Of a DNA stretch of 64,000 nt, positions 1 through 64,000 are shown piece by piece. The stretch spans positions 516,419-580,418 of the forward strand of contig NZ_VYIX01000001.1 in assembly GCF_009755885.1 (NCBI RefSeq), read 5' to 3'. A model generated the notes under the pieces. The model did no database searches, had not been told where the DNA came from, and saw only the letters and a list, made by a program, of their open reading frames with translations. Positions within the stretch are counted from its first letter, which is position 1, and each line of letters begins with the position of its first letter. This stretch comes from Brachyspira sp. SAP_772. GTDB taxonomy: Bacteria > Spirochaetota > Brachyspiria > Brachyspirales > Brachyspiraceae. A program made the translations under genes and the position numbers.

Positions 1-113
1 TTTAAAGACTGACAAGCCTGTGTACCCGCATAGTCAAACTCAGCAGCCTGTCCTATAATTATTGGTCCTGAACCTATTACTAATATTTTTTTTATATCTG
101 TTCTTTTAGGCAT
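1..113 (-). CDS. carB: carbamoyl-phosphate synthase large subunit, 5' end only
   Basis: Only the first 37 codons lie in the window; the gene runs off the left edge. The reading begins [18 protein letters not shown] and continues with [14 protein letters not shown], the N-terminal ATP-grasp lead-in of CarB, which makes carbamoyl phosphate from bicarbonate, ATP and ammonia delivered by CarA. Its ATG overlaps the carA stop codon by 8 bases, which implies translational coupling in a carAB operon. Identity is clear despite the short stretch. Confidence 0.93.
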
Positions 114-1191
114 TTTTCTCTCCGTAATTATTATTCATCATATCAATAAACTTATCAAATAAATATTTACTATCCTCTGGTCCGGGGTTAGATTCTGGAT
201 GATATTGAACAGAGAATACTGGGAATTTTTTATGTTTTACTCCCTCGCAGCTTTCATCATTTAGAGATATATGAGTTAAGATTAAGTCTGTATTATGTAA
301 GCTATCTTTTTCAACGGCATAACTATGATTTTGACTTGTAATGCTTACTTTATTAGTCTCTAGATCTTTAACAGGGTGATTTCCTCCTCTGTGTCCGAAC
401 TTTAATTTGGTTGTGTTAGCACCGCATGCTAAACTTATAAGCTGATGCCCCAAACATATTCCAAATATTGGAACCTTTCCTATAAGTTCTTTTATTGTTT
501 TTATAGACTCTTTTACATCTTTTGGGTCCCCCGGTCCATTTGAAAGCATTACTCCATCTGGATTTAATGCCATTATAGTTTTAGAATCTGTATCATAAGG
601 CACTACTATCAAATCACAATCTCTTTTGCTTAACTCTCTTATTATGCCAAGCTTTGCACCAAAATCCATTAATACAACTTTCTTGCCTCTGTTTGGTATA
701 GGAAAGGCATTTTTTGTAGAAACTCTTTTAACATGGTCATTCATATATGGTGTTTCTTTTAGCATTTTTACTACATCATCTTTATTTTCAATAGTATCGC
801 TCATTATGGCTTTTAATGTTCCTACTTCTCTGATTTTTTTAGTTATAGCTCTGGTATCAATATTTTCTATGGCAGGAATATTTTTTAATTTTAAAAATTT
901 ATCTATATTTTCTGCATTTCTAAAATTATTAGGACTTTTACAAGCCTCTTTTACTATAAGACCAAATATTGCAGGATTAAGACTTTCAAAGTCATCTCTG
1001 TTTATACCGTAATTTCCAATTAAAGGATAAGTCATAACAGTTATTTGCCCGCAGTATGATAAATCAGATAACACCTCCTGATAACCTGTCATAGATGTAT
1101 TAAAAACTAATTCACCTATTTTGAAATTATCAGCACCAAAACCAATGCCTTCATAATGACTTCCGTCTTCAAGTATTAAATAACGTTTCAA
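106..1191 (-). CDS. carA: carbamoyl-phosphate synthase small (glutaminase) subunit
   Basis: CarA hydrolyses glutamine and channels ammonia to CarB for arginine and pyrimidine synthesis in the cytoplasm. The 361 residues match the usual family length. The N-terminal CPSase small-chain domain fills about residues 1-140. The class I glutamine amidotransferase domain follows, with nucleophile Cys246 in FGICLGHQ and the His331/Glu333 pair in [10 protein letters not shown]. The start appears to be TTG: an AGGAAGG ribosome site lies six bases upstream and no ATG fits better. The upstream leader contains an intrinsic terminator (1241-1282), so attenuation is likely. The 3' end overlaps carB. Confidence 0.96.
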
Positions 1192-1210
1192 TTTTTGCCT
1201 TCCTATTATT

Positions 1211-1351
1211 CTAAATTTTTTTTAGATTTTTACTAAAAATAAAAAAAAGATTAGAAATTGACAAAAAGCCAATCTCCAATCTGTTTTTTAAATTATTATG
1301 AAACTGCCTAACTCGCAGAATATTTTTTGATGTAAAATACTTAAAAATCAT
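1211..1351 (-). CDS. possible carA leader peptide (46 codons)
   Basis: A short frame begins at ATG 1351, two bases after an AAGG, and reads through the terminator hairpin at 1241-1282 to a TAG 19 bases before carA. The last third is rich in Phe and Ile (for example NLFFIF), because it crosses the U-tract. The arrangement resembles the pyrBI leader of enteric bacteria, where ribosome position sets terminator formation. The ribosome site is poorly spaced and the AT-rich sequence makes chance frames common, so this is a weak call. Confidence 0.25.
   Translation of the reverse strand: MIFKYFTSKNILRVRQFHNNLKNRLEIGFLSISNLFFIFSKNLKKI
1241..1282 (-). terminator. intrinsic terminator in the carA leader (candidate attenuator)
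   Basis: On the minus strand AGATTGGAGATTG pairs with CAATTTCTAATCT across a nine-base loop. The 13-pair stem has two G-U pairs and is followed by eight U, an A and five more U. The two wobbles become mismatches on the plus strand, so the signal is directional towards carA. It sits 50 bases before the carA start, where a terminator can only act as an attenuator or close a short upstream RNA. A small CTGC/GCAG hairpin (about 1304-1318) lies just upstream. I recognise no known riboswitch or T-box motif. From here to 1529 I see nothing else definite. Confidence 0.7.
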
Positions 1352-1529
1352 AACCTTATTTTAATTTAATTTTATTTTCAATAAATATAACATATATAAT
1401 TAATATTACAATCATTTTTTATAAAAACAAAATAAATTAAATAATAATTATTTATATTAAATAAAGGTTTTGAATATAATTATTTTATATTATAGCATAA
1501 AAATACTATTTATAATAATTGAAATATTC

Positions 1530-1557
1530 TTGCCATATATATTCTTTATGTTATACT
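1530..1557 (+). promoter_or_regulatory. sigma-70-type promoter of the SUFU gene
   Basis: TTGCCA (1530-1535) and TATACT (1552-1557) are separated by 16 bases and lie about 40 bases before the start codon. Confidence 0.5.
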
Positions 1558-1594
1558 GATTTATAGAAATTAACATAATAATTCGGAGAATAAA

Positions 1595-2251
1595 ATGAGT
1601 AATGAAGATTTAAATGAAGAGATAAATACATCAGGTTTTGACGCCATCACAGAAACTTTTGAAAAAATATATACAGAACAAAAAGAACCTCTCCATTACA
1701 GACCTATAATATGTTATGAACTTGGAGGAGAAGACCCTCTTGACGGAATAAGTATTTACAGAGGAAAAGGATACTATCATTTTGTTACTTACGGATTCAG
1801 TGAGCTTTATGAAAAAGAATTTGACAATAAAGAATATAGCGGATTTGGTTTCGAGCTTACTTTTAAATTAAAAATGAATGAAAAACAAATTAATAATACA
1901 AAAGATGATGATGCAGAAGATAATGAAATAAAAACAGCAGTAAAATTTTTGCAGCAATTAGCAAAATATGCATTTGAAAGCGGAGCAGTTTTCAATCCTT
2001 ATGAATATATATGGACTAAGCAGAAAGAGGGAATTGATTGTGAACAGAAATCAAAAATCACAGGTTTTATCACTATACCAGATGAAGCAGGAGAAATAAA
2101 TACTCCAAATGGAAAAGTTGTTTTTGTTGAGCTTTTAGGAGCAACAGATGCTGAGCTTAATGCTATATATGATAAAAAAATTACAGTAAAAGATTTAGCT
2201 CAAAAGATAGGAACAGATATAACAGATTATAATAGAGAATCTTTATTATGA
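1595..2251 (+). CDS. suppressor-of-fused (SUFU) domain protein
   Basis: The 218-residue cytoplasmic protein has no signal peptide. Residues about 35-215 match the bacterial SUFU family: the run YELGGEDPLDGISIYRG followed by HFVTYGFSELYEKE is the family hallmark. Bacterial SUFU proteins are often found as immunity-like proteins of contact-dependent or polymorphic toxin systems, but no toxin gene is visible here, so the role is unknown. GGAG lies about nine bases before the ATG. It stands alone between the carA leader and a region of decayed genes that includes an integrase remnant, so lateral acquisition is possible but unproven. Confidence 0.85.
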   Translation: MSNEDLNEEINTSGFDAITETFEKIYTEQKEPLHYRPIICYELGGEDPLDGISIYRGKGYYHFVTYGFSELYEKEFDNKEYSGFGFELTFKLKMNEKQINNTKDDDAEDNEIKTAVKFLQQLAKYAFESGAVFNPYEYIWTKQKEGIDCEQKSKITGFITIPDEAGEINTPNGKVVFVELLGATDAELNAIYDKKITVKDLAQKIGTDITDYNRESLL

Positions 2252-2325
2252 ATTATAAAAATTGATTTAATAAAAATATTTTTTTTACAAAAACTGATTA
2301 TTAAAAAACTAAATTAATAAATATT

Positions 2326-2645
2326 ATTCCTATTCAAAATGAAAAGAAATAAGTTGAAAAGTTACTGACAAGGTTATAAAATAATTAAAAAAGAATAATA
2401 TCGCTTTTAATGCTCCTTTCAAAAATAAAAGCTCTGAAGTAATAAGAAATATTTTTTATAGGAGTTCAAAGCGTTTATATGTACAAGGTAAAATAAAAGC
2501 TGCTTACTCTATACATGATATAAGACATTATTTTGCTGTTACTTTATATAAACAAACCAGAGGCATAAAACTTATTAGAAAAGCATTAAACCATAGCAAT
2601 ATAGCTATAATAGGACTATACTTAAAAAGTTTGGAAGTAGAATAA
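2326..2645 (+). pseudogene. tyrosine recombinase (phage integrase family), C-terminal remnant
   Basis: From about 2385 a frame without a start codon reads to TAA 2645. It carries the C-terminal catalytic motifs of tyrosine recombinases: YSIHDIRHYFAVTLYK (the HxxR box) and LNHSNIAIIGLYLK (the LGH-like box with the nucleophile Tyr). Degenerate similarity (IPIQNEKK) extends upstream to about 2326 but is broken by stops. No N-terminal half is present. It is a dead remnant of a mobile element or integron-like unit. Confidence 0.75.
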
Positions 2646-2687
2646 TATTTTAAGTGTTGCGATAATTACTGTTATAGAAGATTATTA

Positions 2688-3141
2688 TTAATCATTATAC
2701 CCATGTTGTATAAAATATTCTTTAGATAATTTATGATTGTATTGGTCTGCTAAATTTTTTATAAATAGGATGGGTTCATTTTTATAAAAATCATCACATT
2801 TTGAAAGTTCTAATAATTTTTTTGAATACTCGAAAATTTTAGAATAATAATTTTAGATTGTAATTTATGCATATGATATATAGATATCAAACTATATAAA
2901 AATTATAAAATTGGAAAACTAGAAATACTTTTTTTAAAAATTCAATGGACTTTTCTACATTTTTCAATCCATAGTAAAAATTAGCAATTCTACCTAAACA
3001 AAATGCTATGTAAGAATTATCAATAGTATTATTCTTATTATCTAAAATTTCAAAAAATATTTTAATGGCTTCTTTATATTTTTTTGTATAAAATAAATTT
3101 TTAGCTTTTTGTGTTAAATTATTTATTAATTTGTTTTTGAA
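2688..3141 (-). pseudogene. decayed tetratricopeptide-repeat-like gene
   Basis: Two frames on the minus strand together give a TPR-like protein. The first segment (from about 3141) reads LINNLTQKAKNLFYTKKYKE and on through a second helix pair (YIAFCLGRIANFYYGLKNVE) to a TGA. The second, in another frame, reads EYSKKLLELSKCDDFYKNEP through to HGYND and a stop at 2688. No good start codon remains. The alternating helix pattern is typical of the many Brachyspira TPR proteins. At least one frameshift and a stop separate the halves, so it is called a pseudogene. Confidence 0.6.
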
Positions 3142-3164
3142 ATAAATTTTTTTGAAATAAATTT

Positions 3165-3201
3165 TAAAATAAAAAAACGCCCTTTAATAAAAAGAGCGTT
3201 T
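3165..3201 (-). terminator. intrinsic terminator of the spoIID-like gene
   Basis: On the minus strand AAACGCTCTTT pairs with AAAGGGCGTTT (one U-G pair) and is followed by a U-run. It lies 24 bases past the stop of the gene at 3225. Confidence 0.75.
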
Positions 3202-3224
3202 ATATTTAATTGTTAAAAAATAAA

Positions 3225-4370
3225 TTAATTTTCAATCCATATATCTGGTTCAAGTTTGATATTTACTTTATTGTAATCAACTATTTCTATGCCTTTGTAA
3301 TAGAATTTCAAAATTTCTTTATAGTCTTTTTTTACCTGAGCCATACCAAAAGCTCCCCACTGACACATACCAACACCATGTCCGCTTCCTTTACCTGTGA
3401 TTATTATTCCATTATCTACTTTCTCTATACTAAATTGTAAAGAAGGTACTATTACAGGAGATAATTTATTTCTAAAATCTCTTGAAGGTATATCTTTTTC
3501 ATCTATTTTTATATTAACAGCTTTTCCAGATTTAGGGTCTTTATTTACTTTTATAGAAGAGTTTTCATTAGCCTCTAAGGCAAAGTCATTATTTAATTCT
3601 TTATAACTTAAAGCATTAGTCCAAGGTTTTATTTGGGCATTACAATAAGGACATTCAACTCCCTCTAAATAAGGCACATTAGCTCCAAACACATTTTTAG
3701 CACTGTCGGTATATCCTCCGCATAAAGCACTAAAATATGTAGCTATTACTTTATTATTATATACAGCTATTTCAGATTTTGTTCTGTCTACTGCTTGCTC
3801 TGTGTTCCAATTAATTTTTTCTCTGCCATTGTATACTTGATATTTTGTAGTGTTGTCAACATCGAAAGGTTTTTCACCATTGTTTTTTAATATATGAAAT
3901 ATAGCATAAGTACGTGCAGCAACAGCCTGTGCCTTTAGTGCTTCCATAGGCCAAGAAGGAGACATTTCATGAGGTAATACTCCTTTAACATAATCTTCAA
4001 TATCTAGTTCATTAATTACTATCATAGTGTTGTTGTAAGGTATAAACTTTAATGAACCATAATATTCTTTGCCGTTTAATGTAAAACCGTCTTTAGTTTC
4101 AAAAACTATTCCCTCTTTATAAACTCCAACATCATTAACTTTTAATCCTAATCTGTTTTCTACAACCATTACTGTTTCATTTGTTAAACCTGATATTATT
4201 TCACTTTCATATTTATAATTATATGCTTTGTATGGACCTTTTATATTGATTGTATATGGAGCTTTTACATCTGTTAAATATACTTTAATATTATTAATTT
4301 GAGCAAATGCAAAAATAGAATTGATTATAAATAAGACTAATATTAGAAATAAAAATCTATTTAATTTCAT
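3225..4370 (-). CDS. SpoIID/LytB domain protein (amidase enhancer type)
   Basis: The 381-residue protein starts with a signal peptide (residues 1-23, ending IFAFAQ). A SpoIID/LytB domain follows: NELDIEDYVKGVLPHEMSPSW, then EALKAQAVAARTYA, the STYFSALCGGYT-like stretch TYFSALCGGYTDSA, a Cys pair in VECPYC, and the C-terminal GSGHGVGMCQWGAFGMA signature. The family contains the lytic transglycosylase SpoIID and LytB amidase enhancers, so a role in peptidoglycan remodelling in the periplasm is likely. This organism is not a spore former by context. It lies 84 bases downstream of the GHL10 lipoprotein on the same strand, possibly co-transcribed, and ends at a good terminator. Confidence 0.88.
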   Translation of the reverse strand: MKLNRFLFLILVLFIINSIFAFAQINNIKVYLTDVKAPYTINIKGPYKAYNYKYESEIISGLTNETVMVVENRLGLKVNDVGVYKEGIVFETKDGFTLNGKEYYGSLKFIPYNNTMIVINELDIEDYVKGVLPHEMSPSWPMEALKAQAVAARTYAIFHILKNNGEKPFDVDNTTKYQVYNGREKINWNTEQAVDRTKSEIAVYNNKVIATYFSALCGGYTDSAKNVFGANVPYLEGVECPYCNAQIKPWTNALSYKELNNDFALEANENSSIKVNKDPKSGKAVNIKIDEKDIPSRDFRNKLSPVIVPSLQFSIEKVDNGIIITGKGSGHGVGMCQWGAFGMAQVKKDYKEILKFYYKGIEIVDYNKVNIKLEPDIWIEN

Positions 4371-4454
4371 AAATATGTTTTTCCTCCAAAAATATATTTA
4401 GTTTTTTAATTATCGTAAATTAATATCGGAAGTTAATAAAAGTACTTGATATAT

Positions 4455-6266
4455 TTATTGTATTACAAGATATTCGCTTTCATTATGTATTCTGTCTAAA
4501 GCTGTAACATAATATACATATTTTACATTTTTATCTGCTTTTTCATCTCTATAAACTATCTTACAATTAGTATTGAAATCTTCTCTTCTAATTTTATCTA
4601 TAATTTCAAGTTTGCCGTTATTTTCTTTTTTTCTGTATATTACATAATAAACTGAAACACCATTTAAAACATGAGAATATTTATCAAGTTTATATTCATT
4701 AGGGTCTGTAAAACTAATCACATTTACACCAAAAGATTTTTTTAAGCTTGGATTTTCTAATTTTAGTGGAGGAGTATTGATATCACTCATTGTGTTCATT
4801 GTTGGAACTATCGCTTTAAATATATAATTATTTTTCTTTATATTATCAATAGCCTTATATCCATAATCTCCAGTGCCTACATCATTTAAATACATATTAT
4901 GCATAGTAAAAAATGAAGAGCCTTTTATATATCCTTTACCAACATATCTTATATAATCAACCTGTTTAGACATTACCCATACATCTTTCCAAGGTTCATA
5001 TTTATCTTCTCTCCCCATTTTGTATAATGCATGTCCTATATATATGTCAGCAATATTTTTATTTGTAGCTTTTCTTGCTTGACCTACCCACCAATTAATC
5101 ATTTTATCAAAAGGCACTGTTCTATGAGAAGAGCTCCAATAAATTTGCGGAATAATTGCATCAATATACATCTTGTTTAAACCGTCTTTTTCTGCGGCAT
5201 TGCTAAGAGTTGTTGTTTTTTGTCCATTAAGCATCCAAAGTAAAACATCCGCATGCAAAGCATCAAAGTTTGGATTATAAGATTTACTATCGCTTCCATT
5301 AGGGTCTCCATTATATTCGCTTAAAGGCTCTTTATTTCTCCAAACTCCAGCAGGTGATATTGTCCATTTTACATAAGGCTTTCTTGATTTTATTTCTTTA
5401 TATATACTGCTTACTAGATTATTAATATTGTTTCTTCTCCAAGCATATAATCCATCAACTCCATAATTATCATAAGAAGTGTTATTAGCATCATATCCTA
5501 AATTGCTTGCATATTTTGAAGAGCTTACTTTATCAGGCCAATCTCTATATGTTTTGCCGTTTAATGAGTTTTGATAAAAATAATCATCAAAATGAATACC
5601 GTCTATATCATAGTTTTCAACTACCTCTACAACAGAATCTATTACATACTTTGAACTTATAGGCTCACCGGGGTCTAAATATAGTCTATTATCATACCAA
5701 TGAACAGGTTTAAGTCCGTTTGAAACATAAGTGTGAATAAAGTTTTTTTTGGAGAATTGTTCTTCATAACTTTTATTGGTGTCGTATTTTAATGATATTC
5801 TATATGGATTAAACCAAGCATGAACTTCTATATTTCTTTTATGAGCTTCATTTATTATAAACTCAAGCATGTCTGTTTTAAATGGATAATCATCTCTTTC
5901 ATCTTCTGGATTAATACCAAAAAAATACCTTGTAGTAGGGTTAATTTTTGATTTGAATATTACTCCAGCATCTGGTTTAACTTGCACAAATACTGCATTA
6001 AAATTATTATTATAAAGTGTATCTAAATATTTTATTATTAAAGCTTTTTGTTTTGCTTCACTTCCTCCCATTACAGGCCAGTCAATATTAGCAACCGTTG
6101 AAAACCAAGCAGCCCTAAACTCTCTATACATAGGATTTAAGCTTCTATCTTCATCTATACTCTCTAAAAGCATTTTATTGATAATTTTATTTTCTTTATA
6201 ATCTATGCTTTGACATGATAATATAATTGATAACAATATTGTTAGAAATAATATTTGTTTTTTCAT
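4455..6266 (-). CDS. lipoprotein with GHL10 (family 10-like glycosyl hydrolase, DUF187) domain
   Basis: The N-terminus has a lipoprotein signal with lipobox ILSC and lipidated Cys18. The GHL10 domain covers about residues 45-410. It opens with FRAAWFSTVANIDWP and holds the barrel strands FNAVFVQVKPDAG, VHAWFNPYRIS and DGIHFDDYFY, the last with the likely acidic residues. A fibronectin-like tail (about 510-603) ends the protein. Members are predicted to cleave glycan or peptidoglycan substrates; the substrate is unknown. The next gene on the same strand is the SpoIID-like protein, so a shared envelope role is inferred. Confidence 0.88.
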   Translation of the reverse strand: MKKQILFLTILLSIILSCQSIDYKENKIINKMLLESIDEDRSLNPMYREFRAAWFSTVANIDWPVMGGSEAKQKALIIKYLDTLYNNNFNAVFVQVKPDAGVIFKSKINPTTRYFFGINPEDERDDYPFKTDMLEFIINEAHKRNIEVHAWFNPYRISLKYDTNKSYEEQFSKKNFIHTYVSNGLKPVHWYDNRLYLDPGEPISSKYVIDSVVEVVENYDIDGIHFDDYFYQNSLNGKTYRDWPDKVSSSKYASNLGYDANNTSYDNYGVDGLYAWRRNNINNLVSSIYKEIKSRKPYVKWTISPAGVWRNKEPLSEYNGDPNGSDSKSYNPNFDALHADVLLWMLNGQKTTTLSNAAEKDGLNKMYIDAIIPQIYWSSSHRTVPFDKMINWWVGQARKATNKNIADIYIGHALYKMGREDKYEPWKDVWVMSKQVDYIRYVGKGYIKGSSFFTMHNMYLNDVGTGDYGYKAIDNIKKNNYIFKAIVPTMNTMSDINTPPLKLENPSLKKSFGVNVISFTDPNEYKLDKYSHVLNGVSVYYVIYRKKENNGKLEIIDKIRREDFNTNCKIVYRDEKADKNVKYVYYVTALDRIHNESEYLVIQ

Positions 6267-6464
6267 AAAGCCTACAAAATAAAAATTTATTTACTAATTT
6301 CGGTATTTATTATAAACTATTGAGGTAATTATAATTTGCACTTGAAAAATATTTATAATAATATAAATTTATATTATAAAATTATTTTTTTATATATTAT
6401 TATTTTTAAGATTTTTATGACGATAATAAATAATAATATATGTAAACTACTAAGGAAATAAATA

Positions 6465-7733
6465 ATGAAAAAAATAATTTCTGTAATTTTAATGATATCT
6501 ATTTTTTTATCACCTTTAATGGCACAAAATAACTATACTTTCCCAGAATATATGGAAAGACTCCAAAGACAAGTTCCTAAAAAAGCCATACAATGGTTTG
6601 AAGAAAATGGATATTCTGATGCTTATGGTGTGGATAAACGTATATTTATTTTCTATAGAGGTATAAGCAGATATCATAAATATGCTAGATATAATGGCAC
6701 TATAGATGATGCTAACAAAGCTGCAAGTGATTTTAGACAAGCTTTAGAAATACCAAATGATAATATATTTCATTTTAACAATAGAGCTTTATTATATTTA
6801 GGAGGTCTTCTTGCCACTATACCGGGAGACAAAGAATTACCTGCTAGAATATTTAATTATTATATAGCAAATAGTAGCCCATTTGATCCTGATTATCCTA
6901 CTTCAGTATATTGGGCATTATATTTAAATTATCTTGATAAAGAAACATATAATACTTTTTATAATAGATTAGTTTCACTTGAAGAAACTCAAGTTTATCC
7001 TGTGGCTATAATATATGATTATTTTACAGGCACCTATAAAAGTATTCCAGAAATGTTGGCTAAAATACCTGCACCTAAAGATGTAAAACCAAATACTTAT
7101 CAATGGACGCAAAATGGTATGAATATATATACTTTAGTTAGCGATTCTGTGCCTATTATACCAGAAGATAGAGTATTGCCTACATATGGTGTACAGGTTT
7201 CTCCTTCTTTTGAAGAATATCCTCCTGCAAGCAGAGTACCAGATCCCGGTGACAATAGAGAAAGATATATAGAAGAGAGAGAAATTTTAGAGAAAATATT
7301 TACTGAAAAATTCTATATAGAAACAAATGAAACTGTAACTAATGATATTATTACAGATGAGCTGCTTACAAATACTGTAGTTACAAATGAGATGATAAAT
7401 ACAAATGACTTTATCACTAACGAAATAGTTACTAATGAAGTAATTGTTGATGAGACTATAGAAACTTTCTCTAATGTAGATACATATACTTTAAATGTAC
7501 TTGTAGATAAAGTTAATACTTACGATAATATTAGAATAAATATTGCTGGAAAAGAATATAATGTTTCTAGTGATAATTTTACAATTGATTTGCCTGAAGG
7601 TGAGTATGATGTACAAATTTATATAGCTGATAAGATGTATAATAATAGGGTAAAAGTAACTAAGGGGTATTATAACTTGCTCTATATAGAAGTAAGAGAG
7701 GGTAAATTAGTCAATAATATGAATAATCAATAG
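6465..7733 (+). CDS. exported TPR-like protein with Thr/Asn-rich linker and PEGA-like C-terminus
   Basis: A signal peptide (residues 1-20, ending LMAQ) precedes an all-helical TPR-like region (about 22-215). A Thr/Asn/Glu-rich linker follows (about 285-335) with repeated TNE/VTNE units, including TNEMINTN. The C-terminal about 75 residues (TYTLNVLVDKVNTYDNIRIN onward, with LPEGEYDVQIY) resemble a PEGA-type beta domain. The protein should be periplasmic. The function is not known. The same linker motif occurs in the TPR protein at 40402. AAGGA lies eight bases before the ATG. hisS starts 41 bases downstream on the same strand. Confidence 0.8.
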   Translation: MKKIISVILMISIFLSPLMAQNNYTFPEYMERLQRQVPKKAIQWFEENGYSDAYGVDKRIFIFYRGISRYHKYARYNGTIDDANKAASDFRQALEIPNDNIFHFNNRALLYLGGLLATIPGDKELPARIFNYYIANSSPFDPDYPTSVYWALYLNYLDKETYNTFYNRLVSLEETQVYPVAIIYDYFTGTYKSIPEMLAKIPAPKDVKPNTYQWTQNGMNIYTLVSDSVPIIPEDRVLPTYGVQVSPSFEEYPPASRVPDPGDNRERYIEEREILEKIFTEKFYIETNETVTNDIITDELLTNTVVTNEMINTNDFITNEIVTNEVIVDETIETFSNVDTYTLNVLVDKVNTYDNIRINIAGKEYNVSSDNFTIDLPEGEYDVQIYIADKMYNNRVKVTKGYYNLLYIEVREGKLVNNMNNQ

Positions 7734-7774
7734 ATAATTAAGCATTGTGAAAATTTAATAGCTATGGAGATATG

Positions 7775-9016
7775 ATGCTTAATATAAAAAAACCTAGAGG
7801 TACAAATGACTTTTTCTATGATTCTGCTGAGAGGTTAGAGTTTATAGAAAATAAAATAAAAGAGATAGCAAGATTGTATGGTTATAAAAGAATAAGGACT
7901 CCTTTATTTGAGTATACGGATCTTTTTACTAGGGGTATCGGGGAGGGTACTGATATAGTTGGTAAGGAGATGTTTACTTTTGAAGATAGAGGAGGACGTT
8001 CTCTTACTTTAAGACCTGAGGGCACTGCTTCGGTTGCTCGTGCTTATGTTGAAAATTCTTTGCAAAATGAGTTTGCTATTAACAAGCTTTTTTATTTGGG
8101 CACTATGTATAGGGCTGAGAGACCTCAGAAGGGCAGATATAGAGAGTTTAATCAATTTGGCATAGAATGTATTGGGGGTACTTCTCCTATAATAGATGCT
8201 GAAGTTATAGCTTTAAATATCAATATATTAAAAGAGTTCGGCATAGATAATGTTAATTTGCTAATTAATACAGTTGGATGCAGTAATTGTAAGCCTAATT
8301 ATAATAAGGCTCTTAGAGAAGCTATTGGAGAGAGAAAAACTGAGCTTTGTGAAACTTGTAAAAATAGATACGAAAATAATATTTTAAGAATATTAGATTG
8401 TAAAAATGAAAAATGTAAAGAGATATTAAAAGATATACCAAAGTTTTATGATTATGTATGCGATGAATGTAAGGAGCATTTTGATTCTTTATGTAATGAG
8501 CTTACTAGAATTAATCAAAACTTCACTATAGACAATATGCTTGTACGCGGGCTTGATTATTATACTAAAACAGCTTTCGAGGTGCAAACTAATGCTTTGG
8601 GTTCACAGAGTGCCATACTTGGAGGCGGAAGATACGACAACTTGATAGGGCTTTTTAATTCTAATAAAGACGTTCCTGCCGTTGGAAGTGCTATGGGGCT
8701 TGAGAGACTTCTTATAGTGCTTGAAAACAGTAATCATATTATAAATGATAGATTAGATGTTTTTGTTATAGCTTTTAAAGAGACTCAAAATGAAGTATTA
8801 AATATTATGCAGATTCTTAGAGCTAAAAATATTTCTTGCGATTGTGATTATAATATTAAATCTATTAAAAATCAGTTTAAATCTGCTAATAAAAGAAATG
8901 CTAAATATGCTTTAATAGTAGGTGAAGAGGAATTAAAAAATAATAAGTTTAAGCTAAAAAATATGGATACTAGCGAAGAAAAGGAAGTTTCTCTATCTGA
9001 TATAGAAAAACTTTAA
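7775..9016 (+). CDS. hisS: histidyl-tRNA synthetase
   Basis: This class II synthetase charges tRNA-His. The catalytic core shows the dimer motif GTNDFFYD, motif 2 region TLRPEGTASVARAYVEN with YRAERPQKGRYREFNQFG, the histidine-specific LVRGLDYYTKTAFEVQ, and motif 3 GGGRYDNLIG. The anticodon-binding domain fills about the last 95 residues. Length (about 413) is normal. Two ATGs are adjacent; GGAG is spaced five bases from the second (7775) and only two from the first (7772), so the second is preferred. The 3' end overlaps the convergent ankyrin gene by four bases. Confidence 0.97.
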   Translation: MLNIKKPRGTNDFFYDSAERLEFIENKIKEIARLYGYKRIRTPLFEYTDLFTRGIGEGTDIVGKEMFTFEDRGGRSLTLRPEGTASVARAYVENSLQNEFAINKLFYLGTMYRAERPQKGRYREFNQFGIECIGGTSPIIDAEVIALNINILKEFGIDNVNLLINTVGCSNCKPNYNKALREAIGERKTELCETCKNRYENNILRILDCKNEKCKEILKDIPKFYDYVCDECKEHFDSLCNELTRINQNFTIDNMLVRGLDYYTKTAFEVQTNALGSQSAILGGGRYDNLIGLFNSNKDVPAVGSAMGLERLLIVLENSNHIINDRLDVFVIAFKETQNEVLNIMQILRAKNISCDCDYNIKSIKNQFKSANKRNAKYALIVGEEELKNNKFKLKNMDTSEEKEVSLSDIEKL

Positions 9017-10293
9017 TTCATACGGCTGCTTTCAAAGAAGTTTCTTATATTTTCATTTTTAGACTTTTTTGCTAATTCTATAGAAACATTGTCCACAGCG
9101 GCACCGTTTCTTACAAGAAGTTTGCATATATCAAAGTTTTCTGTTTCTATTGCCATATTTAATGGGCTATAATTTTTTTCTTTATCTCTTAAACTTATAT
9201 TGGCACCATTATCTATTAGTGCTTTTGCTAGTTCTGTATTACTATTTTTTATTGCAATATGCAGAGGGCTATAATATTTATCTATATGATTTATATCAGA
9301 GCCTTTGTTTATGAGTTTTAGAGAATTATTATAATCATTGTTTTTTACTGCTATATTTAATGCTATTTCATTGTTGTTATTTGTAATATTAACATTTGCA
9401 TTTTTTTCTAAGAGCATGTCTATTACTTTGCTGTATTCTTGAGATTTGCTTGCATTAATTAATGATAAATGTAAAGGAGTATTTCCATTTGTCTCTTGTA
9501 AATTAATATTGGCATTATTTTCTAAAAGTATTCTTACACTTTCTGTTTTTTTATTAGCATTAATATCTAAAATATAATGCAAGCTTGTTTGAAAATAAGA
9601 ATTAGTATTATCAACATTTGCCCCAAGAGAAATAAGTGTCTTCATAGATTCTATAGCTCCAACTCCAGAAGCATAATGAAGCATGGTGTTTGTATCTTTA
9701 GTGTCTACATCTATACCAAGTGCCATTACTAAATATTTTATATTTTCTACATTATCACCAAAAATAGCTGCTTTCATTATTGATATAACATCTTCGCTAT
9801 TCATAAGTAAATATATGTTTTTATCTAAATATGCTTTTAATATTTTTGAGTTAGAATATCTTGAAGCTACAAATTCACTTCTTGGCTTTTCTATCATCTT
9901 AAAATTAATATTTGCTCCATAATCTATTAATAATTTTAATGTTTCAAAATTGTTGTATATTGCAGCAATGTCCATAGCAGAGAAATATGAAGCATCTATA
10001 GTTTCATTGCTTCTTATAATTTTTGTGTTTTTATCTAATAATTTATTTAAATCTAAATATGGGGAGTTTTTCAATGTTTTTATAGAATTGACTTTATTAT
10101 TTTCTGCTGCTATATGTATTAAATAAAATCCTCTTTCATCTTTTATATTTGGATTAACATTTTGACTTAACATGCTTTGTATAGTTTTTATGTCTCCTGT
10201 TTTTACAGCATTAATCATTTTATTTTCATTTTCTGTAAGTGCGTATGATATGTTTATTATTAAGATATATATTATTATCAGTTTTTTTATCAT
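9013..10293 (-). CDS. exported ankyrin-repeat protein
   Basis: A signal peptide (residues 1-18, MIKKLIIIYILIINISYA) precedes roughly eleven ankyrin repeats that fill the rest of the 426 residues. Clear units include GNTPLHLSLINASKSQEYSK and YSPLHIAIKNSNTELAKALI. The fourth unit is degenerate. Ankyrin proteins of this kind mediate protein binding; an exported form may sit in the periplasm or be secreted. GGAA lies about six bases before the ATG. It converges on hisS with a four-base overlap, so no terminator fits between them. Confidence 0.9.
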   Translation of the reverse strand: MIKKLIIIYILIINISYALTENENKMINAVKTGDIKTIQSMLSQNVNPNIKDERGFYLIHIAAENNKVNSIKTLKNSPYLDLNKLLDKNTKIIRSNETIDASYFSAMDIAAIYNNFETLKLLIDYGANINFKMIEKPRSEFVASRYSNSKILKAYLDKNIYLLMNSEDVISIMKAAIFGDNVENIKYLVMALGIDVDTKDTNTMLHYASGVGAIESMKTLISLGANVDNTNSYFQTSLHYILDINANKKTESVRILLENNANINLQETNGNTPLHLSLINASKSQEYSKVIDMLLEKNANVNITNNNNEIALNIAVKNNDYNNSLKLINKGSDINHIDKYYSPLHIAIKNSNTELAKALIDNGANISLRDKEKNYSPLNMAIETENFDICKLLVRNGAAVDNVSIELAKKSKNENIRNFFESSRMN

Positions 10294-10472
10294 TATTATT
10301 TTCCATTATCTAAATTATTGTTAATCATTATAAACTATAATTTTCTTATGTAAACTAAAACTTTTGCATTCTCTTCTAAGTAAAATACAATATATTAGAA
10401 AATTACATAACTTGAAAAAATATTAATAGCTTATATAATATCATAATAATTTTTTTACTGGAGAATAAATAG

Positions 10473-11429
10473 ATGCAAAATTATTTATATATAATAATAG
10501 CCATTGTTGTTATTTTAGTTTTGATAATATTATTGGTATTAAAAAATAAATCAAAAAAACCTCAAGTGTCTTTAACAACCTCAAAATCAAAATTTTCTCT
10601 ATCATCATTATTTAATAAATCTTCAATTAATGATGAGTTTTTTGCAAGTTTAGAGAATATGCTTATAACAGCAGATGCAGGAGTTGAAACTACAAAAGAT
10701 ATTATTTCAAAATTGAGAGATATTGTAGAAAAAGAAAATATAAAAGATTCATCAGAAGTAAAAAAGTATTTAAGAGAGATTTTAATATCTAAGTTTATAA
10801 ATAAAAAAGTAGAATTAAAAGAAAAGAATATATTGTTTATAGTAGGAGTTAATGGAGTAGGTAAAACCACTTCAATTGCAAAACTAGCAAACATATTAAA
10901 ACAAAATCATAAAATAATATTAGCAGCATCAGACACATTTAGGGCTGCCGCTATAGAACAGCTTGAAGAGTGGGCTAATAGATTATCTGTAACTATAGTT
11001 AAAGGTCAGCAAGCAGGAGACCCAGCTAGTGTATTATTTTCTGCTTTAGATAAGGCAAAAGCAACAAATGCTGATATAGTAATAGTTGATACGGCTGGTA
11101 GATTTCACAATCAGGATAATTTAGTTAAGCAATTAGAGAAGATGAAAAAAATAGCTACAGAGAGATTTAGCGAGTTTAATTTTGTGCCTATACTTGTGTT
11201 AGATGCTAATGTTGGGCATAATGGTATAGAGCAAGCTAAAGTATTTACCAATGCTTTAAATATACAAGGGGCTATAGTTTCAAAATTAGATAGTTCTGCT
11301 AAGGGTGGAGTTGCCATAAGCGTGGCTCATTATTTATCGCTTCCTATATATTATGGAGGATTTGGTGAGAAGGTAGAAGATTTTAGAGAGTTTAATGCTG
11401 AAGAGTTTATTGATTCTATTTTGCAATAA
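10473..11429 (+). CDS. ftsY: signal recognition particle receptor FtsY
   Basis: FtsY docks SRP-ribosome complexes at the inner membrane. Residues about 4-24 form a hydrophobic helix (YLYIIIAIVVILVLIILLVL), so this FtsY looks membrane-anchored rather than having the long acidic domain of E. coli. A short basic linker leads into the N helices (about 45-105) and the SRP GTPase domain: P-loop GVNGVGKTT, DTFRAAAIEQLEEW, DTAGRFHNQDNLVKQL, SKLDSSAKGG and the C-terminal GGFGEKVEDFREF. Length 318 fits an NG-domain protein plus anchor. GGAG lies nine bases before the ATG. aroA follows after 18 bases, probably in one operon. Confidence 0.97.
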   Translation: MQNYLYIIIAIVVILVLIILLVLKNKSKKPQVSLTTSKSKFSLSSLFNKSSINDEFFASLENMLITADAGVETTKDIISKLRDIVEKENIKDSSEVKKYLREILISKFINKKVELKEKNILFIVGVNGVGKTTSIAKLANILKQNHKIILAASDTFRAAAIEQLEEWANRLSVTIVKGQQAGDPASVLFSALDKAKATNADIVIVDTAGRFHNQDNLVKQLEKMKKIATERFSEFNFVPILVLDANVGHNGIEQAKVFTNALNIQGAIVSKLDSSAKGGVAISVAHYLSLPIYYGGFGEKVEDFREFNAEEFIDSILQ

Positions 11430-11447
11430 TTGTTTTTGGAGATTCGT

Positions 11448-12716
11448 ATGTCTTTAGTAGTAAAACCTTCTTATGATATTTATGGTTCGGTATATATACA
11501 AATAAGTAAAAGTGATGCTCATAGGGCTTTAATAGCTGCTGCTCTTTCTAAAGAGATAAGCATATTAAAACCTTGGATGAAAAATGTTGGCGATGATATA
11601 GAAGTAACAAAGAATGCAGTTTCTCATTTTGCTGACTTAGTTCCAGAGTTGGATTATTTGAGAGTAATTCCTAAAAAAGATAATTCTATTAATGATATAG
11701 TAGTAGATGTTAAAGAATCTGGCACTAGTTTAAGGCTTCTTATTCCTATAATGTCTGCCCTTAATATTAATACCACTTTTGTTGGCTCTAAAAAATTATT
11801 TTCTAGACCTATATCGGTATATGAACAAATATGGAAAGAACAAGGGTTGTTTTTTGATAAAAAGGAAGACTCTCTTACAATAAAAGGTCAATTAAAAAGC
11901 GGAGATTTTACAATAAAAGGAAATATCAGCAGTCAATTTATAAGCGGTTTATTGTTTGCTGCTCCTTTGCTTGAGGGTAATTCCAAAATAATAATTGAAG
12001 GGGAATTAGAATCATCTCCTTATGTATTTATGACTCTAAAAACATTAAAAGAGGCTAAAATAGAAATATCAAAAAACGTAGAGAACTCACTTATAGAAAT
12101 ATACGGCTCTCAGGAATATTCTGCTCTTAATTATGAAATAGAATCCGATTGGTCGCATGCTGCATTTTTTGCTGCTGCTGGTGCTTTGGGCGGAGAGGTT
12201 ACTCTTTATGGTTTAAATAAATATTCTATACAGGGTGATAAAGAAATATTAAATATATTAAAGTTTATGGGAGCTTCTATTAATTGCAATGAAGATGGTT
12301 CTATTACAATTAAAAAATCAGGAAAACTTCATGCTATGGATATAGATGTATCGGATATTCCAGATTTAGCTCCAATAATTACAGCATTAGCTTCTACTGC
12401 TAAAGGAACTACAAAATTATATAATGCAAGCCGTTTAAGATATAAAGAAAGCGATAGAATTAATGATTTAAAAGATAGTTTCACTAAAATAGGGGCAAAA
12501 ATAGAAGTTACAGATGATGAAATCTATATAGAGGGTGTAGAAAGATTAGAAGGAGGAAGCACCACCTCTCATAATGATCATCGTATAGCTATGGCTTTAA
12601 GTATTGCTTCTACAGTATCTAATAATGATATCATTATAGATGATGCTCAGTCTATTAATAAATCTTCTTTTAACTTTTTGGAACAGTTTAAGAGTATAGG
12701 TGCTATAATAGAGTAA
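11448..12716 (+). CDS. aroA: 3-phosphoshikimate 1-carboxyvinyltransferase (EPSP synthase)
   Basis: AroA joins phosphoenolpyruvate to shikimate-3-phosphate in aromatic amino acid synthesis. Family signatures are visible in order: the N-terminal ISKSDAHRALI (usually SKS..NRAL), SGTSLRLLIPI, SSQFISGLLFAAPL, RLRYKESDRINDL and the C-terminal HNDHRIAMALSIAS. Length is about 422 residues. The frame is open further upstream to a TTG at 11430, but GGAG spaced six bases before ATG 11448 makes that the start. Close spacing to ftsY suggests co-transcription. The 3' end is five bases from the convergent glycosyltransferase. Confidence 0.95.
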   Translation: MSLVVKPSYDIYGSVYIQISKSDAHRALIAAALSKEISILKPWMKNVGDDIEVTKNAVSHFADLVPELDYLRVIPKKDNSINDIVVDVKESGTSLRLLIPIMSALNINTTFVGSKKLFSRPISVYEQIWKEQGLFFDKKEDSLTIKGQLKSGDFTIKGNISSQFISGLLFAAPLLEGNSKIIIEGELESSPYVFMTLKTLKEAKIEISKNVENSLIEIYGSQEYSALNYEIESDWSHAAFFAAAGALGGEVTLYGLNKYSIQGDKEILNILKFMGASINCNEDGSITIKKSGKLHAMDIDVSDIPDLAPIITALASTAKGTTKLYNASRLRYKESDRINDLKDSFTKIGAKIEVTDDEIYIEGVERLEGGSTTSHNDHRIAMALSIASTVSNNDIIIDDAQSINKSSFNFLEQFKSIGAIIE

Positions 12717-12721
12717 TATAA

Positions 12722-13444
12722 TTATTTATTAAAATATTTTGATTTATCTCTAAATCTTAAGCGAACTACTCTAAATAATGCTTCTGCTATTATATTTTTA
12801 GACATCTTTGATTGTCCGCTTCTCCTTTCATAAAATATAATAGGCTCTTCTGCTATTTTTTTTCCATTGCTTTCAAAAGAATAATTCATCTCTATCTGAA
12901 AAGAATATCCAGCAGATAAAATATTATCAAAGTTCATAGTCTTTAATACAGATACTCTAAAGCATTTAAATCCCCCAGTAATATCCATTATCTTTGAACC
13001 TAATATAAATGAAGCGTATCTATTTCCATAATATGATAAAAATAATCTTCTTAAAGGCCAATTAACAACACTAATACCATTACAATACCTTGAACCTATC
13101 ACCAAATCCAAATTCTCTTTTTCCATTCTATCAACAAAATTAACAACAAAATTAGGGTCATGAGAAAAATCTGCATCCATCTCTATAACATAATCAGGGT
13201 TATATTGAAAAGAATGTTTAAATCCAGCTATATAAGCAGGTCCAAGCCCTTCTTTTTTCTCTCTTTTTAATAAATGAACTCTATTATTATCTAAATATTT
13301 TTCAACAATACTTGCTGTACCATCTGGACTATTATCATCAACTACTAGTATCTCTATATATTCTGGAAGTGCTAGTACAGTATTAATCATTTTTTCTATA
13401 TTGTCGCTTTCATTGTAAGTAGGTATTATTATTATTGCTTTCAT
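12722..13444 (-). CDS. polyprenol monophosphomannose synthase-type GT2 glycosyltransferase
   Basis: The 240-residue protein is a single GT2 domain: IIIIPTYNESDNI, LVVDDNSPDGT, the metal-binding EMDADFSHDP (DxD) and the late LVIGSRYCNG, GGFKCFRVSVL and SYSFQIEMNY motifs. This pattern is that of Dpm1-like enzymes that transfer mannose (or another sugar) from a nucleotide sugar to polyprenyl phosphate at the cytoplasmic face of the membrane. There is no C-terminal membrane segment, as in short Dpm1 forms. The acceptor and sugar cannot be fixed from sequence. Confidence 0.88.
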   Translation of the reverse strand: MKAIIIIPTYNESDNIEKMINTVLALPEYIEILVVDDNSPDGTASIVEKYLDNNRVHLLKREKKEGLGPAYIAGFKHSFQYNPDYVIEMDADFSHDPNFVVNFVDRMEKENLDLVIGSRYCNGISVVNWPLRRLFLSYYGNRYASFILGSKIMDITGGFKCFRVSVLKTMNFDNILSAGYSFQIEMNYSFESNGKKIAEEPIIFYERRSGQSKMSKNIIAEALFRVVRLRFRDKSKYFNK

Positions 13445-13508
13445 TATGTTTCCATTTTTTATTTTGAAATATTATATATTATTTTTTTTATGTTTTCAAT
13501 ATTATTTT

Positions 13509-14546
13509 TTATTTAGAATAACTATCTAATTCATCACACAATTTTACAAAGTCCTCATAAACAGTTATAGATTGCAAATATCTTAAGTCTATCATTAACC
13601 CCGAATCTATATGCTTAAAAAACTCTACATCCCATAGCTCAGTTTCTACAAATCCTTTTTTATAATCATATTTATAATACTCAAACTTATAATAAAAAGT
13701 CCTAAAGTATTTTACTTTTGCAAAACATAATTTATATATTCTAAATATTATTCCAATAGTATCATTAGTGTTAAAAAACTTATCTGTAAAAATTAATGCT
13801 TTATGTGAGTTTTCTTTTTCTTGATACCATTTATCATTTTCTTTTATTAGTTCATATTTTTTTATTATCTTTTCTTTGTCAGCAGAATATAAGGAATTAT
13901 AATTATAATCATATCTTACCATTTTATTGCTATAATCTATATCTTCGCATATTATATGAAATGTTTTACTATCTGTATGTATATTTATTTTTATATTTGA
14001 ATTGTTATAATTTTCATCTACCATAAAAACATCGTATTCTGATGGGCAGGCATTAAAATGTGTATCACATTCTATATGTATTACATTTTTAAATATTATT
14101 TCTATATCATGATAACAAGATAAATCATTGCTCCCTACAATATGCAAATCTGTTTTATAATCATTAATCATAAAATCCAACCACATATTGTCTTTAATTG
14201 ATTCATTAATTTTTTTTAATCTCTTTTTTGCTGATATAATATTAAAGCTATTTATATAATCATGAAATTCATTTTCTAAATATGTAAAATTATTAAAAGC
14301 TAATTTATCTTGATGTTTAATTATTTTTATATTTATATTGTTTTCTGTATTAAAAAATAATTCATATTGAAAATTATCATTTGCTATTATTATTTTATCA
14401 TCTTCTTCTTTAATATTTGCTTTATTATCATTTTTCTCTTTAATATGTTTTACCAATTTATATAATATGTTTTTATTATTTTCTTTTGAATTATTAGCTA
14501 CAATTATTATTTTATTATTATTATCAAAAAATAGTATTTTATACAT
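13509..14546 (-). CDS. hypothetical cytoplasmic protein, 345 aa
   Basis: I do not recognise this protein. It has no signal peptide or membrane segment, is rich in Asn, Lys, Asp and Tyr, and looks mostly beta with some helices. The N-terminal about 75 residues (YKILFFDNNNKIIIVANNSK) might form a small separate domain. AGGG lies nine bases before the ATG, and the frame is intact and long, which supports a real gene. It stands alone between the glycosyltransferase and the ECF operon. Confidence 0.7.
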   Translation of the reverse strand: MYKILFFDNNNKIIIVANNSKENNKNILYKLVKHIKEKNDNKANIKEEDDKIIIANDNFQYELFFNTENNINIKIIKHQDKLAFNNFTYLENEFHDYINSFNIISAKKRLKKINESIKDNMWLDFMINDYKTDLHIVGSNDLSCYHDIEIIFKNVIHIECDTHFNACPSEYDVFMVDENYNNSNIKINIHTDSKTFHIICEDIDYSNKMVRYDYNYNSLYSADKEKIIKKYELIKENDKWYQEKENSHKALIFTDKFFNTNDTIGIIFRIYKLCFAKVKYFRTFYYKFEYYKYDYKKGFVETELWDVEFFKHIDSGLMIDLRYLQSITVYEDFVKLCDELDSYSK

Positions 14547-14681
14547 ATATGATAACCCTAATATTTTAATTATATGTTTATTATATATAAAAATAGTATT
14601 TATTGAAATAGGTTATTTATATAATTTTCTTGAAATATTTTGTAAATAACCTAAAATAATACAAAATATATATAAAAATTG

Positions 14682-14710
14682 GGAACTTTTTCTTATATGT
14701 ATACGTCTAA
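14682..14710 (+). promoter_or_regulatory. ECF-type promoter of the spy-like/sigma/anti-sigma operon
   Basis: GGAACTT (14682-14688) and GTCTAA (14705-14710) are 16 bases apart, the layout of sigma-E-class ECF promoters (GGAAC about 16-18 bases before a GTC or TCTGA element). It lies 47 bases before an operon that encodes an ECF sigma, so autoregulation is the natural reading. The match is by eye. Confidence 0.65.
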
Positions 14711-14757
14711 TATTTTGAATAAAGAGATATATTTGATTAAAGAGGTTTAGTTAGTAC

Positions 14758-15204
14758 ATGAAAAAAGGCTTTACATTATTATTTATATTATTATTTTCAT
14801 CATTGCTTGTTGCTCAGCCTCATGGACCGGGTCATGGCAGAGGAATGGGACCAGGAAAAGGAATGCGTAGAGGAACTGATAAATTGGGGCCGGATGCTTT
14901 ACGCTTTTTACAAATGGCAGGCATAGTATTAACTGAAGAGCAAACAAAAAAAGTTTATGATATAGCTATAAAATTTGTTCAAGAAGAAGAAGGTATTAGG
15001 TTAGAAATAGAGAAAATAGATTATAATATAAGACAAGAACTTATTAAGGATAATCCAGATAGGAATGTGCTAAGGAATCTTATTAAGTCTAAAAAAGATT
15101 ATGAAGCAGAGAGAGATTATTTGAAGATGGTTCGGGATTTAGATATAATAGATGTATTAACACCTCAGCAAAGAGCTCAGCTTCGTAGTGGTAGAATGAG
15201 GTAA
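14758..15204 (+). CDS. Spy/CpxP-like periplasmic protein (LTxxQ motif)
   Basis: A signal peptide (residues 1-19, ending LLVAQ) is followed by a Gly/His/Arg-rich stretch (PHGPGHGRGMGPGKGMRRG) that could bind metal. A helical domain with the Spy/CpxP layout then ends in LTPQQRAQLRSG, an LTxxQ motif. Family members are periplasmic chaperones or sensors of envelope and metal stress. It is the first gene of an operon with an ECF sigma (ten-base gap) and its anti-sigma. It may be the stress effector or the sensor, as in CnrX-type systems; the sequence does not decide. Confidence 0.8.
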   Translation: MKKGFTLLFILLFSSLLVAQPHGPGHGRGMGPGKGMRRGTDKLGPDALRFLQMAGIVLTEEQTKKVYDIAIKFVQEEEGIRLEIEKIDYNIRQELIKDNPDRNVLRNLIKSKKDYEAERDYLKMVRDLDIIDVLTPQQRAQLRSGRMR

Positions 15205-15213
15205 TTATTTTTT

Positions 15214-15768
15214 ATGAGTGGTGCAGAGATGGCGTTTGATGAAAATAATTTTTTAGAAGCTTTCAAAAGGGGAGATGAAGAAGCTTTCAAAGAACTTATG
15301 GAGGCTTATAAAAAACCTTTGATTAATTTAGTATATTCTCTTATTTCTAATTATGATGAAGCTGAAGAGATTGTGCAGGATGTTTTTGTTAGCTTCTATA
15401 TAAAAAGAGAGAGCTTTGAGGGACGGTCTAAGATTTATACTTGGCTTTATAGGGTTTCTTTTAATAGGGCAGTTGACCATATAAGAAAAAAAGAAAGAGA
15501 GAAAAAATACAGGCTTAAAGAATATAGAAATGCTCAGATGCAAGAGGCTCATGATAATGATAGTATAAATAAAATAATTATAGCAGAGAGTTTGTCCAAA
15601 TTGGAGGATGACTTTAGAATACCTCTTATGATGGCAGAATATGAGAATTATTCTTATACTGAGATATCTGAGAAATTGGACTTGCCTGTTAATACCGTTA
15701 GAACAAGGATATTTAGGGCAAGAAAGAAATTATTAGAAATAATAAAAAAAATGGGGGTAACTTTATGA
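15214..15768 (+). CDS. ECF (extracytoplasmic function) RNA polymerase sigma factor
   Basis: Region 2 (about residues 20-90) contains YDEAEEIVQDVFVSFY and TWLYRVSFNRAVDHIRKKER, the core-binding and -10 recognition parts. Region 4 (about 125-180) has MAEYENYSYTEISEKLDLPV followed by NTVRTRIFRARKKL, the HTH for -35 binding. There is no region 3, as expected for ECF factors. Two starts are possible: ATG 15214 (after GAGGT, long spacing) or ATG 15229. Its stop overlaps the anti-sigma ATG by four bases. The promoter at 14682 fits what an ECF factor of the sigma-E class would read. Confidence 0.93.
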   Translation: MSGAEMAFDENNFLEAFKRGDEEAFKELMEAYKKPLINLVYSLISNYDEAEEIVQDVFVSFYIKRESFEGRSKIYTWLYRVSFNRAVDHIRKKEREKKYRLKEYRNAQMQEAHDNDSINKIIIAESLSKLEDDFRIPLMMAEYENYSYTEISEKLDLPVNTVRTRIFRARKKLLEIIKKMGVTL

Positions 15769-16232
15769 ACAACACACATGAGTATTATGAAATGCTTGTT
15801 AGCAGATATAAAGATAATGATTTAAATGATGAAGAAATAATGGAAATGGAAGAGCATTTGCATGAATGTGCTGAATGCAGGAAGTTTAAAGAAGAGATTT
15901 TTGCTATGTCTTCTATTTTAACAGGTAAAATGCCTATAGAGGTGAATAACACTAAAAAGAAATTTAAATTTGTGCCTTATATTGCTTCTATAGCAGCTAT
16001 GCTTTTGATATTTGTTGGAGTGGGAGTAGTTATTAACAACAATAATAATACAGCTTCTATTGACTCTACTATGGTAGCTTCAACAGAAGTTTTTCAAGAA
16101 CAAGAAGATAATGTATATAGCGATTATAATGATTATACACTTTTATCTACATACTTTGACTATGCACCTGATAATCAAAGCAGTGAAGAAGATAGTGTAG
16201 TATTATCTGCTTATATGGCCTATATGGAATAA
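15765..16232 (+). CDS. zinc-finger (ZAS-type) transmembrane anti-sigma factor
   Basis: The cytoplasmic N-terminus carries EEHLHECAECRKF, the His-x3-Cys-x2-Cys of the zinc-binding anti-sigma domain that wraps the cognate ECF sigma. One membrane helix follows (about residues 67-90, VPYIASIAAMLLIFVGVGVV), then an acidic, Asp/Tyr/Ser-rich periplasmic tail of about 65 residues with no recognisable fold. The ATG overlaps the sigma stop (ATGA), so the two are coupled 1:1. Its stop is two bases from the convergent kinase gene. Confidence 0.9.
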   Translation: MNNTHEYYEMLVSRYKDNDLNDEEIMEMEEHLHECAECRKFKEEIFAMSSILTGKMPIEVNNTKKKFKFVPYIASIAAMLLIFVGVGVVINNNNNTASIDSTMVASTEVFQEQEDNVYSDYNDYTLLSTYFDYAPDNQSSEEDSVVLSAYMAYME

Positions 16233-16234
16233 AA

Positions 16235-17773
16235 TTAATTTTTGGAAGTATTTACAACACCAAAAGGTATTCTCAATTTTACTATAGTACCAGCACCTTC
16301 AGAACTATCTATATTGATTGCTCCTTGCATAGTATCAAGAAGATCTTTTACTACAGATAAACCTATTCCTATGCCGCCGTATTCTCTTTCAAATCTTGAG
16401 TCGCTTTGATAGAATGGTATAAAGATTTTCTTTAATTTGCTTTGCTTTATTCCTTTGCCTGTATCTTTTACCGTAATTTCTATTTCATTTGGCATGATGT
16501 TTTGCATAGAATGATAATTAAATAAGTCGGGGGATAAGTCTATCACTTTAGTTTCAATAGTGTCAAGCATTCTAACATTTATAGATATTGTTCCAGACTT
16601 TGTAAATTTAAAGGCATTAGAAACTATACCTTCCATTATTAATCTAAATCTCTCTTTATATCCTATTAGAGTTTTACAATTTTCTTCTATATTTATTTCT
16701 GTTTTTATGTCTTTTGGGTATAAAATTTTATATCCTTCTATTATTGAGCTTAATTCATCTTCAACATTAAATTCAGAAGTATAACTATAGCTCTCATCAT
16801 CTTTAATAGCAATTTGTATTAAATTATTATTATTGTCATATAATTTTTTTATACTTCTAGATATAACATTAATAGCCTCTTCTTTTTTATCTTCAGCTAA
16901 TGTTTTTCTTTTTAATAAATTAATATATCCCATTATTTCTGTAAAAGGATGTCTAAGTTCATGAGTAATAGTTGCCTTAAACTCTCTTATAAGCTTATTA
17001 TAATAATTAACACTTTTTTTCAAAGAGTTTATCTCATTAAAGAGAGAAACTAATCTTTTTTGTAAAATATCAGTGTGTTTTTTTTGCTGTTCATAGAGTA
17101 TTGAAAAATAAAGTCTGTTTAATCCAATCTCTGTACCAGCATTTTTTATTATGCCTTCTTTACACCATCTTATAGCCTCATTAAACTCTACAAATAATGA
17201 ATCAATATTCTCTTCCATAACAGAACCATCTGTTTTTACTTTTTTAGGTTTTAATCCTGTTATATCACATGTGGCAATATTTATTCTCTCTGTAATAATT
17301 CCAGAAGAGCTGTAATATTGATGACCTAAAACCTTAATGTTTTTTATATTAACGCTGTAGCCTGTTTCTTCTTCCAATTCTCTTTGAGCACATTTTCTTA
17401 TACCCATATTGCTGTCTTTCATATTAAGTTCATCTTCTTCAAGCATTCCAGCTGGAAACTCTAAAAAAGACATAATATTTTCATCTATTTCTTCAGCACT
17501 TTTATTATTTAATACTTTTTCTTTATAATAAACCACAGGTCTGAAATTTTTAATCATAAGAACATGCATTTGATTATTTATATAGGTATATGGAACTATT
17601 ATAACAGCATCAGAGCCTTTTCTGTTAATGATGTCGCAATTATATTCTCTTGAAAAACTCCCGTCATCATACTCATTTATTGCAACAAATCTCTCTAATG
17701 TAACAAAACCTGTATTTAATTTTATTTCAGGAGATTTATGAAAAAATTTAGTATCTTTAACTTTTTTAGGCAT
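16235..17773 (-). CDS. Nudix domain-histidine kinase fusion
   Basis: The protein (512 residues from ATG 17773) joins two domains. Residues about 50-205 form an ADP-ribose-pyrophosphatase-like Nudix domain: EFPAGM (105-110) and the REL-EEETGY core (131-139), with about eight extra residues in the Nudix box compared with the usual spacing. A coiled coil (about 225-265) leads to a HisKA dimerisation domain with phospho-acceptor His271 in HELRHPF, and an HATPase domain with N box Asn386, DTGKG (437-441), FIPFYQ and GGIGIGL (466-472). All kinase boxes are intact. No membrane segment is present, so a soluble ligand is likely sensed. The frame is open upstream to 17839, but that would overlap the RsbW-like gene. 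Confidence 0.88.
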   Translation of the reverse strand: MPKKVKDTKFFHKSPEIKLNTGFVTLERFVAINEYDDGSFSREYNCDIINRKGSDAVIIVPYTYINNQMHVLMIKNFRPVVYYKEKVLNNKSAEEIDENIMSFLEFPAGMLEEDELNMKDSNMGIRKCAQRELEEETGYSVNIKNIKVLGHQYYSSSGIITERINIATCDITGLKPKKVKTDGSVMEENIDSLFVEFNEAIRWCKEGIIKNAGTEIGLNRLYFSILYEQQKKHTDILQKRLVSLFNEINSLKKSVNYYNKLIREFKATITHELRHPFTEIMGYINLLKRKTLAEDKKEEAINVISRSIKKLYDNNNNLIQIAIKDDESYSYTSEFNVEDELSSIIEGYKILYPKDIKTEINIEENCKTLIGYKERFRLIMEGIVSNAFKFTKSGTISINVRMLDTIETKVIDLSPDLFNYHSMQNIMPNEIEITVKDTGKGIKQSKLKKIFIPFYQSDSRFEREYGGIGIGLSVVKDLLDTMQGAINIDSSEGAGTIVKLRIPFGVVNTSKN

Positions 17774-17798
17774 AATAGTTTTTCTCTTTATTGTTATT

Positions 17799-18281
17799 TT
17801 ATATATTCTTATTGAATTTTTTAATGAGTGTAATAACATTTCCTTTTTTGTTATGTTTTACATCATCAAAATATGATTTTATTATTATAATTCCTCTGCC
17901 GCTTTCTCTAGCAAAGCCTTCATCTTTAATTGTTTTTAATGCTTTGTTTATATTAAAGCCTTCTCCATTATCTTTAACTGAGATTGTGATAATTTGATCA
18001 TTTTCATTTATATCTAAAGTTAATTCTATATTAGTATTTTGGGCAAGCTCACTTTTGAGTAATTCTTTCAATTTTTTATTATATATATTTTTTTGAAGCC
18101 ACTCTTTTTTTTGTTCATACAATATATTGAGATTACCATGTTCTATAGCATTTATTATTACTTCATATAATGCTGATGAGAAAAGGTCGGTATCTATTAT
18201 ATATTTATCTATTTTTAAACATATATTTTCTATGAGTTTGCTTATATTATCTAAATCATTATCTAGTATGTACTTTTCCAC
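17799..18281 (-). CDS. RsbW-like ATP-binding (anti-sigma type serine kinase) protein
   Basis: The 160-residue protein is a single GHKL ATPase domain: N box EVIINAIEHGN, G1 box SVKDNGEGFN and G2 region SGRGIIIIKSYFDDVKHNKK. This compact form is that of RsbW/SpoIIAB-type switch kinases, which phosphorylate anti-sigma-factor antagonists or bind sigma factors. It sits 25 bases upstream of the Nudix-kinase gene on the same strand, so the two probably form one signalling operon. No antagonist (STAS) gene is adjacent. The start is GTG with AGGG eleven bases upstream, so it is uncertain. Confidence 0.82.
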   Translation of the reverse strand: MEKYILDNDLDNISKLIENICLKIDKYIIDTDLFSSALYEVIINAIEHGNLNILYEQKKEWLQKNIYNKKLKELLKSELAQNTNIELTLDINENDQIITISVKDNGEGFNINKALKTIKDEGFARESGRGIIIIKSYFDDVKHNKKGNVITLIKKFNKNI

Positions 18282-18478
18282 TTAAAAAACAACCCTATAA
18301 TAGCTTTACTCTAAAGTATATCATTATAATGATATTATATCAAATTTAATATTTATATTTTTTATAAAGTATTGTTGGTTAGTTGTAATTTTTATATTGA
18401 ATAATTGTATTTTAGTGGTATTTTTTGTATTTTATTAATATAATATTTAATTATAATACTAGTTTAAGGACATAAACA

Positions 18479-19675
18479 ATGTGTAAATTTGATAAGCACT
18501 TTTTAATGAATACAGATGATGTAAAAGAATATTGTAAGAAGGTTTTAAAGTATTTTAATGAAGATGAAGAAATTGAGGCTATTGAGATAGGAGACGGCAA
18601 TATAAATTATGTATTTAAGATTTTTAGTAAGGATAAATCTATTATAATAAAGCAGGCTGATGAGTTTTTACGCTCTTCTGGAAGGGCTTTAGATGTTTAT
18701 AGAAGCAAAATAGAGGCTGAAATATTAAAAATAGAGTATTCCTTGTCGCCTAATCATATACCTAAAATTTATTCTTATGATGAGAATATGCATGCTTTGG
18801 CTATGGAAGATATATCTGATTATAAGAATATGCGTAAAGAGCTATTGGAAGAAAAACAGTTTGATAATTTCTCTAATGAGATAGCTGATTTTTTATCAAA
18901 TGTTTTGCTTCCAACAACAGATTTAGTAATGGATAGGGCAGAGAAAAAAGATAATGTGAAGCTTTTTATAAATAAAGAATTATGCGATATAACAGAAGAT
19001 TTAGTTTTAACAGAGCCTTATTATAATTATAAAAATAGAAATATAATATCTAAAGGACAAGAAGATTTTGTAGAGAAGTTTTTGTATAATGATGAAATCT
19101 TAAAATTTGAAGTAGCTAAATTGAGAGATAGATTTATGAATTATTCTCAGGCACTTATACATGGGGATTTGCATACGGGCTCTATATTTATAAATCAAAA
19201 TGGAATCAAAATCATAGACCCAGAGTTTGCTTTTTATGGGCCTATTGGTTATGATATTGGAAATGTTATAGGAAATTTATTTTTCTCTTTGGCTAATAAA
19301 ACTTATTTTTCTAGTAATGGCAATTTTGTTCAATGGATAAAAAATACAATAATAGATACTTTTGATAAAATAAATATTTCTTTAAGAAAAAAGTATAATG
19401 AGATAGTTACATTTAGCCTTTATAAAAATGATAGTTTTAGAGAATATTATTTAAGTTCTATATTAGCAGATTCTATAGGTTATGCTGGTACAGAGATGAT
19501 AAGAAGAACAGTAGGCGATTCTAAGGTAGCTGAAATATCTTCTCTTGATTTATCAGATAAAAAACTTATGATGGAGAGAACACTAATAAAAACGGCAATA
19601 TTATTTATAAAAAATAGAAATACTATAAATGAAGGCAAGAAATTAATAGATATATTTGAGTTTATAAAAGAGTAA
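18479..19675 (+). CDS. mtnK: S-methyl-5-thioribose kinase
   Basis: MtnK phosphorylates methylthioribose in methionine salvage. The APH-like kinase fold shows the N-lobe DGNINYVFKIF with IIIKQADEFLRSSGRALDVY, the family insert LEEKQFDNFSNEIADFLSNV, the catalytic loop HGDLHTGSIF (about residue 227) and the metal-binding IDPEFAFYGPIGYDIGNV. The length of 398 is normal. AAGGA lies eight bases before the ATG. No mtnA or SAM-type riboswitch is adjacent, so it appears to be a single gene. Confidence 0.92.
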   Translation: MCKFDKHFLMNTDDVKEYCKKVLKYFNEDEEIEAIEIGDGNINYVFKIFSKDKSIIIKQADEFLRSSGRALDVYRSKIEAEILKIEYSLSPNHIPKIYSYDENMHALAMEDISDYKNMRKELLEEKQFDNFSNEIADFLSNVLLPTTDLVMDRAEKKDNVKLFINKELCDITEDLVLTEPYYNYKNRNIISKGQEDFVEKFLYNDEILKFEVAKLRDRFMNYSQALIHGDLHTGSIFINQNGIKIIDPEFAFYGPIGYDIGNVIGNLFFSLANKTYFSSNGNFVQWIKNTIIDTFDKINISLRKKYNEIVTFSLYKNDSFREYYLSSILADSIGYAGTEMIRRTVGDSKVAEISSLDLSDKKLMMERTLIKTAILFIKNRNTINEGKKLIDIFEFIKE

Positions 19676-19704
19676 GATTATATGTAATTTTTAATAATAA
19701 AAAA

Positions 19705-19733
19705 GGCTTAATCTTAAATAGAAAGATTAAGCC
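19705..19733. terminator. bidirectional intrinsic terminator
   Basis: GGCTTAATCTT and AAGATTAAGCC form a perfect 11-pair stem with a seven-base loop. A U-run follows on the minus strand and an AT-rich run on the plus, so it can end both mtnK and the convergent barrel gene. Confidence 0.88.
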
Positions 19734-19756
19734 ATAATTTTATCAAAACTTAAATA

Positions 19757-20323
19757 TTAGAACCAATATCTAAATCCTAATTGACCAGCAAATCCGAAGA
19801 ATGCATCAGCAGTCCAACCGCTTCCATTATTGCCTATATATATACCTAATAGTCTAAATCCACCGCTTCCGAGGCTAAGCACGTTTACACTAGGAGCCAC
19901 TTCAACAAATACTTCCCAATTCTTAGCAAATAGGAAAGATAAACCTATAGGTACTCTTAAAGCAGCATTAATATTCCAATATTGGCTTCCAAAATCAACA
20001 GTTGCTCCGAGACCAGGTCCTAAATAGAAATGAATACCAACTGAATCTTCTAATAACGGAATTTTTAATCCCCACCAATCCATAGTAAATCCAATACCAA
20101 AATGCTGATAGTTGTCGGTAAACAATACTCTTCCTGTTAATCCAAACATTAAAGGAACACCATTAAATTGTCCTGTTAAGCCTAAAGAAGCTTGAGCAGG
20201 GAAACCACCCATAAATGCAGCACCGATAGCAGCTCCATCAGCATATGCAGCTTGTGCTTGGGTAGGAATAGTTGTTATTAATGCCAAAGCAAGAATAACG
20301 GATAACACAATTCTTCTTAACAT
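19757..20323 (-). CDS. outer-membrane beta-barrel protein (BAPKO_0422/DUF3996-like)
   Basis: A signal peptide (about residues 1-25, ending AQAAYA) precedes a run of amphipathic strands, and the protein ends in a barrel-type aromatic residue (GQLGFRYWF). The stretches GIHFYLGPGLGATVDFG and LRVPIGLSFLFAKNWEVFVE resemble the spirochaete DUF3996 barrels. Gly/aromatic composition and 188 residues fit an eight-strand barrel. The gene uses more G and C than its neighbours, which suggests high expression. Its terminator is at 19705. Confidence 0.75.
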   Translation of the reverse strand: MLRRIVLSVILALALITTIPTQAQAAYADGAAIGAAFMGGFPAQASLGLTGQFNGVPLMFGLTGRVLFTDNYQHFGIGFTMDWWGLKIPLLEDSVGIHFYLGPGLGATVDFGSQYWNINAALRVPIGLSFLFAKNWEVFVEVAPSVNVLSLGSGGFRLLGIYIGNNGSGWTADAFFGFAGQLGFRYWF

Positions 20324-20452
20324 AATACATCTCCATTTGTTAATATAATTTCAATATATATTTATTGATTAAAAAAGTCAATAGATTTGCAGCTAGTATA
20401 ATATTAATTGTTTTGTTTATATATGATTTTTACATAAGTTTTTAAGTTTAAG

Positions 20453-20545
20453 AAAGCTTGGGTGGGAGTTCTTCTTTGTGTTATTAATAAAATAAAACAA
20501 AATTAAAAAATCAAATTTAATTAAAAAGCATAAATGGGAGGGGCT
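20453..20545 (+). repeat. repeat family 2, copy A
   Basis: The segment begins AAAGCTTGGGTGGG, passes through an A/T-rich middle and ends AAAAAGCATAAATGGGAGGGG. The same order (GCTTGGGTGGGG, A-rich middle, AAAAAGCT, AATAGGGCGGGG) occurs at 47315-47417. The two are clearly diverged copies of one element of about 100 bases with G-rich ends. Upstream (20324-20452) I see only AT-rich sequence. Confidence 0.55.
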
Positions 20546-20883
20546 GATGAAAATTATAAAAGTCATTTAGCCGAAAAATATTCATTCAAAGATATAAAAA
20601 GAAAATTTGATTATCTGTTTATACCATTATGAAACTTCAAATTGATGATTATTTTTATTTTAATGAAAAGACAGCATTTTTATTTGGAATAAGTTTAATA
20701 TATAATTTTGACATATTTTATGATATAGCTAATATGTCTTATGAAGATTATCAAAAAATATATGAAGGATATCCAAGTATTGTAGAAGGTGCTGTTGGTT
20801 ATTATGATAATTATGATATTAAAAAATACGGTTTTTCTAGTTTTGAAATAGCTTTCAATTTAGGTATAAAATTTGGTAATTAA
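20534..20883 (+). pseudogene. truncated, frameshifted outer-membrane barrel gene
   Basis: The first frame reads from 20534 (GGADENYKSHLAEKYSFKDI, then KRKFDYLFIPL) to a TGA. The next frame begins at the overlapping ATG 20629 (MKLQIDDYFYFNEKTAFLFG) and ends FEIAFNLGIKFGN, the C-terminal strand of a barrel protein. In a functional relative, FDYLFIPL would run straight into the KLQIDDYF strand, so one frameshift separates them. There is no signal peptide or 5' part: the remnant starts inside repeat family 2. Confidence 0.65.
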
Positions 20884-20939
20884 TATTGATATTTAGTAAA
20901 AAAAGTATAAAATTGTTATAATTTTTTGGGAGTATTTTT

Positions 20940-21779
20940 ATGACTTTAAATTTTACTAAAATGCATGGTATAGGAAATGATTATATTTATATAGATTGTT
21001 TTAAAGAGAGTTTTACGGTTGAAGATGCCAAAAAATATTCTCCAATTTTAAGCCATAGACATTATTCTATAGGTGCTGATGGTATTGTTTTAATAATGCC
21101 TAGCAAAATAGCTGATGTAACTATGAGAATGTTTAATTATGATGGTTCTGAGTCTGAAATGTGCGGCAATGGAATAAGGTGCGTGGCAAAATATGCTTAT
21201 GATAATAATATATCAAAAAATAATCCCATGAAAATAGAAACATTGAGGGGAGTGCTTGAAGCTAATTTATTTATAAAGAATGATGAAGTTGATAGCGTTG
21301 AGATTGATATGGATTCTCCTATACTTGAAGGCTTAAAAATACCAACTACTATAGATAAAACTCCAATAATAGATGAGCCTATTAATTTTAATGGAAAAAC
21401 TTATTATTTTACTTGTGTATCTATGGGAAATCCTCATTGTGTTATATTTGTAGATGATGTTAAAAATATGAGAATTGATGATATAGGAAGCTTTATTGAA
21501 AATAATCCTATGTTTCCAAACAGGACAAATGTAGAGTTTGTGCAGGTTATAAGTAGAGGAGAAGTTATACAGAGAACATGGGAGAGGGGAAGCGGAGAGA
21601 CTTTGGCATGCGGTACTGGGGCTTCTGCTGTTTGTGTGGCTGGATTTATAAGCAAAAGAACTGACAATATTATACTCAATCACCTTTTGGGCGGAGATTT
21701 GATATTAACATATAAAGATAATACTGTTTTTATGAAGGGTGAAGCTAGATATGCCTACAGAGGATATGTAGAATTATAA
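20940..21779 (+). CDS. dapF: diaminopimelate epimerase
   Basis: DapF converts LL- to meso-diaminopimelate for lysine and peptidoglycan. Both catalytic cysteines are present: Cys75 in MCGNGIRC and Cys224 in ACGTGAS. Other signatures are TKMHGIGNDYIYID at the N-terminus, GADGIVLI, MGNPHCVIF and RTWERGSGETLACG. The length of 279 is normal. GGGAG lies seven bases before the ATG. The 3' end is five bases from the convergent Bfd-like gene. Confidence 0.97.
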   Translation: MTLNFTKMHGIGNDYIYIDCFKESFTVEDAKKYSPILSHRHYSIGADGIVLIMPSKIADVTMRMFNYDGSESEMCGNGIRCVAKYAYDNNISKNNPMKIETLRGVLEANLFIKNDEVDSVEIDMDSPILEGLKIPTTIDKTPIIDEPINFNGKTYYFTCVSMGNPHCVIFVDDVKNMRIDDIGSFIENNPMFPNRTNVEFVQVISRGEVIQRTWERGSGETLACGTGASAVCVAGFISKRTDNIILNHLLGGDLILTYKDNTVFMKGEARYAYRGYVEL

Positions 21780-21784
21780 TGTTT

Positions 21785-21970
21785 TTATCTTAAATTATCT
21801 TTAAATAGCTCCTTTAAACGATTCCTGCATCCTCCGCAAGCTGTACCTGCTTTTGTTTTCTTTACTATATCTCTTAATGTCTTTAATCCATATTCTTTTT
21901 TTAATGTTTCTATCTCTTCAATAGATAATTCTTTACATTTACATATATATTTGTTATCTTCTTTTATCAT
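21785..21970 (-). CDS. Bfd-like (2Fe-2S)-binding protein
   Basis: The 61-residue protein has CKC near residues 10-12 and CGGC near residues 45-48, the four-cysteine layout of the BFD-like [2Fe-2S] fold. Bacterioferritin-associated ferredoxin and related domains pass electrons to ferritin-type proteins or sit on larger enzymes. No bacterioferritin is adjacent. It is a stand-alone small gene, divergent from the Cys-HTH operon. Confidence 0.82.
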   Translation of the reverse strand: MIKEDNKYICKCKELSIEEIETLKKEYGLKTLRDIVKKTKAGTACGGCRNRLKELFKDNLR

Positions 21971-22080
21971 TACACTGCTCTTATATTTATTATGATTTAT
22001 TAACCATTCTAATCAAAAAACAAAAAAATATCAAAAGCATAAAAAATATAAAAAAATGTTAAAAAACTTCAAAGTGGGTA

Positions 22081-22141
22081 TTGAAAAAAAACGGTATATA
22101 GTATATAAAACTACTATAGTAATATACAGTATATTACTATA
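22081..22141 (+). promoter_or_regulatory. promoter with a perfect operator-like palindrome
   Basis: TTGAAA (22081-22086) and TATAAA (22104-22109) are 17 bases apart. Just downstream, over the expected start site, lies a perfect inverted repeat: TATAGTAATATA (22115-22126) and TATATTACTATA (22130-22141) around CAG. A second small palindrome (TATATAGTATATA) lies in the spacer. The position suggests repression by a dimeric regulator, possibly the HTH protein at 22400. Confidence 0.6.
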
Positions 22142-22163
22142 CATTAGTTTGGGAGACTTAGTT

Positions 22164-22397
22164 ATGAATAAACCGCCAACAAGAAAGTTTAAAAATTATA
22201 ACAAAAAACTTGTAAAAATAGTACTCGATAATATTGACGATGATGATTATTTTTACAATAAAAAGGTTAATTGGGAGGATTGGGTTATAATGAGGGTAGA
22301 TGTTGATAATGCTGTAAAGAAGCTTAATTTTGATACATCTATTGAATATTCAGCTATGCTTTTAGAAGATATTTTATATGTATTAAAGGAGTATTAA
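22164..22397 (+). CDS. small hypothetical protein, first gene of the Cys-HTH operon
   Basis: The 77-residue protein is basic at the N-terminus (NKPPTRKFKNYNKKLVK) and then acidic, with a DNIDDDDYFYNKK stretch, and is predicted helical. I do not recognise a family. GGGAG nine bases before ATG 22164 fixes the start. The frame is open further upstream to 22056, but that would run through the promoter and palindrome. It ends two bases before the HTH gene. Confidence 0.65.
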   Translation: MNKPPTRKFKNYNKKLVKIVLDNIDDDDYFYNKKVNWEDWVIMRVDVDNAVKKLNFDTSIEYSAMLLEDILYVLKEY

Positions 22398-22399
22398 TA

Positions 22400-22771
22400 A
22401 TGTGTAATTTATGTCCTAAATATAATACTTGTGTAAAATTATGTGATGAGATGTTAAAGAAGATTAGATATGGAAAGAGGGAGTTTAAGAAAAATAGGGA
22501 TTATTGTAGAGAAGTGGTGTTAACAGATAAAGATTTGGAGAATATACTTTATACAAATAGTTTAAGTTATGTAGAATATGAGAGGCTTTCAAATTTGGTT
22601 GTAGCAATACTTTCACCAAAGCAAAAGCAATTATTGAAATTATTTTCAGAGGGTAAGAGTCAGGTGGAGTTGGCTAAAATATTTAATGTGAGTCAATCAT
22701 CTATATCACAGAGTTTGCAGGCTATAAAGAAGGAGATATCAAATCAATTTAAGATGGTGATAAACTGTTAG
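22400..22771 (+). CDS. Cys-cluster, sigma-region-4-like HTH protein
   Basis: The 123-residue protein starts with a cysteine cluster (Cys2, 5, 11, 15, and Cys36 further on) that could hold a metal or iron-sulphur centre. The C-terminal about 55 residues form a sigma-70 region 4/LuxR-like HTH: LSPKQKQLLKLFSEGKSQVE then LAKIFNVSQSSISQSLQAIK. Similar small proteins occur in phages and as stand-alone regulators. GGAG lies eight bases before the ATG. It shares an operon with the 77-residue gene. It may control the palindrome at 22115; the sequence does not prove it. Confidence 0.75.
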   Translation: MCNLCPKYNTCVKLCDEMLKKIRYGKREFKKNRDYCREVVLTDKDLENILYTNSLSYVEYERLSNLVVAILSPKQKQLLKLFSEGKSQVELAKIFNVSQSSISQSLQAIKKEISNQFKMVINC

Positions 22772-22846
22772 AATGGTATTTTTGTAATGTGAATTTTGAA
22801 GTTTTTTTGATAGATTAAATAATTGAAGTAAGTTTAGTAGTATAAT

Positions 22847-22886
22847 AAAAAAGGGTGAAGCAATTAAGCATCACCCTTTTTATTTT
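22847..22886. terminator. bidirectional intrinsic terminator
   Basis: AAAAAGGGTGA pairs with TCACCCTTTTT around a 12-base loop. Runs of A and T on either side allow it to work for the HTH operon (plus) and for flaB (minus). Confidence 0.88.
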
Positions 22887-22903
22887 AAGCTATTAGGCTA
22901 TTA

Positions 22904-23776
22904 TTATTGTAATAATCTAAGAGCACCTTGTGGTAACTGATTAGCTTGAGCAAGCATAGACAAGTTAGCTTGGTTAAGAATTTGATCTTTAGCAAGTTTA
23001 ACTGAAGCTTCAGCCATATCTGTATCACGAATTCTGCTTTCAGAAGCCTGCATATTTTCAAAGCCTACCATTAAGCCTTGAGCAGTCATTTCTAATCTGT
23101 TCTGATAAGCACCCAAGTCAGCTCTTTGTTTTAATACTTTAAGAAGAGCTTCATCAACCATACCTATAACTGTATTAGCTTTATTAGGGTTAGAAACACT
23201 AATGAAAGTAGCAGTAGTAGCAGGTCCAACTGGATTTTTAAGTCCAAGAGCTTGGCTGTTCATAGTACCAATATAAACACGTTTTCTTTCGTCCATATTA
23301 GCACCGATGTGTAACCACATAGAAGCTGTAGGAGTATTTTCTCCTGTAGATCTAGCAAATCTTCCAGTCAACATATTAAGTTTGTTGAATTGAGCTTGTG
23401 AAGCAACTCTGTCGATTTCATCTACTAATTGAGAAACTTCGATTTGTACATAAAGTCTGTCTTCATCTGTGTAGATACCGTTAGCTGCTTGTATAGCTAA
23501 TTCACGAATTCTTTGAAGGATGTTAGTAGTTTCTTCCAAGTAACCTTCTGTTGTTTGAATGAAAGATATACCATCTTGAGTGTTTCTTTCAGCTTGACGT
23601 AAACCGCGGATTTGTGTTCTCATCTTTTCAGATACTGCTAATCCGCTAGCATCATCTCCAGCTTGGTTGATTCTCATACCGCTAGATATTTGAGCTGCGT
23701 CTTTTCTTAAATCTACTTGGCGGAATTTAAGAGTTCTTTGTGCATTTATTGCACTGATATTATTATTGATAACCAT
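22904..23776 (-). CDS. flaB: flagellin core protein FlaB
   Basis: FlaB proteins form the core of the spirochaete periplasmic flagellar filament. The N-terminal D0/D1 region ([20 protein letters not shown] through [20 protein letters not shown] and [14 protein letters not shown]) and the C-terminal D1/D0 region ([20 protein letters not shown] through [17 protein letters not shown]) are canonical. The D2/D3 domains are absent, as usual for FlaB. Length is 290. There is no signal peptide, since flagellar type III export is used. GGAGGA lies four bases before the ATG. Brachyspira has several flaB paralogues and I cannot say which one this is. Confidence 0.96.
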
Positions 23777-23827
23777 ATGGTTCCTCCGTGAAAATTGTTT
23801 ATTAGTCCATCCTTGAACTAGTATATA

Positions 23828-23835
23828 TTATCGGT
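23828..23835 (-). promoter_or_regulatory. possible flagellar (sigma-28-type) -10 element of flaB
   Basis: On the minus strand ACCGATAA lies about 52 bases before the flaB start and closely matches the sigma-28 -10 element GCCGATAA. The -35 position is only loosely TAAT-like, so the call is tentative. Confidence 0.35.
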
Positions 23836-24060
23836 TGCTATCAATTAATTATTAATTTTTTTTGCTTGCTTTAGATATTTTTTTTATTTTTTGTGCAATT
23901 TTTCGGAAAATGTTATGTTTATTATATATTTGTGAGCTTTTTTATATTTGTTTGCTCTATAAAATCATATTTATTGATATTCCTTTATTTTTTTATATAC
24001 TATCTATAAGTATTTACAACTTTATTTTTTGCTTAAAAATTTATAAATTTAGGATTCATA

Positions 24061-24984
24061 ATGTTTACAAATAGAGAAAAAATTGAATTTTTCAATGCTA
24101 TAGAAGAGGGCGATATTAAGCAAATAAAATATTTATTGGATAAAAATAATTATGTAAATATAAATGTATTTGGAATAGCAAAAATATTAATTGAAAATAA
24201 TAAAAATGGTATTGAAAAAAAAGATATTGAAATTGATTTTAAGAATAAAGAAGGATACACTCCTTTAATGGTTGCTTCTTATAAAGGAAATACTGATATA
24301 GTAAAACTTTTATTGGAGTATAATGCTTCTGTAGATATAACTAACAATTATAATTATACTGCTTTGATATATGCATGTATTTATGGCAATTTGGATGTGG
24401 TGAAAATTCTTCTTGAACATAAAGCTGATATGTATGTAGAGACTCAATTAGAAAAAAATTATTTAACAACATTAATGATAGCTTGCAGTCAAAATTATAC
24501 TGAAATAGTGAGGATATTACTTGAAAATGGCTATGACCCTAATTATAAAAATCAAAGAGGCGAAACAGCGTTTATATATTATATCTCTATGGAAGACAAC
24601 CCTAATACAGAAATAATAAAATTATTATTAGAATATGGTGCAGATATAAATGCTCAAAATAGCAAAGGCTCTACAGCATTGATGCTTGCTTCTTACAATA
24701 AAGAAAAAAAAGATTTTATGAGGACTTTATTAGAAAACGGTGCTGATACTGAAATAAAAAATAATTTCAATCAAAATACAGCCTTACTTAATGCATGCGA
24801 ACGAAGAAATATTGAAGGAGTTAAAGTTCTTCTTGAGTATAATGCTAATATAAATGTGCAAGATGAATTTAAAAAAACTCCTTTGATAATTGCCTGTGAT
24901 AATAATTCTTATGATATGGCAAAAATATTATTAGAGCATAATGCTGATATTAATTTGTCAGATCACAGAAAAAAACTCCTTTAA
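24061..24984 (+). CDS. ankyrin-repeat protein, N-terminal part of a frameshifted gene
   Basis: About eight ankyrin repeats (for example GYTPLMVASYKGNTDIVKLL and STALMLASYNKEKKDFM) follow a short N-terminal region without a signal peptide. The frame ends in a repeat, at ADINLSDHRKKLL, where the expected continuation (TPLMYAVEERNRDIVELL) lies in another frame. The break is at a run of seven A (24969-24975); one more A would restore a single protein of about 711 residues. AGGA lies six bases before the ATG. Either the gene is split, or slippage joins the two parts. Confidence 0.8.
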   Translation: MFTNREKIEFFNAIEEGDIKQIKYLLDKNNYVNINVFGIAKILIENNKNGIEKKDIEIDFKNKEGYTPLMVASYKGNTDIVKLLLEYNASVDITNNYNYTALIYACIYGNLDVVKILLEHKADMYVETQLEKNYLTTLMIACSQNYTEIVRILLENGYDPNYKNQRGETAFIYYISMEDNPNTEIIKLLLEYGADINAQNSKGSTALMLASYNKEKKDFMRTLLENGADTEIKNNFNQNTALLNACERRNIEGVKVLLEYNANINVQDEFKKTPLIIACDNNSYDMAKILLEHNADINLSDHRKKLL

Positions 24985-26198
24985 TGTATGCAGTAGAGGA
25001 AAGAAATAGAGATATTGTTGAACTTCTTTTGAAATATAATCCTGATTTAACATTAAAAAGTACATTTGGAAAAACTGCATTAGATATGGCATACAATAGA
25101 AATCATTATGTAAAAGAAATAGCTGATTTAATAAAAGAAGCTTCATCTAGAGAGATACAATTTTTATATGCTGCTGCTGAGAATGATACTGATAAAGTTT
25201 TAAAATATATTGCTGAAGGAATTGATATTAATAACACAATAGATGAATTATATAACTCAATAGGTTCTAATGCTTTACTTATAGCTTCAGAGTTTCATCA
25301 CAAAGAAATAATAAAAATATTATTAGAGCATAATGCTGATGTTAATTTTAAAAATCGGTTAAATAAAACAGCTTTAGAATATGTTGCTGATAATGATGAT
25401 AATTTTGATATAGCTTTAGAGTTTATAAAGAGAGGAGCTGATGTAAATGCTATTGATAATGACGGCATTACACCTTTAATGTATGCTGCTTCCCGCAATG
25501 CTAAAAAAATATTAAACTTATTAATAGAGCATAATGCTGATGTTAATATTCAAACTAAATCAGGCTATACAGCTTTAACTCTTGCTGCTATGCATAATCA
25601 TATTAATATAGTAAAAATTTTAATAGAAAATAAAGCTGATGTATTTGCAAGAGATGGTTATGGTAGAAGATGTTCATATTATGCTAACGAAAATGGAAAT
25701 ACTGAGATGTATAAAATTTTTAGTGAGCATCATGATGAAGAATATAAAAAAAGTTCTCAATTTATTTTTGATGTTTTATATTCCAAAACTGATGAAATAA
25801 ATAAATATATATCTGAAGGAGGGGATATTAACTTTCAAGATGATAATGGGCTTACAGCTTTAACTGTTGTAGAAAAGATAGAGATTGCAAAGATATTATT
25901 AGATAATAATGCAGATATTAATAAAAAAGGAAGGGACGGATATACTCCATTAATGATGGCTGTAAGGAGAGATAATATCAATCTTGTAGAGTTCTTTATA
26001 GAAAATAATGCTGATCTTAATATATCTGATACTGAAGGAAATACTGCATTAATTGTAGCTGCTAAAAATCACAAATATGATATATTTGTGATTTTATTAA
26101 AAAACGGAGCAGACCCATCTATAAATAGTGAAGATTTAGAATTTTATATTGAGTATGAAGATGAAATGAAAAATATATTAAAAAAATACAAAAAATAG
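24984..26198 (+). CDS. ankyrin-repeat protein, C-terminal part of a frameshifted gene
   Basis: The frame begins at an ATG that shares its A with the preceding stop (TAATG) and gives 404 residues with about ten ankyrin repeats, ending DEMKNILKKYKK. It contains two embedded non-repeat spacers (near SSREIQFLYAAAENDTDKVL and DEEYKKSSQFIFDVLYSK), which look like starts of new repeat sets. No independent ribosome site is visible, so expression would need reinitiation at the TAATG or slippage in the A run upstream. Repeat order and continuity show it was one gene with the frame before it. Confidence 0.78.
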   Translation: MYAVEERNRDIVELLLKYNPDLTLKSTFGKTALDMAYNRNHYVKEIADLIKEASSREIQFLYAAAENDTDKVLKYIAEGIDINNTIDELYNSIGSNALLIASEFHHKEIIKILLEHNADVNFKNRLNKTALEYVADNDDNFDIALEFIKRGADVNAIDNDGITPLMYAASRNAKKILNLLIEHNADVNIQTKSGYTALTLAAMHNHINIVKILIENKADVFARDGYGRRCSYYANENGNTEMYKIFSEHHDEEYKKSSQFIFDVLYSKTDEINKYISEGGDINFQDDNGLTALTVVEKIEIAKILLDNNADINKKGRDGYTPLMMAVRRDNINLVEFFIENNADLNISDTEGNTALIVAAKNHKYDIFVILLKNGADPSINSEDLEFYIEYEDEMKNILKKYKK

Positions 26199-26267
26199 TT
26201 TCACGTTATTAAAAGTATTTAATAACGTGAAAGTTATGTAATATACTTATATAACTAAATTACATAA
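26199..26267. other. two successive inverted repeats downstream of the ankyrin gene
   Basis: TTTCACGTTATTAAA (26199-26213) and TTTAATAACGTGAAA (26218-26232) form a perfect 15-pair stem with a four-base loop. TTATGTAAT (26234-26242) and ATTACATAA (26259-26267) form a second. Neither has a U-run, so they may protect mRNA 3' ends rather than end transcription. Confidence 0.6.
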
Positions 26268-26291
26268 TATCAATTCGTATAAAATATTTTA

Positions 26292-26328
26292 AAATGAATT
26301 TTTACCAAAAAAATTCATTTATTTTTTG
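26292..26328 (+). terminator. intrinsic terminator before the chemoreceptor gene
   Basis: AAATGAATTTTT pairs with AAAAATTCATTT and is followed by ATTTTTTG. It probably ends ankyrin transcription; the last T residues overlap the -35 of the next promoter. Confidence 0.6.
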
Positions 26329-26354
26329 ACTTTATTTATAATAACAGTTATTAT
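26326..26354 (+). promoter_or_regulatory. sigma-70-type promoter of the chemoreceptor gene
   Basis: TTGACT (26326-26331) and TATTAT (26349-26354) are 17 bases apart and 34 bases before the start codon. Confidence 0.6.
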
Positions 26355-26388
26355 CTAGCCTAATAGTTTTTTATTTTATGGGGGTATT

Positions 26389-28203
26389 ATGAAAAATCTA
26401 TTAATGGTGAAATTTATAGCGCCTTTTGTAATATTTTTATTAATATTATTTTTAGCAATTTTTATTATTTATAAACCTTTATATAGAGAGCGGTTTTTAA
26501 ATGAAAGATATCTAAAACTATTAGAAGCAAAGACAAGAACAGAAAGTTATGTTGAAGAATTAAAAAATACCATATACGTTATGGGGGCATATTTAGAGTC
26601 TAATCCTAGTTTAGTTGAAGTTGGAAATTTTTTAACTAATGTTCAAAAACTTGATTCAGGCTATTTAAATATTTATTTTGGCGACACTATTCCTTATTCT
26701 CAAGGCGGAATTTTTATAAATTCATTAGAACCTTTTCCATTAACATATGATCAAACTTCAAGAGATTGGTATAGGGCTTCTATTACAACTAATGATATAA
26801 TGATAAGTAATCCTTATATTGATTATGTATCTAAAAAACTTACAGTAACATTTTCAAAAGCAGTTTATACTAATGGATCTTTAAAAGGTGTTTGTGCTAT
26901 AGATTTTGATAATATAAACGGCATAGCTTCAAGTTTAAAAAAGAATTTTGAAGAGGAAGTTTATATTGTTTCTGAAAATGGTATTTTTATGACTCATGAA
27001 GATAAGAATTATATATTAAATGAAACAAATAATTTATTTACTTATGAAACGTTTGCTAATTTTAGCGGTAATTTATTATCTCATGTTGGTGATTTGAATA
27101 TAATAAAAGATGAGTGGTATTCTATTCAGAAAGTAGATAATGCTCCTTGGATATTGGTATTTAAGGGAAGTGCTAAGCCGTTTTACTCAGAGTTTAATTC
27201 TTTAATGCTTTATTTATTTTTGTGTATAATTATTCTTATAGTTTTAGAATGTTTATTGGTGGCAAAAATAGTAATACCTTTATCTCATAATTTATATAGG
27301 GCTATTGATGTAATGAAGCTTATGAAAAATGGGAGGTTTGATAATAAATTTGATAAAAGAGATTTGGATAGAAAAGATGTTGCGGGTATTTTAGCGAATT
27401 CTATTAATGATATGCAAAATGTAATTTATGAAATACTTGCCAAATTGCAAACTAATATATCTCTTATAAACAGTTCTTCTGAAAAGATATCAGGGGGAAT
27501 AGATGATTTATCAAATAGAACTTCATCTCAGGCTGCTGCTGTTGAGCAGATGACAAGCTCTATAGAGAATTTATTTTCTGCTATATCAAATACTTCAAAG
27601 AGTTCATTTGAGGCTAAGAATATGAGTTCTAAAGTTACGGAGTCTACTCAAAATGGAGTTAATGCTGTTAATAAAATATCGCATAATATGATGGAGATTT
27701 CTGAATCTAGTAAAGAGATTTCTAATATTACAAAATTAATACAATCAATAGCTTTTCAAACAAACATATTAGCTCTTAATGCTGCAGTAGAAGCAGCTCG
27801 TGCGGGAGAGCAGGGAAGAGGATTTGCTGTTGTAGCTTCCGAGATTAGAGCATTGGCACAAAATGTTAATGAGGCGGCTGGAAATATTACTAATATTATA
27901 GATAAAACTGTTTCTAAGATAGAAATTGGAGATGAGTCAGTTAAATCTTCTTTAGAGATACTTTTAGAGATAGAAAAATCGGCTAAAGATGTTTCGGATA
28001 TATTAGTTAATATATATGAATCAGCTTCTGAAGAGGAGGATAGCGTAAGACAGATTAATGTTGCTATGAATGAATTAAATGAGATTACTCAGGAAAATTC
28101 AGAATTAGCAAATCAGAGTTCTATTTTAGGAAAAGAGATTGTAGATGGAGCTAATAATTTGTCATTAGAATTAGAATATTTTAAAGTTAATACAGATGAT
28201 TGA
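26389..28203 (+). CDS. methyl-accepting chemotaxis protein (Cache-type sensor)
   Basis: The 604-residue protein has a membrane helix at about 8-30, an extracytoplasmic Cache-like sensor domain at about 35-270 (with the motif [11 protein letters not shown] and [18 protein letters not shown]) and a second helix at about 276-300. A short HAMP-like region leads into the MCP signalling domain (about 365-595). The hairpin tip, near residue 450-485, reads [20 protein letters not shown] and [13 protein letters not shown]. It relays ligand binding to the CheA/CheW array. GGGGG precedes the ATG. The ligand cannot be read from the sequence, but Cache domains often bind amino acids or organic acids. Confidence 0.95.
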
Positions 28204-28232
28204 TGATATTTAAAATGTTATTATGATTAAAA

Positions 28233-28268
28233 AAATAAAGGACTTGCATATTTACAAGCCCTTTATTT
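28233..28268. terminator. bidirectional intrinsic terminator
   Basis: AAATAAAGGACTTG and CAAGCCCTTTATTT pair with one mismatch around an eight-base loop. A-runs and T-runs flank both sides. It separates the chemoreceptor from the convergent barrel gene. Confidence 0.82.
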
Positions 28269-28278
28269 TTATTTATTA

Positions 28279-28935
28279 TTAATTCCCGCCAAAATGATAT
28301 CCTATACTCATTAAAGCTCCAATAGAATGATGCTTACTTATACTTCTTGAAGCAAATAGTTTTGATATATCATTTTTATTAAAAAACATATATTCATAAA
28401 AAAGATTAATACCTACTACCAAAGCATGTTTATCATAAATATATATTCTTCTTTCAGCAGATAGATTTATATATAAAGATATTGGAACTTGACTAAGCTT
28501 TACATTAAGACCGCCTATAAAAGGTATAAATTTAGCTCCAATAGAAATACCATACGCAGTAGATTGGTTTGTATTAATAGTGCTTTCTAAAAAGATAGGA
28601 GCTGCTACAAATTTACAAGCTAAACCAGTATTAATACTCATTATATCCATTTGATTTATACTATATTTATCACTTGGATTATTTTTTATAGATAAAGAAC
28701 CAAAACTAATCCCTGTATCAAATAATAAGTCTATACCTTTAAATTTTTTACCTATTGGAAAATGATATCCTAATTGTAAGTTTAAATCTCCTCTACCTTC
28801 AACTACACTTTCTGTTAAATCTGTAAAACTTCCAGCAACTCCAAGTTTAGGAAGTAAATCTAATGTAAATCCAGCAAATAGATTATTTGAAATTATTATT
28901 ATAGATGCAATAATTATAAATATTTTAGTTTTCAT
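28279..28935 (-). CDS. outer-membrane beta-barrel protein, 218 aa
   Basis: A signal peptide (residues 1-21, ending NNLFA) precedes a run of alternating amphipathic strands, for example LNLQLGYHFPIGKKF, GLACKFVAAPIFLESTI and the last strand HSIGALMSIGYHFGGN. The pattern fits a small outer-membrane barrel. No family is recognised. AAGGA lies about eight bases before the ATG. Confidence 0.7.
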   Translation of the reverse strand: MKTKIFIIIASIIIISNNLFAGFTLDLLPKLGVAGSFTDLTESVVEGRGDLNLQLGYHFPIGKKFKGIDLLFDTGISFGSLSIKNNPSDKYSINQMDIMSINTGLACKFVAAPIFLESTINTNQSTAYGISIGAKFIPFIGGLNVKLSQVPISLYINLSAERRIYIYDKHALVVGINLFYEYMFFNKNDISKLFASRSISKHHSIGALMSIGYHFGGN

Positions 28936-29116
28936 ATTTGTAGTCCTTAGCTTTTATTTATAATAGTGAGTAAACTATTCAAAGTTATAATATTTGGCAT
29001 AATCTAATGCTTTGTAGATTTTATTGTCGGTTATTAGTGTTAGGGCTTTAAATAATAAATATTATGTAAACTATAAAATAATAAATAAAAGTCAATTTGT
29101 CTTTTAATAAAAAATA

Positions 29117-30364
29117 TCAGCTAAATAAATTATAAAACAAAGGCATTATAAAACATACTATAAAAGCCCATGCTGCGTAAATATATATGTAGAACACACT
29201 TTTGCTGTCTCCTATAGTGATGTTTTTAATATCTTTTATATCTTCATTGTTTTTAAAAATATTTAAAATAGATTTTATGTTAAAAATTGTTATAAAAACT
29301 AAATTGCCAAGCATAACCAAATTTGTACCTACTAATGTTATTTTGTTTGGGGTAATTCCATATTCTGCTAATCTATACAAAGAAGATGTTAATACTAATA
29401 TGTCAAACAATATTGCTACTATAGGAAGAACAATATATAAAGCCTTAGTAAATATGCTTGATTTATAATCAGCTCTTACAAAGAACATGTTTAATACTAT
29501 TACAGCAAGCATAATATTATAAAGTACAAAAGTAACTCTATTATCATAAGGTCTTATATCAGGCATTAATAGAAGAAGCAAAAGTATAAATATAAATAAT
29601 AAACTAAAAGGCATTAATATTCTTGATAAATATATAGAAATATTAGTTTTCATTTTTCTATAAACTATATATACCAAAAAAGGAAATATTGAACTTAAGA
29701 ATGATATGGATAATAATATTAATTTAAATATAATCTTTTCATCTAAAATATTAAAAATATCTTTTATCAAAAATATAACTATCGCTGCAAATATTCCAAA
29801 TACTGTTGATACTACACCTGCTATTAAACATGCAAATATTGATATATCAGCAGAAAAAGTAAAAAACTCTGAAATGGTTTTAGAATTTAATACTTGAAAA
29901 CCGTTATATGATAAAGCTATTATTATAAAAAATATGATAACAGAAAATATATATTTAATATAATAAAACTGTGAATATGCTTCTATGTTTTCAATAGTAC
30001 CAATTGCTGCAAAGAAAATAGTGCTTAAATTGAGAATTGACACAAATAAAAAAGATAAAAATATTATAATAATATTTATTAAATTAAACTTTGAATTAAT
30101 ATTGAATATCAAACTAAAACAGAAAAAATAAAATATATAAAAATAAAAACTATATAAAATATTAAAATTATTAGTGGAATAAACACTATCAATTAATTTA
30201 TCAATATTTACAATATTTAAATAAGAATATATAGTAATTGCTAATGATGCGATAACACCTATAGCAATAATAATCAAATTTGATATTAAATTATTTTCTA
30301 ATATTTTTTTTATTTTAGTATTTATGTTATCTATATTAGTTATTAGTTTATTATTTTCTTGCAT
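29117..30364 (-). CDS. polytopic membrane protein, 415 aa, unknown function
   Basis: After a short cytoplasmic N-terminus (about 25 residues) roughly ten hydrophobic helices follow, for example LISNLIIIAIGVIASLAITI, FIIIALSYNGFQVL, IFACLIAGVVSTVFGIFAAI and AAWAFIVCFIMPLFYNLF at the end. No transporter motif or family is recognised. The gene stands alone, divergent from glgP. The intact long frame supports it as real. It might be a transporter or an envelope protein; the sequence does not say. Confidence 0.75.
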   Translation of the reverse strand: MQENNKLITNIDNINTKIKKILENNLISNLIIIAIGVIASLAITIYSYLNIVNIDKLIDSVYSTNNFNILYSFYFYIFYFFCFSLIFNINSKFNLINIIIIFLSFLFVSILNLSTIFFAAIGTIENIEAYSQFYYIKYIFSVIIFFIIIALSYNGFQVLNSKTISEFFTFSADISIFACLIAGVVSTVFGIFAAIVIFLIKDIFNILDEKIIFKLILLSISFLSSIFPFLVYIVYRKMKTNISIYLSRILMPFSLLFIFILLLLLLMPDIRPYDNRVTFVLYNIMLAVIVLNMFFVRADYKSSIFTKALYIVLPIVAILFDILVLTSSLYRLAEYGITPNKITLVGTNLVMLGNLVFITIFNIKSILNIFKNNEDIKDIKNITIGDSKSVFYIYIYAAWAFIVCFIMPLFYNLFS

Positions 30365-30593
30365 TTTTAAAAATCCTAAAATAAATACAGCTCATAATGG
30401 TATATATTAATGAAAATTGATTATAAATGAGTAATTATAAAAGTCAATGAGAAATTATATTGTTATAAATAGTAGTATTAACTATAAAAAAATATAAAAG
30501 TTATAAAAAAAATATTTTTTGTTTTTTCATATTAATGCGATAATATTAGGTATGTATTCTATTTAATAATAGCTATGTATAAAAATACATTGC

Positions 30594-30622
30594 TTTTATT
30601 GTAAAATTATTATACAATAAAA
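30594..30622. promoter_or_regulatory. inverted repeat upstream of glgP
   Basis: TTTTATTGTA and TACAATAAAA form a perfect 10-base inverted repeat, with a nine-base spacer, about 30 bases before the glgP start. A smaller one (ATGTAT/ATACAT) lies just upstream. They could be operator sites or mRNA leader hairpins. The rest of 30365-30593 is plain AT-rich. Confidence 0.4.
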
Positions 30623-30651
30623 CATCTAAATTTTAAGGGGCGGTAATATTT

Positions 30652-33216
30652 ATGAAAGTAAGTAAATATATGGTTTCACCTTCTATACCAAAAGAGTTAG
30701 AACCATTAATGGAAATAACTAAAAACTTTTGGTGGTGTTGGAATCAAAAAGCAATTAATTTGTTGAGGAACATAGATATTGACAACTGGGATAAAAAAGA
30801 CCATAACCCTATAAGACTTTTAGGGGAATCTTCACAGGAATGTTTCGATACTATGCTTCATGATGATGCAGCTATGATGAATTTAGCTGAAGTTTATGAT
30901 GAGTTTAAGACATATATGAATCAGGAAACTTGGTATGATAGTTTAGATGATTCTCAAAAGACAAAAAATGAAAAGATTGCATATTTTTCTTTTGAATATG
31001 GTTTGCATGAATCTTTGCCTAATTATTCAGGCGGTTTAGGAATATTATCTGGGGACCATTTGAAATCTGCTAGTGATTTAGGTTTACCATTTGTTGCTGT
31101 TGGACTTTTATATAGAAAAGGTTATTTTAGACAATATTTAAATGCTGATGGCTGGCAGCAGGAATATGATATAGAAAATGACTTTTTTAATTTAGCATTA
31201 GAAAAAGTTTTAGATAAAAACGGCGAGACAATGAAAGTTGATGTTGATCTTCCGGGAAGAAAAGTTTATGCTCAAATTTGGAAGGCTAATGTTGGAAGAA
31301 TAGAGCTTTATTATTTGGATGCTAATATAGAAGAAAATAGCGTAGAAGACAGAGATATTACAGCTCAGCTTTACGGCGGTAATTTAGAGACAAGAATACA
31401 ACAAGAAATACTTCTTGGTATTGGCGGTATTAAGGCTTTAAATAAACTTGGTATTAAACCTACTATTTATCATATGAATGAAGGACATAGTGCTTTTCTT
31501 TCTTTAGAGAGAATGAGACAACTTATGGAAAACAATCATCTTGATAAAAATGCGGCAAGAGAGGTTGTTTATAGTTCTAACGTATTTACAACACATACAC
31601 CTGTACCTGCTGGTAACGATGTATTTCCTATGGATATGGTACAGAAATATTTTAGCGAGTATGTTAAACATATTGGCATGACTATGGATGAGTTCTTAAG
31701 ACTTGGAAGAATTAATCCAGATGACAATAAAGAAAATTTCTGTATGACAGTTTTAGCACTTAATTTATCTGCTGAAAATAACGGAGTAAGTTTGCTTCAT
31801 GGACATGTTTCAAGAGCTATGTGGAAAGATATATGGAAAGGAGTTCCTGAAGATGAGCTTCCTATTGATGCTATCACTAATGGTATTCACACATTAAGTT
31901 GGATTTCTTTTGATATGCAAAACTTATTAGATAGGTATTTAGGTCCTCGTTGGAGAACTAAACCTTTAGAGCATGAGGTTTGGGAGAGGGTACAAAGAAT
32001 ACCTGATGCTGAACTTTGGAAAACTCATGAGAGAAGAAAAGAGAGATTAATTGATTTCTGCAGAACTAGATTAAAATCTCAAATTACAAACAGAGGCTTT
32101 ACTAAAAATGAAATAGAGCATGCTGATCAAATACTTTCTCCAGATGCTTTAACTATTGGTTTTGCGAGAAGATTTGCTACATATAAAAGAGGAACTTTAT
32201 TATTTAGAGATTTAGACAGATTAAAAAAGATATTAAATAATAAAGATAAACCAGTACAGATAATATTTGCTGGTAAAGCACATCCGCATGATAATGGCGG
32301 TAAAGAGCTTATTAGAGAGATATCTGAAATTTGCAGAAGAGAAGATTTTAGAGATCATATAGTATTCTTAGAAGACTATGATATTAATGTAGCAAGATAT
32401 ATGGTTCAAGGTGTTGATGTATGGCTTAATAACCCAAGAAGACCATTAGAAGCCAGCGGTACAAGCGGAATGAAGGTTCCGCCTAACGGAGGTTTAAACT
32501 TCAGTGTATTAGATGGTTGGTGGGATGAAGCTTATGATGCTCAAAATGGTTGGGCTATTGGTAATAGAGAGCAGTATTCAGATTTAGAGTATCAAGATGA
32601 TGTTGAAAGTAAGGCTATATATAATGTATTAGAAAACGAGATTATTCCTCTTTATTATAACAACAGAGGAAGAGATGATATACCTCGTGAATGGGTATCT
32701 GCTATGAAATGGAGTATGCAAACTGTTTGTCCAGTATTTTCTACAAATAGAATGGTAGCTGATTATTATAATAAGTTCTATAATAAGGCTAGCAAAAGAT
32801 ATTTGCATATGATTAACAATGACTTTGAAAAGTCTAAAGCATTAAAAGAATGGAAACAAAATATATATTCTAAATGGTCTAAAGTTTCTTTTGAAAACAC
32901 TATTTCTGAGATGCCTTCAAGAAATTTAAAAGTTGGAAGTCAATTTGAAATAAAAACTATAGTAAATCTTGGAGATATAGCACCTGATTCTGTGAGAGTT
33001 GAACTTTATTATGGTAAATTAAGCATGAAAGAAGATATTATAGAGCCTTCTATTGTTGAGATGAAACATTCTGCTGATTTAGGCAATGGAAGACATTCAT
33101 TCAGCGGCTCTTTAGTATGTAATAATAGCGGACAGAGCGGTTTTGCTATAAGAATGTATCCATATAATAAAGATTTGAGTTACAAATTTGATATGAAACT
33201 TATTATTTGGAGCTAA
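30652..33216 (+). CDS. glgP: alpha-glucan (glycogen) phosphorylase, DUF3417-containing type
   Basis: This enzyme releases glucose-1-phosphate from stored glucan. The N-terminal about 110 residues form the DUF3417 region (LMEITKNFWWCWNQKAINLL) typical of the long bacterial and archaeal class. The catalytic domain shows YFSFEYGLHESLPNYSGGLG, MNEGHSAFLSLERMR, FARRFATYKRGTLLFRDLDR and the PLP-binding site EASGTSGMK with the lysine at residue 608. The 854 residues match the class length. GGGGCGG precedes the ATG. The C-terminal about 110 residues (from ENTISEMPSRNLKVGSQFEI) form a beta domain. It ends at a terminator. Confidence 0.95.
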   Translation: MKVSKYMVSPSIPKELEPLMEITKNFWWCWNQKAINLLRNIDIDNWDKKDHNPIRLLGESSQECFDTMLHDDAAMMNLAEVYDEFKTYMNQETWYDSLDDSQKTKNEKIAYFSFEYGLHESLPNYSGGLGILSGDHLKSASDLGLPFVAVGLLYRKGYFRQYLNADGWQQEYDIENDFFNLALEKVLDKNGETMKVDVDLPGRKVYAQIWKANVGRIELYYLDANIEENSVEDRDITAQLYGGNLETRIQQEILLGIGGIKALNKLGIKPTIYHMNEGHSAFLSLERMRQLMENNHLDKNAAREVVYSSNVFTTHTPVPAGNDVFPMDMVQKYFSEYVKHIGMTMDEFLRLGRINPDDNKENFCMTVLALNLSAENNGVSLLHGHVSRAMWKDIWKGVPEDELPIDAITNGIHTLSWISFDMQNLLDRYLGPRWRTKPLEHEVWERVQRIPDAELWKTHERRKERLIDFCRTRLKSQITNRGFTKNEIEHADQILSPDALTIGFARRFATYKRGTLLFRDLDRLKKILNNKDKPVQIIFAGKAHPHDNGGKELIREISEICRREDFRDHIVFLEDYDINVARYMVQGVDVWLNNPRRPLEASGTSGMKVPPNGGLNFSVLDGWWDEAYDAQNGWAIGNREQYSDLEYQDDVESKAIYNVLENEIIPLYYNNRGRDDIPREWVSAMKWSMQTVCPVFSTNRMVADYYNKFYNKASKRYLHMINNDFEKSKALKEWKQNIYSKWSKVSFENTISEMPSRNLKVGSQFEIKTIVNLGDIAPDSVRVELYYGKLSMKEDIIEPSIVEMKHSADLGNGRHSFSGSLVCNNSGQSGFAIRMYPYNKDLSYKFDMKLIIWS

Positions 33217-33237
33217 TATCATTTTGATTTAGATATC

Positions 33238-33273
33238 AAAGGGTTTAACTTAAATAATTAAGTTAAGCCCTTT
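33238..33273 (+). terminator. intrinsic terminator of glgP
   Basis: AAAGGGTTTAACTT pairs with AAGTTAAGCCCTTT (one wobble) around an eight-base loop, 22 bases past the stop, followed by an AT-rich run. Confidence 0.8.
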
Positions 33274-33308
33274 ATTTGTATATTTATTATTTTTATAAGG
33301 ATAAAAAT

Positions 33309-34007
33309 ATGTTGGCTGTATTTGTTAATATGATTGCTGTTTTTATTGGTTCTATTATTGGAATTATATTTAAAAATAATTTATCAAAAAAATATGAAAA
33401 AGTTGTATTTATCTCTGCAGGTATAATATCCTTAACTATAGGTATTTCTATGGCTATTACTACTGAGCATATACTTATATTTGCTATATCTATTATGCTT
33501 GGAGGTCTTACAGGCACTATGCTTTCTGTGGAAGAGAAAATAGAATCTTTTGGGAAGTTTATAAAAAAAAGTTTTTCATTTAAAGATAATGCAGGGAATT
33601 TTAGTTTAGGTTTTTTGACATCATCAATACTTTTTTGTTCTGGTTCTATGTCTATAGTAGGTTCTTTTCAGGCGGGCACTACTGGCAATTATGATTTAAT
33701 ATTTACTAAGAGTGTAATAGACGGTTTTGTTGCTATATTTATGTCTACGGTTTATGGGGTAGGGGTTTCTTTTTCTGTACTTAGCATACTTGTTTATCAG
33801 GGGGCTTTAACTTTACTTTCTTCTTTTTTAGAGCCTTATGTTTCTCAGACTATGCTTAATGAGGTTTCTGCTGTTGGAGGAGCTACGGTTATGATGATAG
33901 GGCTTAATCTTCTAAATATTATTAAAATTAAAACGGGAGATTTTTTGCCTGCTTTGATTTATGCTATTTTTTTGGTTTTGGTTATACCATATATTTCCTT
34001 TTTATGA
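33309..34007 (+). CDS. DUF554 family membrane protein
   Basis: The 232-residue protein is nearly all membrane helices (seven or so). It matches DUF554: the N-terminal VFVNMIAVFIGSIIGIIFKN, LGFLTSSILFCSGSMSIVGS, the glycine-rich ALTLLSSFLEP region and GATVMMIGLNLL. The function of this widespread family is unknown; transport has been suggested. AAGGA seven bases before ATG 33309 sets the start; the frame is open upstream to 33276. Confidence 0.9.
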   Translation: MLAVFVNMIAVFIGSIIGIIFKNNLSKKYEKVVFISAGIISLTIGISMAITTEHILIFAISIMLGGLTGTMLSVEEKIESFGKFIKKSFSFKDNAGNFSLGFLTSSILFCSGSMSIVGSFQAGTTGNYDLIFTKSVIDGFVAIFMSTVYGVGVSFSVLSILVYQGALTLLSSFLEPYVSQTMLNEVSAVGGATVMMIGLNLLNIIKIKTGDFLPALIYAIFLVLVIPYISFL

Positions 34008-34045
34008 TATAATTACAATATTGCCATTTTTTACTAGGATTATTT

Positions 34046-35161
34046 ATGAATACTGTTTTAAAAAATTATTTAGAATATGCTAAAGAAAAGTCAAATATAG
34101 ATGAAGTTCAAAATACAAAGTTAATTACAAAAAATGAAAAGTTCTTAAAATTAAAAGAATTAGAGCATTCTAATGATATGCCTGCAATATGCAAAGAGAT
34201 TTCACTTGCTCTTAATGAAATGGATATATTAAAATCTTTTAGTGCTTCTAATTTTATTGCACATTCATTTTATCATGAAGATAATATTGATGAGGATATT
34301 GGCAAAAGAATAATAGATTTATTTTACAAAAATATTTATTATGCCTGCAAATATATAAATGATGCTGCTTTGGCATACAATATAGATGAAGATGATTTAA
34401 CAGCTGATGATATAGAGAATTTAGATATTGATATAATGTATAGAATAGATTATGAGGCACTTGCTTCTTTTACTGGCATTGATACTATGATTCCTGCGAT
34501 TATGACTTTAACATGCGGCAATCTTAATCTTCGTGCATATTTTAGAAGTTTAGAGCCTACTGAATATATAGAGTATATAGAAACTTATATTCCTAGCATG
34601 AGATATTTGCATGTTGGAATTGATGCTTCATTAAAAACAAAAATACTTGTATTATCTCCAAAGGTTGAGAGAGGATTTTTTATTGAAACTGCTGATACTA
34701 ATAATTGTTTTCATTTAATTACGCTTCTTGAAAATGAGATTTACAATAAAAAGTTATTAAAGAGATATGGAATAGATAATTTTGAGTTTAATGAATTAGT
34801 TTATAAAGTGGCAAGAGGGGAGGAGTATTCTCAAGAGATTATTGAAACAACCGCTCATCAGCAATACTATACAATATATGCTTTGCAAAGTGATGGTTCA
34901 TACAAAATAGAAGATGATAATGGAGAGCTTGATTTGGATAATATTTTGCACAGTGATATTTCTTCAGAGGATATACCTCAAATTGAAGGCACTCCTATTA
35001 TTATAATGGACAGTGAAGGCATGTGGACAAAACCTATAAAGTGGGATAATAGTTATTTCACAAAGCTACATCAGAAGTTAAACCCGTATGTTAATATATT
35101 GGATGAGATTACAGACGAAGAATACAAATCTTGGATGGATAAGATAAAGAAGTTTAATTGA
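34046..35161 (+). CDS. hypothetical cytoplasmic protein, 371 aa
   Basis: I do not recognise this protein. It has no signal peptide or membrane helix, is acidic, and looks mixed alpha/beta. The N-terminal half is helical and Asp/Glu/Ile-rich (YNIDEDDLTADDIENLDIDI); the C-terminal third may form a separate small domain (YTIYALQSDGSYKIEDDNGE). AGGA lies seven bases before the ATG. It follows DUF554 by 38 bases on the same strand, perhaps in one operon. Repeat copy R1 starts ten bases past its stop. Confidence 0.75.
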   Translation: MNTVLKNYLEYAKEKSNIDEVQNTKLITKNEKFLKLKELEHSNDMPAICKEISLALNEMDILKSFSASNFIAHSFYHEDNIDEDIGKRIIDLFYKNIYYACKYINDAALAYNIDEDDLTADDIENLDIDIMYRIDYEALASFTGIDTMIPAIMTLTCGNLNLRAYFRSLEPTEYIEYIETYIPSMRYLHVGIDASLKTKILVLSPKVERGFFIETADTNNCFHLITLLENEIYNKKLLKRYGIDNFEFNELVYKVARGEEYSQEIIETTAHQQYYTIYALQSDGSYKIEDDNGELDLDNILHSDISSEDIPQIEGTPIIIMDSEGMWTKPIKWDNSYFTKLHQKLNPYVNILDEITDEEYKSWMDKIKKFN

Positions 35162-35170
35162 TTTTTTAAT

Positions 35171-35400
35171 ATATCTAAAAAATTATATTTTGTCATAAAA
35201 GTTTTTGTTTTATTCAACTTTTTCCCGCCGTAAAAAGTTGCAAAAAGTGCAATTATTAGAATTATAATAATATATAAAATATTAGATAATAGCTGTTTTT
35301 AAGTTAAAAATGCAGTTGTTTTGTTTCTTTTATACCAATAAAAGAAGTGGGGTGCTACCCTACGGGCACGCTTCGCAGGGGGCAAAGCCCTGCAAATAAT
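35171..35400 (+). repeat. structured repeat family 1, copy R1
   Basis: R1 carries all three hairpin modules of the family. H1 is CAACTTTTT/AAAAAGTTG; H2 is TTTCTTTTA/TAAAAGAAG; H3 is GCAGGG/CCCTGC. Between H1 and H2 lies an AT-rich stretch. R1 and R2 are direct repeats 270 bases apart, near-identical over the first 165 bases. Together with 35401-35653 they fill the gap between the 371-residue gene and the LRR gene; no gene is seen in it. Confidence 0.85.
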
Positions 35401-35405
35401 TAAAT

Positions 35406-35440
35406 AAAAATATAATTTTAACAGACTTAAAAAATTCAGC
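35406..35440 (-). pseudogene. remnant of an LRR gene 3' end
   Basis: On the minus strand this segment reads FFKSVKIIF in frame, the same last codons as the intact LRR gene that ends at 35654, and it is followed by the same repeat. It looks like the scar of a second LRR gene, or of a duplicated 3' end. Confidence 0.55.
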
Positions 35441-35645
35441 ATATCTAAAAAATTATATTTTGTCATAAAAGTTTTTGTTTTATTCAACTTTTTCCTGCCG
35501 CAAAAAGTTGCAAAAAGTGCAATTATTAGAATTATAATAATATATAAAATATTAGATAATAGCTGTTTTTAAGTTAAAAATGCAGTTGTTTTGCTTCTTT
35601 TATATCAATAAAAGAAGTGGGGGTGCGGGGGCTAGTCCCCGCAAA
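35441..35645 (+). repeat. structured repeat family 1, copy R2
   Basis: R2 repeats R1 almost exactly up to H2, which is a perfect CTTCTTTTA/TAAAAGAAG stem here. Its H3 is GCGGGG/CCCCGC instead of GCAGGG/CCCTGC, a compensated pair change. It lies directly downstream of the LRR gene in the opposite sense. Confidence 0.85.
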
Positions 35646-35653
35646 TAAAAAAT

Positions 35654-36523
35654 TCAAAATATAATTTTGACAGACTTAAAAAAATTATTATCAAAAATGT
35701 TTTTATTCTTTATTTTAGTATCTATAAGAATTAATTCTTTTAATTTTTTCAACTTTTTTAATTCAGGAAGTTTTTTTATAGAACTTGAAAGAATATGTAA
35801 TTCTTCTAAATTTGTTAATTTGCAAATAGAATCAGAAATTTCTTTTAAGTTATTAGAACCTATTAAAAGTATTTGTAAATTTGTTAAATTAAATAATTCT
35901 TCAGGTAAAATTTTATATTTATTATAGCTTATATTTAAATATTTAAGTTTTTTTAAATAAGAAATTTCTTTAGGTATAATTTCTATATTGTTGCTCGATA
36001 AATCAAGAGCTTCTATATTTTGTAAATTTGAAATTTTTAAATCAATATTAGTAATTTTGTTTGCACTTAAATCTAAATTTTTTATATTCTCTAAATAAAA
36101 AATTTCTTCCTGAATATCATTTAAATTATTTTCGCTTATATTAAGAACTTCTAATTTTTTTAGATTTATAATTTCTCTTGATATACTGCCTATTTTATTC
36201 TCATAAATATTAAAGATTTTCAAGTTTTTCAAATTTGATATTCTATCATCAATAAAACTAATATTATTTCCAGATAAATTTATTTCTTCAAGATTTTCTA
36301 AACTATAAATAAAATTCGGTATTTCATCAAAATCATTATACATAAACCAAATTCTTTTTAATGATTTTAATTTAGAAATTTCATCTAAAAATAAATTACA
36401 AGGCAAACCATACAAATCAAGCTCTTCAATATTTTCTAATTCTTCTTTGCTTCTTGGGAAATTTGTTATTTTTAACTCCAAAGCCCAAGAAATAATTTTA
36501 TTAAAATCTTTATCTGATAGCAT
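35654..36523 (-). CDS. leucine-rich-repeat protein (cytoplasmic, no signal peptide)
   Basis: About 289 residues from ATG 36523. After a short N-terminal helix (LSDKDFNKIISWALELKI) the protein is a series of about ten 23-residue LRR units of bacterial type, for example LKNLKIFNIYENKIGSISRE and LQNIEALDLSSNNIEIIPKE. The frame is open further to a TTG at 36559, but that stretch holds a near-perfect promoter (TTGACA, 17 bases, TATAGT). That places the transcript start at or next to the ATG, so I choose ATG 36523 and infer a leaderless mRNA. The gene lies between same-sense repeat copies R2 and R3. Confidence 0.85.
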   Translation of the reverse strand: MLSDKDFNKIISWALELKITNFPRSKEELENIEELDLYGLPCNLFLDEISKLKSLKRIWFMYNDFDEIPNFIYSLENLEEINLSGNNISFIDDRISNLKNLKIFNIYENKIGSISREIINLKKLEVLNISENNLNDIQEEIFYLENIKNLDLSANKITNIDLKISNLQNIEALDLSSNNIEIIPKEISYLKKLKYLNISYNKYKILPEELFNLTNLQILLIGSNNLKEISDSICKLTNLEELHILSSSIKKLPELKKLKKLKELILIDTKIKNKNIFDNNFFKSVKIIF

Positions 36524-36530
36524 AGAATGA

Positions 36531-36559
36531 ACTATACTAAAAATTTTAAAGTTTGTCAA
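36531..36559 (-). promoter_or_regulatory. near-consensus sigma-70 promoter of the LRR gene
   Basis: TTGACA (36559-36554) and TATAGT (36536-36531) are 17 bases apart. The gene's ATG starts only seven bases after the -10 element. The -35 abuts repeat copy R3. Confidence 0.65.
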
Positions 36560-36565
36560 TTTTTT

Positions 36566-36768
36566 GTTGTTCTTTTTCCCGTCGCAAAAAGTGCAATTAT
36601 TAGAATTCTAATAATATGTATAAAATATTAGATAATAACTGTTTTTGAGTAAAAAATGCAGTTGTTTTGCTTCTTTTATACCAATACTGAAAAGTACCTA
36701 CTTGGTAAAAGAAGTGGGGTGCTACCCTACGGGTACGCTTCGCAGGGGGATAGTCCCCGCAAATAATT
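36566..36768 (+). repeat. structured repeat family 1, copy R3
   Basis: R3 matches R1 in most of its length. It has a ten-base deletion in H1, a longer H2 loop (GTACCTACTTGGTA inserted) and an H3 of GCAGGGG/CCCCGC. It lies between the LRR gene and the Snf2 gene. Confidence 0.82.
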
Positions 36769-36804
36769 AAAATTAAAAAACTGAATTTTGAGCAAATATA
36801 AAAT

Positions 36805-39800
36805 TTAATTAATAAGATTCTTCACTTCGTCCCAGCTTAGTTTATTAATGTCGCCCATTGAATCGCCTACTACTGTATCAATAAGCACTCTTTTTTTGTT
36901 TTGAAGTTCTAAAATCTTCTCTTCTATTGTTCCTCTTGTTACTAGCTTATAATTAGTTACCACTCTTTTTTGACCTATTCTATATGCTCTGTCTGTTGCT
37001 TGGTCTTCAACTGCCGGGTTCCACCACAAATCATAATGTATAACAGTGTCTGCCTGTGTGAGTGTGAGCCCCGTGCCTGCTGCTTTTAGGCTAAGTAAAA
37101 ATATAGGAGCTTCTCCTGCATTAAATCTATGCACTAAATCCATTCTGTTTTTTGTAGTGCCGTCCAAATAAAGATAATTTATATTGAGTTTGTTAAATGC
37201 ATCTCTCATAATATTAAGCATTCTTGTAAAAGAGCTAAATACTAATACGCTATGCCCCCCTGATATAGCCTCTCTAATCATCTCTATAAACATATTAAAC
37301 TTACCGCTTGTATGACTGTCTCCTCTTAAATCATGATGCATAAGTCTTGGGTGACAGCAAACTTGTCTTAGTCTTGTGAGAGCTGAAAATATTTCTATAT
37401 GAGACTGTGCAAATCCTTTTCTTTTTACTGTTTCAAATATCTCTATTCTCGCAGCTTCAAGTATTGACATATAAAGCTCTTTTTGGTCTTTAGTTAAATC
37501 GCAGTAATTTACAACCGTGTGTTTTGGAGGCAAATCTTTAAGTACATCAGTTTTTAATCTTCTTAATATAAAAGGTGCTATTCTTGTTTTGAGATTATCC
37601 AAAGCTTCGTTTGAAGTTTCTAGGCCTGATAAAATAGGAGCTTCATAATCTTCAATAAAGTCTTTATGTTTGCCTAAAAAACCCGGCATTAAAAAATCAA
37701 ACATAGACCACATTTCGCTTATACTGTTTTCTATAGGTGTACCGCTTAATGCAAGTCTTTTTAATGATTTTAAGCTTTTTACTGTTTTTGCATTTTGTGT
37801 GTTGGCGTTTTTTATATGCTGTGCTTCATCGAGTATCACGTAATTAAACTCATTTTCACTAAGTGCTTTTACATCTCTTCTTAAAGTGGAGTAGGATATT
37901 ATAGCTACATCATAGTTGCTTACAGCCCTAATCTTTTTCATTCTTGATTTTAAGCTTCCTGTTAAAACTATTGCTTCAAGAGATGGGGCAAACTTTTTTA
38001 TTTCATAATACCAGTTGGCAACGCATGAAGTTGGTGCTATTATTAAAGAAGTGAGTTTCTCTCCATTTTCTTTTTCTTTTAAGATTGTAGCTATAGTCTG
38101 AAAACTCTTTCCAAGACCCATATCATCTGCAAGTATTCCGTTTAATGACATATCTGCAAGTTTTCTAAGCCATTTATAACCTATAAGCTGATAATTTCTA
38201 AACTCTCCCACTATGTTTTTTGGGGGTTCTTCATCATAATCAACTCTTTTTATATTTGATATTGTCTCTATTGCACTGTCATCTAAATCTAATTCTATAC
38301 CGCTATGTTTTTCAAGCATATCAGCAAAGTATGGAGCACTAAACATTGGGAGTAAATATCTATTATCTTCATTGTTTTCTATAGGGTTATCTTTAAGCAT
38401 TTTAGCTATATAATCAATAACCTCTAAATCTATCGGCACAAATGAACCATTTTGAAGCCTTATATATTCTTTGTTTTCTACTTTTACAGCCCTTATAATA
38501 TCTGATAAATCATGTATCTCTTTAACTCCTTCAAATGAAAAATTAATTTCAAAGAAGTTAATATCTTTAGTGAGAGAAACTTTCATTTTAAGAGGTTTAA
38601 CATTTAATTTTAGGGATTTAAAAGATTCACTATAAAAACAAGTCCAGCCCTTATCTTGAAGCATAGGTAAAATTTTATAGCATAAATAAAATATCTTCTC
38701 ATCATCCGATGAAGCAAAAGTATAATCTCCAACCTTATCCAAATATTTAGACAAAGTATTACAAAAATATTCCTCTTTTTCTTTATCTCTATATATTTCA
38801 TTTACTTCATTATCAAACATATTGCTGCTTGTGAATTTGTTAGTATAAGGATCAACTGTAAAAGAACCATATTTGAACTTTATAGTAGAAAATACATTGC
38901 TTCCATCATAGTCCAAAAATAATAATGCCTGTGCAGGGAATGCTAATATTTCATTTTCCTTTATGTTCTCAGGAAGTTCTATGTGAAAATCTTTTTTTAA
39001 GTTTGGAAGCACCCTTGAACAAAAATCTTTTATATATGCTCTATTAACAGTTATAGGCTTTTTAAATATGTTCTTTTTAATCTTTGGGTATGACGGATTA
39101 GTTTTATAAAAAATATCTTTGTATAATATATAATCGCAATTCTCCCCAAATGTATATACTCTGTTAAGCTCTACGTCTTTTATATTTATATCTAATATTA
39201 AATCTTTGTTTTCATTGTAGTAGGTTTCTATAATAATATTTAATACTTCATCGCTGAATGTTATAACCTTACTTTCTAATCTAATATTTGCTACATCTTT
39301 AAGCATAGTTAAACATTGATAGGCATTATAATCTTTAAACCATAATTTGCCGTTTTCTTGATTTTGTAAAGCATCGGCATATAAATTGTTTAAAAATCTT
39401 ATAAGTTTAGCTTCGCCTCTGCTAAAATCCTCTAATTCTATTCTATATTCTTCATCTTCTATTTTTTGTTTATCACCGGTAACGCAAGAAAATAAAAAAC
39501 TCTCAAGCTCTACAATTCTTAGCTGTCTTTTTTTCTCTATGTCTATAAGTTTAAGTGAAAGCCCCAAGCTCTTTTCATTTCCTTCACCGCGTAATGACAA
39601 TAATACTGATATGCTGTAATATTCTCTATAAAGATTATCTCTATAATTATCCATTAGAGGTGCACGCGTGTAGTAGAGCCAGTTTTGCCTTTCATCATTT
39701 ATTATTTTTACATCTTTTATGTTAAAATTAGTATTATCTTCTTCATTGTTGCTATAATCTAAAAGGGTATCAGATTGTTTATTATTCTCTTTTATATCTT

Positions 39801-39822
39801 TCTTTTTTAATTTTTCTGCCAT
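36805..39822 (-). CDS. Snf2-family DNA-dependent ATPase/helicase-like protein
   Basis: The 1005-residue protein has a long N-terminal half (about 1-540) with the patchy conservation of bacterial Snf2-associated regions. The Snf2 ATPase core follows: Walker A DDMGLGKS (about 570), Walker B DEAQHIKN (about 666), LSGTPIENSISEMWSMFDFL, then the helicase C domain VFSSFTRML (about 865), LDGTTKNRMDLVHRFN, SLKAAGTGLTLTQAD and DQATDRAYRIGQ. Snf2 proteins move or remodel protein-DNA complexes; the bacterial role is not fixed. No restriction-modification genes flank it. AAGGAT lies 12 bases before the ATG. Confidence 0.92.
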   Translation of the reverse strand: MAEKLKKKDIKENNKQSDTLLDYSNNEEDNTNFNIKDVKIINDERQNWLYYTRAPLMDNYRDNLYREYYSISVLLSLRGEGNEKSLGLSLKLIDIEKKRQLRIVELESFLFSCVTGDKQKIEDEEYRIELEDFSRGEAKLIRFLNNLYADALQNQENGKLWFKDYNAYQCLTMLKDVANIRLESKVITFSDEVLNIIIETYYNENKDLILDINIKDVELNRVYTFGENCDYILYKDIFYKTNPSYPKIKKNIFKKPITVNRAYIKDFCSRVLPNLKKDFHIELPENIKENEILAFPAQALLFLDYDGSNVFSTIKFKYGSFTVDPYTNKFTSSNMFDNEVNEIYRDKEKEEYFCNTLSKYLDKVGDYTFASSDDEKIFYLCYKILPMLQDKGWTCFYSESFKSLKLNVKPLKMKVSLTKDINFFEINFSFEGVKEIHDLSDIIRAVKVENKEYIRLQNGSFVPIDLEVIDYIAKMLKDNPIENNEDNRYLLPMFSAPYFADMLEKHSGIELDLDDSAIETISNIKRVDYDEEPPKNIVGEFRNYQLIGYKWLRKLADMSLNGILADDMGLGKSFQTIATILKEKENGEKLTSLIIAPTSCVANWYYEIKKFAPSLEAIVLTGSLKSRMKKIRAVSNYDVAIISYSTLRRDVKALSENEFNYVILDEAQHIKNANTQNAKTVKSLKSLKRLALSGTPIENSISEMWSMFDFLMPGFLGKHKDFIEDYEAPILSGLETSNEALDNLKTRIAPFILRRLKTDVLKDLPPKHTVVNYCDLTKDQKELYMSILEAARIEIFETVKRKGFAQSHIEIFSALTRLRQVCCHPRLMHHDLRGDSHTSGKFNMFIEMIREAISGGHSVLVFSSFTRMLNIMRDAFNKLNINYLYLDGTTKNRMDLVHRFNAGEAPIFLLSLKAAGTGLTLTQADTVIHYDLWWNPAVEDQATDRAYRIGQKRVVTNYKLVTRGTIEEKILELQNKKRVLIDTVVGDSMGDINKLSWDEVKNLIN

Positions 39823-40075
39823 TTTTTAGCTTTTATCCTTAAATATAGCCTAAATACTATTTTTATATACATTAGAATATTGACTATTCATGATAATAGA
39901 ATTACAAAAAAAGTCAAGTTTTATGATATTTTATTATTGATTGTTGTTTATATAAGAATTTACAAAATTAAATGATATATGTTATAGTAGTATATAATTA
40001 ATTTAAAATTATGATTGCAAAATTTTTTTTTCGTTTTATAATTTTAATTAACATAATATTTACTTGGATAAATTA

Positions 40076-40378
40076 ATGCTTAAAAAAATTATTGATAAAA
40101 TAAAGTATTTTTATGCAGAGAAAAGAAAATTATTTATTATAATATTATCCTCTTGGTTTGTATTTATTGTATTAATAGGGGTTATTATAGGATTAAATCA
40201 AAAGCCTGATGTAGTGCCTTTAACTCCGGAAGAAGAAAATGCTATGATTTCTAATGATATTATAAAAAATGATGATAAAAAGGTTATGGAAGGTGAGATT
40301 CTTTCAACAAAAAATAATTTGAGTTTTGAAGAATTAGAACGCTCAAGGAATTATGTAGAAAGCCGAAAAAATAAATAA
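40076..40378 (+). CDS. small single-pass membrane protein, 100 aa
   Basis: A basic N-terminus (about 20 residues) leads to one membrane helix (about 20-42, FIIILSSWFVFIVLIGVIIG) and an acidic, charged tail (PLTPEEENAMISNDI onward). No family is recognised. GGA seven bases before ATG 40076 makes that the start, not the TTG at 40064. It lies 23 bases upstream of the TPR gene on the same strand, likely in one operon. Confidence 0.68.
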   Translation: MLKKIIDKIKYFYAEKRKLFIIILSSWFVFIVLIGVIIGLNQKPDVVPLTPEEENAMISNDIIKNDDKKVMEGEILSTKNNLSFEELERSRNYVESRKNK

Positions 40379-40401
40379 TAACTTTTAGGAGGAAGAAAAA
40401 T

Positions 40402-41658
40402 ATGCGTTTAAAAATATTTGCATGTATGTTTTCTTGTATTATGTTCACAGGGCTATTATTTGCTCAAGAGACAATTACAGTACAGCCAGATGATAAAGTG
40501 GTAACTAATGAAGCTCCTGTTTCTCGTAAGGGAGAGCCTTTAGAAAAAGACTTGCTTCAATCAATAGATTTTGCTGCTAATAGCTTATTTTCTATTAAAT
40601 TGAATGCTACTAACTTTGACAGATATATTCGTATTACAAGCTATTCTACAAATTTGGATTTCGTGAGATTTACTAGAGATAAAACTAATGCCTTTCTCAC
40701 TTTCGCTACATTAACACCGGGCATAGCAAAACTTAATTTCCAAGTAGATACAGAAGATAATATAATTAGAAGATATATATACACAATAAATGTAACTAAT
40801 GGAAATCCTATAACAGATACTAATTCTACAATGTTTGATGCTGAAACTACTAATGAGACAGCTGCTACAAACGAGATGATAAATACAAACGAAACATCTA
40901 CAAATACAGTAAATACAAATGCAGCAGAGACTAATACAACAGCTACAAATGCCGCAAGTGCTAATAATACTACTCAAGCACAAAAAGCTGCATCAATAAC
41001 TAAAACAAAACCAGCAGAAGATAATTCTCAAGTTGCTTTATTATTTAAATCTGCAGAAGATCTTAAAAATATAAAAGATTATGATAATGCTATAACTTCT
41101 TATAACAATGTAATCTCTCAATATCCAGACTCAAAATATGCTGTTTATAGTTATTTTAGAGTAGGCGATATTTATAATTTGAACAAAGATTATACCAATG
41201 CTTTTGATGCTTATAAAAAGGCTTCTGAGTTAAAAACTGCTAACAACAATCAAAAGGCAGCTGCTTTATATTCAATGGGTATTGTGAGAAAAGCTGAGAA
41301 TAATAATGAAGAGGCTATGAAATATTTTAATGATGTTATAGCTAAATATCCTAATACTTATTCTTATGGAAATGCTGTATATGAAGTTGCTAATAACTTA
41401 AAACAAATGGGAAGACTTTCTGACGGATTGGATATGCTAGAGAAATCATTGGCTTCAAAAGATAAATTCTCTAAAAGAGCAGATTCAATGCTTCTTCTCG
41501 CAGAGATTTATGAAACAGGCAACAATAATGTAAGAGATTTTAATAAAGCTTATTTAACATATAATCAATATTTAGCAGAATACCCTAATACTTCAAAAAC
41601 AAAATATGCTAATGATAGAAAGAACTTTTTATCAAGAAATGCAGTTAATATAAGATAA
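40402..41658 (+). CDS. exported TPR protein with Thr/Asn-rich linker
   Basis: A signal peptide (residues 1-22, ending LLFAQ) precedes a beta region (about 50-135), a Thr/Asn/Ala-rich linker (about 140-195, with TNETAATNEMINTNE) and a C-terminal TPR domain (about 210-415). TPR units include YDNAITSYNNVISQYPDSKY and NNEEAMKYFNDVIAKYPNTY. This layout resembles CpoB/YbgF- or BamD-like periplasmic proteins. GGAGGAAG precedes the ATG. The linker motif TNEMINTN is shared with the 6465 protein. A terminator follows. Confidence 0.85.
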   Translation: MRLKIFACMFSCIMFTGLLFAQETITVQPDDKVVTNEAPVSRKGEPLEKDLLQSIDFAANSLFSIKLNATNFDRYIRITSYSTNLDFVRFTRDKTNAFLTFATLTPGIAKLNFQVDTEDNIIRRYIYTINVTNGNPITDTNSTMFDAETTNETAATNEMINTNETSTNTVNTNAAETNTTATNAASANNTTQAQKAASITKTKPAEDNSQVALLFKSAEDLKNIKDYDNAITSYNNVISQYPDSKYAVYSYFRVGDIYNLNKDYTNAFDAYKKASELKTANNNQKAAALYSMGIVRKAENNNEEAMKYFNDVIAKYPNTYSYGNAVYEVANNLKQMGRLSDGLDMLEKSLASKDKFSKRADSMLLLAEIYETGNNNVRDFNKAYLTYNQYLAEYPNTSKTKYANDRKNFLSRNAVNIR

Positions 41659-41682
41659 TAAATAAATAATTTTTACATATAT

Positions 41683-41727
41683 AAAAAGCCTTTTAAGAAG
41701 CAATTCTTATTAGGCTTTTTTTATATA
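41683..41727 (+). terminator. intrinsic terminator of the TPR gene
   Basis: AAAAAGCC(TTTTAAGAA) pairs with TTCTTATTAGGCTTTTT around GCAA, followed by TATAT. The stem is near-perfect. Confidence 0.85.
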
Positions 41728-41800
41728 TTTTTATTGATATTTTTTATAGAATGTATTATATTTGATAATAATTATATATAATATTGTTTGAAGAAAGTTT

Positions 41801-42538
41801 ATGAAAAAAATTGTTATACTATTTATATTAATATCTTCTTTAGCATATTCATTTCCATACAACATGTACACTGGAATGACAGGTGCACTTCGTTTGGGAG
41901 GCACTTTATATTTAGATAATATGAGAATAGGAAACAAAAATTATACTTTATCAAGTCCCATTATGCTTAATTTTGGTATATTAAAGAATTTTGATATATT
42001 TGCAAGAGTGCTTCCTCTTACTTATATTCCAGAGCTTGGTGTAGGTGTTGAAGGACAGCCTCAATTTTCTATAATGCCGAGGTTTCAATTTTTTAATGGA
42101 TTTATAGGGGCTGTTGAGGTATTATTTCCGGGCTCTTCAAAGCAGAAATTTGGACTAAATCCTCAAATACACTATTTAATAGGGCTAGGCGACTTTTTAA
42201 CGATGTATGCTAATTTGGAAGTGCCTATGTTTTTTAATGATCCTAGGGGTGTTGTTAATTATATAAGGCTAAAAACAGCTATTGGGGTGTATCCGGGCTC
42301 TTTATTTGGTTTTTCGCTTGCTGGTATATATCTTGAATATCATTTAGCTTATGACTTTTATAATCAAGCTATGTTGGGGTTAAATCATCTTGGGCTTGGT
42401 GTTTATTTGGTGCTTAATAGTGATGCTAGTTTATCTATCAATTTTAGTCCTTATGTTGAACAGATTGCTAGCGGATATTATTTTGGTATAGGTGCTTATA
42501 TTTCTTATACACTCGATTTTAATAAGTTTATTAGATAA
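41801..42538 (+). CDS. outer-membrane beta-barrel protein, 245 aa
   Basis: A signal peptide (residues 1-17, ending LAYS) precedes alternating strands rich in Gly, Tyr and Phe: MLNFGILKNFDIFARVLPLT, FGLNPQIHYLIGLGDFL and the last YYFGIGAYISYTLDF. The pattern fits an outer-membrane barrel; no family is recognised. The DUF2147 gene follows after 29 bases on the same strand. Confidence 0.72.
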   Translation: MKKIVILFILISSLAYSFPYNMYTGMTGALRLGGTLYLDNMRIGNKNYTLSSPIMLNFGILKNFDIFARVLPLTYIPELGVGVEGQPQFSIMPRFQFFNGFIGAVEVLFPGSSKQKFGLNPQIHYLIGLGDFLTMYANLEVPMFFNDPRGVVNYIRLKTAIGVYPGSLFGFSLAGIYLEYHLAYDFYNQAMLGLNHLGLGVYLVLNSDASLSINFSPYVEQIASGYYFGIGAYISYTLDFNKFIR

Positions 42539-42567
42539 TAAAAAATCATTAATAATTGGATAAAGTA

Positions 42568-43074
42568 ATGAAAAAGATTATATTATTAATTATTATATTT
42601 TCTTCATACATATATGCGGCAAATAATGCTAAAGATATTGAAGGTTTTTGGGCTATGCCTGATAAACCTAGAGGAAGAATGAAGGTAGCTAAGATAATAG
42701 TAATTAATAATAAACTTTATGCCTATGCTATTGCTTTTCAAGATGATGCGAAAACTACTCTTGATATTCATAACCCAGATAAAACCCTTAGAGATAAAGA
42801 CCTTAGAGGACTTACATTTATTTATGATATAGAGTTTAAAGACGGTGAGTGGCAAACTGGAAGAATATATCATACAGACCAAGGAAGCTCATATTATGCA
42901 AAAGTTACTTTATCTGATGACAAAAAATCATTATCTCTAAAAGCTTCATTAGATAAAGGCGGGATAGTTGGTGCTAGTGTAAAATGGACAAGATTATCCG
43001 AAGAAGAAGCCAAAAAATATAATGATATACCAATTAGCAGTTTAAGAACAGTAGAAGGCAATCCTATAAATTAA
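42568..43074 (+). CDS. DUF2147 family exported protein
   Basis: A signal peptide (residues 1-17, ending YIYA) precedes a beta-rich DUF2147 domain: DIEGFWAMPDKPRGRMKVAK, LRGLTFIYDIEFKDGEWQTG and YHTDQGSSYYAKVTLSDDKK. The family is exported and its role is unknown. GGA seven bases before ATG 42568 sets the start; the frame is open to a TTG 12 bases upstream. It may be co-transcribed with the barrel gene before it. Confidence 0.82.
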   Translation: MKKIILLIIIFSSYIYAANNAKDIEGFWAMPDKPRGRMKVAKIIVINNKLYAYAIAFQDDAKTTLDIHNPDKTLRDKDLRGLTFIYDIEFKDGEWQTGRIYHTDQGSSYYAKVTLSDDKKSLSLKASLDKGGIVGASVKWTRLSEEEAKKYNDIPISSLRTVEGNPIN

Positions 43075-43098
43075 TTAGTAGATGAGATAAGCTATCTA

Positions 43099-44709
43099 TT
43101 AATTATCTGTACTTTCAACAATTTCGGCATTCTTAAAATTGTATACACCAAAATTGTCGCATGTAACATTAATAAGTTTTGGACTTTGCATAACTATACT
43201 GTTATAATAAAATAAAGGTATTATAGCCATATCTTCTATAGCAATCTTTTCTGCTGAATGCAAATATTTTATATCTTGAGTTGTTAAATAATTTCTTATA
43301 TTTTCATCATATAAAGGATTATAGTATTTTCCTTCATTTAATAAATAGTCTTTTTGAAGTAATGATAAAAATGACATAGGATGATTATAGCCTCCAGCCC
43401 AACTGCGTCTTGCTATGTCAAAATTGCCTCTTCTTCTTGTTCTTATAAACTCATTAAATGGTTTTGCTATAACTATAGTATCTATATTAAGATTTTCTTT
43501 AAGCATTTTTTTTATGGCATTAGCTATTTCTATATGAACTCCATAATCTGTGAGAAGTTCTATTACAGGAAAATCATTTGAGTTTTTATATCCTGCTTCT
43601 TCTAATAACTGTTTAGCTAATTCTACATTATTAGTATAATCTTCTGTAGAGAAATATTCATTTGTATTTTCTGTTCTAAAATCTTTACCATTATATTTTA
43701 TGTTATAAGGCACTATGGCTGATGCTGCTATATCATCAGATTTTACTATATTTTCTATTATAAAGTTTCTATCTATTGCTAATGATATTGCTTTTCTTAT
43801 GGTAGGATTTGAAAGCGGATTTATTTTATTATTTATTTCGTAAAAGTATAATGAAGTTTTTGCGGCATTTCTTGCTATGTTTTTTTCAAACAATTCATCT
43901 TTCTTATTTATAGGTATGCTATTATAAAAATATAATTCATCTTTTTCTATTAAGCTTAAAGCCTCATTAGGGTCATTTATAAACTCAAAATTAATTATAT
44001 CTGCTTTTATGTTTTTGTAGTTCCAATAATCTGTATTTTTTCTTATAACAAGCCTATAATCATCTATTCTTACAATTTGAAAAGCACCATTGCCAATCAT
44101 AGTCTCAGCATTCAAAGACCAATTATTTTCATTCTTGCTTACTATATCTTCTCTCAAAGGGGTGTAAGCAGTATGGCATACCAATTCATCAAAATATGGA
44201 ACAGGGTATTCCAATTCAACATACAATATATCATTATCTAATGCTTTCACACCTAACTGTTCTTTATCCATATTTCCATTTATTATTTCATGTGCATTTT
44301 TTATGTTCTCTAAATATACAGAGAGAGGCGACTGTGTTTTAGGATCAACTATTCTTTGCCATGCATATACAAAATCATCAGCCTTTAAATCAAAGCCATC
44401 AGCCCATTTCGCATTTGTTCTTATATAAAAAATATATATAGTGTTGTTATTTGATGATATCCATTTTTCTGCTGCACCTGCTACTACATCACCATTTTCA
44501 TCTTTTATAGTGAGGTTTTCAAATAAATGATTTATATATATCATAGAGTTAATAGATGATATTTTTGAAGGGTCCATTGAGTTTGGTTTGCCTCCAACTG
44601 ATACTGTTATTTCATTTAATATCCTTTTAGGTTCTTTGTGGCATGATAGTAATAAAATTGATGCCAAGATAATTAATATATGTAATTTCAAAAACCTATT
44701 TATTTTCAT
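43099..44709 (-). CDS. peptide ABC transporter substrate-binding lipoprotein (OppA-like)
   Basis: A lipoprotein signal (lipobox LLSC, Cys23) precedes an SBP_bac_5 domain filling the rest of the 536 residues: EITVSVGGKPNSMDPSKISS, WISSNNNTIYIFYIRTNAKW, DGFDLKADDFVYAWQRI, IGNGAFQIV and RKAISLAIDRNFI. It should bind oligopeptides in the periplasm for an ABC importer. No permease or ATPase genes are adjacent, so it may serve a distant transporter. Its nearest neighbour on this strand is the C26 amidotransferase. Confidence 0.93.
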   Translation of the reverse strand: MKINRFLKLHILIILASILLLSCHKEPKRILNEITVSVGGKPNSMDPSKISSINSMIYINHLFENLTIKDENGDVVAGAAEKWISSNNNTIYIFYIRTNAKWADGFDLKADDFVYAWQRIVDPKTQSPLSVYLENIKNAHEIINGNMDKEQLGVKALDNDILYVELEYPVPYFDELVCHTAYTPLREDIVSKNENNWSLNAETMIGNGAFQIVRIDDYRLVIRKNTDYWNYKNIKADIINFEFINDPNEALSLIEKDELYFYNSIPINKKDELFEKNIARNAAKTSLYFYEINNKINPLSNPTIRKAISLAIDRNFIIENIVKSDDIAASAIVPYNIKYNGKDFRTENTNEYFSTEDYTNNVELAKQLLEEAGYKNSNDFPVIELLTDYGVHIEIANAIKKMLKENLNIDTIVIAKPFNEFIRTRRRGNFDIARRSWAGGYNHPMSFLSLLQKDYLLNEGKYYNPLYDENIRNYLTTQDIKYLHSAEKIAIEDMAIIPLFYYNSIVMQSPKLINVTCDNFGVYNFKNAEIVESTDN

Positions 44710-44784
44710 AAAAAATCCAAAGTATAAAATGCTATTCTTAATATATCGAAAAAAATAAGAACTATATGATTAAAATATACTATT

Positions 44785-45501
44785 TTATTTATTATTTTCA
44801 CAAATAAAAATAAATTTATTAAATATATTTTGCATTTTTATATTATTTTCAGACATTAATTCTGGGTGCCATTGAAGAGCTAATATAAAATGATTTTTGT
44901 CTTTATATTCTATAGCTTCTATAATATCATCATTAGCTTTTGCGGCAATATTAAAGTCTTTAGCAACTTTTCCTATTGCCTGATGATGAAAACTATTAAC
45001 TTCGCTTTCTTCGCCTAATAAATCATAAAGTATAGAGTTTTTATCTATTTTTATTTTATGTGTTGCAACATCTGTTGGAGCTGTTTGAGAATGCAGTATA
45101 TTGCTTTTAGTTTGAGATTCTATATCCTGAATTAAATCTCCTCCAAAATATACATTAATAAGCTGTATACCTCGGCATATTCCTAAGATAGGTTTTTTCA
45201 TTTTTACTGCATAATCTAATACTGTAAAATCAAACTCATCTCTTTCTTTTGAAATAGCTCCAATTTTAGGGTGAGGTTCTTGATTAAAGTAGAATGGGTG
45301 AATATCGACTCCGCCTGTCATAATAATACCAGAAGCATTTTCTACCATTTTTTTTATGATGTCTTTATCTTTTATTATTGGTATTATAACAGGCATTCCA
45401 TTTGCCCTTACAACCGATTGTATATAAGAATCGTTTACAAATGATTTTTTAATATTATTTTCAATTAATATATTTCCAGATATTGCTATAATTTTATTCA
45501 T
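44785..45501 (-). CDS. class I glutamine amidotransferase-like hydrolase (peptidase C26, PuuD-like)
   Basis: Residues 1-238 form one GATase1-like domain: GIIMTGGVDIHP, the nucleophile elbow GICRGIQL (Cys109), the HHQAIG region and QWHPE near the C-terminus (catalytic His and Glu). This is the pattern of gamma-glutamyl-GABA hydrolases such as PuuD, which act on small gamma-glutamyl compounds; the substrate is not shown. ATG 45501 is chosen; a TTG two codons upstream is also in frame. Confidence 0.9.
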   Translation of the reverse strand: MNKIIAISGNILIENNIKKSFVNDSYIQSVVRANGMPVIIPIIKDKDIIKKMVENASGIIMTGGVDIHPFYFNQEPHPKIGAISKERDEFDFTVLDYAVKMKKPILGICRGIQLINVYFGGDLIQDIESQTKSNILHSQTAPTDVATHKIKIDKNSILYDLLGEESEVNSFHHQAIGKVAKDFNIAAKANDDIIEAIEYKDKNHFILALQWHPELMSENNIKMQNIFNKFIFICENNK

Positions 45502-45674
45502 ATTCAAAGCCGTTTTTTTTCTTGATAATTATATTCAAATTATTATATTTGTCAAACTAAAATATATTGTATAATTTAATATAAATATTTATACTATTTG
45601 TGTATTAATATGTTTAATTCTTTCGTATTATTATACAATATAATATTGAAATTTGTCTTTACATATACAATAAC

Positions 45675-45728
45675 TTGACTAATAACTATTTTTTTATTAT
45701 AATAAATGTATTATAATAAAATACATTT
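45675..45728 (+). promoter_or_regulatory. strong nox promoter with a palindrome at the start site
   Basis: TTGACT (45675-45680) and TATAAT (45698-45703) are 17 bases apart. Just after, AAATGTATT (45704-45712) and AATACATTT (45720-45728) form a perfect inverted repeat with a seven-base spacer over the expected start site. It could be an operator or a 5' mRNA hairpin. Confidence 0.7.
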
Positions 45729-45755
45729 TAATTAATTATTAAAGGGGTTATTTAT

Positions 45756-47114
45756 ATGAAAGTAATAGTAATTGGTTGTAACCATGCTGGTACATGGGCA
45801 GCAAAAACTTTAAAAGCTACAGATCCTAATTGTCAGGTAGTAACTTATGATAGAAATGATAATATATCTTTCTTAGCTTGCGGTATTGCTCTTTGGGTTG
45901 GCGGTGTAGTAAAAGATCCTAAAGGTTTATTCTATGCTAGTCCTGAAGGTTTAAAAAGCGAAGGAATAGAAGTTTATATGGGTCATGAAGTAACTAAAAT
46001 AGATTGGGCTAACAAAAAAATGACTGTTAAAGAATTAAAAACTGGTAAAGAGTTTGAAGATAATTATGACAAACTTATTCTTGCTACTGGTTCTTGGCCT
46101 GTAACTCCTCCTATTGAAGGTTTAAAACAAGAAGGTACTACTTATGGGCTTAAAAAAGGTATTTTCTTCTCTAAACTTTATCAACAAGGTCAAGATATTA
46201 TTGATGAAATAGCTAAACCAGAAGTAAAAAAAGTTATGGTAGTTGGTGCTGGTTATATAGGTGTTGAACTTATAGAAGCATTCAAAAACCATGGTAAAGA
46301 AGTTATTTTAATGGAAGCTATGCCTAGAGTTATGGCTAACTATTTTGATAAAGAAATTACTGATGAAGCAGAAAAAAGAATTAAAGATGCTGGTATAGAA
46401 TTACATTTAGGTGAAACTGTTAAGAAATTTGAAGGTGAGGACAGAGTTAAGAAAGTTGTTACTGACAAAGGTTCTTATGATGTAGATATGGTAGTTATGT
46501 CTGTTGGTTTCAGACCTAATAGCGAACTTTATAAAGACTATTTAGAAACTTTACCTAATGGTGCTATTGTAGTTGATACTACTATGAAATCTTCTAAAGA
46601 TGAAAATGTTTATGCTATAGGAGACTGTTCTAGTGTATATTCTTGCTCTTCTAAATCTCATGAATATATTGCTTTAGCTACAAATGCTGTAAGAATGGGT
46701 ATTGTTGCTGCTAATAATATTTTAGGTAAAAAAGTTAATTATTGCGGTACACAAGGTTCTAACGCTATTTGTGTATTTGGTTATAACATGGCTTCTACTG
46801 GTTGGTCTGAAGAGACTGCTAAGAAGAAAGGTTTAAAAGTTAAATCTAATTTCTTTAGAGATGCTGAAAGACCAGAATTTATGCCTACTTACGAAGATGT
46901 ATTAGTAAAAATCGTTTATGAAGAAGGTACTGGAAGATTATTAGGTGCTCAAATTGCTTCTAAACATAATCATGCTGAAGCTATACATGCATTCTCTCTT
47001 GCTATAGCTAATGAAATGACTGTTCAAGATTTCGCATTATCTGACTTCTTCTTCCTTCCTCACTATAACAAACCATTATCTTGGATGACTATGGTTGCTT
47101 ATACTGCTAAATAA
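45756..47114 (+). CDS. nox: NADH oxidase (water-forming type)
   Basis: Nox reduces oxygen with NADH and is a well-known Brachyspira marker and aerotolerance gene. The flavoprotein has an N-terminal FAD Rossmann motif (VIVIGCNHAGTWAA) with His10, the redox-active Cys42 in LACGIALW, and a central NADH-binding motif (VVGAGYIGVELIEAF). FAD binding repeats at NVYAIGDCS, and a C-terminal dimer domain follows. Length is 452. GGGG precedes the ATG. The codon use is tidier than that of neighbours, as expected for a highly expressed gene. It has its own strong promoter and terminator. Confidence 0.97.
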   Translation: MKVIVIGCNHAGTWAAKTLKATDPNCQVVTYDRNDNISFLACGIALWVGGVVKDPKGLFYASPEGLKSEGIEVYMGHEVTKIDWANKKMTVKELKTGKEFEDNYDKLILATGSWPVTPPIEGLKQEGTTYGLKKGIFFSKLYQQGQDIIDEIAKPEVKKVMVVGAGYIGVELIEAFKNHGKEVILMEAMPRVMANYFDKEITDEAEKRIKDAGIELHLGETVKKFEGEDRVKKVVTDKGSYDVDMVVMSVGFRPNSELYKDYLETLPNGAIVVDTTMKSSKDENVYAIGDCSSVYSCSSKSHEYIALATNAVRMGIVAANNILGKKVNYCGTQGSNAICVFGYNMASTGWSEETAKKKGLKVKSNFFRDAERPEFMPTYEDVLVKIVYEEGTGRLLGAQIASKHNHAEAIHAFSLAIANEMTVQDFALSDFFFLPHYNKPLSWMTMVAYTAK

Positions 47115-47138
47115 TTATTGACTTATAATAATTTTAAT

Positions 47139-47173
47139 AAAGGCCTTATAGAATTGTCTATAGGGCTTTTTTA
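47139..47173 (+). terminator. intrinsic terminator of nox
   Basis: AAAGGCCTTATAG pairs with CTATAGGGCTTTT (G-U pairs included) around AATTGT and is followed by a T-run. Confidence 0.88.
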
Positions 47174-47200
47174 TTTTTGTAATTTTAAAATTTAAAAAAA

Positions 47201-47420
47201 CTCCACACCCGCACGCTGAATTAAACAAAAATATATTAATTAATTTGAAATAGAATTTTAATTATATTTTTTGATATGCTTAGCGTGCGGAGAAATAGAT
47301 TAACAATATAATTAAAGCTTGGGTGGGGTGCTTTTTAAATTTAGCATTAAATAAAATTAAAGTAAAGATTTTAAATAATACAAAAAAGCTAATAGGGCGG
47401 GGAATGTAAGTAAATTAGAA
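47201..47420. repeat. GC-rich inverted repeat plus repeat family 2, copy B
   Basis: CCGCACGCT (47209-47217) and AGCGTGCGG (47282-47290) form an inverted repeat 64 bases apart. From about 47315 the sequence then matches repeat family 2 (GCTTGGGTGGGG, A-rich middle, AATAGGGCGGGG). The gap between nox and the ABC-F gene (47115-47532) holds these and the nox terminator but no gene that I can see. Confidence 0.55.
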
Positions 47421-47532
47421 TATATATTTTAAAGATATAAACATGATTTTATGTTATTGAATAATTTTTAAAACTATTATAAAATTGCTTACTAAATTAG
47501 TAATAAAATAAATTTGAAATTAAATAAAGAAG

Positions 47533-49344
47533 ATGGCTAAGAGTATTATAAATATAGTTAATATATCCAAGAGATTTATAGACAGAGTTTTGCTTGACGA
47601 TGTTAATTTGCTTATAGAGGAGAAATCCAAAATAGGCATGATAGGTAGGAATGGTGCGGGTAAGACCACTCTTTTAAAAATTCTTATGGGGCTTGAAGAG
47701 GCAGATGATGGAGAGGTAATATTCTCTGATGATGTGAGAATTGGTTATCTTCGTCAGCAGGGAGATTTTGATGAGAGTGAGAAGGTTATAGATTATCTTG
47801 TAAGAGTTAGCGGAAAAGAATCTTGGAAATGCTCTAAGATAGCTAGCAGGTTTGGAATTGACCATATAAAAGTTAATTATAATATTGGAAGCTTATCTAG
47901 CGGTTATAGAATGAGAGTGAAGCTTGCTGAGATGATGCTTGAAGAGCCTAATTTTTTAATACTGGATGAACCTTCAAACTTTTTGGATTTAAATACATTA
48001 ATAGATTTAGAAAATTTTTTAATGGATTATAATGGAGGTTTTTTAATAGTTTCTCACGACAGGGAGTTTTTAAAGACTACTTGCGAGAAAACTGTTGAAA
48101 TAGAAAAGGGTAAACTTACTTATTTTCCGGGCAATATAGAAGATTATTTTGAATATAAAGAAGAGAAAGAATATACAATAAAAAAATATAATAAGAATGT
48201 AGAAGAGAGAAAGGCACATTTAGAAAGATTTGTTGAGAGGTTTAGATATAAGGCATCAAAAGCAAAAGCAGTACAATCTCGTATAAAACAAATAGAGAAA
48301 TTAAAAACTATAGAGATTAATCACCCAGCAAAGAGTGTGAGAATAAGATTGCCTGAAGTTGAATCTAAAAAAGGTTTTGCTATTATATCTGACGATTTAT
48401 CTGTGGGCTATGGTGAAAAGGTAGTGGCAACAAGCAGGAGAATGGAGATACCTAGAGGAAGCAGAGTTGCGGTGCTTGGAGAGAATGGAGAGGGTAAGAC
48501 CACTTTTTTAAGAACTATAGCAGGAAGGCTTAAACCTGTATCTGGAAATTATAATTATTCTTATGGTATAAAGCTTGCATATTTCGGAGAAGATACTTAC
48601 AAAAACATCACTGCAAATGATAATGTACTTTCTTATTTAAAAAAGAATGCCAAGCAAGGTCTTTTAACTCAAGAGCTTTTAACACTTTTAGGAAGTTTTT
48701 TATTTTCTGGAGAAGATGTTAATAAAGATGTAAAGGTGTTGAGCGGAGGAGAGATGGCAAGATTATCTTTGCTTTGTGCTATTACACAATGTGCAGATGT
48801 GCTTATATTGGATGAGCCTACGAACCATTTAGATTTTGAAACTGTTGAGGCACTTGCTAATTCTCTGCGTGATTATGGAGGTACTATATTTTTCACTTCG
48901 CACGATAGGACTTTTGCTAGTCTTTTAGCTGATACCATAATAGAAGTTAAAGACAAAAAACTCTCTCTCTATAATGGTGATTATGAGGCATATGTTTATA
49001 AGGTTCGTTTGGAGGCTTTAGAGGAAGAGGAGAGAGAATTAGAATATCAAGAGGCTAATAGCACTAAAGATACAAGTGCGGCAGAAAAAAATAATAGCAA
49101 TTATGAGGAGAGAAAAAAGATTAGAAATAGGCTTTCTAAGGCTGAATCTATGTTAAAAAAATATGAGAAGGAAATAGAGGATTATAAAAAAGAAGAGATT
49201 GATATATTAAATTTTTTTGAAAAAGATTATAATGATGATAAGAGTAAGAGATTATTAGAGGTTAAGAAATTAATAGAAGAGAAAGAAAATGAATGGCTTT
49301 TAATCAATGAAGAGATTGATAGTATAAAGGCTATGTTAGAATAA
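47533..49344 (+). CDS. ABC-F family ATPase (ribosome-associated type)
   Basis: Two ABC domains in tandem with no membrane segments mark the ABC-F class. The first has Walker A GRNGAGKTT (about 38-46) and signature LSSGYRMR. The interdomain linker (about 205-260) is basic and helical, as in ribosome-acting members. The second has GENGEGKTT (about 316), signature LSGGEMARLS (about 402), Walker B LILDEPTNHLDF and TSHDRTF. A coiled-coil tail (about 520-603) ends it, as in Uup/YdiF-like forms. Such proteins act on the ribosomal E site; which subclass is not settled. AAAGAAG precedes the ATG, a weak ribosome site. Confidence 0.93.
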   Translation: MAKSIINIVNISKRFIDRVLLDDVNLLIEEKSKIGMIGRNGAGKTTLLKILMGLEEADDGEVIFSDDVRIGYLRQQGDFDESEKVIDYLVRVSGKESWKCSKIASRFGIDHIKVNYNIGSLSSGYRMRVKLAEMMLEEPNFLILDEPSNFLDLNTLIDLENFLMDYNGGFLIVSHDREFLKTTCEKTVEIEKGKLTYFPGNIEDYFEYKEEKEYTIKKYNKNVEERKAHLERFVERFRYKASKAKAVQSRIKQIEKLKTIEINHPAKSVRIRLPEVESKKGFAIISDDLSVGYGEKVVATSRRMEIPRGSRVAVLGENGEGKTTFLRTIAGRLKPVSGNYNYSYGIKLAYFGEDTYKNITANDNVLSYLKKNAKQGLLTQELLTLLGSFLFSGEDVNKDVKVLSGGEMARLSLLCAITQCADVLILDEPTNHLDFETVEALANSLRDYGGTIFFTSHDRTFASLLADTIIEVKDKKLSLYNGDYEAYVYKVRLEALEEEERELEYQEANSTKDTSAAEKNNSNYEERKKIRNRLSKAESMLKKYEKEIEDYKKEEIDILNFFEKDYNDDKSKRLLEVKKLIEEKENEWLLINEEIDSIKAMLE

Positions 49345-49401
49345 AAAATAAAAAAATATTCTATAAAAATAGAGTTATAAGTTTATGGAGGATTTTAAAA
49401 A

Positions 49402-50988
49402 ATGAAAGTTTTTAAAAATGCTAAAATATATTCTATGGATAAAAATGACAGCATTTATGAAGCTGTTGCTGTTGATAATGGTGTTATAGTTTTTGCAGGA
49501 AGCAATGAAGAGGTATTAAAAAAATATAAGGATGCATCTGAAATAATAGATTTAGAGGGAAAAACAGTTATACCGGGATTTAATGACAGTAATGTTAATT
49601 TTGTAGTTTATGCTCGTTTTAATACTATGCTAGATTTGAGTAATTGCAAATCCATAAAAGAGGTTATTGAAATTGCTAAAAATGCTGAGAAGTGTGATAA
49701 TTGGCTTATAGGAAGAGGCTGGAATCAGGATTATTTTGAAGAGAAGAGAATGCTTAATAAACATGATTTAGATGAAATATCTAGCGAATATCCTGTTGCT
49801 TTTAGAAGATGCTGCGGAGAGATGATAGTAGCAAATAGTAAGGCTCTTGAGTTTTGCGGCATTACTGAGAGCATGAAATCTGACACTATAGATTTTGAGA
49901 ATGGTCTTATATCTTCAAAATCTATGAGTTTAATATTATCAAAAATAAAATCTCTTGAGATGGATAAATTAAAAGAAATAATATTAGACACACAAGAAGA
50001 GTTTTTTAAGATGGGTATTACATCTGTTCAGACTGATGATTTAAGAGGGCTTCCTGATTTTGATTATAAGAAAGTAATAGATGCTTATCAAAAACTTCAT
50101 AGAGAAAAGAAATTAAAAATAAGAGTATGTGAACAGGCTGAGTTTATTAATAAGCAGGATATAGACGATTTTAGACAATACTACTACTATCAATATATTA
50201 ATGATAATAGATTTAAAGTTGCTCGTATAAAACTTGTTATAGATGGAGGTATAGGCTCAAGAACTGCTTTACTTAGAGAAGATTATAATGATGCTCAAGG
50301 TGTTAGGGGAGTTAGTCAGTACAAGCAAGAAGAGCTTGATGAATTAGTAAAATATGCTAATAGTTTAGATTATTCTGTTATAATACAGGCTACTGGGGAC
50401 GCTGCTATAGAAATGGCATTAAACTCAATAGAGAAAATTAAAGATACTAAAGATTTTAAATATAGAAGAAACGGTTTGATAAATTGTCAGATAACAGATA
50501 AAAAATTATTAGAGAGAATAAAAGAGTTAAATGTTTGTATATATTATCACCCTATATTTTTGAATTATGATATGCATATAGTTGAAGAGCGTGTTGGTAA
50601 GGAGAGAGCTCAAACAAGCTATGCTTACAAAACTGCTATGGATATGGGTATTCATATAGGTTTTGGTACTGCTGGTCCTGCTGGCGGAATTAACATAATG
50701 GAAGGTATTCACTGTGCCGTTAATAGAGAAGATTTAAATGGTTGGCCAGAGGGCGGTTGGATGCCTGAAGAGAAGCTTACTGTTAAAGAGGCAGTTTATT
50801 TATATACTATGGGAAGTGCTTATTTGTCTTCTGAAGATAAACTCAAAGGTAGCATAAAAGAAGATAAATTAGCAGATTTTATTGTATTAGATAGAGATAT
50901 TTTTGAAGTGGATAAAAAAGAAATAAAAGATATTAAAGTATTAAAAACTATTATTGATGGGGATATTGTATACAGCAGAGATAATTGA
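49402..50988 (+). CDS. YtcJ-like amidohydrolase-fold protein lacking metal ligands
   Basis: The 528-residue protein has the amidohydrolase layout: a beta-sandwich N-terminus (FKNAKIYSMDKNDSIYEAVA), a barrel, and a C-terminal sandwich (DKLADFIVLDRDIFEV). The fold-level YtcJ motifs align, but the metal and catalytic residues do not. The usual HxH after PGF is Asn64-Val-Asn66; the H of a CGH motif is Glu140; the HAIGD histidine is Gln329; the IEH histidine is Cys362; the GSD aspartate is Ala424. The protein may be a pseudoenzyme or use other chemistry. GGAGG precedes the ATG. Two structural genes of the Bat cluster follow downstream. Confidence 0.85.
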   Translation: MKVFKNAKIYSMDKNDSIYEAVAVDNGVIVFAGSNEEVLKKYKDASEIIDLEGKTVIPGFNDSNVNFVVYARFNTMLDLSNCKSIKEVIEIAKNAEKCDNWLIGRGWNQDYFEEKRMLNKHDLDEISSEYPVAFRRCCGEMIVANSKALEFCGITESMKSDTIDFENGLISSKSMSLILSKIKSLEMDKLKEIILDTQEEFFKMGITSVQTDDLRGLPDFDYKKVIDAYQKLHREKKLKIRVCEQAEFINKQDIDDFRQYYYYQYINDNRFKVARIKLVIDGGIGSRTALLREDYNDAQGVRGVSQYKQEELDELVKYANSLDYSVIIQATGDAAIEMALNSIEKIKDTKDFKYRRNGLINCQITDKKLLERIKELNVCIYYHPIFLNYDMHIVEERVGKERAQTSYAYKTAMDMGIHIGFGTAGPAGGINIMEGIHCAVNREDLNGWPEGGWMPEEKLTVKEAVYLYTMGSAYLSSEDKLKGSIKEDKLADFIVLDRDIFEVDKKEIKDIKVLKTIIDGDIVYSRDN

Positions 50989-51033
50989 TTTTCTTATTGA
51001 TTAAATAATAAATTAATATATTATTATTGTATT

Positions 51034-52050
51034 ATGTTTATTGAAGATTTTAAGTTTGTATTTCTTTTTATAATTATACCTGTACTAATATTTTTTTTAG
51101 TGACTTCTCGTTTTAAGGTAAATAAGGTATTATCTGTATTTACTAAAAATGCAAATTTTAAAAACGATAAAAATTATAAAAGAATATCCAAACTAAGAAT
51201 ATTTTCTGCTTCATTTTTAATACTTGCATTATCTTTATCAATATTTGCATTGATGCAGCCTAAGTGGGGTATAATAGAGCAAAAAATAAGAACTAATAAT
51301 TATATGATAACTATATTATTAGATTTATCTCGTTCTATGGAGGGTGATGATGTATGGCCTTCAAGATTAGAAAGGGCAAAATTAGAAATAGAAGATTTTG
51401 TAAAAAACACGGATAATCTTTCTGTAGCTTTGGTTGGGTTTGCGGGCACTAGTTTTGTGGCTTCGCCTTTTACTCAGGATATGGAAACTTTTTCTTATAT
51501 ATTAAATGAATTAAACACTAAATCTGTAACTTTGCAGGGCACTAGAATTGCAGATGCTTTAGTTACTGCTAAAAACACTTTTAATGTTAATATACCGGGA
51601 AAAAAATCTATCATACTTATAACAGACGGTGAGGACCATGCGGGGTATTTTGATAATATATTAAAAGAATTAAAAGACAATGATATTAGTGTTTATACTG
51701 TTGGTGTGGGTTCTGAACTTGGAGCTAGCATAAGCAGTGATATTGGCTATTCTGAAAAAACTGTTATATCAAAAAGAGATGATAAAACATTGCAATTAAT
51801 AGCAAACTCTACAGGCGGAAAATCTTATATTGCAGATAATGTATCTTTAAAAACTATATTTAATAATATAAAAAATAATATGGATAGTGTCTCTACAATA
51901 AAAAATAATAGAAGCTATAAAGATAGATTTCAGATATTCTTGTTTGCTTCTACTATTTTAATTATAGTTGCCAGCATATTAAATATATTAACTCAAAAAA
52001 GAGTTCTTTACAAAAATAATAAAAGTAGTATCATTAAAGATACTAAATAA
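51034..52050 (+). CDS. batB: BatB-type von Willebrand factor A domain membrane protein
   Basis: Two N-terminal membrane helices (about 5-24 and 50-75) and one near the C-terminus (about 305-325) flank a VWA domain (about 85-285). The MIDAS motif DLSRSM (Asp97, Ser99, Ser101) and LITDGEDHAG are intact, so metal binding is likely. Bat proteins support aerotolerance and envelope stress survival in spirochaetes and Bacteroides. It could also be called BatA; the next genes (BatC, BatD, BatE order) favour BatB. The moxR and DUF58 genes often found upstream are not here. Confidence 0.88.
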   Translation: MFIEDFKFVFLFIIIPVLIFFLVTSRFKVNKVLSVFTKNANFKNDKNYKRISKLRIFSASFLILALSLSIFALMQPKWGIIEQKIRTNNYMITILLDLSRSMEGDDVWPSRLERAKLEIEDFVKNTDNLSVALVGFAGTSFVASPFTQDMETFSYILNELNTKSVTLQGTRIADALVTAKNTFNVNIPGKKSIILITDGEDHAGYFDNILKELKDNDISVYTVGVGSELGASISSDIGYSEKTVISKRDDKTLQLIANSTGGKSYIADNVSLKTIFNNIKNNMDSVSTIKNNRSYKDRFQIFLFASTILIIVASILNILTQKRVLYKNNKSSIIKDTK

Positions 52051-52064
52051 TAAATAGGTGATTT

Positions 52065-52907
52065 GTGTTGTTTAGAGTAAAAGTATTGTTACTATTTTTA
52101 ATATTATTTTCAAGCTCCTATGCTTTGTCTTTAAATGAGTTTACAGCGAAGATTGATGTTGATAGAGCTAATAGGTTATTAAGAAAAGGCGATTATGATA
52201 ACGCTATAAGCTTGTATGAGAAGGCTTTAAGTAAGATGCCTACATCTCCAGAAATTTATTATAATATGGGCACTACTTTATCTTCTATGGGAGAGATGGA
52301 CTCTGCTATTCAAGCCTTTGATATGGCTAAAAAAAACTTTACAGAAAAAACTTCTAAAGATATAAAAAACTCAACTTATTATAATGCTGGTATAAGCAAA
52401 ATAGAAATAGAAGATTATGCGGGAGCTATAGAAGAGTTAATAGAAGCTTTGGTAAATAAGCCTGATGATAATAATGCAAAGAGTGCTTTAGAATATGCAA
52501 AAAAGAAATTAGAAGAGCAGAAAAAAAATAGCGGCGAGAGTGCTCAAAATAATAATAATGATAATCAAGATGATGCTAACTCTAATCAAAATAGTGAGGA
52601 TAATCAGGATAATAACAACAATCAAAATAATAATGGCAATAATCAAAATAACCAAGACAACAATCAGAATAATCAAGACAATCAAAATAATGATGATGAG
52701 CAGAATAATCAAAATAATAATGATAACCAAAACAATAATCAAGACAATAATCAAAATAATAATAATGGCAACGACAACGGAGATGATGAAGAGAAAAACA
52801 CTCAAACTGATATTGATAGGCTCTTAGATTCATTAAGACAATATAGAAAAGATAAAGAAAATGATGATCAATATTATGGCGGAGGAAGAATTGATAAAGA
52901 CTGGTAA
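52065..52907 (+). CDS. batC: BatC-type TPR protein with Asn/Gln/Asp-rich region
   Basis: A signal peptide (residues 1-20, ending SSSYA) precedes three or so TPR units (about 30-150: ANRLLRKGDYDNAISLYEKA and so on). Residues about 155-245 are a low-complexity run of Asn, Gln and Asp (52530-52790) encoded by AAT/CAA/GAT repeats, and the end (DIDRLLDSLRQYRKDKE through GGGRIDKDW) is conserved in the family. The start is GTG, with AGGTGA three bases upstream. The batD start lies inside its C-terminal codons. Confidence 0.87.
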   Translation: MLFRVKVLLLFLILFSSSYALSLNEFTAKIDVDRANRLLRKGDYDNAISLYEKALSKMPTSPEIYYNMGTTLSSMGEMDSAIQAFDMAKKNFTEKTSKDIKNSTYYNAGISKIEIEDYAGAIEELIEALVNKPDDNNAKSALEYAKKKLEEQKKNSGESAQNNNNDNQDDANSNQNSEDNQDNNNNQNNNGNNQNNQDNNQNNQDNQNNDDEQNNQNNNDNQNNNQDNNQNNNNGNDNGDDEEKNTQTDIDRLLDSLRQYRKDKENDDQYYGGGRIDKDW

Positions 52908-54570
52908 AGTAATAATTATTCTATTATTTTTATTAAATGTTTCTGCCTTATTTTCTCAAACTACAATTACAGCTAAACTCTCTGATGAAAAAATAGGTAT
53001 CGGTGAAGTTTTTAGTTTATCTGTAACTATTAATAATACAAAAGGAAAAGTTACCATACCAAATATAGATGGTTTATTATTGAGAGGAACTTCGCAGACA
53101 AGAAATATGACATTAAGCGGGGGAACTTTTAAATCCATTCAAACATATAGTTATACTTATGTGGCAAATAGGGTTGGAATATATAATATAGATAATATCA
53201 CTGTAAAGATAGATAATACAACTTACAAAGCAAATCCCCTTACTTTAGAAGTTGTAGATGAGCCTGTTAGAGAAAGAGAAAGCGATGCTCCTGATTCTGA
53301 TTCTTTTGACAGATTTATGAATTATTCTGAAGATATACATGTTGAAAACACTATAAACAAAACAGAAGTATATTTGTATGAGCCTATATATATTACACAA
53401 AAAGCCTACACTCATGTTCCTGTTAATGTGGTTGGCATATCTAAAATAGCTGACAGAACAGATTTTATTTCTTATACAGATTCTTCAGAGTACAATTCTT
53501 TTACAGAGATAATTGACGGAAAGAGAGTAAGTGTTATACCATTAAAAAAAGAGGTGTTATACGCTCTAAAAGATGGAAATAAAAACATCATCACTACTGA
53601 GTTTGTTTTTGAAAAGAATAATATGTTTTTTGATAGGGTGCTTTATGGGGAAGAAGAATATAACATAAAGGTGCTTCCTCTTCCTGATAACACTGGGTAC
53701 AAAAACTTTTCTGGCGGTGTTGGAGAGTTTGATTTTACAGTTAAGGCTAACAAAACTAATTTGAAAATAGGTGAAGAGGTTGTTGTTAGTTTAGAGGTTT
53801 TTGGAGAGGGTAATACTTCTATTATAAATATGCCTAGCATTGATACAAATATCAATAAATATTTTTCTGTTTATCAGCCTAAAACTTATGAAACTAATTG
53901 GTTTGAAGATGATAAAATGATGGCTAAAAAGACAAAACAATATGTGATGGTGGCAACTAATAGCGGAGAGTTTAGTTTGTCAAATATAGCTTTTTGTTAT
54001 TTTTCTCCAGATGCTAAAAGCTATAGTAATGTTTATTCAGGCAATATATCTTTTTCTATGATGGGCGGAAATATTGGCTCTTCTCATTTTGTTGATAATA
54101 ATAATGAACCTAATATCATCAATATTAAAGACACTTATATTAAAAATGAAAAGCCTTTTAATTTATTGAATATTAATATTGTTTATATTTATATACTTAT
54201 TTTAATAGTATTTTCTTTTATTATAGTTTTTTCGAAAAAGCTTAAAACATTAGCTTTAGCTTCTTCAAATAACAATAAAGAATCTGGTATTAGTGTTATG
54301 ATCACAAATTATAACGAAGGAAATAGGGAAGAGTATTGTAAGAGTGTTATTTCTTATATTGAAAAAGAGATTAAAAAGAAATTAAATACGAACTCTAGAA
54401 ATATTTATTTGGAATTAAATGGCATAGCAGAAGAAGAGAAAATAAAAGAAATAAAATCTATAATAGATTCTTGTGAGAGGGAGCTTTATTCTGGAAGTAA
54501 ATCGAGTGAAAATATAGATTATCATAGTAAGGCTATTGAAATAATTACTAGTATTAATAAAAAGAAGTGA
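52891..54570 (+). CDS. batD: BatD (oxygen tolerance) family protein
   Basis: About 559 residues from a TTG at 52891. The product starts IKTGKVIIILLFLLNVSALF, a good signal peptide, and continues with beta domains of the BatD family (ITAKLSDEKIGIGEVFSLSV, repeated near residue 300 as VKANKTNLKIGEEVVVSLEV). A membrane helix lies near residue 435 (IVYIYILILIVFSFIIVFS), and a short cytoplasmic helical tail follows. GGAGGA five bases before the TTG, inside the batC GGGR codons, supports this start over the earlier in-frame ATG 52861. The 17-base overlap with batC implies coupling. Confidence 0.88.
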   Translation: MIKTGKVIIILLFLLNVSALFSQTTITAKLSDEKIGIGEVFSLSVTINNTKGKVTIPNIDGLLLRGTSQTRNMTLSGGTFKSIQTYSYTYVANRVGIYNIDNITVKIDNTTYKANPLTLEVVDEPVRERESDAPDSDSFDRFMNYSEDIHVENTINKTEVYLYEPIYITQKAYTHVPVNVVGISKIADRTDFISYTDSSEYNSFTEIIDGKRVSVIPLKKEVLYALKDGNKNIITTEFVFEKNNMFFDRVLYGEEEYNIKVLPLPDNTGYKNFSGGVGEFDFTVKANKTNLKIGEEVVVSLEVFGEGNTSIINMPSIDTNINKYFSVYQPKTYETNWFEDDKMMAKKTKQYVMVATNSGEFSLSNIAFCYFSPDAKSYSNVYSGNISFSMMGGNIGSSHFVDNNNEPNIINIKDTYIKNEKPFNLLNINIVYIYILILIVFSFIIVFSKKLKTLALASSNNNKESGISVMITNYNEGNREEYCKSVISYIEKEIKKKLNTNSRNIYLELNGIAEEEKIKEIKSIIDSCERELYSGSKSSENIDYHSKAIEIITSINKKK

Positions 54571-54579
54571 CTTTTATTT

Positions 54580-55257
54580 ATGAGTATTAAAAAAATTATT
54601 ATAATGTTTTTAATATTTGGATGCAATTTCCTTTTTGCTCAAAATGATTTAGAGAACATCAATAATATATTTAAAAATGCAAATGATTTATATAATCAAG
54701 GAATGTATATAGAAGCCAATAATTTATATCTTAATTTAGTAAGCTCTAATGTTGTTTCTAAAGATTTGTATTATAATTTAGCTTCTTCATATTATGAGAT
54801 TAATAGTAATGGTTATGCTGTGTTATGGTATGAGAGAGCTTTGAATATAGCACCTTTCGACAAAGATATTAAAAACAATATAAATAAAATAACAGAGAGA
54901 AAAGATTATGATTCTTTTTATATAATTGGTTTTTATGTAAGTTTGGTTTTGTTCGTATTTTTTACAGTGTTTTTATTTGTATCGTTTATGAAAAAGAAAC
55001 ACACAAATTGGTTATTATTAATTTTATCTGTTATTTTACTTGTTTTTTCTATATACTCATATAACACTATAAAATCAGATTATATTATAATAGTTAAAAA
55101 TACCAACATATATAGCGGGAGCAGTTTAAAGTCTGATATAGTTTCTAGTGTATATGAGGGTGAGAAATTTAGAGTGATAAAAGAGTCTTCTAATTGGTAT
55201 TATGTTAATGGGATATCAAAAGGCTGGATTAACAAAGAGTACTTTGAAAAGATATAA
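54580..55257 (+). CDS. batE: BatE-type TPR protein with SH3-like C-terminus
   Basis: A signal peptide (residues 1-21, ending NFLFAQ) precedes TPR repeats (about 25-115), two membrane helices (about 118-140 and 148-166) and a bacterial SH3-like domain (about 170-225, VKNTNIYSGSSLKSDIVSSV). This layout is that of BatE. It follows batD by nine bases. The stop abuts the convergent UbiB-like gene with no bases between, so no terminator fits. Confidence 0.88.
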   Translation: MSIKKIIIMFLIFGCNFLFAQNDLENINNIFKNANDLYNQGMYIEANNLYLNLVSSNVVSKDLYYNLASSYYEINSNGYAVLWYERALNIAPFDKDIKNNINKITERKDYDSFYIIGFYVSLVLFVFFTVFLFVSFMKKKHTNWLLLILSVILLVFSIYSYNTIKSDYIIIVKNTNIYSGSSLKSDIVSSVYEGEKFRVIKESSNWYYVNGISKGWINKEYFEKI

Positions 55258-56934
55258 TTATTTTTTCTTTACATACTTTCTTATAAATCTGCTTATAATC
55301 ATAATAAATCCCATTATTCCAGATAATAAAAATCCCACAAGCCCAACTAATGATATACCATGTATTAGAGGCGGCATTTTGGTAGCTATTATAAGTCCGC
55401 TTGAAATAATTAATGAAGCTAATACTATAGAATAACTTAATCTGTCTCCCAAGCTATCCAAAGTATTTGCAAGAGTGTCAAGTTTTTTATGTTCAAGCTG
55501 TATTCTAATATTGCCTTTTCTCATTAGGTTTATAACTTCACCCAAATCAGAAGGCACATTTTTTAAAACATGAAAATAATCACTAATTACATTTCTAGAT
55601 TGTTTTAATAGATTATCAGGTTTTAATTGTTCTTTAACATATTTGAAAGCAAAAGGCTTTATATGTTCTACTAATTTAAGGTCTTTATCCAAATCTCTTC
55701 CAACGCCTTCTAATACTATTAATGATTTTATAAGAAGCATTATATTTCCAGAGAGCATTAGCCTAAACTCTCTTATTATAGATATAAGTTCATTGAATAT
55801 ATCTTCTATGTTAATGTTTTCTAATGGCATATCTATGTATTTGTTTATAAGCATAAATATAGCCATATTAAAATCTTCCATGTTTTGTATTTCACTATGG
55901 TCGCATAAATCTAATACGGCTTTAGAAAGATTAATATAATCAGCATTATTAATACTCATTATAAGAGAAGAGAAAGCCTCTTTTGAAGTTGGAGGAATAA
56001 AACCTATCATACCGAAATCTAAAAAACATAATACATTATTATCCAAAGCCATTAAATTACCGGGGTGAGGGTCAGCATGGAAGAAACCTAATTTAAATAT
56101 CTGCTCCAATACACAATCAACACCAATAGAAACTAATTTTTTTTTGTCATATCTTGTATCATCAGGACTAATATCAGAGATTTTAATTCCTTCTATATAT
56201 TCCATTGTCAATATATTTTTTGTACTATATTCTTCATAGATTTTTGCTATTTTTATATTTTTATTATTTTTGAAATATTTTTGAAATTTTATAGTGTTGT
56301 TTTTTTCAAAATTAAAATCCAATTCTTGTAAGAGCTGATTTTTAAAAGCCTTTATTAACTTCTCTGGTCTTATTAAAGCAAACTCTTCATTATATTTTTC
56401 TAATATAGAAGAAAGCCAAGTAATTATCTCAATATCATTAAGTATATTCTCTTCTATGTTTGGTCTTTTTACTTTTATAGCAACTTTTTCACCTGTTTTT
56501 AATACAGCAATATGTACTTGGGAAATTGAGGCACTTGCTTTAGGGGTAGTGTCAAAAGACTCTAAAGCTTCACTTATAGGTTTTTGTAATTCCTGTTCTA
56601 CTATTGCTACAGCCTCTTTTTCATCGAAAGGCTTAACATTATTTTGAAGTTTTTTTAATTCATCAATAATGTCTTTAGGAAGTATATCGCTTCTGTTTGA
56701 AAGTATTTGTCCTAGCTTTATAAATGTAGTCCCGAGTTCTTCACAAGCCATTCTTATTCTCTGGCCTCGTGTGTAGCTTCTTAAATCCACTCCTTTATAT
56801 TTTACATTAAATTTTTGTATTGGATTTTTTACTAATTTTAATATAGGAGTAACAGCAATTATATCTTTAAAACCATATGCCATTATAACTGATACAATTT
56901 CTTTTGTCCTATTTAAAGATTTTTTCCCCTTCAT
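55258..56934 (-). CDS. ABC1/UbiB-family atypical kinase-like protein
   Basis: The UbiB family has an ATPase-like protein kinase fold and supports quinone synthesis in other bacteria. The family's KxGQ motif is present (FIKLGQILSNRSDILP), followed by ASISQVHIAVLKTGEKVAIK with the A-rich loop replaced, and the catalytic region LGFFHADPHPGNLM and FLDFGMIG. Two membrane helices close the C-terminus (about 500-550). Length is 558 from ATG 56934 (GGGG nine bases upstream); a TTG five codons earlier is also in frame. It follows the phasin-like gene by 66 bases. Confidence 0.9.
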   Translation of the reverse strand: MKGKKSLNRTKEIVSVIMAYGFKDIIAVTPILKLVKNPIQKFNVKYKGVDLRSYTRGQRIRMACEELGTTFIKLGQILSNRSDILPKDIIDELKKLQNNVKPFDEKEAVAIVEQELQKPISEALESFDTTPKASASISQVHIAVLKTGEKVAIKVKRPNIEENILNDIEIITWLSSILEKYNEEFALIRPEKLIKAFKNQLLQELDFNFEKNNTIKFQKYFKNNKNIKIAKIYEEYSTKNILTMEYIEGIKISDISPDDTRYDKKKLVSIGVDCVLEQIFKLGFFHADPHPGNLMALDNNVLCFLDFGMIGFIPPTSKEAFSSLIMSINNADYINLSKAVLDLCDHSEIQNMEDFNMAIFMLINKYIDMPLENINIEDIFNELISIIREFRLMLSGNIMLLIKSLIVLEGVGRDLDKDLKLVEHIKPFAFKYVKEQLKPDNLLKQSRNVISDYFHVLKNVPSDLGEVINLMRKGNIRIQLEHKKLDTLANTLDSLGDRLSYSIVLASLIISSGLIIATKMPPLIHGISLVGLVGFLLSGIMGFIMIISRFIRKYVKKK

Positions 56935-57000
56935 CACGATATGCCCCAAAATATTTATTTATTATTAAAGATAATAATATTATAATTTTTTGTTTGTAAA

Positions 57001-57309
57001 TTATTGCTGATTATTTATTTTGCTTTTTAATTCTTCTAATTCTTTTTTTATAGCATCATATTCTTCTTTTTTTACGTAACCAGCTTTATCCATAGTGTGT
57101 TGTATTCTTTCATCCAAATATTGAGTTATTTCTTCTTTGGTTTCATTAGCCTTACTAACCATTTCTTTTACAAATTTCTCACCTTCTTCTGTGCTCATGT
57201 TTTTATCTTTTATAAACTCTTTTGCAGCCTCTTCTACTTTTTCTTTTCCTTTAAGCATAAATCCTATACCAGTATAAATACCAGATTTTATTTCATCAGA
57301 AATTCCCAT
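57001..57309 (-). CDS. phasin-like small helical protein
   Basis: The 102-residue protein begins MGISDEIKSGIYTGIGFMLKGKEK and is otherwise one long amphipathic helix region with a C-terminal coiled coil (EYDAIKKELEELKSKI). This resembles phasin-family and PhaF-type proteins. In other bacteria such a protein sits next to a UbiB-like kinase, as here. No polyhydroxyalkanoate genes are nearby, so a granule role is not supported. AAGGAGG lies six bases before the ATG. Confidence 0.72.
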   Translation of the reverse strand: MGISDEIKSGIYTGIGFMLKGKEKVEEAAKEFIKDKNMSTEEGEKFVKEMVSKANETKEEITQYLDERIQHTMDKAGYVKKEEYDAIKKELEELKSKINNQQ

Positions 57310-57452
57310 AGTTATTCCTCCTTAGGAAATTATTAATTTATTTTATTATCTTTTTTTTTAATAAAAAGTCAACACTCTCAAATTATATATAAGTATTTTT
57401 TTTGATTATATTTTATTGTATATTTTTTTATAAAAAATATTTGCTTTTGCTA

Positions 57453-57483
57453 TTGCAATATTATTAGAAGTATTATATAATAC
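57453..57483 (+). promoter_or_regulatory. sigma-70-type promoter of the ilv cluster
   Basis: TTGCAA (57453-57458) and TATAAT (57476-57481) are 17 bases apart. The -10 lies in a perfect 14-base palindrome, GTATTATATAATAC. Transcription should begin near 57488, just before the leader's ribosome site. Confidence 0.6.
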
Positions 57484-57513
57484 TATAAAAATAAGATAAG
57501 GAGAAGATGAATA

Positions 57514-57588
57514 ATGAAGTCATTTTTCACACATTTCAATCAAATTAGCATATCTATTATTCTCCTATCTCTCATTATTATCCTGTAA
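57514..57588 (+). CDS. branched-chain amino acid leader peptide (24 aa)
   Basis: The frame from ATG 57514 gives 24 residues: MKSFFTHFNQ then ISISIILLSLIIIL, with seven Ile and four Leu in the last fourteen. AAGGAG (57498-57503) precedes it. This is a classical sign of attenuation control by branched-chain aminoacyl-tRNA, and the gene behind is ilvB. An overlapping ATG seven bases earlier gives only a short unremarkable frame. No Val codon occurs. The mechanism differs from the enteric one because no intrinsic terminator is visible downstream. Confidence 0.78.
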   Translation: MKSFFTHFNQISISIILLSLIIIL

Positions 57589-57708
57589 AGTTTTTATCAT
57601 AACAAATTACACACACAAAAAATAAAACAAAAAAATAATAAATTATATTCTGTTATATTTGTATATATTTTTGCAATACTATATTTCAGTAGATTTTAGG
57701 AGATTTTT
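57589..57708 (+). other. ilvB leader RNA, G-free stretch and no visible terminator
   Basis: From 57591 to 57651 the plus strand contains no G, is C/A-rich (ACACACAAAA) and looks unstructured, as expected of Rho-loading (rut-like) RNA. I see no GC-rich hairpin with a U-run before the ilvB ribosome site (AGGAG, 57698 area). Confidence 0.45.
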
Positions 57709-59382
57709 ATGCAATTGAATGGTTCAGATATTTTAATTGAAGTTTTAATAGAGGAGGGGGTTGACACTGTATTTGGTTATCCGGGCGGAGCTGCTTTAAA
57801 CATATACGATGCTATTTATAAATATAGAGATAAAATAAAGCATATAATGCCTGTTGATGAGGCAGGTGCTTGTCATGCTGCTGATGGATATGCAAGAGCC
57901 AGCGGAAAAACAGGCGTTGTAATTGCAACAAGCGGACCGGGAGCAACCAACTTAGTAACACCATTAGCTACAGCATATATGGACAGTGTGCCTTTGATTG
58001 CTATTACAGCAAATGTACCTACAAGTTTGATAGGTAAAGATTCTTTCCAAGAGGTTTATATTGCCGGAATAACAATGACCATAACAAAACATAATTTTGT
58101 TGTTAGAGATATTAATGATTTGGCTAATACAATTAGAAAAGCTTTTTATATAGCAAATACTGGAAGAAAGGGACCTGTTTTAATAGATATACCAAAAAAT
58201 ATAACTATAGCAGAAACAGAATTTGTAAGCAAACAAAAAATTACTCCAAAACCAGTTCAAATAAGTTCTGAAGATGAAAACACAATAAAAGAAGTAGCAA
58301 AATTAATAAATGAGTCTAAAAAGCCTATTATATATTTTGGGGGCGGAGCTAAAGATTCAAGCGATAAATTAAGAGAGTTTATGATTAACTCTAATATACC
58401 ATCGGTTCATACATTAATGGGGGCTGGTGTATTGGGCTATAATGAAAAATTGAATATTGGCTTACTCGGAATGCATGGCTCTGCTACTGCTAATAAGGTT
58501 ATGAATGAAGCTGATTTAATACTTGCTATAGGCACAAGATTTAGCGACAGAGTTGCTTTGAACACTTCCAAATTTGGTGGTGGAGCTAAAAAGGTGCATA
58601 TAGATATTGACAGAAGTGAGATTAATAAAAACGTTAATGTTGATTATAGTATAATAGGCGATTTGAATGATGTATTAGATAGATTTAATAAACTTGTAAA
58701 AAGAGTGAAAGATGATGAATGGGTAAAATATTTATCTGATTTAATATCAAAAGAAAAAGAGGAAGATATTAAGAGAAACACAAATAAAGACGGCATTTAT
58801 CCTAGTAGAGTTATGAATATAATAGGCGAAAAAACTAAAGATGCTGCTATATATGTTACCGATGTAGGTCAGCATCAGATGTGGGCTGTTCAATATATAC
58901 GCCATACTAAGCCAAGGAGCTTTATAACTAGTGGAGGCTTGGGAACTATGGGATTTGGATATGGTGCTTCTTTAGGTGTTCAGGTTGCTAAGCCAGATAG
59001 AAGAGTAATTCATATAACAGGTGATGGTTCTTTTTATATGAATTTAAATGAAGTGTCTACTGCTGTTGAATATAATTTACCTATTATAAGCATAATACTT
59101 AATAACAGCACATTGGGTATGGTAAGACAATGGCAAACTATATTTTATGAATCTAGATATTCAAGCACTGATATAAATAAAAAAATGGATTATGTGAAAG
59201 TAGCTGAAGGTTTTGGAGCTAAAGGTTTTAGGTGTGAAACTATAAGCGAATTTGAGAGTGCTTTTGAAGAGGCATTAAAATGTAAATGTCCTGTTTGGAT
59301 AGAATGTGTTATAGATAAAGATTTGAGAGTTTTACCTATGATACCAGCAGGCGGAACAGTAGATGATATAATAGTAGATTAA
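57709..59382 (+). CDS. ilvB: acetolactate synthase large (catalytic) subunit
   Basis: IlvB condenses pyruvate (or pyruvate with 2-oxobutyrate) to begin valine, leucine and isoleucine synthesis. The three TPP-enzyme domains are complete: the N-terminal PYR domain with the TPP-contacting Glu in MPVDEAGACHAADGYARASG, the central FAD-binding region (IYFGGGAKDSSDKL), and the C-terminal PP domain with the TPP/Mg motif GDGSFYMNLNEVSTA and NNSTLGMVRQWQ. Length 557 is normal. AGGAG precedes the ATG. It is the first enzyme gene of the ilv-leu cluster behind the Ile/Leu leader peptide. Confidence 0.97.
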   Translation: MQLNGSDILIEVLIEEGVDTVFGYPGGAALNIYDAIYKYRDKIKHIMPVDEAGACHAADGYARASGKTGVVIATSGPGATNLVTPLATAYMDSVPLIAITANVPTSLIGKDSFQEVYIAGITMTITKHNFVVRDINDLANTIRKAFYIANTGRKGPVLIDIPKNITIAETEFVSKQKITPKPVQISSEDENTIKEVAKLINESKKPIIYFGGGAKDSSDKLREFMINSNIPSVHTLMGAGVLGYNEKLNIGLLGMHGSATANKVMNEADLILAIGTRFSDRVALNTSKFGGGAKKVHIDIDRSEINKNVNVDYSIIGDLNDVLDRFNKLVKRVKDDEWVKYLSDLISKEKEEDIKRNTNKDGIYPSRVMNIIGEKTKDAAIYVTDVGQHQMWAVQYIRHTKPRSFITSGGLGTMGFGYGASLGVQVAKPDRRVIHITGDGSFYMNLNEVSTAVEYNLPIISIILNNSTLGMVRQWQTIFYESRYSSTDINKKMDYVKVAEGFGAKGFRCETISEFESAFEEALKCKCPVWIECVIDKDLRVLPMIPAGGTVDDIIVD

Positions 59383-59403
59383 AAAATAGTAGGAGCAAAA
59401 AAT

Positions 59404-59931
59404 ATGAATAATAAACAAAGAAGGGTTTTAGTTTTATTTGTAGATAATAGTTCTGGGGTATTAAACAGAATAACTTTATTATTTAGTCAAAAGGGTTTTA
59501 ATATAGAAACTATTACTTGTTCTGTAACTTGTGTGCCTAGCATATCAAGAATGACTATAGTTACAGAGGGAGATGATTTACATATTACACAGATTATGAA
59601 GCAAACTTCTAAACTTATAGAGGTTCATTCTGTTCATTTGATAGATCATTGTAATAGTATAATAAGAGATTTATTATTAGTAAAAATAGAAATAGATGAT
59701 TCTAATAAACGCAGAGTTTGCGATATCACTAATGCACATAATGGTCTTATACTTGATATAGGAAGTAGGAGTATGATAGTTGAAATTACAGCTTCTGCTT
59801 CTATAATAGACGGTTATTTAGAGGCTTTAAAAGATTTCAATATATTAGAGCTTTCAAGAACGGGAGTAACATCTATACAGCTGGGCGATGATGTTCCTGA
59901 TATGAATATAATAAACAATTTTGAGTTTTGA
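59404..59931 (+). CDS. ilvN: acetolactate synthase small (regulatory) subunit
   Basis: The 175-residue protein starts with an ACT domain (RRVLVLFVDNSSGVLNRITL then FSQKGFNIETITCS), followed by the second ACT-like domain of the long IlvN/IlvH form (LVKIEIDDSNKRRVCDITNA onward). It activates IlvB and mediates feedback inhibition by branched-chain amino acids. It follows ilvB by 21 bases, with AGGAG before the ATG. Confidence 0.95.
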   Translation: MNNKQRRVLVLFVDNSSGVLNRITLLFSQKGFNIETITCSVTCVPSISRMTIVTEGDDLHITQIMKQTSKLIEVHSVHLIDHCNSIIRDLLLVKIEIDDSNKRRVCDITNAHNGLILDIGSRSMIVEITASASIIDGYLEALKDFNILELSRTGVTSIQLGDDVPDMNIINNFEF

Positions 59932-59971
59932 TAATTTTAAATAATTTATAATAAATATTTTAATAAACTAA

Positions 59972-60994
<1,023 letters not shown>

Positions 60995-61101
60995 TTTTTA
61001 TCTAGACTCAGTGTTATAATTAAATATTTTTATATAGGAGTTTTTGTTTATACAATAAAAAAATTAAAGTTTATCAAAAGTCAGTTTTTTTATAAGAATA
61101 T

Positions 61102-61294
61102 TTGCAGGGCTTTGCCCCGCACCCCAGTTCTTTTACGACCGAAGGAAGTGCCTGTGGTATTGGTATAAAAGAACCAAAAGAACTGCATTTGATAATAATT
61201 TAATAAATCATATTATATATAAAAGATAATTTATATTATTTATATATACTATTTTGCACTTTTTGGTTCTTTTTGCTGCGGGAAAAAGAACAAG
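61102..61294 (-). repeat. structured repeat family 1, copy R4 (inverted orientation)
   Basis: Read on the minus strand it matches R1 to R3 in order: H1 is GTTCTTTTT/AAAAAGAAC, H2 GTTCTTTTA/TAAAAGAAC (with a long variable loop), H3 GCGGGGC/GCCCTGC. H1 and H2 differ from R1/R2 by compensated base pairs. It separates ilvC from leuA within the ilv-leu cluster. The rest of 60995-61370 is AT-rich and I see no gene or terminator in it. Confidence 0.82.
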
Positions 61295-61370
61295 AAAAAA
61301 TAAACAATTTTTATACAAACAATAAAAATATTTAATTATACAATGGTTATTTTATAAAAAGGTTTTAACA

Positions 61371-62867
61371 ATGAGAAAGATTAAAATTTTTGATACTACT
61401 TTAAGAGATGGAGAGCAGTCTCCCGGTTGTACTATGAATTTGGCTGAAAAATTAGAGATGGCAGCTGAATTAGATAAATTAGGCGTTGATATAATAGAAG
61501 CAGGTTTTGCTATATGTTCTGATGATGATTTCAATGCTATAAGAGAAGTAAGCAAGGTTGTAGAAAATGCTAAATTGGCTAGTTTGGCAAGATGCAACAA
61601 AAAAGATATAGACAGAGCTTATGAATCTCTTGCTGAGGCAAAACACCCTATGCTTCATACATTTATAGCTACAAGTGATATACACTTAAAGCATAAATTA
61701 GAGATGACCAGAGAGCAAGTATTAGAAACTATAAAAGAATCTGTTTCTTATGCTAAAACCAAATTTGAGTTTATAGAGTTTTCTGCTGAAGATGCATCAA
61801 GAAGCGATAGAGAGTTTTTAGCTAAGGCTTATTCTGTTGCTATAGAAAACGGTGCTACTACTATAAATGTTCCTGATACTGTTGGATATACTACTCCTCT
61901 TGAAATGGCTGACTTAATAAAATATTTAAAAGAGAATGTTAAGGGCATAGAGAATGTTGATATATCTGTGCATTGTCATGATGATTTAGGACTTGGTACT
62001 GCTAATTCTTTGTCTGCAGTGTTGGCTGGTGCTACTCAGGTAGAATGTACTATTAACGGTATAGGTGAGCGTGCTGGTAATGCTAGTTTAGAAGAGATTG
62101 TAATGGGCATAAAAACAAGAAAAGATTTTTATAATGCATACACTGATATTAACACTAAACGCATTTATAAAGTGTCAAAATTATTATCTACAATTTCTGG
62201 TATGGTGGTTGCTCCTAATAAGGCTATAGTGGGTGCTAATGCTTTTGCACATGAGGCTGGTATTCACCAACATGGTGTATTAAAAGAACGTTCTACTTAT
62301 GAGATTATGAATGTTGAAGATATAGGAATACCTCAAAATAAAATGGTATTAGGTAAACATTCTGGTAAACATGCTTTTAAAGATAGAATTGAATCTTTGG
62401 GTTATGACATTGATGATAAAGCTTTAGAAGATAAGTTTGTAGAGTTTAAAGCTTTGGCAGACAAGAAAAAAGTAGTTACAGATTCTGACATTGAAGCATT
62501 ATTGATAGGAAACACAAATATAGAAAACCCTACATACACATTAAAAAGCTTTATGGTTAATGACAGTGATTCAATATCTTCTTTTGCTTCTGTATCTATA
62601 ATTGACAATAAAGACAATGTTGTTGAGGCTATAGGTAAAGGAAACGGACCTATTGATGCGGCATTTGGAGCTATTGACTCTGTAACATCAAATAGAGCTA
62701 AATTGGTTACATATACTATTAATGCTATTACTGAAGGCGAAGATGCTTTGGGAGAGGTTATTGTAAGACTTGCTTCTGATGACAAAACAGTTATTGGAAG
62801 AGCTGTAAGTACTGATATTATACAGGCAAGTTTGATGGCTTATATTAATGGTTTGAATAAATTATAA
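61371..62867 (+). CDS. leuA: 2-isopropylmalate synthase
   Basis: LeuA condenses acetyl-CoA with 2-oxoisovalerate, the first committed step of leucine synthesis. The HMGL-like barrel shows FDTTLRDGEQSPGC at the N-terminus, IIEAGFAICSDDD, SVHCHDDLGLGTAN (metal-binding) and NGIGERAGNASLEE. The C-terminal leucine-feedback domain (about 385-498, NPTYTLKSFMVNDSDSISS onward) is complete. Length 498 is normal. AAGG lies eight bases before the ATG. It is followed by a terminator and then leuC. Confidence 0.96.
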   Translation: MRKIKIFDTTLRDGEQSPGCTMNLAEKLEMAAELDKLGVDIIEAGFAICSDDDFNAIREVSKVVENAKLASLARCNKKDIDRAYESLAEAKHPMLHTFIATSDIHLKHKLEMTREQVLETIKESVSYAKTKFEFIEFSAEDASRSDREFLAKAYSVAIENGATTINVPDTVGYTTPLEMADLIKYLKENVKGIENVDISVHCHDDLGLGTANSLSAVLAGATQVECTINGIGERAGNASLEEIVMGIKTRKDFYNAYTDINTKRIYKVSKLLSTISGMVVAPNKAIVGANAFAHEAGIHQHGVLKERSTYEIMNVEDIGIPQNKMVLGKHSGKHAFKDRIESLGYDIDDKALEDKFVEFKALADKKKVVTDSDIEALLIGNTNIENPTYTLKSFMVNDSDSISSFASVSIIDNKDNVVEAIGKGNGPIDAAFGAIDSVTSNRAKLVTYTINAITEGEDALGEVIVRLASDDKTVIGRAVSTDIIQASLMAYINGLNKL

Positions 62868-62876
62868 TTTTTATAT

Positions 62877-62918
62877 AGGGCTTATGCAATTTTTAATAGA
62901 TTGTAAAAGCCCTTTTTA
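62877..62918 (+). terminator. intrinsic terminator after leuA
   Basis: AGGGCTTATGCAAT pairs with ATTGTAAAAGCCCT (two mismatches) around a ten-base loop, followed by five T. It may reduce readthrough into leuC. Confidence 0.75.
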
Positions 62919-62964
62919 TATGATATATTAATTATAATATATTTTAAAAATGTATTGTAAAGTT

Positions 62965-63047
62965 TAAGTTTTAGCTAAAAATGCAGCCTTTTTGCTTCTT
63001 TGCGGCAGCAAAAGAAGTGGGGTGCGGGGCAAAGCCCTGCAAATAAT
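62965..63047 (+). repeat. structured repeat family 1, copy R5 (3' half only)
   Basis: It begins at the TGCAG segment and carries H2 (CTTCTTT-GC with GC-AAAAGAAG) and H3 (GCGGGGC/GCCCTGC). The 5' part with H1 is missing. It lies between the leuA terminator and leuC. Confidence 0.75.
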
Positions 63048-63088
63048 AAAAAATAATTTTTAGTATAAATTAATTTAAGGATATGAAC

Positions 63089-64000
63089 ATGACTATCACA
63101 CAAAAGATTTTAGCTGCACATGCTGGAGTTGATAAGGTTGAAGCAGGTGAGCTTATAATGGTTAAAACCGATTTAGTTTTAGGCAATGACATAACAAGCC
63201 CTGTTGCTATAAATGAATTTGAGAAATACGGTTTTAATAAAGTTTTTGACAAAGAAAAAATAGCTTTGGTTATGGACCATTTTGCTCCAAACAAAGATAT
63301 TAAAGCTGCAGAGCAGTGCAAACAATGCAGAGATTTTGCTAATAAGCATGATATTACTCATTATTATGATGTGGGTGATATGGGTGTTGAGCATGCACTT
63401 TTACCAGAAAAGGGTTTAGTTGCTCCCGGTGAAGTTATAATTGGTGCTGATTCTCATACTTGTACTTATGGGGCTTTTGGTGCTTTTTCTACTGGTGTTG
63501 GAAGCACTGATATGGCTGCTGCTATGGCTACTGGAAAGGTTTGGTTTAAGGTGCCTTCTGCTATTAAGTTTAATCTTAAAGGAAAGTTAAAGCCAAATGT
63601 ATCTGGAAAAGATGTTATACTTCATATTATAGGTATGATAGGCGTTGATGGAGCATTATACAAATCTATGGAGTTTAGGGGAGAGGGTGTTTCATCTCTT
63701 ACTATGGACGATAGGGCTTGTATTTCTAATATGGCTATTGAGGCAGGTGCAAAAAACGGAATATTTGAAGTTGATGACAAAACTATAGAATTTTTAAAAG
63801 ACATAGTAAAAAGAGATTATACTATTTTTAAAGCTGATGATGATGCAGTTTATGAAAAAGAGTATGATATTGATTTATCTGCAATTGAGCCTACAGTTGC
63901 TTGTCCTCATTTACCAGAAAATACAAAAGAAGCTAAAGAATTAAAAGACATAAAAGTTGATCAGGTTGTTATAGGCTCTTGCACAAATGGAAGATTATCT
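63089..64000 (+). CDS. leuC: 3-isopropylmalate dehydratase large subunit, 3' end missing
   Basis: LeuC isomerises 2- to 3-isopropylmalate with a 4Fe-4S cluster. The 304 codons in the window read [20 protein letters not shown], then [40 protein letters not shown] (first cluster Cys) and IGSCTNGR (second). The sequence resembles the shorter archaeal/HacA-like type. It runs off the right edge. Two in-frame ATGs are near; AAGG is eight bases before the second (63089), which I prefer to the first (63083). Confidence 0.95.

Follow-up and report, generated by a model that had tools for sequence, protein, structure and literature searches.

A conserved Ile/Leu-rich leader peptide before ilvB in Brachyspira: a candidate for attenuation without a terminator

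How might a short reading frame crowded with isoleucine and leucine codons control the acetolactate synthase gene behind it, if no terminator separates the two? The question is raised by the DNA upstream of ilvB in the window, by which we mean the whole 64-kb stretch of Brachyspira sequence analyzed here. An earlier note had described a promoter, a ribosome site, and a 24-codon peptide with 11 Ile or Leu residues among its last 14, all of which are confirmed, position by position, ahead of ilvB. It had proposed that ribosomes stalling on the Ile/Leu codons either shield a Rho-loading site or change ilvB translation. Ile/Leu leader-peptide control of some kind very probably operates here; below we consider how it may reach ilvB. 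The features concerned all lie on the + strand and are listed first.

57453 to 57481, +, promoter: -35 TTGCAA, 17-nt spacer, -10 TATAAT (consensus match 10/12)
57498 to 57505, +, leader Shine-Dalgarno (SD) with extension, AAGGAGAA, read from the sequence
57498 to 57503, +, SD core of the leader, AAGGAG, read from the sequence
57514 to 57588, +, leader peptide ORF MKSFFTHFNQISISIILLSLIIIL: ATG at 57514, 24 codons plus TAA, homologues in 24/24 genomes
57544 to 57585, +, putative sensor tail ISISIILLSLIIIL: 11 of 14 codons Ile/Leu, codon use compared with 45 ORFs of the window
57562 to 57566, +, CTCCT, candidate anti-SD in the codons for Leu17-Leu18, complementary to the ilvB SD
57591 to 57651, +, G-free spacer of 61 nt, one of 43 such runs and judged no special element
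57698 to 57702, +, ilvB SD AGGAG, read from the sequence and kept in 24/24 genomes
57709 to 59382, +, ilvB, acetolactate synthase large subunit: neighbours and length agree; first gene of the putatively controlled cluster
59404 to 59931, +, ilvN-like gene for the small subunit, 21 nt behind ilvB, called by size, sequence, and gene order
59999 to 60994, +, ilvC-like ketol-acid reductoisomerase, called by sequence and gene order

The leader in the window and across the genus

The leader ORF is separated from ilvB by a spacer of 120 nt and is more than a chance occurrence. Both strands of the whole window hold 17 SD-preceded ATG ORFs of 14 to 70 codons, among which the runner-up has 6 Ile/Leu codons in its last 14. 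In 20 simulated 64-kb sequences no ORF had 11 or more (the maximum was 8). The promoter match taken alone is no better than those in shuffles; its -35 and -10 elements are kept in place ahead of the leader in nearly all of 24 Brachyspira genomes.

Our search of the genus covered 26 genomes, 25 of which carry ilvB, 24 of these with readable upstream sequence. A homologous leader ORF of 24 to 52 codons occupies the same place before ilvB in all 24. Its N-terminus is divergent, and indels of whole codons preserve the frame, while the tail is conserved among the 24 genomes as an Ile/Leu(/Val)-rich sequence of the form NILLSI..NIL(L). A sequence model of this tail gives one strong match per genome (E 1e-12 to 3e-6), always at ilvB, and next-best matches of E 0.0035 or worse (about 3e-3). 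Five of these weaker matches were read out as possible second copies, and none is a leader. There was no strong match in the genome without ilvB, where the best (E 0.012) lies antisense to a coding frame, nor in the one whose ilvB runs off the contig end. Likewise, no leader was seen before ilvD in the Brachyspira loci read (one masked and one truncated upstream), or before the leuA-like gene that begins at 61371 in the window. A Brachyspira genome of reduced size (G019; 2.0 Mb) lacks ilvB, ilvD, and the leader alike.

To judge from sequence comparison, the leader belongs to Brachyspira. No convincing equivalent turned up in 40 ilvB upstream regions taken from elsewhere in the phylum and the family, and among clostridial relatives of ilvB a few have upstream ORFs rich in branched-chain residues, none of which resembles the Brachyspira leader. 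A second genus of the family has ilvB behind ilvD, and here an ORF rich in Ile, with a good SD (MLFKIKKNVSLKKEIINIILDIILKIILQSKIIQ...; L081:590-740), starts after ilvD and overlaps the start of ilvB in a different frame. It may, on the strength of this single genome, be a functional relative of the Brachyspira leader.

Could the frame be non-regulatory, i.e., a small membrane peptide gene or a chance ORF? The tail is indeed hydrophobic, but the rare codons in it are fixed (see below), it occurs at a single site that is always before ilvB, it is absent from the genome without ilvB, and its N-terminus is unconserved. We thus assign this possibility a very small probability.

Two observations concern the surroundings of the cluster. 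An exact GC-rich repeat, GGGCTTTGCCCCGCACCCC, flanks the leuA-like gene in opposite orientation (61107-61125, +, and 63019-63037, -) in a region of otherwise 28% GC, and resembles a dispersed repeat of intergenic DNA. Outside the family, most of the closest relatives of ilvB in the collection of named genomes come from clostridia (50-59% identity), a pattern that would suggest ancient gene transfer.

Rare codons at fixed positions

The earlier note had asked whether the peptide frame and its Ile/Leu codons recur in other species. Frame, tail peptide, and specific codons are all conserved across the 24 genomes, and this comparative evidence supports reading the leader as a sensor of Ile and Leu. 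The codons themselves are unusual. The reference set comprises 45 window ORFs; in it, Leu is encoded by TTA (55%), CTT (24%), TTG (14%), CTA (4.6%), CTC (2.4%), and CTG (0.5%), and Ile by ATA (63%), ATT (34%), and ATC (4%). The 126 Leu codons of the 24 leaders comprise 51 CTC, 24 CTG, 20 TTA, 17 CTT, 13 CTA, and 1 TTG, and their 154 Ile codons 108 ATT, 34 ATC, and 12 ATA. The common ATA is thus avoided, ATT and ATC making up 142 of 154 Ile codons versus 37% in the reference. The tail in the window uses the rare Leu codons CTC, CTA, CTC, and CTG, and all but one of its Ile codons (an ATA) are ATT or ATC.

More than a general bias is involved, since particular codons hold particular places. Wherever the LL pair has Leu as its first residue (23/24 genomes), the codon there is CTC; the final Leu codon of the conserved tail (57583-57585 in the window) is CTG in 24/24, followed in some clades by an extra TTA. 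Synonymous divergence is zero at both positions in the 22 genomes comparable across ilvB; among 30 invariant Leu columns of ilvB in these 22 genomes, one has zero codon divergence, and it uses the common TTA. The invariant CTG has no evident pairing partner.

The 34 tRNA matches in the genome include a single Leu tRNA for each of the anticodons CAA, TAA, TAG, and GAG, plus one for Ile (GAT). Taken with the codon bias, this set implies that decoding is shifted away from the tRNAs that read TTA/TTG and ATA. Codon bias of this kind tunes enteric attenuators (PMC1183508), and the leader bias fits the pattern expected if selectively charged isoacceptors tune the sensor here. The tail would then probably sense a shortage of these amino acids through a stalled ribosome.

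One could stop at this point and take the rare codons as sensors only, responding to selective tRNA charging, with translational coupling or mRNA stability as the output and no specific pairing. The enteric type of tuning just cited (PMC1183508) speaks for this, as do the invariant CTG without an SD partner and the codon-permuted control described below, in which composition alone suffices. Sensing, however, does not need codon identity fixed by position (CTC at the first Leu, CTG at the last, the second Leu free), and the fixed place of each rare codon asks for more than sensing alone. We therefore regard the sensor-only explanation as quite improbable.

From the leader to ilvB: pairing, Rho, or both

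As the earlier note had it, no intrinsic terminator lies behind the leader; this is borne out both in the window region and between leader and ilvB in 24/24 genomes. T-boxes are absent at gathering score in the window and at E <= 0.001 in the whole of its own genome, and covariance models of ilvB-OMG and the other Rfam ilv motifs gave nothing relevant, even with E allowed to rise to 5; no other Rfam family matched either. With no terminator behind the leader, the switch most likely acts on ilvB translation.

A possible means of doing so lies within the sensing codons. The ATT-CTC-CTN codons of the tail yield CTCCT, and in the window a 7-bp complement, TCTCCTA (57561-57567) with TAGGAGA (57697-57703), is available to the ilvB SD; it is found in five of five genomes of the window clade. 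CTCCT itself is present in 21 of 24 genomes, two have CTCTT (G-U pairing kept), and GTCTT stands in its place in one of the two deepest. For the window sequence, the ilvB SD is predicted to be paired to the leader tail with a probability of about 0.95 per base. Across the genus, the mean predicted cost of opening the SD is 3.9 kcal/mol if the tail lies exposed (folded without the 5' leader) and 1.9 kcal/mol if it is masked, as by a stalled ribosome; recoding the tail in common codons gives a mean of 2.3 kcal/mol. In the subclade of L017, L020, and L021 and in L019, exposure of the tail raises this cost little, if at all. The complementarity of tail and ilvB SD is thus real and extends through the genus, and it may be the selected function. 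Compensatory covariation is not seen because CTCCT and SD are both nearly invariant.

A control tempers this picture. Permuting codons among the positions of each amino acid within a leader left SD sequestration mostly as strong as observed; sequestration therefore follows from the C-rich codon choice, and the control strips most of the statistical support from a specifically ordered anti-SD.

In the chain of events that we infer (leader translation, stalling, SD sequestration in vivo, and the direction of the response alike), a ribosome would translate the leader and, with Ile-tRNA and Leu-tRNA charged, reach its stop and depart. CTCCT would then be exposed and could pair with the ilvB SD, leaving little translation of ilvB and an mRNA that Rho and nucleases can attack. 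Under shortage of Ile or Leu, the ribosome would stall on the tail, made sensitive by rare or selectively read codons, and cover CTCCT, so that the ilvB SD stays free and ilvB is made. The geometry is compatible with these steps: CTCCT ends 20 nt ahead of the leader stop, so with a typical footprint a terminating ribosome would just uncover it, and ribosomes stalled at most Ile/Leu codons of the tail would cover it. We give about even credence to ribosome-mediated attenuation of ilvB(NC) that acts on translation initiation. Of the two routes in the earlier note, altered ilvB translation is the better fit, as the regulatory codons carry CTCCT against the ilvB SD. A bolder proposal, held tentatively at somewhat less than even confidence, gives the rare Leu/Ile codons two tasks at once, the sensing of charged tRNA and the role of anti-SD for ilvB. 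Amino acid supply would then control translation initiation with no need of a terminator, and the tail might toggle between the two SDs, that of the leader and that of ilvB.

The toggle is raised by a second complement. GGAGAA (57500-57505), part of the leader SD region, also matches TTCTCC of the tail and is kept in 23 of 24 genomes (GGGGAA in L004). Between the tail and the SD of the leader itself, 7-9 contiguous bp can form in most genomes, a match as good as or better than that with the ilvB SD, and full-length folds often favour this pairing. The tail might hence chiefly pair with its own SD (AGGAGAA:TTCTCCT) and block re-initiation once the ribosome has left, so that leader occupancy sets ilvB expression. 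Such a role would account for a contiguous helix that exceeds the one with the ilvB SD, and for the retention of GGAGAA downstream of the SD core though it lies outside the 16S-complementary consensus. It offers no direct route to ilvB, on which occupancy would have to act via mRNA stability, Rho, or coupling; moreover, the helix is mismatched in one subclade and in L019, and two SDs necessarily share complements, such that the pairing may be a by-product. We deem this explanation improbable.

The other route of the earlier note was a Rho-loading site in 61 C/A-rich bases without G behind the leader. The stretch is there, but it is no special element: the window holds 43 G-free runs of at least 55 nt (11 on the + strand, 32 on the -). 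Its bases include 8 C, YC dimers number just 2, and relatives preserve neither the length nor the C content of the stretch. Such an ordinary stretch with almost no YC dimers leaves the Rho-site reading weak, and we rejected it as a special feature. Rho is nevertheless encoded in the genome and so remains a rival: a stalled ribosome would shield a Rho-loading region and prevent termination before or inside ilvB. The missing intrinsic terminator agrees with this, and for most genomes the best 78-nt segment of C over G around tail and spacer ranks among the highest 1-5% of the background taken from the window. Furthermore, E. coli topAI provides a case in which control at the level of translation is coupled to control by Rho (PMC12121999). 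Against it, besides the ordinary G-free stretch with its 2 YC dimers, stand a C-over-G excess that reaches no more than the top 16-20% in the two Brachyspira genomes that branch deepest (both retain the leader), and a spacer after the leader that is C-poor in all clades. All in all, Rho-dependent transcription attenuation seems rather unlikely as the primary switch; by analogy with what is proposed for topAI (PMC12121999), Rho termination is perhaps a downstream effect of poor ilvB translation.

The spacer has clade-specific traits of its own. The main clade (L006-L022, e.g., L007) has a conserved small hairpin, TTTCTA-NNNN-TAGAAA, before ilvB, which the window clade does not have, and a conserved GGCTATAAAA-like stretch ahead of the ilvB SD.

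Relation to known leaders and significance

Leader-peptide control of amino acid operons has been described mainly in proteobacteria, actinobacteria, and Firmicutes and usually involves a terminator, as in the ilv leader attenuator of E. coli; in the erm and cat leaders, ribosome stalling brings about translation attenuation. The latter and toiL-topAI of E. coli sense antibiotics, whereas the signal of the Brachyspira leader would be Ile/Leu shortage, with the regulatory codons themselves containing the candidate anti-SD. In the model proposed for toiL-topAI, a ribosome stalled on the upstream ORF frees the ribosome-binding site of the gene behind it, and Rho termination is a secondary effect (PMC12121999).

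The closest system in idea would be the actinobacterial LEU element upstream of leuA (PMC1262725). Like the Brachyspira region, it has a leader ORF with a run of Leu codons, and a terminator is not required; it differs in gene (leuA versus ilvB), phylum, and sequence. The Leu codon run of the LEU element is predicted to pair with the SD of the biosynthetic gene; for Brachyspira, complementarity and folding speak for such a pairing in most clades, though not beyond what codon composition gives. A conserved pseudoknot joins the base-stem arms of the LEU element, and mutation data cited in the same paper argue against the Leu codons acting (PMC1262725). Terminator-type ilv leaders can be considered functional relatives, including those of Corynebacterium ilvBNC (the ilvB-II motif; PMC10272879) and Staphylococcus ilvD (PMC5794164), both leader-peptide attenuators with terminator and antiterminator. 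They share with Brachyspira a short branched-chain-rich ORF before ilv genes and the sensing of charged tRNA by stalling (which would hold here as well), but the terminator/antiterminator that they have is found in none of the 24 Brachyspira leaders.

No spirochaete case surfaced within the open-access literature searched, in agreement with the earlier note, and terminator-less leader attenuation in this phylum is apparently undescribed so far. What is new here are the rare codons at fixed positions of the tail. A genus-wide case of this kind would carry the leader-peptide mechanism into a further phylum and, if true, offer a small natural system for testing whether codons that sense can also act as an anti-SD. 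Because the fixed codons are nearly absent elsewhere, the tRNA-charging explanation of attenuator bias also becomes testable in a very AT-rich organism. For Brachyspira, which are gut spirochaetes, the leader stands before the genes that make isoleucine, leucine, and valine.
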